Virus record (IMG/VR): IMGVR_UViG_3300046011_004076
Location: 1 to 22,190 of that record
DNA from: a virus
Strand: one strand, 5' to 3'
Length of the DNA stretch: 22,190 bases
Both the position numbers and the translations under genes were made by a program. Below are positions 1-22,190 of the stretch, one piece after another; positions within the stretch are counted from its first letter, which is position 1; each line of letters starts with the position of its first letter. A model generated the notes under the pieces. The model ran no database searches and was not told the origin of the DNA. It saw only the letters and a program-made list of their open reading frames with translations.

Positions 1-173
1 GCGGCTGTTATAGCGATACGTTCAATCTGACCTTTAAACGATTGACCACTGGTAGCATACTCGTACTTCTCTTTAAATAGCTGATAACCTCCTGTAATAA
101 ACCAATCTGGTAATAAACCTTGTGCTTGTAATTCTTTTCTTTCTGCTGAAAGTTTTGCGTATTTAGTTGGCAT
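1..173 (-). CDS. nrdA: Ribonucleotide reductase alpha subunit (NrdA), N-terminal fragment
   Basis: The first 57 codons of a gene that runs off the left edge. The translation begins MPTKYAKLSAERKELQ and goes on through GLLPDWFITGGYQLFKEKY and GQIERIAITAA. This is the pattern seen at the N-terminus of phage class Ia ribonucleotide reductase large chains, which reduce ribonucleotides to deoxyribonucleotides in the cytoplasm. The catalytic cysteines lie outside the window. The ATG starts just after the upstream 63-residue gene ends, and NrdB precedes that gene, so the order nrdB - small gene - nrdA supports the call. The start context (ATGCCAACTAAA) is the same as that of the small gene upstream. 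The family call rests on a short stretch but is reinforced by the adjacent NrdB. Confidence 0.85.
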   Translation of the reverse strand, partial: MPTKYAKLSAERKELQAQGLLPDWFITGGYQLFKEKYEYATSGQSFKGQIERIAITA

Positions 174-174
174 T

Positions 175-366
175 TTAATACTCCAGTGATTGTAATAAGT
201 CGTCAGCTAACTCTACTGCACGCCTAGTTGTGCTTAATTCCGCACATTGTCCAGCGGAAAGAAAACCTTGAAGGATTTGTATTGAAAACATCTCACGTTT
301 AGTCAATCCTAAACCAATGTATTCGTCTACTGGAAATACTGGAGAATGTGTATTTTTAGTTGGCAT
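175..366 (-). CDS. Small conserved phage protein (63 aa) between nrdB and nrdA
   Basis: A 63-residue protein beginning MPTKNTHSPVF. Its middle and end, GLTKREMFSIQILQGFL and RRAVELADDLLQSLEY, fit a widespread family of small phage proteins of unknown function (pattern GLTKREYFA..LQG...AVELAD.L). I chose the ATG at 366 because the protein then starts at a family-like position. It overlaps the end of nrdB by 11 bases, and its start context copies that of nrdA. An in-frame ATG at 402 would add 12 residues but has a poor ribosome site. No function is known. Placement between the two reductase genes implies co-expression, not necessarily a shared role. Confidence 0.75.
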   Translation of the reverse strand: MPTKNTHSPVFPVDEYIGLGLTKREMFSIQILQGFLSAGQCAELSTTRRAVELADDLLQSLEY

Positions 367-1345
367 TTTTATATTTACCTTTAATTGTGAATTTAGATTC
401 ATCCCATGCGCGATGATATTCGTTTGACATTCCTACAAAAGCATCATTGAAACCGTAGTTTTTAATTCCACGATAAAAATACTCGGCGATAGGATTAGAC
501 TCAACTACAAATACATCATCGTAACCAAGTCTGTTCATACACAAGTTAATGCGCGATTTGACGAAGTTTTTACCATCTTCTGCTTTATAGTTTTCAGGTT
601 CACCTTTCTCTACTACCATATCGATGATTCTAGCTTCATGCTCATAAATCACATTAGCCATTTCAACAATATCATCCAATAGAGCATCTTCATGCGATGC
701 TTTCAATTTTAACTGCGATTTAAGAGCTTTGAATGACCATGCTCCGACTAATGAATGTAAGTCCTCATCTCGAATGCTGAAGTCGATTGCCTTAACTAAA
801 TTAGGTACTTTGTTCTTACCGTTAGATTGAAAATGTTTCAAATATGAGAATGAAGAATACAACACTGAACCTTCGATCAAACAGAAACCACTGAGCGATA
901 TTAAATCATTCTTACTAGCCGCTACAGATTCAACAAACTCCATTCTCGATTTAAGGGTTTCGTCTTTCACATAGTCAGTATAAAATTCATCCGTGTTCAA
1001 ATGCAGAAGTTCGTTAATCTTATTATAAACTTTCTTATGCACACAATGTTCCATCATTGACGCTGCGGATGCCCATTCTTTAAACTCAGGTCTTTTAAAG
1101 ATTTTAGTATATCTATCAGACCAATAATCTCCAGCTCTAAGCTCGTATAATGTGAATAATTTAAGCGTTGTTATAACGCCGTGTCGCTCTGCTTCTGTAA
1201 AATCGGTAAGAATAGAGTTAATGTCCTTTTCTAAATTCACCTCTTTATGTGTCCAGAAAATATCAAGTTGTTGTTCAGCAAAAGATTCAATCTCAGGATA
1301 CCGAACTACAAACGATTCGGACTTCTCTTGAATATGTGGTTTCAT
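356..1345 (-). CDS. nrdB: Class Ia ribonucleotide reductase beta subunit (NrdB)
   Basis: A 329-residue radical-generating small subunit that works with NrdA to make dNTPs. By alignment to E. coli NrdB, likely di-iron ligands are E99, H103, E158 (in IEGSVLYSSF), E194 and H197 (in IRDEDLH). Y107, four residues after H103, matches the tyrosyl-radical Tyr122. In E. coli the first Glu is three residues before the His, while here it is four (EHCVH), so the first-helix ligands deserve checking. The protein is shorter than E. coli NrdB (about 375 aa), as is common in phages. The start follows a strong site, GGAGGGTAG, directly before ATG, and a 34-residue membrane-protein gene ends one base upstream. 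The call is secure. Confidence 0.95.
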   Translation of the reverse strand: MKPHIQEKSESFVVRYPEIESFAEQQLDIFWTHKEVNLEKDINSILTDFTEAERHGVITTLKLFTLYELRAGDYWSDRYTKIFKRPEFKEWASAASMMEHCVHKKVYNKINELLHLNTDEFYTDYVKDETLKSRMEFVESVAASKNDLISLSGFCLIEGSVLYSSFSYLKHFQSNGKNKVPNLVKAIDFSIRDEDLHSLVGAWSFKALKSQLKLKASHEDALLDDIVEMANVIYEHEARIIDMVVEKGEPENYKAEDGKNFVKSRINLCMNRLGYDDVFVVESNPIAEYFYRGIKNYGFNDAFVGMSNEYHRAWDESKFTIKGKYKNAN

Positions 1346-1450
1346 CTACCCTCCAATCATCTTACTAAACAAACTAACGACACCAATTAAAACACCAATA
1401 TACATCGCACAAACAATCGACATAATTACTCCAGAAATAACTTTAATCAT
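1346..1450 (-). CDS. Predicted small membrane protein (34 aa)
   Basis: A very short gene encoding MIKVISGVIMSIVCAMYIGV and then LIGVVSLFSKMIGG. Almost the whole chain is hydrophobic and could form one transmembrane helix with a basic residue at each end. GAGGATTTTAATA directly before the ATG is a good ribosome-binding site. The gene overlaps the upstream gene by 8 bases (ATGATTAA) and ends one base before the nrdB start codon, filling the gap exactly. This packing, more than the length, argues that it is real. Its function is unknown. Small one-helix phage proteins include holin-like and host-modulating proteins, but nothing here decides between them. Confidence 0.7.
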   Translation of the reverse strand: MIKVISGVIMSIVCAMYIGVLIGVVSLFSKMIGG

Positions 1451-1667
1451 TATTAAAATCCTCAATGTGGTCAATCAACGAATCAAATTCTTTAAGCAAC
1501 TGATTCAAGTCTAACGATGTTTTCTTCAAGTATGGTGTGATTCCATTAGCAATTTGTTTCTTCACATCACGTTCACAGGTTAAGCGACAGAATTCACTAA
1601 TACTTTCACTTTCCCAACCTAACTCTAATAACGCATTACGACCTTGTTGTACTTGTTCTTCATTCAT
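1443..1667 (-). CDS. Hypothetical protein (74 aa)
   Basis: A 74-residue, mostly helical, acidic protein with no family I recognise. It starts MNEEQVQQGRNALLELGW and ends in an acidic tail (HIEDFNND). It contains two cysteines (CRLTC). AGGAGATAG six bases before the ATG is a strong ribosome-binding site. It overlaps the genes on both sides by 8 bases, so it belongs to the same translationally coupled string as the membrane protein downstream and the coiled-coil protein upstream. No membrane segment or enzyme motif is visible. Confidence 0.75.
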   Translation of the reverse strand: MNEEQVQQGRNALLELGWESESISEFCRLTCERDVKKQIANGITPYLKKTSLDLNQLLKEFDSLIDHIEDFNND

Positions 1668-1836
1668 CTTTTCTATCTCCTTCTTCGTTAATTTTAACTT
1701 TTAATTTTTCAATCTGCTCAGTAAGAATCTTATATTTAAACTCTAACGTTTTAACCTGTGCTTGTTTAGCGTGTAAATACTCAGCAACTAGAGCTCGCTG
1801 ATTCTTAGTAGCCGTTAATAAATCTCGATTAGTCAT
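1660..1836 (-). CDS. Predicted coiled-coil small protein (58 aa)
   Basis: A 58-residue protein starting MTNRDLLTATKNQRALVAEY and continuing as a run rich in Lys, Glu, Gln and Leu (KTLEFKYKILTEQIEKLKVK), which reads as one long amphipathic, probably coiled-coil helix. GGAGAGATTTTAG precedes the ATG. It overlaps both neighbours by 8 bases, the repeating junction type of this stretch. I do not recognise a family, and a role cannot be given. Confidence 0.7.
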   Translation of the reverse strand: MTNRDLLTATKNQRALVAEYLHAKQAQVKTLEFKYKILTEQIEKLKVKINEEGDRKDE

Positions 1837-1969
1837 CTAAAATCTCTCCGTTATCATCGAAATCATCTTCTGTGAACTTAGTTTGCATCCAAGAACTAAA
1901 ATGATACAGTTCTTCTGGAGTGAGTAGTGTTTCTTCACAGATTTCAATCATCATCGTTTTGAAGTCCAT
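1829..1969 (-). CDS. Acidic small protein (46 aa)
   Basis: A 46-residue protein, MDFKTMMIEICEETLLTPEE followed by LYHFSSWMQTKF and an acidic end (TEDDFDDNGEILDD). The ATG has a strong ribosome-binding site (AAGGAGTTGTAA). It abuts the stop of the gene upstream and overlaps the gene downstream by 8 bases. Highly acidic small phage proteins sometimes act as DNA mimics or inhibitors of host proteins, but that is speculation here. No motif identifies it. Confidence 0.7.
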   Translation of the reverse strand: MDFKTMMIEICEETLLTPEELYHFSSWMQTKFTEDDFDDNGEILDD

Positions 1970-2209
1970 TTACAACTCCTTGACATTTAGATGCAACTTA
2001 GACACCTCTACTTCATTATGATTACCATCTAAAATAGTATCGTATGAAATAGGATACGTTAATTCTAAATCAGTATAAGCTGAAAAATCATTTTCTTCAA
2101 ACCATATTTGAGCATCTTGTTCACCTTGACCTTCATACCATTTGATAAATGTATCAGCTTGTTCTTGTGTTTTAAACCCTTTCACTAATACCGCGTATTC
2201 GTTGTTCAT
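1970..2209 (-). CDS. Hypothetical protein (79 aa)
   Basis: A 79-residue acidic protein starting MNNEYAVLVKGFKTQEQADT. Residues 5 to about 30 (VLVKGFKTQEQADTFIKWYEGQGEQD) look like a beta-alpha unit in which an aromatic-rich helix follows a short strand, but I recognise no named family. I chose the ATG at 2209, with AGGA nine bases upstream. A TTG two codons earlier sits too close to that site. It overlaps the small gene upstream by 4 bases (ATGA) and abuts the next gene. Confidence 0.75.
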   Translation of the reverse strand: MNNEYAVLVKGFKTQEQADTFIKWYEGQGEQDAQIWFEENDFSAYTDLELTYPISYDTILDGNHNEVEVSKLHLNVKEL

Positions 2210-2322
2210 TCCCAAGTGTCCTTTGTTTCGTTGTGTGACTTTTCAATCACACGTTGTTTTAGTTCAATCAAATCATCACCTAAATAGCTAGACAATACTT
2301 CAACCATTTCGTGATATGACAT
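2206..2322 (-). CDS. Hypothetical microprotein (38 aa)
   Basis: A 38-residue protein, MSYHEMVEVLSSYLGDDLIE followed by LKQRVIEKSHNETKDTWE, probably helical. AGGA lies eight bases before the ATG. It overlaps the gene upstream by 23 bases and the gene downstream by 4, so it fills what would otherwise be a gap. Support is the ribosome site and the packing. There is no recognisable domain. Confidence 0.6.
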   Translation of the reverse strand: MSYHEMVEVLSSYLGDDLIELKQRVIEKSHNETKDTWE

Positions 2323-2560
2323 CGTACATTCCTGCGTTGCATTCGTCAACAAGTTTTTGCAATTGTTCTTCGTCATCTTTGTATTTCTCCATATAGTCCT
2401 GAATCATTCTAACACAATGTACTGTCGCTAGAATATCGTTTGATAGTTTAATCGCTTTATCGCAAGTCATGTGACCTGAAGCAATACTAATCATTGGGTA
2501 AAACACAACCTTATTATTTACTGGTGAAATATACGGTTTTGAATAGGAAATTAAGTTCAT
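2300..2560 (-). CDS. Hypothetical protein (86 aa)
   Basis: An 86-residue protein starting MNLISYSKPYISPVNNKVVF, with a charged helical segment near the end (DYMEKYKDDEEQLQKL). I chose the ATG at 2560 because GGAGAAAAAA stands directly before it. An in-frame TTG four codons upstream overlaps that site. The start overlaps the end of thyX by 4 bases, so translation is probably coupled to ThyX. I know of no family for it. Confidence 0.75.
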   Translation of the reverse strand: MNLISYSKPYISPVNNKVVFYPMISIASGHMTCDKAIKLSNDILATVHCVRMIQDYMEKYKDDEEQLQKLVDECNAGMYDVISRNG

Positions 2561-3288
2561 TTTTTTCTCCAAAACAATAACTTATCTAACCATGACCTTT
2601 CAACTTTAACTTCTTTAGGATGTAGTGATTCCCACACCATAGGGAAATGCTCTTTTACAATAGATTCGTAGACTTTTGCGTACGCTTGAATCTCTCTTTG
2701 TGCGTGACCTTCTGTTCGTAAGCCAATCACTCTTAACATAGCTTGTAATGATACGGTCTCTACAAACTCAATGTATGCAGATTGAGGTAATACTATTCTA
2801 GCAAGCTCTGGAGCTACGTCATTAGCTAACATAAATTCATAAGTTTCTAACGCAACTTTTATACTATTTTCATAAGCCAACTGAACCATTGTATTATTTG
2901 AAACTGGCTCATCTATAGAACCTTGTTTTACTTTCTCAGCTCTGGCTCGCCATGTATCAGGTGTAAATACCTGCGGTAAGTAGTCAACGTATCTGCGAGA
3001 TTCCTCATTGCGTACGATACCTACAGTGGATTTAAACCATTGTCTGGCTGTAAATAAGGGCATTAGCATTCTCACTCTAATTTGTGGATGACCAAACGGT
3101 GTCCAATGATTCTCTCTCATAAGATAGTTAATCAGCTTTTGATTTTGTTCATCTGTGAACATTGACGCTTCTTTGTGCATAGATACACGGGCAACATCTA
3201 CCACAATGTCATCATTACCCATTACACCTAACAATTCCACATAACCTATTTCATCTTTAAATAGCGTTTGTTTTTCGTTAATTTTCAT
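2557..3288 (-). CDS. thyX: Flavin-dependent thymidylate synthase (ThyX)
   Basis: A 243-residue FAD-dependent enzyme that methylates dUMP to dTMP using methylene-tetrahydrofolate and NADPH. The family signature RHRxxSxNExSxRY is present in its phage form: R82-Q-W-F-K-S-T, then R93-N-E-E-S-R-R-Y100. Also visible are HWTPFGH (61-67) and the C-terminal LRTEGHAQREIQAYA (190-204). In the signature, the position usually held by His is Ser87 (KST where KHT or RHR is usual), which may lower or alter activity. The length is normal. GGAGAAAGAA precedes the ATG, and both ends overlap neighbours by 4 bases. With NrdA and NrdB it forms a nucleotide-supply set. Confidence 0.93.
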   Translation of the reverse strand: MKINEKQTLFKDEIGYVELLGVMGNDDIVVDVARVSMHKEASMFTDEQNQKLINYLMRENHWTPFGHPQIRVRMLMPLFTARQWFKSTVGIVRNEESRRYVDYLPQVFTPDTWRARAEKVKQGSIDEPVSNNTMVQLAYENSIKVALETYEFMLANDVAPELARIVLPQSAYIEFVETVSLQAMLRVIGLRTEGHAQREIQAYAKVYESIVKEHFPMVWESLHPKEVKVERSWLDKLLFWRKK

Positions 3289-3350
3289 TTCTTTCTCCGA
3301 ATGGTAATTTTAGCAGTCTGACCTTTCTTCAGCTTAATCGTTGTTTTCAT
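3285..3350 (-). CDS. Basic microprotein (21 aa) between helicase and thyX
   Basis: A 21-codon reading frame encoding a strongly basic peptide, MKTTIKLKKGQTAKITIRRK plus a final Lys. GAGGAAATCA before the ATG is a good ribosome-binding site. It overlaps the helicase gene by 17 bases and thyX by 4 (ATGA), so it bridges them. Alternating polar and hydrophobic residues suggest a beta hairpin, and the charge suggests nucleic-acid binding, but both are inference. It could instead be only a leader that brings ribosomes to thyX. Confidence 0.5.
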   Translation of the reverse strand: MKTTIKLKKGQTAKITIRRKK

Positions 3351-5046
3351 TGATTTCCTCAATCATCGGTTTAACATCTGTAATTTCAATATCTGAAACT
3401 CTATCATACGAACCATTCTTAGTGACGTAGATTCTTTCAGGTACAGCTAATTGTTGCACATAATATAACGCTTCGTCAACTGATTTAGGAAAGTATCCTG
3501 CGCATCTTTTATACCACCAACTCATCCCAATACCTTTAGCTCTGCCTTCAAAGGTAACGTATTCTGTCACGGTTAAATAACCTGTGTGATAAGTTACTTT
3601 TAAGCTAGTGTTACCAGACTTTTTAGAATAATGTGACGCATAACTCACGTTAGTCACATCTAACCAAGTATTAGAAGATTGTCGCACAATATCTGTTCTA
3701 GGTTTAGTAGCGATGACTTCTTTTTCGCTTGCGGTGTGGGTGATTTTGACTTGTACTGGAAACTCTTTTCCACAACAAGGACATTCGCGTACAGTAGGGT
3801 GTGAAATAGTACCACATACATCACAGGTTCTAACTGGAGCTGTTCCAGACCCGCCTTCTTTTTTCTTTTTAGGTATCACTGGTTCGTTCACACAACCTAA
3901 CCTCGATACCGTACCTGCGAAATCCAAACACAATGCTCCTTTAGGTTTAGAACCTGCTGCAATTGCAGATAATCGTCCTTCTTTGGTTGTTAAATCAAAA
4001 CCTTTTGCATACACAGGTCTTGTTAATCGTCCGTAACGCTGAATATATCTTGACGTAGAAGTAGTTGGAGCTAAGTCAATCAACATATCTAATTGTGGGA
4101 TATTAGTTCCTGTTGACAACACCATCATATTCACGGCGCATCTGTACTTCATATCCTTAAAATCTTGAATAGCTTTATCTCTTTCTTCGTCACTCATTTT
4201 AGAATGAATCGCCACACTAGGTATGTTAAATTCATTATTAAGCATATCTGTTATGTGAATAACGTGTTCAATAGAGGTAGCAAAACAAATCCAACTTAAT
4301 CTATCTTTCCCATATACTACGGCTTCTCTCAACGCTTCTCTAGTTACCTCAATCTTATCTACCGCTTCAGCTAATTGTTTTTGATTGTAATCTCCTGCTG
4401 TGATTTTAACATTAGATACATCTAATTGTGTCACGGTTTTTTTGCTGGTAAGATTTGCTAAATAACCTTCCTCAATAAACCAATTAAACCATTCAAAACT
4501 CGTTAAATCGATAGAAAAACCATTGAAAATAGGGTGATTTTCGGTAATTAGACCGTGACCCAACCTGTAGCAAGTTGCTGATAACCCTACCACCTTTAGA
4601 TATTTATTTCTTTCTTCCAATCGTCTAATAAACTTAACATAGGTAGTTTCTTCTTTTGCATCGCATGAGTGCGCTTCATCTACAATAACTAAATCAATTT
4701 TACCTAAAATATCTGGTTTATTACAAATACTACCGATACCTGCAAATGTAATTTGACCAATATCTTTAGAACCTAAGCCTGCTGAATAAATTGCAGTAGG
4801 TGCAGTTTTCCATAATTTTAAAAGTTCATCGTGGTCTTGTTGTACCAACTCTTTTACATGGCTTACAACTAAAATTCTCAGTCTTGGAAAATCAAACAGT
4901 AGTTTCTTTATTAAACCAGCTATACATCCTGCTTTACCTGTACCTGTTGGAGCTGCAATAACTGGATTCCCTAACCCTGCTCTAAGGTATTTTAAGGTTT
5001 CGTCGATAGCTAGAACTTGATAATCTCGTAATATGTATTCAGACAT
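3334..5046 (-). CDS. Superfamily 2 DEAH-box helicase with C-terminal zinc finger
   Basis: A 570-residue SF2 helicase, probably acting in replication, recombination or branch migration. Motifs in order: LRDYQ (6-10), a Walker A loop APTGTGK (32-38), DEAH (123-126), SAT (156-158), and a C-terminal RecA-like lobe with STGTNIPQLDMLI and motif VI QRYGRLTRP. About residues 407-428 hold CDVCG...CPCCG, a four-cysteine zinc ribbon. The Walker A lysine is followed by Ala (GKA), where helicases normally have Thr or Ser to bind magnesium; this is unusual. An HNH gene overlaps the start by 8 bases, and I see no clear Shine-Dalgarno before this ATG. It resembles UvsW-like or generic phage helicases; the exact role is open. 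Confidence 0.9.
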   Translation of the reverse strand: MSEYILRDYQVLAIDETLKYLRAGLGNPVIAAPTGTGKAGCIAGLIKKLLFDFPRLRILVVSHVKELVQQDHDELLKLWKTAPTAIYSAGLGSKDIGQITFAGIGSICNKPDILGKIDLVIVDEAHSCDAKEETTYVKFIRRLEERNKYLKVVGLSATCYRLGHGLITENHPIFNGFSIDLTSFEWFNWFIEEGYLANLTSKKTVTQLDVSNVKITAGDYNQKQLAEAVDKIEVTREALREAVVYGKDRLSWICFATSIEHVIHITDMLNNEFNIPSVAIHSKMSDEERDKAIQDFKDMKYRCAVNMMVLSTGTNIPQLDMLIDLAPTTSTSRYIQRYGRLTRPVYAKGFDLTTKEGRLSAIAAGSKPKGALCLDFAGTVSRLGCVNEPVIPKKKKEGGSGTAPVRTCDVCGTISHPTVRECPCCGKEFPVQVKITHTASEKEVIATKPRTDIVRQSSNTWLDVTNVSYASHYSKKSGNTSLKVTYHTGYLTVTEYVTFEGRAKGIGMSWWYKRCAGYFPKSVDEALYYVQQLAVPERIYVTKNGSYDRVSDIEITDVKPMIEEINENND

Positions 5047-5599
5047 TATTAGTACCGTAATTAGTAAATTCTTTATGAAATGATTCTCTAGCTAACATTA
5101 CCGCTTCTGCTGCTTGCTCTTTTGTTTTAAATCTACCTATCCTATATTGTTTTCTATTAAACCCTATAGATGCGTTCCATAAACCATACCATTTATCAAA
5201 AGAAACTCCTTTATAACCAGATGTATTATTTTTATTCAACCCTACGTTATATTGATTCTGTGCATTATTTGCTTCTCTCAAGTTTTCAAAACGATTGTCC
5301 AACTTATCACCATTTATATGGTCGATTTGGTCAGTAGGGTCGCTACCAGTAACCAATTTCCATACAATTCTATGATTTCTATAAGATTTTAAATTTATAA
5401 TTACACTCAAGTATCTACCTCCGCTAACACTACCTGCTACTGTATTAGCCATACGAGCATTCATTATCTTCATCATGCGGTTGGTTTTAAAATGACTTAA
5501 AGGTCTTTCTTTCCAGTATAGACTTCCAGTTATTTCATCGTAATTGAAACATTCTTTTAGATATTCTTGACTTGGTAATTCAATGTATTTTTGAGCCAT
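5039..5599 (-). CDS. HNH homing endonuclease with AP2 DNA-binding domain
   Basis: A 186-residue, probably selfish, site-specific endonuclease. The N-terminal section carries ITGSLYWKERPLSHF; the HNH core (about 76-110) reads NHRIVWKLVTG and then IDHINGDKLDNRFENLR. The AP2/ERF-like domain (about 125-172) reads NTSGYKGVSFDKWYGLWNAS and then FKTKEQAAEA. Its N-terminus is closely similar to that of the double HNH-AP2 protein at 7181-8284 (28 of 34 aligned residues identical). It lies between a terminator and the helicase, overlapping the helicase start by 8 bases, as expected for a mobile insertion. GAGG sits 12 bases before the ATG, a rather long spacing. Confidence 0.93.
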   Translation of the reverse strand: MAQKYIELPSQEYLKECFNYDEITGSLYWKERPLSHFKTNRMMKIMNARMANTVAGSVSGGRYLSVIINLKSYRNHRIVWKLVTGSDPTDQIDHINGDKLDNRFENLREANNAQNQYNVGLNKNNTSGYKGVSFDKWYGLWNASIGFNRKQYRIGRFKTKEQAAEAVMLARESFHKEFTNYGTNNV

Positions 5600-5645
5600 T
5601 ATCTTTAATTCCTCTATAGCATTAAGGTAATTGTGATTAGCATTT

Positions 5646-5699
5646 TAAAAATACGGTCAGGCTTGCTAAAGGCTTTTCGTCCGCTAAAACTAGACCGTA
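5646..5699 (-). terminator. Rho-independent terminator before the HNH-AP2 gene
   Basis: On the minus strand the arms TACGGTC and GACCGTA (7 bp, 5693-5699 with 5652-5658) enclose a 34-base loop that can fold further, and are followed at once by TTTTT. It sits in the 114-base gap after the gene ending at 5714 and before the HNH gene. It should stop or reduce read-through into the HNH gene and helicase. No convincing promoter follows it; TGCTATAG at about 5615 is only a weak extended -10. Confidence 0.7.
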
Positions 5700-5713
5700 C
5701 ACAAATTGTATCA

Positions 5714-5977
5714 CTACATCATATAAACTTCAATACTTCCTGTACTAGCGTTAATAGCTCGCATCACATCTCTCATGTGATTCTTAGTATTCATCGAACC
5801 GCCTTGAATTGATTTGCACCACTCAAAGTACATAAAGATAGCGCGTACCGCTTTCTTACCTTCTAACTTTGCCTTCTGACCTTTACTTGTCATTAAACAC
5901 ATATAGGTAATGTAAGTAGGTGTTTGCCACAAATCGACATTAACACCGTCTACTCGTAAATTAAGATTCATACTCAT
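5714..5977 (-). CDS. Hypothetical protein (87 aa)
   Basis: An 87-residue protein starting MSMNLNLRVDGVNVDLWQTP. A basic middle (SKGQKAKLEGKKAVRA) precedes an aromatic helix (IFMYFEWCKSI). I chose the ATG at 5977, which has GGAG seven bases upstream. An ATG at 5998 would add seven residues but lacks a site. It overlaps the gene upstream by 17 bases and is the last gene before the terminator. Its family is unknown to me. Confidence 0.75.
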   Translation of the reverse strand: MSMNLNLRVDGVNVDLWQTPTYITYMCLMTSKGQKAKLEGKKAVRAIFMYFEWCKSIQGGSMNTKNHMRDVMRAINASTGSIEVYMM

Positions 5978-6227
5978 AATCAAACTCCACTTTAGCATTT
6001 TTAAACAATTTTACGAACTGTAAGACTTTATCTTTTGACTCAAACCACAATTTGTCTTCAGACCAACGTCCTTTATCGTAAGGGAAGCATAAATAACCGC
6101 CATAATCTTTATTAGCCACAAGGTTGTCGAACTTCTTACTGTGTTCTAAGAACAACCTAACTGAAATGTCAGGACTTAGTTCGTCTAGCTTTGCTAACAC
6201 TTTCGCTTTCTTACCTTTCAAAGTCAT
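5961..6227 (-). CDS. Hypothetical protein (88 aa)
   Basis: An 88-residue protein with a basic N-terminus (MTLKGKKAKVLAKLDELSPD) and a later GGYLCFPYDKGRWSEDKLWF segment rich in aromatics. GAGGTTGGCAA precedes the ATG. It overlaps both neighbours by 17 bases, so the three genes from 5714 to 6474 form one tight string. No domain that I recognise and no membrane segment. Confidence 0.75.
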   Translation of the reverse strand: MTLKGKKAKVLAKLDELSPDISVRLFLEHSKKFDNLVANKDYGGYLCFPYDKGRWSEDKLWFESKDKVLQFVKLFKNAKVEFDYEYES

Positions 6228-6474
6228 TTGCCAACCTCATAAAATCAATGTGACTTAACATACTCTCCCATTGCTGCGTTGCGTAAATAACTCTACCGCT
6301 ACAGACTAGGATTCGTTCTTTAACGCCTTCGGTATCTTCGGTAAGCCATGCTTGATACCCGTACAGTTTGCATTCTTTCAGATAATCATTTACATTTTCA
6401 TCATCCCAAAACTTAATTCCTTGTGAACTTGTGAAATATGGTTCTGTATTAAATACATCGCTAGCTAGACGCAT
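6211..6474 (-). CDS. Hypothetical protein (87 aa)
   Basis: An 87-residue soluble protein starting MRLASDVFNTEPYFTSSQGI. It has a WDDENVNDYLKECKLYGYQA segment and ends HIDFMRLANDFER. AAGGAAATTAA before the ATG is a clear ribosome site. It overlaps the gene upstream by 14 bases and the gene downstream by 17. I do not recognise the family. Confidence 0.75.
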   Translation of the reverse strand: MRLASDVFNTEPYFTSSQGIKFWDDENVNDYLKECKLYGYQAWLTEDTEGVKERILVCSGRVIYATQQWESMLSHIDFMRLANDFER

Positions 6475-6937
6475 TTAATTTCCTTCGTTCTTCCATCTTC
6501 TTCTCAAACGCTAACTGTCTATCCAATGCTAATTTACCATTCTCTTTAGCACACTTGATTAACAATTCGACATCTTGACAACCATAATCTGGATTGCTGA
6601 CTGATTTCCACTCACCACGTTTATTCTTTTCAAGTAAGAAATACGAATCGTCAAAAAAGTAATTACCGATAAATGAATTTAAATCTTCAATAATAAAACT
6701 ATTACTGTAAGGACTGTATTGTAAATCTATTCCTGAAATATCCCACACTAACATTCGCATTGCTGACGTAATGCTGTGAGTTAGTTCTAGATAATCATCA
6801 CTGCCGTTCAAAATAATATCCAAGAACTCTGCAATATCAGGTCTATCTATACAAGCGTCTCCTAACATAGTCAAGTGATTGTTCATTGCGTTAGTAGTTC
6901 TCTCTCTAAGCAATTCTATATTTTCGCACACTCTCAT
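6461..6937 (-). CDS. Hypothetical protein (158 aa)
   Basis: A 158-residue protein, larger than its neighbours. It starts MRVCENIELLRERTTNAMNN, has an acidic middle with SGIDLQYSPYSNSFIIEDL, and ends with a basic helix (ALDRQLAFEKKMEERRKLN). A strong ribosome site (TGGAGGATTTGAA) precedes the ATG. Overlaps are 4 bases upstream and 14 downstream. It has no recognised domain, signal peptide or membrane segment. The C-terminal charged helix could bind nucleic acid or a partner; that is inference. Confidence 0.75.
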   Translation of the reverse strand: MRVCENIELLRERTTNAMNNHLTMLGDACIDRPDIAEFLDIILNGSDDYLELTHSITSAMRMLVWDISGIDLQYSPYSNSFIIEDLNSFIGNYFFDDSYFLLEKNKRGEWKSVSNPDYGCQDVELLIKCAKENGKLALDRQLAFEKKMEERRKLNASS

Positions 6938-7200
6938 TTCAAATCCTCCAATTTAAACCATTGACCTGCGTCACCTTCATGTAACCCAGCTAACTTATAG
7001 TGTCTAACAGCATGGAAGTCAACCTTTGTATTATTCACACAATAATACCATGTGTTAGCGTGTAATGACGCAATCCAGTTGTAACCTTCTGGTGCAACAT
7101 TCGCTTTGTGTTGTAAGAAGTGTAATAGGCTTTCGTTCATAATAATACCCCATTTAGCACAACCGTTCATTGCGTTTTCTTTATCTAATAAGTTTTTCAT
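6934..7200 (-). CDS. Hypothetical protein (88 aa), start uncertain
   Basis: Read from the ATG at 7200 (GAGG nine bases upstream) the protein has 88 residues, MKNLLDKENAMNGCAKWGII and onward. A second in-frame ATG at 7140 (MNESLLHFLQHK) has its own GGGG site eight bases upstream and would give 68 residues. The region after 7140 (VAPEGYNWIASLHANTWYYC, then HAVRHYKLAGLHEGDAGQWF) looks like the compact core. The first start overlaps the double HNH gene by 20 bases, so the insertion of that gene may have created the longer form. Function unknown. Confidence 0.65.
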   Translation of the reverse strand: MKNLLDKENAMNGCAKWGIIMNESLLHFLQHKANVAPEGYNWIASLHANTWYYCVNNTKVDFHAVRHYKLAGLHEGDAGQWFKLEDLK

Positions 7201-8284
7201 TATATCGTTCCTCAAGTTTAATTCTTCTAGCTCTAACCGCTTCGTCTAGTGTGTCGAAAGTTCCAAATCGAATGTTCTTACCATCAATTCTTAGTGAAGA
7301 TGTGTATTTGCCGTTATCAGCAATTCCTATTCCTGTTGCACCAGAAGTATTGTTACATGAAATTTTTTTATTAACCCCGTTTTCAATTCTAGTTGCTAAT
7401 TTTAGGTTATCTATTAAGTTATTACTAGAATTACCGTCACGGTGGTCTATTACATAATCGTCTGGTAACTTTTCAATAGAGTAGCACATCTGATAAATTA
7501 TTCTATGCGCTAAATACTTTTTATTAAAAAGTTCAAACCTAATATATCCGCCAGAAGTTTTACCACCAACTATAGTCCCAGCATATTTCGAGTTAAAACA
7601 TTTTATACTGCGGTCAGTTAAACCTAATAATCCAAATTCTCTCTCTTTCCAAATTAAATTACCATTATCGTAATATAATAATTTGTTTAAGTTAGACAAT
7701 GTAGCATCAAATGAAGTGATGTTTTTTATACTATTCCAGCCTGCTGATGATATAGTATTATTAGCGAATTCGTATTCAAAAAGGTCTCGTTTTTCTAAAG
7801 CAACATTTACATCATCGAATAAACCTACATAGTATTGAACCTTACTCTTTGTTATAGTAACCACATACTTACCACTTCTTTTACATACATGGATATTCTT
7901 ATAACCAGTGGAATTATTAGAAGGTTTTCTTTTGTTTTGCTGATTTGTATTAACATCAACATCTCTAAGATTATTGATTTTATTGTTACTTTTGTTGTTA
8001 TCTATATGGTCTATCATACCGACAGGTTCTTTACCAGTTACTATTTTCCATATAATTCTATGAAGAACATAACTAACACTGTCAATAGACACGCTAAGGT
8101 ATCCTGTATTTATAACCGTGCCAACTTTTTTATTAGCAAATTTTGAATTTCTCATGTTAGCAAAACCTTCATTCGCAAAATGAGATAAAGGACGCTCTTT
8201 CCAAATTAAATCCCCTGTTATTTCGTTATAATCAAAACATTCTTTCAAAAACTCTTGACTTGGTAATTCTTTATATTTACTCAT
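7181..8284 (-). CDS. Tandem double HNH-AP2 endonuclease
   Basis: A 367-residue protein made of two homing-endonuclease units in series. Unit 1: ITGDLIWKERPLSHF (about 22-36), HNH core with LHRIIWK and IDHIDNNKSNNKINNLR (74-107), AP2-like NSTGYKNIHVCKRSGKYVV (about 124-170). Unit 2: LLYYDNGNLIWKERE (202-216), HNH core with AHRIIYQ and IDHRDGNSSNNLIDNLK (259-297), AP2-like NTSGATGIGI to LDEAV (about 311-350). Usual HNH-AP2 proteins have one unit of 150-200 residues. Unit 1 is close to the HNH-AP2 gene at 5039-5599. It overlaps the nuclease gene upstream by 4 bases and the gene downstream by 20. Both units retain the His and Asn pattern. Confidence 0.92.
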   Translation of the reverse strand: MSKYKELPSQEFLKECFDYNEITGDLIWKERPLSHFANEGFANMRNSKFANKKVGTVINTGYLSVSIDSVSYVLHRIIWKIVTGKEPVGMIDHIDNNKSNNKINNLRDVDVNTNQQNKRKPSNNSTGYKNIHVCKRSGKYVVTITKSKVQYYVGLFDDVNVALEKRDLFEYEFANNTISSAGWNSIKNITSFDATLSNLNKLLYYDNGNLIWKEREFGLLGLTDRSIKCFNSKYAGTIVGGKTSGGYIRFELFNKKYLAHRIIYQMCYSIEKLPDDYVIDHRDGNSSNNLIDNLKLATRIENGVNKKISCNNTSGATGIGIADNGKYTSSLRIDGKNIRFGTFDTLDEAVRARRIKLEERYNEKLIR

Positions 8285-9216
8285 AATTCTCTAATATCCC
8301 AATTTTTGCATCCAAATAATTGTTTATCTTTAGGTATTATACACATAAAACGATTGCATATCCATTCAGATTGCTCATTCTCATGACTGCTAGGATAACT
8401 GAACTTACAGGTACGGCACGACCTATCCACGTTAGAATTATCAGCTCGATGACAAATCTCAACAAAGTCACAAAATGTACATTCTTTAGCTATAGGTGAA
8501 TCTGCGATACGTTTTGGTGGAACTTGTGACCACACTATTTCAGTAAACTTTTCTAAATGATGTCGAGCTGCGTACATATTGGCTTCAATTATTTCAATAT
8601 AAATATCAGATGAATCCTTGCAAGTTGCTAAATATAGACAATAGTTAGTTCCTAACATTTCCATCCCAGCGATTGTCTGGATATAATGTTGCGGCTTACA
8701 TATCTCAACACCTTGTTTTACCAGCTTTTTAAAACTAGCAGCATTATGGGTTTTAAATTCAGCAGACACATCGCCTTCTAACATTGGTACATGACGCAAT
8801 ATACCATCTAAACTTCCACCTGCGTGTGAATTTTCCAATGAAAAATGGTATTGCTTTTTTGTTATGGGGTCTGCTTGCAATACTTGAATACCTATCATTT
8901 CAAGCATCGCACAAGCATTCCCTTCAAACAAATGCCCGACTGAGAAGAGTCTAATTAAACGTCCATCGAACAGATTGTTTTTAGTCCAATGAAAACTATA
9001 CCATTGCTTCCTCACACACGGGTCTCCTAACATGGATGCCCCAGCGTGACTTCTAAACGCTTTTGCGTCCGAAGCTCTGTATCCATCAGAAATTTCTGGA
9101 AGCCATTTCTGTAAATACTTCCGATACAATGTGCCTTGGTCGCTGTAAATACAATCGTTAATCATATCTTTAATTGTTGAAGCAACTAACTTTAAGTCAG
9201 GTTTGTTCTCATTCAT
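8281..9216 (-). CDS. Cas4-like PD-(D/E)XK exonuclease with Fe-S cysteines
   Basis: A 311-residue nuclease of the RecB/Cas4 superfamily, likely a DNA exonuclease in phage recombination. GASMLGDPC (ending C67) and GHLFE (E98) are followed by the catalytic pattern GGSLDG (D137) and EFKT (E153, K155). C67 with CTFCDFVEIC (C246, C249, C255) matches the four-cysteine [4Fe-4S] arrangement of Cas4 and AddB. A further C-terminal cysteine set (CRTC at 267-270, then C287 and C303) could bind zinc. The start is the ATG at 9216 with GAGG upstream; a TTG two codons earlier is less likely. The zinc-ribbon HNH gene overlaps its start by 8 bases. It is not linked to any CRISPR genes here. Confidence 0.88.
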   Translation of the reverse strand: MNENKPDLKLVASTIKDMINDCIYSDQGTLYRKYLQKWLPEISDGYRASDAKAFRSHAGASMLGDPCVRKQWYSFHWTKNNLFDGRLIRLFSVGHLFEGNACAMLEMIGIQVLQADPITKKQYHFSLENSHAGGSLDGILRHVPMLEGDVSAEFKTHNAASFKKLVKQGVEICKPQHYIQTIAGMEMLGTNYCLYLATCKDSSDIYIEIIEANMYAARHHLEKFTEIVWSQVPPKRIADSPIAKECTFCDFVEICHRADNSNVDRSCRTCKFSYPSSHENEQSEWICNRFMCIIPKDKQLFGCKNWDIREL

Positions 9217-10123
9217 TTTCAATACCTCTAATGGTTTCTAAATAAAATTTATAAGTTGGTGAATCAGGATAGTTTTTAAAAAATTCAATCACTTCATCTA
9301 ATGGTGGTACATGATTTCTTTTATTTAAGTTTTCATAAACCCATAAAGGTCTGATATTTGTAAAATGAGATAATTTATCAATATCTTCCTCAGTTTTAGC
9401 TAAACTTATAGGTATGAAATGGTCTAAATGCCATTTTTCCCTTTCGTCAAAAGTCATCCCTTCTTTAAACATAGATTCTAAATGTTTTGAAAATTCTAAA
9501 ATAGAAGTTCCTAAATACTCAATACTCCTCTTATCTTTTCCAAGCCCTAAATCTCTAATTGCTGAACGCAATCTAGTTGCATAATTCATTTTTATGGCAA
9601 ACAAATGGTCATTTGCGTATTTATCTTTAATATAAGTGTTCCTAGATAAGCGTTTCTCATCAGTATCGTTTCGCATATTTGCTACGCTATTTACACAACT
9701 TTTGCATTTAGTCATCAAACCGTCTTTTCTACGCTTACATCTTCCGAAATGGACAATTTCTTTTTCTATTTTACAATCAACACATACCTTGGCATTTATA
9801 TTAGAATCTATTTCATAATGTTTAACTAAACTTTTATTGCAATCTTTACAATTTGATGAGTAACCATTCAGCTTATTTTTATCTTTTCCAAATAAAGAAA
9901 CAGGTTTTGTTTCTTTACATTTAGAGCATTTAAGTTCTTTCAAATTACAATCTGGCTCATAGTTTGCTGAATTTCTTATTATAGAAATACAATTCTTGCA
10001 ATATGAATGTAAGCTATCTTTACGTCTATTAGATGGCTTGTTTTTATGAAACATCTCAGCAGGTTTATATTCGTGACATTTAGAACATTCTTTTAAGCCA
10101 GTTTCTTCATTTAATCTTGGCAT
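9209..10123 (-). CDS. HNH endonuclease with three zinc-ribbon repeats
   Basis: A 304-residue endonuclease. Three repeated CxxC...CxxC zinc ribbons span residues 13-45 (C13, C16, C42, C45), 66-95 (C66, C69, C92, C95) and 114-143 (C114, C117, C140, C143). Each starts like KECSKCHEYKPAEMF. A linker is followed by an HNH domain: EYLGTSILEFSKHLESMF, WHLDHFIPIS (H232, D234, H235) and TNIRPLWVYENLNKRNH. This is the architecture of phage HNH proteins, often free-standing homing enzymes. It has its own sigma70 promoter and a leader of about 90 bases, AAGGAGTC before the ATG, and an 8-base overlap with the nuclease gene downstream. Confidence 0.9.
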   Translation of the reverse strand: MPRLNEETGLKECSKCHEYKPAEMFHKNKPSNRRKDSLHSYCKNCISIIRNSANYEPDCNLKELKCSKCKETKPVSLFGKDKNKLNGYSSNCKDCNKSLVKHYEIDSNINAKVCVDCKIEKEIVHFGRCKRRKDGLMTKCKSCVNSVANMRNDTDEKRLSRNTYIKDKYANDHLFAIKMNYATRLRSAIRDLGLGKDKRSIEYLGTSILEFSKHLESMFKEGMTFDEREKWHLDHFIPISLAKTEEDIDKLSHFTNIRPLWVYENLNKRNHVPPLDEVIEFFKNYPDSPTYKFYLETIRGIENE

Positions 10124-10216
10124 TTTTGACTCCTTTTATCAGTTAGGGAAGTTCGATTATCGAATTAAAAGTAGCAACAGGTGATAAGTCTGCTTTCAGG
10201 AGCTACCCTAGCTACA
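10124..10216 (-). promoter_or_regulatory. Structured 5' leader of the zinc-ribbon HNH gene
   Basis: About 90 bases between the inferred transcription start and the HNH ATG. Read on the minus strand it contains AGCTAGGGTAGCT, an almost continuous inverted repeat TTCGAT-A-ATCGAA, and GACTTATC, which can pair with GATAA and GTC on either side of the Shine-Dalgarno (GATAAAAGGAGTC). The last pairing would place AAGGA in a bulge and could limit translation. It is a plausible leader fold, but short complements arise by chance and I could not compute its energy. Confidence 0.35.
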
Positions 10217-10222
10217 AGTGAT

Positions 10223-10251
10223 ATTATTTCATACTATCTATAAACAGTCAA
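10223..10251 (-). promoter_or_regulatory. Sigma70 promoter upstream of the zinc-ribbon HNH gene
   Basis: Minus-strand -35 TTGACT (10246-10251), spacer of 17, -10 AATAAT (10223-10228), matching consensus at 5 of 6 in each box. It is in the 139-base gap before the HNH gene and would also serve the nuclease gene and those after it. Confidence 0.65.
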
Positions 10252-10262
10252 ACTTAAAACAT

Positions 10263-10430
10263 TCATCTCATCTCCCCAATCAAATACGCCTTTGTTATTA
10301 CATCGCGAACAAAGTCTTTCAATTTATCGTACAGTTCTTCATATTCACATAAATCCCACAGTTCAGAGTTAGATTCTGCTTTCAATCTAAACAGCTTTTT
10401 ATCTTTGTAAATTTCATTTATCGGATTCAT
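10263..10430 (-). CDS. Hypothetical protein (55 aa)
   Basis: A 55-residue charged, helical protein starting MNPINEIYKDKKLFRLKAES and ending RDVITKAYLIGEMR. I chose the ATG at 10430 because AGGAGAGGTATA stands directly before it. An in-frame TTG six codons earlier overlaps that site. It follows the 84-residue gene with a 10-base gap and precedes the HNH promoter. No family recognised. Confidence 0.7.
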   Translation of the reverse strand: MNPINEIYKDKKLFRLKAESNSELWDLCEYEELYDKLKDFVRDVITKAYLIGEMR

Positions 10431-10440
10431 TATACCTCTC

Positions 10441-10695
10441 CTATTCAATCGTTATAAAAACAGCTTTAAACCTACCATCATCTAAATACTCTGGTTCAAA
10501 CTTATAACTCACTTCGTTATTATCTAACCAATCTTGAATCTCGCGCAACATTAAGCTGCAAGGTAATTCACAATACTGATTCCATAAACGATAAATGTTT
10601 ATCTTTCTCACTGGATTAAAATTCAATGAATTTGAAGCAAAATCCCACTTTTTAGCGATACTTCGTATCTCTTTAACGTGTTTATTCGTAGCCAT
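10441..10695 (-). CDS. Hypothetical protein (84 aa)
   Basis: An 84-residue protein starting MATNKHVKEIRSIAKKWDFA, with a conserved-looking WNQYCELPCSLMLREIQDWL helix and an ending strand (GRFKAVFITIE). CTAGGAGAATTGCA is a strong ribosome site. It is the first gene after the terminator that follows the SSB-like gene. No family recognised; the basic N-terminus would suit DNA binding, but that is only inference. Confidence 0.7.
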   Translation of the reverse strand: MATNKHVKEIRSIAKKWDFASNSLNFNPVRKINIYRLWNQYCELPCSLMLREIQDWLDNNEVSYKFEPEYLDDGRFKAVFITIE

Positions 10696-10708
10696 TGCAA
10701 TTCTCCTA

Positions 10709-10751
10709 GATAATAAAATACCGCTAACAATCGGTTAGAAATCGTTAGCGG
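10709..10751 (-). terminator. Rho-independent terminator after the SSB-like gene
   Basis: On the minus strand the arms CCGCTAACGAT and ATTGTTAGCGG (10741-10751 with 10721-10731, 11 bp including one G-U pair) enclose a 9-base loop, and TATTTTATTAT follows. It starts 15 bases after the stop codon of the SSB-like gene. Confidence 0.8.
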
Positions 10752-10765
10752 CAAGCTGTTAAAAC

Positions 10766-11449
10766 TTATTCAGCGTCAGGTGTGAGCCAATCTGGACTTT
10801 CACCAGAATCAACTGCAAGAGGTTTAGGCGGAGCTTTAGGAGCTACAGGTGGAGCTGTAGGAGCTTTTGGAGCAGAAGGTGGTGTATTAGGCGCGGTTGC
10901 ACTAACCGAACCGCCTTGACCCTGTAATGATGCTTTAAACGCAACACCTGCTGGCGAACTTAATGTGTCGTTAGACGATACAGGTTCTAAATCTTCACCT
11001 GATACCGTAGAAGCTAACGAATAAATACCTTTAATTTCTGTTGCAACCGTAGCAATTAAACCACCATCGTTAGCTCTAAATGAATCTAATTTGTGGTCAG
11101 TACGCAATTTAAATGGAATACCTTTCAATTCGTCTAACGAAGTTTGTGGTGTTTTACCAGTAGCTTCGATATACGCTTTCAAACGTGATTTACCAATACG
11201 AACAGCAACTTCGTTTTTATTGATAAGCGTTGGATAATCCATAATCGTCATATCTTTGTAACGACCTTCGACTACTTTCAGTTCAATGTGCTGAACTAAC
11301 GAATCGGGGTCGCTTTTACCCGCTTTCAATTCAGTTTTTGAAATCACGACTTTAAACACACCTTTAGGGAACTTTTCTTTAGCTTCACCTTGTGCAGCGA
11401 CATTGTTCCATTCGTTTGTTTTCGCCATATCTGCATAAAAACTTGTCAT
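10766..11449 (-). CDS. SSB-like phage protein (DUF669 type)
   Basis: A 227-residue protein that probably binds single-stranded DNA and partners the Sak4-like ATPase encoded about 2 kb upstream. Residues about 25-120 match the DUF669 pattern (KGVFKVVISKTELKAGK, ELKVVEGRYKDMTIMDYPTL, NKNEVAVRIGKSRLKAYIEA, LKGIPFKL). A Pro/Ala-rich linker (about 186-215) leads to an acidic tail (SGESPDWLTPDAE), the layout by which SSBs recruit partners. Sak4 proteins are known to be stimulated by their cognate phage SSB, so the pairing fits. The ATG has GGAGAGTTAAG upstream. The gene is followed by a good terminator. DUF669 identity is from pattern recognition; direct DNA binding is inferred. Confidence 0.75.
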   Translation of the reverse strand: MTSFYADMAKTNEWNNVAAQGEAKEKFPKGVFKVVISKTELKAGKSDPDSLVQHIELKVVEGRYKDMTIMDYPTLINKNEVAVRIGKSRLKAYIEATGKTPQTSLDELKGIPFKLRTDHKLDSFRANDGGLIATVATEIKGIYSLASTVSGEDLEPVSSNDTLSSPAGVAFKASLQGQGGSVSATAPNTPPSAPKAPTAPPVAPKAPPKPLAVDSGESPDWLTPDAE

Positions 11450-11481
11450 CTTAACTCTCCAAAATAATAATAAATAAAATG

Positions 11482-11503
11482 TAGGTTTTTACAACAGAAC
11501 CTA
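11482..11503 (-). terminator. Weak terminator-like hairpin before the SSB-like gene
   Basis: On the minus strand TAGGTT and AACCTA (6 bp) enclose a 10-base loop, and a T-rich run follows (CATTTTATTTATTATTATTTT). The stem is short and AT-rich, so termination would be weak. It lies in the 72-base gap between two genes. Confidence 0.35.
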
Positions 11504-11521
11504 GCAAACTGTATAAAAAAT

Positions 11522-11752
11522 CTATCGTGTATGTCGTGGGAATGATAAACTCCCTTGTTCATAATTGATTGTCTTTGCTTCTTTGTTACGCTTATTATCT
11601 AACAACCGTTTCCAATTATCAAGATAAAATTCAATTTTTTTTACATCCCAATTACCATCTTCGTCTGGAGGAGGTATTCTACCTGAATAAACCGCCATAT
11701 TTACTTGGGTTTCGCTAATACCTAGATACATCATAATATCAAAAGATGTCAT
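11522..11752 (-). CDS. Small helix-turn-helix protein (76 aa)
   Basis: A 76-residue protein starting MTSFDIMMYLGISETQVNMA and continuing YSGRIPPPDEDGNWDVKKIE and FYLDNWKRLLDNKR. The order (helix, LGIS turn, second helix, 'G.IP.PD..G.WD...IE.YL') is that of MerR/AlpA-type winged helix-turn-helix DNA-binding domains found in phage and excisionase proteins. A basic C-terminus follows. It would bind DNA as a small regulator or recombination accessory. GGGGAT lies nine bases before the ATG, and it overlaps the membrane-protein gene upstream by 4 bases. Target unknown. Confidence 0.65.
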   Translation of the reverse strand: MTSFDIMMYLGISETQVNMAVYSGRIPPPDEDGNWDVKKIEFYLDNWKRLLDNKRNKEAKTINYEQGSLSFPRHTR

Positions 11753-11904
11753 TTTATATCATCCCCTATGTCATAAACTATCGCCCCTGCTCCCAACAAG
11801 ATGAACATTATCGTAGCTAGAAGCCCCAAATTACTTGTGCCATTTGACACCTCAGCAAACATCACACCGATTCCGATGCCTGCCATGTAGATTGTGGTTC
11901 TCAT
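11749..11904 (-). CDS. Predicted two-helix membrane protein (51 aa)
   Basis: A 51-residue protein, MRTTIYMAGIGIGVMFAEVS and then a short turn (NGTSN) and a second hydrophobic run (LGLLATIMFILLGAGAIVYD). The two segments suggest a membrane hairpin; holins of some phages look like this, but so do many unknown proteins. AGGATGGCAAA precedes the ATG. It overlaps the helix-turn-helix gene by 4 bases. The gene upstream ends 16 bases before it; with one more G in that gene's G tract the two would overlap by 4 bases instead. Confidence 0.65.
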   Translation of the reverse strand: MRTTIYMAGIGIGVMFAEVSNGTSNLGLLATIMFILLGAGAIVYDIGDDIK

Positions 11905-11920
11905 TTTGCCATCCTATTCA

Positions 11921-12067
11921 TCACATACCCCCCCCCCACTCTTTGCTTTTTAAAGCTCTAATCACTGCTGATATAAATATAGTGGTTACTCCAATCAAAA
12001 TGATGAGTAACATAATCTGAGACCAGATGACGAGAAGTTGTTTTAAGAGCTCTATTGTTTCAATCAT
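11921..12067 (-). CDS. Predicted one-helix membrane protein with poly-G 3' end (48 aa)
   Basis: A 48-residue protein starting MIETIELLKQLLVIWSQIML, with a hydrophobic segment (about 14-37) and a basic end (RALKSKEW). The last codons before the stop are read through ten consecutive G bases, giving WGGGM. GGAGGTTCGGA before the ATG is a strong ribosome site and copies that of the gene ending upstream. It overlaps the 65-residue gene upstream by 4 bases. Loss or gain of one G changes the tail to WGGVCDE or WGGGYVMNRMAK. Function unknown. Confidence 0.65.
   Translation of the reverse strand: MIETIELLKQLLVIWSQIMLLIILIGVTTIFISAVIRALKSKEWGGGM
11928..11937 (-). repeat. G10 homopolymer tract
   Basis: Ten consecutive C on the plus strand (G10 on the coding strand) at the 3' end of the 48-residue membrane-protein gene. 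It stands out in an AT-rich genome. Such tracts are prone to slippage and, in bacteria such as Neisseria, Campylobacter and Haemophilus, to phase variation. It is also a common site of sequencing error. Confidence 0.9.
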
Positions 12068-12080
12068 TCCGAACCTCCCA
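12064..12080 (-). repeat. 17-bp direct repeat, copy 1 (gene-junction repeat)
   Basis: The minus-strand sequence TGGGAGGTTCGGAATGA is identical here and at 12258-12274, with weaker similarity extending about 15 bases further upstream. Each copy holds the last codons (GGSE), the stop, the ribosome site and the ATG of the next gene. Confidence 0.8.
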
Positions 12081-12261
12081 CGCTGTTAGACTTAGCCCAC
12101 CCCTCTACAGTCTGCTCATAAATTCCAACGACATAATTCATATCGGCTCTGAAATAACCGATTCGCAAGATTCCATTAGTTATTTCGCATTCATCGCCTT
12201 CAACAATGCTAATGTTTTCCTCATCTTCAGTTTCATCGAAAGTTACAATAAATTTTCTCAT
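12064..12261 (-). CDS. Acidic hypothetical protein (65 aa)
   Basis: A 65-residue soluble acidic protein starting MRKFIVTFDETEDEENISIV. It looks like an all-beta small domain (IVEGDECEITNGILRIGYF) and ends SNSVGGSE. GGGAGGTTCGGA precedes the ATG. Its last 17 bases and those of the gene upstream are identical, both ending GGSE or nearly so and both carrying the next ribosome site. It overlaps both neighbours by 4 bases. No family recognised. Confidence 0.65.
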   Translation of the reverse strand: MRKFIVTFDETEDEENISIVEGDECEITNGILRIGYFRADMNYVVGIYEQTVEGWAKSNSVGGSE

Positions 12262-12274
12262 TCCGAACCTCCCA
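12258..12274 (-). repeat. 17-bp direct repeat, copy 2 (gene-junction repeat)
   Basis: Second copy of the junction repeat at 12064-12080, here joining the 47-residue membrane-protein gene to the 65-residue gene. Confidence 0.8.
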
Positions 12275-12401
12275 TGCGGTTGAACTTGGTAAGCCTTTTA
12301 ATTAGCCTTTTGTTTTCGTATTTCTGAACCAACACTAAAAGTATTTCTCCAAAAATGACAGAACACACAATAAGTAGAAATGTTAAAAGTGCATCAGTCA
12401 T
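12258..12401 (-). CDS. Predicted one-helix membrane protein (47 aa)
   Basis: A 47-residue protein, MTDALLTFLLIVCSVIFGEI then LLVLVQKYENKRLIKRLTKF and NRMGGSE. A hydrophobic N-terminal helix (about 4-26) is followed by a basic cytoplasmic-type tail, so an N-out/C-in orientation is likely by the positive-inside rule. AGGTG eight bases before the ATG is a fair ribosome site. It overlaps the 300-residue gene upstream by 4 bases. Function unknown; a holin or spanin role cannot be shown. Confidence 0.6.
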   Translation of the reverse strand: MTDALLTFLLIVCSVIFGEILLVLVQKYENKRLIKRLTKFNRMGGSE

Positions 12402-13300
12402 GATTGCACCTGTTCAAATTTTTCGAGGAAATCTTCTATAGTACGTTCGCTAACTAACTTACTACCGTTAGCTTCAACCTCGTACCTTACTGTGTCACCT
12501 TTTACACTTATTACTTTGTAGCCACAAATGTTACGCAGTTTAAATTCCTGCCCAACTTCAACTTTTGGTGCTGGTGGGGTGGGGCGTTGTTGTAGCGTAT
12601 TCTCCCATCCAACAATTTTTTCACAATTTGCGAATCTTCCGAATCCTGTACACTTCCATTGTCCGTTTGGGTTTGTCTCTGGCTTCATATCGTAAAAGCA
12701 CCATCGTCCATTTTCATCCTGCGCCAACCAATTAGCCCACTCAGGAGCGGTTGACCAATCAGGCTGGAATTTCTGCCCTTCCATTTCAATCTCTAACAGC
12801 GCGTCAGAAAGCGAACCGCACTTTAACTCTAGTGCTTGGAAATCTTCCATCAACGCTTGATAGGCATCACCTAATTCAACATTTGTAATCTCAACAGGTT
12901 TTGCAAAGGTTTGGGTTTTAAGCCAGTTTGCGACTAATCCCTGATAATAACCTACCCACGTTTTACCACAGCTCTTCTGTAAGCTCGCACCTAAACTCTC
13001 AATCTGTATATCACTAAGCCCTACAGGGACTTCTTTAGGTTGTACAAAATCTTCATGCTTCAGCCAACCTTTTATAAAATTAACGTGGTCACTTGCAGTG
13101 GCAATATCCTCGTTTTCGCAGAAAAACTCCTCTGTGAATTGGAATGTTTCATAACCTAACCGCTCAACCTGCTCATCAGTAAGCCCTACAGGTTTTTGCG
13201 GGTGACGCTCGAACCATTCTCTAATTAGCGGAATTGTATTTTCTTTACTTCTATAACCTTCAATATATTCAGCAAGGCTTTCAATATGTTTTTTGTTCAT
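12398..13300 (-). CDS. Repeat-containing hypothetical protein (300 aa)
   Basis: A 300-residue protein with an internal repeat: PVGLTDEQVERLGYE and PVGLSDIQIESLG each open a segment of about 60 residues that ends in a W-containing helix followed by Pro (WFERHPQKP, WLKHEDFVQP, WLKTQTFAKP). The middle (PDWSTAPEWANWLAQDENGR and then WCFYDMKPETNPNGQWKC) resembles small tryptophan-rich modules of phage and prophage proteins, and the C-terminus (VEVGQEFKLRNICGYKVISV) looks like a small beta-barrel. It carries one copy of the 9-base Pasteurellaceae uptake core AAGTGCGGT at 12815-12823. The ribosome site is weak (TTTTTGGAA). Tandem modules suggest a gene that gains and loses units. Function unknown. 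Confidence 0.7.
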   Translation of the reverse strand: MNKKHIESLAEYIEGYRSKENTIPLIREWFERHPQKPVGLTDEQVERLGYETFQFTEEFFCENEDIATASDHVNFIKGWLKHEDFVQPKEVPVGLSDIQIESLGASLQKSCGKTWVGYYQGLVANWLKTQTFAKPVEITNVELGDAYQALMEDFQALELKCGSLSDALLEIEMEGQKFQPDWSTAPEWANWLAQDENGRWCFYDMKPETNPNGQWKCTGFGRFANCEKIVGWENTLQQRPTPPAPKVEVGQEFKLRNICGYKVISVKGDTVRYEVEANGSKLVSERTIEDFLEKFEQVQS

Positions 13301-13343
13301 TTCATTTCCAAAAAGTTAGTACACATCCTTGTGTAAAAGTTAA

Positions 13344-14156
13344 TTAGTTTGTGCGGTAGTCGTACTGTGGTTTTTCGTTCTTGCATCTGAAAACTACTTC
13401 AGCAAACGCATTCCACCCATTATGTCTAGGAAGCTCAATATCTTCATACACATCTAATCTGTTTTTAGCTTTGAACTCATCGTTAGGTGTAACACTAAGG
13501 ATTCGTTTAGTGACACCGTTATCATCTTTTTTTGTAATATAGATGTATCCAATTGCATCTGCAAATTGATTAACATAGTGTCTAGCTCCTTGCTTACCTT
13601 GGTCTTTAGGGGCAGCCAACAACACATCAATAAAATCATGTTCGACTGAATACTCACCTGCTTTAACAGTAGTCAACGCTGAATGTGCTGCACACAACAC
13701 GTTAATACCAACGCTTGAAAAGTAATCCAACCATTGAAGAAACGACGACCATTCTCGATTCAATACGGCTACACCGTTCCCATACGCATCGAATGCTTTA
13801 TTGATGTTGGCTCCTTTATTATTAGCCATTTTAGGGTCTAATGACACTACATAAGAAGTCATCATTCTCTCAATGCTAGTTAAACTGTCAATCACAATAT
13901 TTTCAAAGGAGTTAGTTCCAGCTCCAATCAACTCAGCTACTTCAGAAAAAAGAGCTAAGATTGAAGGATAATCGCTAATTGGAACAATGGTATTTCTTGA
14001 CTTATCAAGGTTAAGATACCCGTTTTCAGCAGCGCAATACAGCGTATTGTTCAAACTTCCAATGAAGGTTGATTTTCCAAGACCTTCTGTGCTATGCACT
14101 ACCATTTTAATACCTTGTTTTAAATCTTCGTGAATTGCTGTTTGTAACATACTCAT
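13344..14156 (-). CDS. Sak4-like RecA-family recombination ATPase
   Basis: A 270-residue ATPase of the phage Sak4/AAA_24 type, remote RecA homologues that promote single-strand annealing and recombination with a phage SSB. Walker A is HSTEGLGKST (21-30); the usual leading Gly is Ser22 here. Walker B is IVIDS (87-91). Further along are the conserved DAYGNG (123-128), VLNREWSSFLQWL, and a strand ending NVLCAAHSA (152-160). GGAGAAAA precedes the ATG, and it overlaps the 64-residue gene upstream by 4 bases. The SSB-like gene and Cas4-like nuclease downstream make a coherent recombination set. A generic phage RecA-like NTPase is the alternative. Confidence 0.85.
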   Translation of the reverse strand: MSMLQTAIHEDLKQGIKMVVHSTEGLGKSTFIGSLNNTLYCAAENGYLNLDKSRNTIVPISDYPSILALFSEVAELIGAGTNSFENIVIDSLTSIERMMTSYVVSLDPKMANNKGANINKAFDAYGNGVAVLNREWSSFLQWLDYFSSVGINVLCAAHSALTTVKAGEYSVEHDFIDVLLAAPKDQGKQGARHYVNQFADAIGYIYITKKDDNGVTKRILSVTPNDEFKAKNRLDVYEDIELPRHNGWNAFAEVVFRCKNEKPQYDYRTN

Positions 14157-14347
14157 TTTTCTTCTCCTAAATTTTCAATAATTAACATCAACACATCGTT
14201 GATACACTGTTGTAAACGTAACGCTTCCGTTGAATAAAGATTATATTTAATACTATCACCTTTATCGCCAATAACGTAAAGTTCTTCTTTAAGACGGTTG
14301 TATTCGATATACCACTCGTCTAACATACCTTTTAATACTTTGTTCAT
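14153..14347 (-). CDS. Hypothetical helical protein (64 aa)
   Basis: A 64-residue helical protein starting MNKVLKGMLDEWYIEYNRLK, with a second helix (LYSTEALRLQQCINDVLMLI) and an acidic end. AGGG lies before the ATG. It overlaps the Sak4-like gene by 4 bases (ATGA), so translation of the two is probably coupled. Two helices joined by a loop would suit a small coiled-coil partner; no family is recognised. Confidence 0.65.
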   Translation of the reverse strand: MNKVLKGMLDEWYIEYNRLKEELYVIGDKGDSIKYNLYSTEALRLQQCINDVLMLIIENLGEEK

Positions 14348-14348
14348 T

Positions 14349-14597
14349 TTATAACCCTAATTGAAGTTTAATTTTATGCAATTCTAATTCAGAAACAGTG
14401 AAAGTGCGACTACTGTTATTTATTCTGCCATTAAAAATTTCATAACCTGTATTAAGTGTAACGAATTTATATAACCCGCTAGATAAACTCTCTAACGATA
14501 CAAACTCTCCAGAGTTACAAATCATAATCACTTTTTTAATAGTTAGACTAACTTCAACTTCTCCCAGTGTTTCAAAACTTAAATCATAATTCATCAT
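14349..14597 (-). CDS. Hypothetical beta-rich protein (82 aa)
   Basis: An 82-residue protein starting MMNYDLSFETLGEVEVSLTI, mostly alternating beta pattern, ending TVSELELHKIKLQLGL. The layout resembles other genes here at 15164 and 16871 (short strands, a Tyr-Ile or Val turn, then a C-terminal helix starting at a 'LT/TVSELEL' motif). GAGG nine bases before the first ATG is the ribosome site. It overlaps the helix-turn-helix gene upstream by 4 bases. Function unknown. Confidence 0.65.
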   Translation of the reverse strand: MMNYDLSFETLGEVEVSLTIKKVIMICNSGEFVSLESLSSGLYKFVTLNTGYEIFNGRINNSSRTFTVSELELHKIKLQLGL

Positions 14598-14794
14598 AAC
14601 ACAACACCTCGTTCTAATAATAATTCATGGTTCTTAATCGCTTGTTTGTGCCACAATTTCGTTTTACCTGCACGGATTGGTTGTGGAAACTTATCTTCGA
14701 CTATGTATTTATCGAAGTAACATCTACTTACGTTCATCAGTTCAATCAAACTTTGATGTTGAACAAACTGTGTATCAAATTCTTCTTGTGTCAT
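14594..14794 (-). CDS. AlpA/MerR-like small DNA-binding protein (66 aa)
   Basis: A 66-residue protein starting MTQEEFDTQFVQHQSLIELM. The segment NVSRCYFDKYIVEDKFPQPI followed by RAGKTKLWHKQAIKNHELL matches the AlpA/excisionase-type winged helix-turn-helix ('S...F......FP.PIR.G....W....I'). Small proteins of this kind act as transcription regulators or recombination directionality factors. AGGAG is six bases before the ATG. It is the first gene after a terminator, so it may open a transcription unit, though I see no clear promoter. Confidence 0.65.
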   Translation of the reverse strand: MTQEEFDTQFVQHQSLIELMNVSRCYFDKYIVEDKFPQPIRAGKTKLWHKQAIKNHELLLERGVVL

Positions 14795-14804
14795 CTTTCT
14801 CTCC

Positions 14805-14834
14805 TAAAACCGTACCTCAAAATTAAAGTACGGT
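14805..14834 (-). terminator. Rho-independent terminator
   Basis: On the minus strand ACCGTAC and GTACGGT (14828-14834 with 14809-14815) form a 7-bp stem that can extend inward with weak pairs, followed by TTTT. The next gene's Shine-Dalgarno (AGGAG) begins immediately after the T run. Confidence 0.65.
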
Positions 14835-14847
14835 GTATTATTGTTCA

Positions 14848-15177
14848 TTATTTGAGTTGTGTCAACACATATTTTTCTGCTTCTAACCAATTTCTTTCAG
14901 TATCTTCTGAACCATTTAACCACAGGTAGTATGCGTGTTCATTTATCTTATCATACGGATAGATAGAATCTATGAATTTTAAACCATATTTACCTTGTAA
15001 ATCTTTCTTTGGATTCCATGCTTCTAATTCATAATCATAACGATAGGTTTCATCAGATAAATGATATTCGACACCTTCAAATATACCTTCAAGAATACCA
15101 ACAACTTCACAAACTTCACTGGTAGTACCAATAGTTGATTTTATGATAACTTTATCACCAACTTTAAACTGTGGCAT
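14848..15177 (-). CDS. Hypothetical protein with KOW-like start (109 aa)
   Basis: A 109-residue protein starting MPQFKVGDKVIIKSTIGTTS, the form of a small SH3/KOW-like beta barrel, followed by acidic and aromatic residues (YHLSDETYRYDYELEAWNPK). I chose the ATG at 15177: GGGG lies six bases upstream and the protein starts directly at the 'FKVGDKV' strand. ATG at 15183 and GTG at 15189 are in frame but badly spaced. It overlaps the gene upstream by 14 bases and is followed by a terminator. Role unknown. Confidence 0.65.
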   Translation of the reverse strand: MPQFKVGDKVIIKSTIGTTSEVCEVVGILEGIFEGVEYHLSDETYRYDYELEAWNPKKDLQGKYGLKFIDSIYPYDKINEHAYYLWLNGSEDTERNWLEAEKYVLTQLK

Positions 15178-15430
15178 CTTCATCCCCACACAAACCTAGT
15201 TCGCAAGCCAGCTCATACAAATCAGCTCTAGTTAGCACATATTCTCTATCTGCGTATAAATCATACTTACAATCATCAACCGTGAATCCATAAGTACCTG
15301 TACTCTGTGATTCTACTATAATAATACCGTGACCACCATGTGACGTTATTGTAATAACATCAGGTATGTGAATCAAAGTCGTAAAACCTTTTATATCTTT
15401 GACTACTATTGTTAAATCAGGAATTAACAT
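15164..15430 (-). CDS. Hypothetical beta-rich protein (88 aa)
   Basis: An 88-residue protein from the ATG at 15430 (MLIPDLTIVVKDIKGF). GGAG is seven bases upstream of this ATG; the ATG one codon earlier is only four bases from it. Short strands (VITITSHGGHGIIIVE, GTYGFTVDD) are followed by a C-terminal helix (LTRADLYELACELGLCGDED). It shares this plan with the 82-residue protein at 14349. Overlaps are 14 bases both upstream and downstream. Function unknown. Confidence 0.65.
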   Translation of the reverse strand: MLIPDLTIVVKDIKGFTTLIHIPDVITITSHGGHGIIIVESQSTGTYGFTVDDCKYDLYADREYVLTRADLYELACELGLCGDEDATV

Positions 15431-15674
15431 CATCTTGCTCCAATACAAACCATTCGATTAAATACTCGTTGTTCTCGTCAACTTCAAATGCGTAAATGTT
15501 GTTTGATAGGTTTAGTCCGCCAACATAGTCAACGAATATAAATTCTCTCTCATCTTCATCAATATAAAGGTAACTAACTTCATAACCGTTTATTTTAAGA
15601 ACGAGTCCTTCGGATATATAGCCTTCTTCATCAGTACGCTCAATACATCTGCGTTTAAATTCTGCGTATTTCAT
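15417..15674 (-). CDS. Acidic hypothetical protein (85 aa)
   Basis: An 85-residue acidic protein starting MKYAEFKRRCIERTDEEGYI, then strands (LVLKINGYEVSYLYIDEDER, FIFVDYVGGLNL). The ATG overlaps the ligase stop by 4 bases (ATGA) and has only a weak ribosome site, so its translation is probably coupled to the ligase. No family recognised. Confidence 0.65.
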   Translation of the reverse strand: MKYAEFKRRCIERTDEEGYISEGLVLKINGYEVSYLYIDEDEREFIFVDYVGGLNLSNNIYAFEVDENNEYLIEWFVLEQDDVNS

Positions 15675-16555
15675 ACATCATCACTCATTCTTCTACCTTT
15701 AAAAACGGGAAATCTTGGAGTTTCCCCTATCATACCTACTTTGAAGTATTTATAGGTCACGATAATGTTATAATAAGAATCTCGATTGTCCCAAATTTCA
15801 TGACGTTGAACATCATTGAAACCAGAACCAATGCTGAACTCAACTCCTGACACACTATCTCGCACAAGAATAGCTCCTAGTGTACCTGTTGGAACTAATC
15901 CGTCTTTACTTGTACTTCTAGCTGTTGCACCAACTTCGTTTTTGAATGCTAGATTCTGATTTGACATTTTTTCTTCAAATCCAATGATTATAGCTTCAGC
16001 ATCAGAAAATCTTTTGAGTTTCATTAAATAACCTTCTTTGATGGTACTCCTACCTTGCTTGTATCCATCTTTATAACGTACCATAATTCCTTCATAACCA
16101 CCTTTTAAGGAGCGTTCTTCAAAATCTAATAGCTCGGATAAGGTTTCGCAAGTTTCTTTGTGTACGGTCTTAATTTCAGTGTTAGTGAAAGCCAAAGTGC
16201 TAATACAGCAAAGTTTATCTTTACGACTTAAATTGTCACCTAGTATATCGAAAACATAAAAGGTTACATTGTCAGCAGAACCTTTTATCGTCATCACTTG
16301 ACTCGTAGTCACGTTAAATACATCTGTCGCATTAGGTTGACCTACAATTAACTCACCATCCAAACCGTTGAATTCAGGCTTACCGAATTTATTTTGAATC
16401 TCTAGGTTTGGAATAGCTTTCATTGACCTGCTATAACAAACTGAATCAATCACAATCATGCGAACTCCGTCTAACTTTAGACTTACTTCACATGGAAATC
16501 TAACCTCTTTCTCAACATCTTTAATTGTAGCCGCTAACATCGGTTTGAAGCTCAC
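15671..16555 (-). CDS. ATP-dependent DNA ligase
   Basis: A 294-residue ligase that seals nicks in duplex DNA using ATP. The nucleotidyltransferase motifs are in order: I, KLDGVR with the lysine nucleophile K27; III, LDGEL (65-69); IIIa, FYVFDILGD (99-107); IV, EGIMVR (155-160); V, LMKLK (177-181). A C-terminal part rich in strands (about 190-294, with GTLGAILVRD and FPVFKGRRM) fits the OB fold. The start is GTG at 16555, with TAGG six bases upstream and a 4-base overlap with the gene before; the protein then opens FKPMLAA, as phage ligases do. It is short, a minimal type. It probably joins Okazaki fragments or recombination nicks. Confidence 0.93.
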   Translation of the reverse strand: MSFKPMLAATIKDVEKEVRFPCEVSLKLDGVRMIVIDSVCYSRSMKAIPNLEIQNKFGKPEFNGLDGELIVGQPNATDVFNVTTSQVMTIKGSADNVTFYVFDILGDNLSRKDKLCCISTLAFTNTEIKTVHKETCETLSELLDFEERSLKGGYEGIMVRYKDGYKQGRSTIKEGYLMKLKRFSDAEAIIIGFEEKMSNQNLAFKNEVGATARSTSKDGLVPTGTLGAILVRDSVSGVEFSIGSGFNDVQRHEIWDNRDSYYNIIVTYKYFKVGMIGETPRFPVFKGRRMSDDV

Positions 16556-16869
16556 AATAAACCTACCTTAATTACTTGTTGTGCCATCGTTAAATACAAA
16601 CCTTTGTGCGAATCAGGTCGTTTGTTGAATCTTTCTTTGCTAGGTACATAGTTAGAGAAATCAAAATCCAATATGAATTGGACATCTGTGATATTAAAAA
16701 CTAACGTATGAACGGTTTTATATTTAACCTTACCGATTGATGCAATCTGTTTAGAACGAATCTTAGCTGCGATAGTAGCGTTTAAACCACCTGTTCTATC
16801 AACCAATTCCACTAAGCTAATTGCACCTTCTGGAATGAAAGGTATAACTGGAACTTCACGTCTGCTCAT
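16552..16869 (-). CDS. Hypothetical protein (105 aa)
   Basis: A 105-residue protein starting MSRREVPVIPFIPEGAISLV. The segment VELVDRTGGLNATIAAKIRS followed by KQIASIGKVKY could be a helix-turn-helix, but the match is weak. It ends with a basic stretch (SKERFNKRPDSHKGLYLTMA). GGAGAATAAA precedes the ATG. The stop overlaps the ligase GTG by 4 bases, so the ligase is probably made by coupled translation. Function unknown. Confidence 0.65.
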   Translation of the reverse strand: MSRREVPVIPFIPEGAISLVELVDRTGGLNATIAAKIRSKQIASIGKVKYKTVHTLVFNITDVQFILDFDFSNYVPSKERFNKRPDSHKGLYLTMAQQVIKVGLL

Positions 16870-16870
16870 T

Positions 16871-17215
16871 TTATTCTCCGAAAAAATCTTTTACTTTATT
16901 GAAAAATGCGGTTCTTGATTCAACTGATGCTCCTAAATCGTACTCTAACTGTTGACCTTGTTCAAAATCAATGTAGTTGTAATGGTGTAGTACCTCATTA
17001 ACACTTAGAACGCTAATCTTACCGTTATCACTCACAATATACTGACCTAGCCGAATACTGTACGAGTGATTAAGGCAACCTACGATTAACTCGTTATCTT
17101 TCCATTCAAGATAACCACTATTTCCAACAACTTCTATAACATCTAAGGTATTTGAACCTTCAAAACGTACACATTTAATAACAGGTTGTACTTTTCTTTC
17201 TAAATCGATAATCAT
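16871..17215 (-). CDS. Hypothetical beta-rich protein (114 aa)
   Basis: A 114-residue protein starting MIIDLERKVQPVIKCVRFEG. The stretch ELIVGCLNHSYSIRLGQYIV followed by SDNGKISVLSVNEVLHHYNY resembles a family of small phage proteins whose core reads '...GD(Y/W)I....G....(P/V)....F...Y'. The resemblance is partial. The ATG has AAGGAAC upstream, and a terminator separates it from the gene before. Function unknown. Confidence 0.65.
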   Translation of the reverse strand: MIIDLERKVQPVIKCVRFEGSNTLDVIEVVGNSGYLEWKDNELIVGCLNHSYSIRLGQYIVSDNGKISVLSVNEVLHHYNYIDFEQGQQLEYDLGASVESRTAFFNKVKDFFGE

Positions 17216-17227
17216 TGTCTTGTTCCT

Positions 17228-17259
17228 TAAAAAGATGAACGGTAGATTTCCTACCGTTC
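17228..17259 (-). terminator. Rho-independent terminator
   Basis: On the minus strand GAACGGTAG and CTACCGTTC (9 bp, perfect, 17251-17259 with 17237-17245) enclose the loop GAAAT and are followed by ATCTTTTT. It lies 17 bases after the stop of the gene at 17276-17575 and is the cleanest terminator in the window. Confidence 0.85.
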
Positions 17260-17275
17260 GAGGTAGGAGGAGCTT

Positions 17276-17575
17276 CTAAACTAATTTAACTGTGAATACA
17301 TAAGTTGCGAGTTCTTGAATCAATCTGCACGCTTGCATCTGTTCCATTGTGCGTTTAGGTGCAATGAGTTCTCTAGTTGCACATTCGCAGTATCTAGCCC
17401 AAATCATTCTAACATCTACATGACCTTGCACTGGGCATTGTTTGTGAACATTACGTCTAACAGCAGGTACGATATCTAATGCCGCTTCGCGCATTTCAAT
17501 TAAGCGAGTGAACTCGATGTTGCGACCTGATTTCAAAGAATCGATGTTTTCTTGGATTTGAATCTGTGTGTTCAT
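17276..17575 (-). CDS. Hypothetical protein (99 aa)
   Basis: A 99-residue helical protein starting MNTQIQIQENIDSLKSGRNI. It contains KQCPVQGHVDVRMIWARYCE and CATRELIAPKRT; the cysteines and a histidine (KQC, GHV, YCEC) might bind a metal, but the spacing matches no motif I know. AGGAGATTTACAA precedes the ATG, a leader nearly identical to that of the next gene upstream. It ends just before a strong terminator. Confidence 0.7.
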   Translation of the reverse strand: MNTQIQIQENIDSLKSGRNIEFTRLIEMREAALDIVPAVRRNVHKQCPVQGHVDVRMIWARYCECATRELIAPKRTMEQMQACRLIQELATYVFTVKLV

Positions 17576-17586
17576 TTGTAAATCTC

Positions 17587-18006
17587 CTATTTATTGATCA
17601 AAGTATTTATAAAATTGTCAAACTCAATGTCTAATTCATTCGATACTATCAAATTTAAGATGTATTTTTGTGAATGTTCATTTAACCATGTTGATAACAT
17701 TTCAGACCATTCTAATTTTGTTCTGTACCATTTGCGAAGCTGAAAAACCGAACTTTTTAAACCTGTAATATACTCAGTTTTCTTTTTTTCAATATCTAGT
17801 TCATTAGCAGATACAGTATAAAAAAGGTATCCTTCTTCAAAAGAATAATTTTCACATGATGAAATGATTTTAATTAAATCGTCCTTAGTTATTGAATTAG
17901 GGTCTATATCATGTCCAATTGTGAAACCAATTGGTTTTTTCAACAATTTTTCATAATGTTCAAACCACTCAATCATATCTAAGAAAGATGCGTTTATCGT
18001 AGCCAT
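17587..18006 (-). CDS. Hypothetical protein (139 aa)
   Basis: A 139-residue protein starting MATINASFLDMIEWFEHYEK, largely helical with a charged basic middle (LDIEKKKTEYITGLKSSVFQ) and an acidic helical end (ELDIEFDNFINTLINK). AGGAGATTTACA precedes the ATG. It is the first gene after the promoter at 18057-18085 and follows the structured non-coding region. No family recognised. Confidence 0.7.
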   Translation of the reverse strand: MATINASFLDMIEWFEHYEKLLKKPIGFTIGHDIDPNSITKDDLIKIISSCENYSFEEGYLFYTVSANELDIEKKKTEYITGLKSSVFQLRKWYRTKLEWSEMLSTWLNEHSQKYILNLIVSNELDIEFDNFINTLINK

Positions 18007-18056
18007 TGTAAATCTCCTAAATGTTAAAACCGACTGAGAAATTCAGAAGGTGGTTT

Positions 18057-18085
18057 ATAGTAAATGATGTTTTGCGATAAGTCAA
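18057..18085 (-). promoter_or_regulatory. Sigma70 promoter downstream of the clamp gene
   Basis: Minus-strand -35 TTGACT (18080-18085, 5 of 6), spacer of 17, -10 TACTAT (18057-18062, 4 of 6). An AT-only inverted repeat ends at the first base of the -35 box and could act as an UP element. It would start the mRNA of the 139-residue gene and those following. Confidence 0.65.
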
Positions 18086-18124
18086 ATTATTTTAAATATA
18101 TTTTTCAATATATTTAAAATAATT
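18085..18124 (-). repeat. Perfect 18-bp A/T inverted repeat with a four-base loop
   Basis: 18085-18102 and 18107-18124 are exact reverse complements made only of A and T. The four-base loop reads GAAA on the minus strand, a GNRA-type tetraloop if transcribed. It lies directly upstream of a -35 box, and no T run follows, so it is not an ordinary terminator. Candidate roles are UP element, easily melted origin element, or an RNA end. Confidence 0.85.
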
Positions 18125-18132
18125 CAAACTTC

Positions 18133-18164
18133 ACCTACTACTGCACCAATTCACAGTAGTAGGT
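18133..18164 (-). repeat. Perfect 11-bp inverted repeat (hairpin)
   Basis: ACCTACTACTG and CAGTAGTAGGT (18133-18143 with 18154-18164) enclose a 10-base loop. On the minus strand the loop contains GAATTGGT, exactly complementary to ACCAATTC at 18191-18198. No T run follows on either strand. Confidence 0.8.
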
Positions 18165-18282
18165 TCTATAAGGCTTGGTCATCACGCTAGGAATTGGTAG
18201 TTATTAACCAACGTGAACGCGACCCAAACTGCACACTGTTATTTCCAATGATACTCCCACCTGTGTGCTGGGGAGCTAAATT
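18165..18282 (-). ncRNA. Candidate structured RNA or 3' UTR downstream of the clamp gene
   Basis: No gene is visible in these 118 bases on the minus strand. Nested complements stack as one arm: GGTC with GACC (18221-18224, 18177-18180), TCACG with CGTGA (18212-18216, 18182-18186) and TTGGT with ACCAA (18207-18211, 18194-18198). Nearer the clamp stop, GCTCCC with GGGAGT (18271-18276, 18253-18258, one G-U) and GCACAC with GTGTGC (18263-18268, 18231-18236) interleave as an H-type pseudoknot would. I infer an RNA element or a structured 3' UTR; a replication origin is the main alternative. The pairings are seen; that they form is not proven. Confidence 0.4.
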
Positions 18283-19311
18283 TTATAATCGCATCGCCAT
18301 GACGACTGATGTGTATTTGTTTGAACCGATTTCTGTTTCAGAAATAACACAACTCGCGTCAGCCGCAAGTGTGAAGGTAGTTGTTTCGTTAGTTGGTCGT
18401 TTCAGTAAGTTTATCAAATACTCGTAACCAAATCCAACTTCAATAGGTTTTGATGATGTCATAGACAACCCACACAATAGGTTGTTGTCGATAAATAACG
18501 CAACTTTACCATCGGCTTCAGAGTATAAACTAATACCTTTTGTTTCAGTCAGCAATGGTTTAATTCCGTTTAACTGCGTTAAACTCTCTTTCACGTTGAT
18601 TTTCAAGCCAACATCGAATGGTTGTGTAAACACCTTACTGAAGTCAGGATATTTTGAATCATGCGTTTTAGCATAAATTTCTACATCATCAACCACAAAC
18701 TTAACCCACGCAGGTCTGTTTTCGTCATCCGATTCATAAGACCAGATGTCGATTGTACTTGAAGGTTTTAATGATTTCAATAATTCGATGCTACTGCGAT
18801 TTAAGATATACGAACCATCTGTAAACACTGTGTTTACTTCAACATCATTCACACTTAATGTGTGACCGTTACTTGCGGCAGATTCGATTCTGTTGGTTTG
18901 TTTATCGAAAGATAGTTTTAATCCATTCAAGTAATATCTTACATCGTTCTTCGCCATCCATTTTTCAGAATCAGTTAGCGTAGCTGCTAACTGATTCGGT
19001 GTTAGTGACGCGAGTAGCTTATCACAGTTTGGTAGACCGTTGATAACCACGTCTAATTTAGATTCAGTTGAGTACGTTAAAGGAACTTGATTGTGGTAAT
19101 AAATTCCCTCATCCGCATGCAAACCGTCTAAGTTAGTTTTATACATCCCACAAAACTGTGTTGAATCAAAGATGCCTAATTGCTGGAAATCAACTTTACC
19201 GATTACGACTGAATCTAAATCAGTCGCGTAGATACGACCATCTTTGATTTCAATAATTTTAGATTCTTTACGTTTACTTGCTGATTTTAATGCTGCTAGT
19301 AGTGTTTTCAT
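18283..19311 (-). CDS. dnaN: DNA polymerase sliding clamp (beta/DnaN-like)
   Basis: A 342-residue ring-clamp subunit that tethers polymerase to DNA; bacterial beta clamps are about 366 residues. Diagnostic pieces are DVRYYLNGL (123-131), SNGHTLSV (147-154, compare TDGHRLA), YPDF (221-224, compare FPDY) and the C-terminal TSVVMAMRL (334-342, compare YVVMPMRL). The three-domain clamp length is kept. GGAGAATAACC precedes the ATG. The gene lies in a unit that starts at the promoter near 20115, after several small genes. A phage copy could replace the host clamp for the phage polymerase. Overall similarity to bacterial DnaN is low outside these motifs. Confidence 0.85.
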   Translation of the reverse strand: MKTLLAALKSASKRKESKIIEIKDGRIYATDLDSVVIGKVDFQQLGIFDSTQFCGMYKTNLDGLHADEGIYYHNQVPLTYSTESKLDVVINGLPNCDKLLASLTPNQLAATLTDSEKWMAKNDVRYYLNGLKLSFDKQTNRIESAASNGHTLSVNDVEVNTVFTDGSYILNRSSIELLKSLKPSSTIDIWSYESDDENRPAWVKFVVDDVEIYAKTHDSKYPDFSKVFTQPFDVGLKINVKESLTQLNGIKPLLTETKGISLYSEADGKVALFIDNNLLCGLSMTSSKPIEVGFGYEYLINLLKRPTNETTTFTLAADASCVISETEIGSNKYTSVVMAMRL

Positions 19312-19322
19312 TGGTTATTCTC

Positions 19323-19694
19323 CTAGTTAATTGAGTAATTAGATAGTGTTTCAGAAAATTCTATCACTTTGCTTCTTAAATCATCATTCATATCTAAAAC
19401 TAATCGTAGTCTATCACTACTGAATTCTTCTTTAATACCACTCCACCCCACTACACGAATAACACAGGTTTCTACTTGAAATCGTCTATTGTTCACATCT
19501 ATACGTCTAAATGTTGATTGATTATCATAAATACTTTTGATTGTTTTTTTAAATTGCTTTAAGAATTCATCAGTATGAGAGCCTAATACACCAAAAGAAT
19601 AATCCCAGTTATTTAATTTTAAGTGTAATGTGGCAACATCTTTAAGTATCACATCTTCATTCGGTTTCACAGTTAAATCTAATAACGAAATCAT
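19323..19694 (-). CDS. Hypothetical protein (123 aa)
   Basis: A 123-residue protein starting MISLLDLTVKPNEDVILKDV. Its C-terminal part (RVVGWSGIKEEFSSDRLRLV then LDMNDDLRSKVIEFSETLSN) resembles small tail-assembly chaperone-type phage proteins, whose pattern is 'V..W.G..D....PF...N...LL......L...V......'. Its place beside the clamp gene does not support a tail role, so I give no function. AGGAGAATAACAA precedes the ATG, and the gap to the clamp gene is 11 bases. Confidence 0.7.
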   Translation of the reverse strand: MISLLDLTVKPNEDVILKDVATLHLKLNNWDYSFGVLGSHTDEFLKQFKKTIKSIYDNQSTFRRIDVNNRRFQVETCVIRVVGWSGIKEEFSSDRLRLVLDMNDDLRSKVIEFSETLSNYSIN

Positions 19695-19697
19695 TTG

Positions 19698-19922
19698 TTA
19701 TTCTCCTAAAATATAATCTTTAACTGTAAATGTTTTGAACTGATGCCAATCATTCGAGTTGTACCAGTCTAACACATATTCTACTACTGTGTGTTCAAAG
19801 TTATTTGGTCTAATTCCTTCATCACCGTAGCTAGTAAGGAATTCAACTTCACATTCTCCTTCTACCCACACAATAACCTGTGCTGAGTATTCTGGTGTGA
19901 TCCAACTAAATTCGTGTTTCAT
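19698..19922 (-). CDS. Acidic hypothetical protein (74 aa)
   Basis: A 74-residue acidic protein starting MKHEFSWITPEYSAQVIVWV and continuing EGECEVEFLTSYGDEGIRPN, a beta-rich pattern ending in a Trp-containing helix (LDWYNSNDWHQFKTF). I chose the ATG at 19922; a GTG three codons earlier overlaps the GGGTGG ribosome site. It overlaps the membrane-protein gene upstream by 4 bases. No family recognised. Confidence 0.65.
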   Translation of the reverse strand: MKHEFSWITPEYSAQVIVWVEGECEVEFLTSYGDEGIRPNNFEHTVVEYVLDWYNSNDWHQFKTFTVKDYILGE

Positions 19923-20044
19923 TTTAACCACCCTGACGCAACCAATGTAATAATGATACCGTAGAATACACCAAATAAGAAGTCACCTAAGTAAAATTTA
20001 TTGTGTTCTAGCGGATAGTTCGCTAAGTGTTTGTAGTCTTTCAT
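19919..20044 (-). CDS. Predicted one-helix membrane protein (41 aa)
   Basis: A 41-residue protein, MKDYKHLANYPLEHNKFYLG followed by a hydrophobic end (DFLFGVFYGIIITLVASGWL plus Lys) that should form one transmembrane helix. AGGA nine bases before the ATG is the ribosome site. It is the first gene after the promoter near 20115 and overlaps the next gene by 4 bases. Function unknown. Confidence 0.65.
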   Translation of the reverse strand: MKDYKHLANYPLEHNKFYLGDFLFGVFYGIIITLVASGWLK

Positions 20045-20073
20045 TGTCAGTGTCCTAGTGTAGATTTAAATTT

Positions 20074-20097
20074 CCGCCGAGCCGAATTACTCGACGG
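20074..20097 (-). promoter_or_regulatory. Hairpin at the 5' end of the leader transcript
   Basis: On the minus strand CCGTCGAG and CTCGGCGG (8 bp with one T-G pair) enclose TAATTCGG. It begins within a few bases of the transcription start expected from the promoter upstream. A 5'-terminal hairpin is a known way to slow RNase E-type decay. No T run follows, so it is unlikely to be a terminator. Confidence 0.55.
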
Positions 20098-20102
20098 ATT
20101 GA

Positions 20103-20132
20103 ATTTTAATTCATTTTATTGCGTTATGTCAA
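20103..20132 (-). promoter_or_regulatory. Strong sigma70 promoter before the clamp operon
   Basis: Minus-strand -35 TTGACA (20127-20132, 6 of 6), spacer of 18, -10 TAAAAT (20103-20108, 5 of 6). It overlaps the last codons of the Nudix-like gene. It would drive the genes from 20044 to the clamp. Confidence 0.75.
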
Positions 20133-20836
20133 ACTTCATTTTCATCCAGATAGTCACATACAATTCGTGACCAGTTCTCCATGTTGATTGCATCATAGTC
20201 GTGATGTTGCGATAACCTGTGTGGTGTATCAAAACCTTTCAATAACATACCTTCAGATTCAGCGATACCTGTGTCAAATTCAACATCTTCTACATCAAAC
20301 ACAAATAGCAGACCTATGTGTTTAGCTCCAACATCATTCGATGTATCATAGATAAACCCTTTAAACTCACTGAACATGGTATCAAAGTCAGTATCAGTAA
20401 TTGAATCTAGGTCAACACCAAGTTCTTCTTGTACTTCACGATAGATACCATTCCAGCACGAATCAATAACTTCAATTTCACTTGTTTTGTAATTACAATT
20501 ATCGTGTTTTAAACACAGGTCTTGCAGTGCCAAGTGACCACCAGCCGTGACTGAATAATTACCTAGCAATCTGCTTTCACCAGTACCTTTAACACGCTGG
20601 TAGTAAAGAATTGAGCCATCTGGCTTACGAAATACAATACTAGGTATCAACTGCAAGTAATCGCTGTCTTTTTCTAACCAGTGACGGCTTCCAATCACTA
20701 CTTCCTGTGGGGGAATTATAGAATTAAACCACGCTTCTTTTTCAACTTCGTTACCTTCAACTGGATTGAATCCTTGATGAAGTTTATTTTTTACCTGTGA
20801 ACTACGCACACACATAACTTGTTCAAATTTACTCAT
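20129..20836 (-). CDS. Nudix-like hydrolase with insertion in the Nudix box
   Basis: A 235-residue protein. VFRKPDGSILYYQRVKGTGE (about 68-87) and LLGNYSVTAGGHLA (90-103) are followed by REVQEELGV (133-141), the metal-binding half of the Nudix box. Between GG (99-100) and REVQEE there are about 19 more residues than the standard GX5EX7REUXEEXGU allows. Nudix enzymes cleave nucleoside diphosphates linked to another moiety; the GGH form with a long insert exists in other Nudix families, so it may still be active. The substrate cannot be read. AGGAG is six bases before the ATG; the start overlaps the gene upstream by 4 bases. A promoter overlaps its end. Confidence 0.75.
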   Translation of the reverse strand: MSKFEQVMCVRSSQVKNKLHQGFNPVEGNEVEKEAWFNSIIPPQEVVIGSRHWLEKDSDYLQLIPSIVFRKPDGSILYYQRVKGTGESRLLGNYSVTAGGHLALQDLCLKHDNCNYKTSEIEVIDSCWNGIYREVQEELGVDLDSITDTDFDTMFSEFKGFIYDTSNDVGAKHIGLLFVFDVEDVEFDTGIAESEGMLLKGFDTPHRLSQHHDYDAINMENWSRIVCDYLDENEV

Positions 20837-21039
20837 TTTATTTCTCCTAATGTGATGTTGTCATAAGCTACGTCAGATATATCTGAACTATGCTCTCCTG
20901 TTTCAAACTGATACATCTTTGCATCTGTTGTGTATATTCTAACGAGTCTGCCTCTAGTGGATAACCCTTTCCAGATACCTACTACATTATCATTATTAAA
21001 CTGATAATTGCTACCGTTGTTTGTGCTGAAAGAAATCAT
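20833..21039 (-). CDS. Hypothetical protein (68 aa)
   Basis: A 68-residue beta-rich protein starting MISFSTNNGSNYQFNNDNVV, with RGRLVRIYTTDAKMYQFETG in the middle. TAGGAGTATAGAT precedes the ATG. It overlaps the Nudix-like gene by 4 bases. No family recognised. Confidence 0.65.
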   Translation of the reverse strand: MISFSTNNGSNYQFNNDNVVGIWKGLSTRGRLVRIYTTDAKMYQFETGEHSSDISDVAYDNITLGEIK

Positions 21040-21041
21040 AT

Positions 21042-21413
21042 CTATACTCCTACATCAATAAAATAAAGTTTATAAGGGAACTTGAAAGATATTCCTACGT
21101 TACAATCTAACGGTGAATAGAATCGTTTTACGACTGAGTATTGTTTACCTATAAATACACCATCTTCATCGTAAGTATCGCATTCTAACACAGTTAGTGG
21201 TTTTAAATCAAACGATGGATGGTCATCGTAACCAACACCATCTTCACAATAGTCTGCGTAGACGAACATTGCACGATTAAATAGAGCTTCGTTACTAACA
21301 TCGAACTCGTAGTATTCCCATTCATCCAGTTCAACACTGTCGTAGATGTCAGAAGGTGTTGTTGAGTAATACGGGGCATTGCCTGTATCGAAAATTTTGT
21401 ATAATTTAAACAT
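21042..21413 (-). CDS. Hypothetical protein (123 aa)
   Basis: A 123-residue acidic, aromatic-rich protein starting MFKLYKIFDTGNAPYYSTTP. It has ELDEWEYYEFDVSNEALFN and a second beta-rich half. GGAG eight to nine bases before the ATG is the ribosome site; the gene overlaps the upstream stop by 1 base. No family recognised. Confidence 0.65.
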   Translation of the reverse strand: MFKLYKIFDTGNAPYYSTTPSDIYDSVELDEWEYYEFDVSNEALFNRAMFVYADYCEDGVGYDDHPSFDLKPLTVLECDTYDEDGVFIGKQYSVVKRFYSPLDCNVGISFKFPYKLYFIDVGV

Positions 21414-21940
21414 TAGTTAATCTCCACTTCAATTTCAGTTACCAGCTCCATAAAATCATCAAAGTCAACGTAATTATCGAACAGGTTTGCAATCTGTTCA
21501 CATATTTGACGAGTAACTTCACCTGATAAAGTGACAGAATTACTACCTAGAAACACAATATCATCAATGCTTTGATATTCGTCACCCCAATCATCACAAT
21601 CGGTAACAAAATCAATACCTACTTCAATTATATCATCGGTATCAGTGAAAATTACTTTCATTACCTTGTGAAACGACTTTGTTTTTATCTTCCACAATTG
21701 TTTAAAGAAACTTTCAATAGCATAGAATAAGCTACCTTGTGTTAAAACTAACTCACCTTTATGACTGCTTAAATAGGTATCTAAGATAATAACTTCTAGT
21801 TCGTTGTCCACAGATATAAAACGATTATCTTCTCTGGTAAATTGCACACCTGCTGATTCAAATGCTCGTACAATGGTATCTTCTGCGTAGCATAGTTCTT
21901 TACGACTGTCATAGCTGTTGTTTGCGTAAATTGTTTTCAT
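21413..21940 (-). CDS. Hypothetical protein (175 aa)
   Basis: A 175-residue acidic protein starting MKTIYANNSYDSRKELCYAE, with DTIVRAFESAGVQFTREDNR and ending DFMELVTEIEVEIN. I chose the ATG at 21940, which has GGAG six bases upstream and begins one base after the upstream stop. Longer starts (to 22078) would run through that gene in another frame. No family recognised. Confidence 0.7.
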   Translation of the reverse strand: MKTIYANNSYDSRKELCYAEDTIVRAFESAGVQFTREDNRFISVDNELEVIILDTYLSSHKGELVLTQGSLFYAIESFFKQLWKIKTKSFHKVMKVIFTDTDDIIEVGIDFVTDCDDWGDEYQSIDDIVFLGSNSVTLSGEVTRQICEQIANLFDNYVDFDDFMELVTEIEVEIN

Positions 21941-21941
21941 A

Positions 21942-22190
21942 CTAAGCTCCGTATTTAAGTTCAACTGGAATTTGTGGGCAAACTCTATGTTCCCACCACT
22001 CAGAACCATCGTATTCACCTCGTTCTGACCAACTACCGTCTGAATACCAGATAGTTCCGTATAAGTTTTGTCCACCAAAACTGTTATTATACTTGAAATT
22101 TATGTGATTTAAGAATTCAGTGTATTCTGATTCTGCATAACCGCATTTCAATCTAAACGATACTTCATAACCGTTAGTTAGTGTGGTACA
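21942..22190 (-). CDS. Hypothetical Trp-rich protein, 5' end outside the window
   Basis: The last 82 codons of a gene that continues past the right edge in an open frame, so no start is given. It reads LTNGYEVSFRLKCGYAESEY, then GTIWYSDGSWSERGEYDGSE and WWEHRVCPQIPVELKYGA. The W/G-rich part is of a type often seen in small phage proteins. Its function is unknown. Confidence 0.7.
   Translation of the reverse strand, partial: CTTLTNGYEVSFRLKCGYAESEYTEFLNHINFKYNNSFGGQNLYGTIWYSDGSWSERGEYDGSEWWEHRVCPQIPVELKYGA

Follow-up and report, generated by a model that had tools for sequence, protein, structure and literature searches.

A conserved structured RNA directly after the sliding clamp gene of an uncultured tailed phage and of a relative

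The fragment IMGVR_UViG_3300046011_004076 (22.2 kb), from an uncultured tailed phage, was analysed over its whole length of 22,190 nucleotides (hereafter the window). Every plausible gene of the window is carried by the minus strand, among them a sliding clamp gene (PHROG 947 match, E 9.5e-20; Pfam PF02767; PDB beta clamps, E to 1e-8). The window also encodes an RNR small subunit, thymidylate synthase, a helicase, HNH endonucleases, a Cas4-type exonuclease, endonuclease VII, a single-strand binding protein (SSB), Sak4 and a DNA ligase. The two HNH endonuclease genes (5039-5599 and 7181-8284) belong to the same domain family, the second carrying the domain twice, and HNH gene relatives occupy the same place, adjoining the helicase gene, in two related records (G004 and G013). 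The RNR small subunit (356-1345) is 86-91% identical to those of other IMG/VR contigs (L008-L011) while the other genes shared with such contigs (e.g. G003) are much less alike, which suggests that the RNR gene has been exchanged between phages.

Directly 3' of the clamp stop codon, 276 bases (18007-18282) are left open, the longest gap of the window; the second longest (139 bases, 10124-10262) lies 3' of the endonuclease VII gene. Read along the minus strand, the order is clamp gene, pseudoknot, arm, 11-bp hairpin, A/T hairpin, promoter-like site and next gene (Table 1).

Table 1. Features in and around the gap that follows the clamp gene, in window positions.
Feature	Position	Strand	Details
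Sliding clamp gene	18283..19311	-	342 aa, beta-clamp type; stop TAA 18285-18283
Conserved structured RNA core	18173..18276	-	104 nt; pseudoknot, unpaired A and three-part arm
H-type pseudoknot	18231..18276	-	S1 and S2, with paired changes in G013
S1	18276-18271/18258-18253	-	GCUCCC/GGGAGU
S2	18268-18263/18236-18231	-	GCACAC/GUGUGC
Pseudoknot loops	18252-18237 (third loop)	-	CA between S1 and S2; 18252-18237 contains GGAAAUAACA
Three-part arm	18173..18229	-	P3 18229-18224/18178-18173; P4 18223-18216/18188-18181; P5 18212-18207/18198-18193
3' GA bulge of arm	18180-18179	-	
UCCU bulge of arm	18189..18192	-	Flanked: UUCCUAG, complementary to clamp Shine-Dalgarno CUAGGA
P6 hairpin	18133..18164	-	Perfect 11 bp (18133-18143/18154-18164), 8 nt 3' of arm; loop GAAUUGGU
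A/T inverted repeat	18085..18124		Perfect 18 bp (18085-18102/18107-18124); 4-base loop, GAAA on minus strand
Promoter-like site	18057..18085	-	TTGACT-17-TACTAT, 9/12 consensus matches; overlaps end of A/T hairpin
First gene of putative cassette	17587..18006	-	139 aa, no family match; 27% GC (A+T-rich)
Second gene of putative cassette	17276..17575	-	99 aa, no family match; ribosome-binding sequence same as first
Intrinsic terminator (predicted)	17237..17259	-	10-pair stem, then ATCTTTTTAA

An earlier reading of this DNA, made from its letters only (the sequence-only reading), had described the gap as a single highly structured region with a perfect 18-bp A/T repeat, a perfect 11-bp repeat, a nested three-part arm and an interleaved stem pair. 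Each of these elements was recovered, the arm and the interleaved pair on the minus strand, where the latter takes the form of an H-type pseudoknot, and no T run follows the structure, as had been noted. Compared with shuffled controls, the gap folded with z=-6.3 on the minus strand (0/200 shuffles as good) and z=-4.4 on the plus strand, and the most stable 120-nt stretch of the entire window was 18131-18250 (-43.6, against a mean of -20.2 and sd of 5.5). No perfect hairpin of the window is longer than the 18-bp one; 20 Markov simulations gave no more than 11 bp. The strongest plus-strand fold of the window lies elsewhere, antisense inside the SSB gene (10821-10960, +; -42 kcal/mol per 120 nt).

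The first part of the window RNA reads GCUCCC CA GCACAC AGGU GGGAGU AUCAUUGGAAAUAACA GUGUGC A and the arm GUUUGG GUCGCGUU CAC GUUGGU UAAUAACU ACCAAU UCCU AGCGUGAU GA CCAAGC. Folded alone, the arm had a minimum energy of -20.7 (z -3.7), and for the pseudoknot region nested alternative folds have similar predicted energy. The RNA unit probably extends through the P6 hairpin, down to 18133.

Single-sequence protein scans with the clamp and the ligase returned no relatives, close clamp relatives being absent from the searched collections. An RNR alignment scan led to related phages, one of them with a clamp 32% identical, and the resulting two-row clamp alignment identified the contig IMGVR 3300048672_000292 (L052; whole record G013). 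G013 shares the gene order of the window, with identities of 69% (RNR), 52% (Cas4), 48% (helicase), 40% (SSB), 37% (Sak4) and 28% (clamp). Its clamp gene is also trailed by a gap, and this gap contains the same RNA, again 3' of the clamp, with a first part CUAACC CA GCACG AAUGU GGUUAG CAUAGGAAGAAACAG CGUGC A and an arm UUAAGU GUUGUGA UUCUGAAU UAU AUUCAGAA CACCUU UCACAAU GA ACUUAA. Both pseudoknots have the loop CA, a third loop ending in GGAANNAACAG and then one unpaired A; both arms have a 6-bp basal stem, a 3' GA bulge, a middle stem of 7-8 bp, a 3' bulge containing CCU and an apical hairpin. Folded alone, the G013 arm (-15.1, z -4.5) took the same layout as that of the window, GA bulge included.

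Compensatory changes, as looked for in any conserved structured RNA, were found in this relative. In alignment A8 of the two sequences, 16 of 34 pairs are altered on both sides yet still paired and 95.5% of pair cells are kept, compared with 33-42% paired when the partners were slid by 1-3 columns as a control. Double changes that keep pairing affect 4/6 pairs of S1 and 1/6 of S2. Base conservation is highest in the pseudoknot loops and S2, while S1, P3 and P4 vary freely. RNAalifold on A8 returned S1 and the arm with 15 double changes, pseudoknots being outside what the program can draw. Alignment A8 was adjusted manually, N serving as spacer, and leans towards the structure (the plain MAFFT alignments A3 and A7 misplace S1); a covariance model built from the window sequence alone was therefore taken as the unbiased test of likeness. 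This model found the G013 copy with 43.2 bits (E 1.5e-7), the next match in 540 kb of phage sequence reaching 17.1 bits. Furthermore, none of 5000 shuffles of the G013 gap reached the observed likeness of the pseudoknot loops to those of the window. Fold, strand, position 3' of the clamp and conservation in a second phage are thus borne out by comparison of the two sequences, and the stretch 18276-18173 (minus strand) is very probably a conserved functional RNA. Lytic phage genomes are packed, and that a conserved RNA of 105 bases has stayed where it is, next to a clamp that has diverged to 28% identity, points to a function worth its space.

A replication origin adjoining the clamp gene had also been proposed in the sequence-only reading, and inverted repeats with an A/T-rich palindrome beside a replication gene would be in keeping with such a DNA element, be it an origin or another single-strand DNA structure. 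This part of the earlier proposal fared poorly. Neither the iterons (direct repeats) nor the skew switch of a replication origin was found in the window, where GC skew is negative throughout; a constant skew is weak evidence in a fragment of 22 kb whose genes all share a strand. Six pairs of the window RNA are G-U (one of these also in G013) and would become A.C mismatches on the opposite strand; the RNA core folded better than shuffles in the sense direction (z -2.6) and not in antisense (z only -0.35). Conserved loops in an H-type pseudoknot are characteristic of RNA, and the A/T palindrome is absent from G013. Because of the G-U pairs and the strand-specific energy, an RNA read in the clamp direction is favoured over a DNA cruciform or origin, which we regard as extremely improbable.

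The gap appears to combine two distinct things, the conserved RNA (18276-18173, minus strand) and the front of a cassette, so that the idea of one structure built from four repeats held for the pseudoknot and the arm, which form one conserved unit, but not for the A/T hairpin, which goes with the promoter-like site. Both of these are absent from the corresponding G013 gap, and what BLAST matched to the A/T hairpin in other phages was dismissed as simple A/T likeness. Since the A/T hairpin, the promoter-like site, two genes and a terminator intervene in the window and not in G013, we read them as a separate two-gene, moron-like cassette (18124-17237) headed by the hairpin and the promoter-like site. 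The terminator at 17259-17237 is the sole terminator-like site in 16500-17400 (0.4 expected); promoter-like sites in the window as a whole (9, against 8.4 in shuffles) are not above chance. With two genomes compared, a gain in the window and a loss in G013 are equally compatible with the data. Morons of lambdoid phages consist of a promoter-like site, small genes and a terminator between conserved genes; the putative cassette differs in that its genes have no family match and its insertion is judged from one relative. The split of the gap illustrates how a conserved RNA and an inserted cassette are easily mistaken for one structure.

The identical sequence TAGGAGATTTACA(A)ATG stands before both the 139-aa gene (18007-18023) and the 99-aa gene (17576-17592), which suggests a recent duplication or a start signal shared within the cassette. 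A 114-aa gene (16871-17215), beyond the terminator, is likewise extra relative to G013. In G013 the RNA is followed by no relative of the 139-aa gene. There, the RNA and the hairpin following it are succeeded by a 113-aa gene (L160 12251-12592) resembling the window gene 16552-16869 (E 9e-5), which comes after the cassette in the window and right after the RNA in G013. The two genes, of about 105-113 aa and 25% identical, share a helix-turn-helix-like region.

Members of the RNA were found in two places only, the window and G013. The covariance model returned no third member from related phage loci, unrelated viral loci, 27 records, clamp-bearing phages or 200 Pseudomonadota genomes. A pattern of the shared bases, searched over 2.9 million viral and 11.3 million genome contigs, hit the true site once and 45 other places, all of them inside long open reading frames that run through the match, and without the pairing. 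The off-target share was 3 of 4 matches for viral contigs, all 42 for genome contigs and 21 of 22 with a looser pattern; as the pattern was drawn after both copies were known, these counts bound the chance rate and are not an independent test. Two kinds of candidate were set aside as chance: one sequence present in three contigs (L148/L155/L157) as a 101-codon open frame, where S1 can form and S2 cannot, and a match in L188 (15.9 to 17 bits) that lacks S2. No such RNA was found in G003 and G041, which have related clamps (about 32%), and the clamp therefore does not need the RNA. In a clade of contigs (L161-L172) sharing the order of the Sak4, SSB, Cas4 exonuclease, helicase and RNR genes, no recognisable clamp was present in the examined records; these phages may use another clamp or carry one beyond the fragments.

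Rfam 15 gave 0 matches at the gathering threshold in the window and, at E 10, chance-like sub-threshold matches in the window and none in G013; no tRNA was found. No report of such an element was found in the open-licence literature. A Type III antitoxin (ToxI-like) was rejected in the absence of tandem repeats.

The pseudoknot starts 7 nt past the clamp stop codon in the window and 27 nt past it in G013, and no promoter of the RNA's own is evident in the window; for these reasons we infer that the RNA is probably made as the 3' UTR of the clamp mRNA or processed from the clamp transcript. A terminator of its own is not evident in the window either, a point against this account. The gene 3' of the RNA differs between the two phages, leaving the clamp as their common neighbour. 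Of the proposals in the sequence-only reading, a small RNA or a structured 3' UTR fared better than an origin: covariation among relatives and folding energy beyond that of shuffles, whose lack would have spoken against both, were found, and the sequence is compatible with either. Conserved RNA and 3'-UTR origin taken jointly, with any step in translation left aside, make a combination that we consider somewhat probable. With a pseudoknot 7 nt behind the clamp stop, programmed frameshifting or read-through there was considered, and rejected given the 27-nt spacing in G013, where moreover the frame past the stop closes after six codons.

A rival explanation is a plain structured 3' end, either a 3' exonuclease barrier or an atypical terminator, with no regulatory role. 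The place directly after the stop codon, the stable arm and P6 hairpin, and the TCTTTT that comes after P6 in G013 are all in its favour. However, P6 has no T run in the window, no intrinsic terminator site (G+C-rich hairpin and T run) was found at the RNA in either phage, and a simple barrier would not need conserved loop sequences; we regard this explanation as unlikely. More improbable still is that the RNA serves the downstream genes as a cis-acting leader, whether attenuator or riboswitch-like. In G013 the helix-turn-helix-like gene comes directly after the RNA with no promoter-like site between, and P3 or P5 pairing might face competition from the hairpin that follows the arm, yet the two phages do not share the gene 3' of the RNA, and the one in the window has its own promoter-like site and ribosome-binding site.

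If the RNA is indeed the 3' end of the clamp transcript, arising by read-through or processing of the clamp mRNA, it may act on the clamp's own translation, a step that we put forward tentatively and judge less likely than not. The bulge of the arm would serve as an anti-Shine-Dalgarno, pairing with the ribosome-binding site of the clamp itself either in cis, within one mRNA, or in trans, once the RNA has been processed; clamp synthesis would thereby be limited or timed, with the pseudoknot as a platform for protein binding or for protection from 3' exonucleases. In the window UCCUAG of the bulge matches CUAGGA of the clamp, and in G013 ACCUUU matches AAAGGU, so that the matching bases co-vary. 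The clamp start region ties for the best bulge match of 47 in the window and of 54 in G013, where two and three other start regions, respectively, match equally well. Taken jointly, the clamp matches would arise by chance with a probability of about 0.005, for a likeness noticed post hoc, and any CCU bulge is partly complementary to Shine-Dalgarno sequences; as a sign of clamp control the match is suggestive only.

The equally good matches elsewhere would also fit a phage small RNA that is cut from the clamp mRNA and acts in trans, on host or other phage mRNAs or on a host defence or RNA-binding protein, rather than on the clamp. Patchy presence among relatives fits such an accessory function, and there is a precedent in the lambda small RNA PreS, which acts on host dnaN (PMC12197685); against it, the sole location of the RNA in both phages adjoins the clamp. 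This alternative appears possible but doubtful. A new class of self-cleaving ribozyme, or another catalytic or ligand-binding RNA, with the conserved S2 and loop region CAGCAC...GGAANNAACAG.GUGCA as its active site, seems very improbable. Conserved bases concentrate in the pseudoknot loops and S2 with S1, P3 and P4 free, as in ribozymes and riboswitches, and pistol-like ribozymes are common in phage DNA (PMC4604425), but no Rfam ribozyme matched even at E 10, the stem arrangement is unlike pistol, and with two sequences only, catalytic and merely conserved bases are indistinguishable. The likeness to pistol lies in a hairpin loop that pairs with a downstream strand, followed by a further stem (PMC4604425). 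Pistol is built of P1, P2 and P3 with a pseudoknot linking the P1 loop to the P2/P3 junction; its enclosing P2 and its ten conserved bases were not found in the clamp RNA. No pistol match appeared even at E 10, and by eye no P2 pairing of the loop after S1 with the sequence after the arm was seen.

Among known systems the clamp RNA appears thematically like the gp32, RegA and PreS controls, from which it differs in place, size and sequence, and it belongs to no Rfam family. In T4, replication genes are under translational control, by gp32 through a leader pseudoknot and by RegA on genes 44 and 45 (PMC3014915). The gene 32 leader of T4, T2 and RB69 resembles the present case as an H-type pseudoknot on the mRNA of a phage replication gene, with autocontrol there and proposed here; that pseudoknot sits ahead of the start codon and is a binding site for the protein of its own gene (PMC3014915). 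The clamp RNA, in contrast, lies 3' of the stop codon, is larger, has a bulged arm and shows no sequence relation to it, and where the T4-type element is a pseudoknot upstream of the start with an unstructured A/U-rich ribosome-binding region, the element here is downstream of the clamp stop in both phages. RegA represses T4 and RB69 clamp and clamp-loader mRNAs at the ribosome-binding site (PMC3014915), the same theme as here; it is a protein repressor, whereas an RNA is proposed for the clamp. PreS is likewise a phage small RNA tied to a sliding-clamp mRNA, there host dnaN, but it targets the host clamp, is Hfq-dependent and lies in a different place (PMC12197685). We know of no such pseudoknot in PreS. 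Should the RNA control the clamp, it would stand as an RNA equivalent of the T4 protein RegA and a 3'-UTR form of phage autocontrol. As a new RNA family, it supplies a seed model for searching other phage genomes.

Lastly, the P6 loop GAAUUGGU (18144-18153) is complementary over 8 nt to ACCAAUUC (18193-18206), in the P5 3' strand and bulge. In G013 a 7-bp hairpin begins 9 nt after the arm, and its loop also matches the P5 3' strand (UCUGAAU/AUUCAGA, L160 12588-12566; 7-8 nt); the chance of such complementarity is about 3-6% in each phage. Pairing of the P6 loop with P5 could possibly make a two-state switch. The fullest form of the proposal, a new phage RNA family in which a 3'-UTR pseudoknot with a bulged arm reaches the clamp ribosome-binding site as RNA-only feedback while the loop of a second hairpin displaces the top of the arm, is quite unlikely to hold in every part. 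In G013 (L160 12610-12551), the 3' strand of the basal stem, ACUUAA, is predicted to be able to pair alternatively with a downstream UUAAGU, enclosing the next hairpin.
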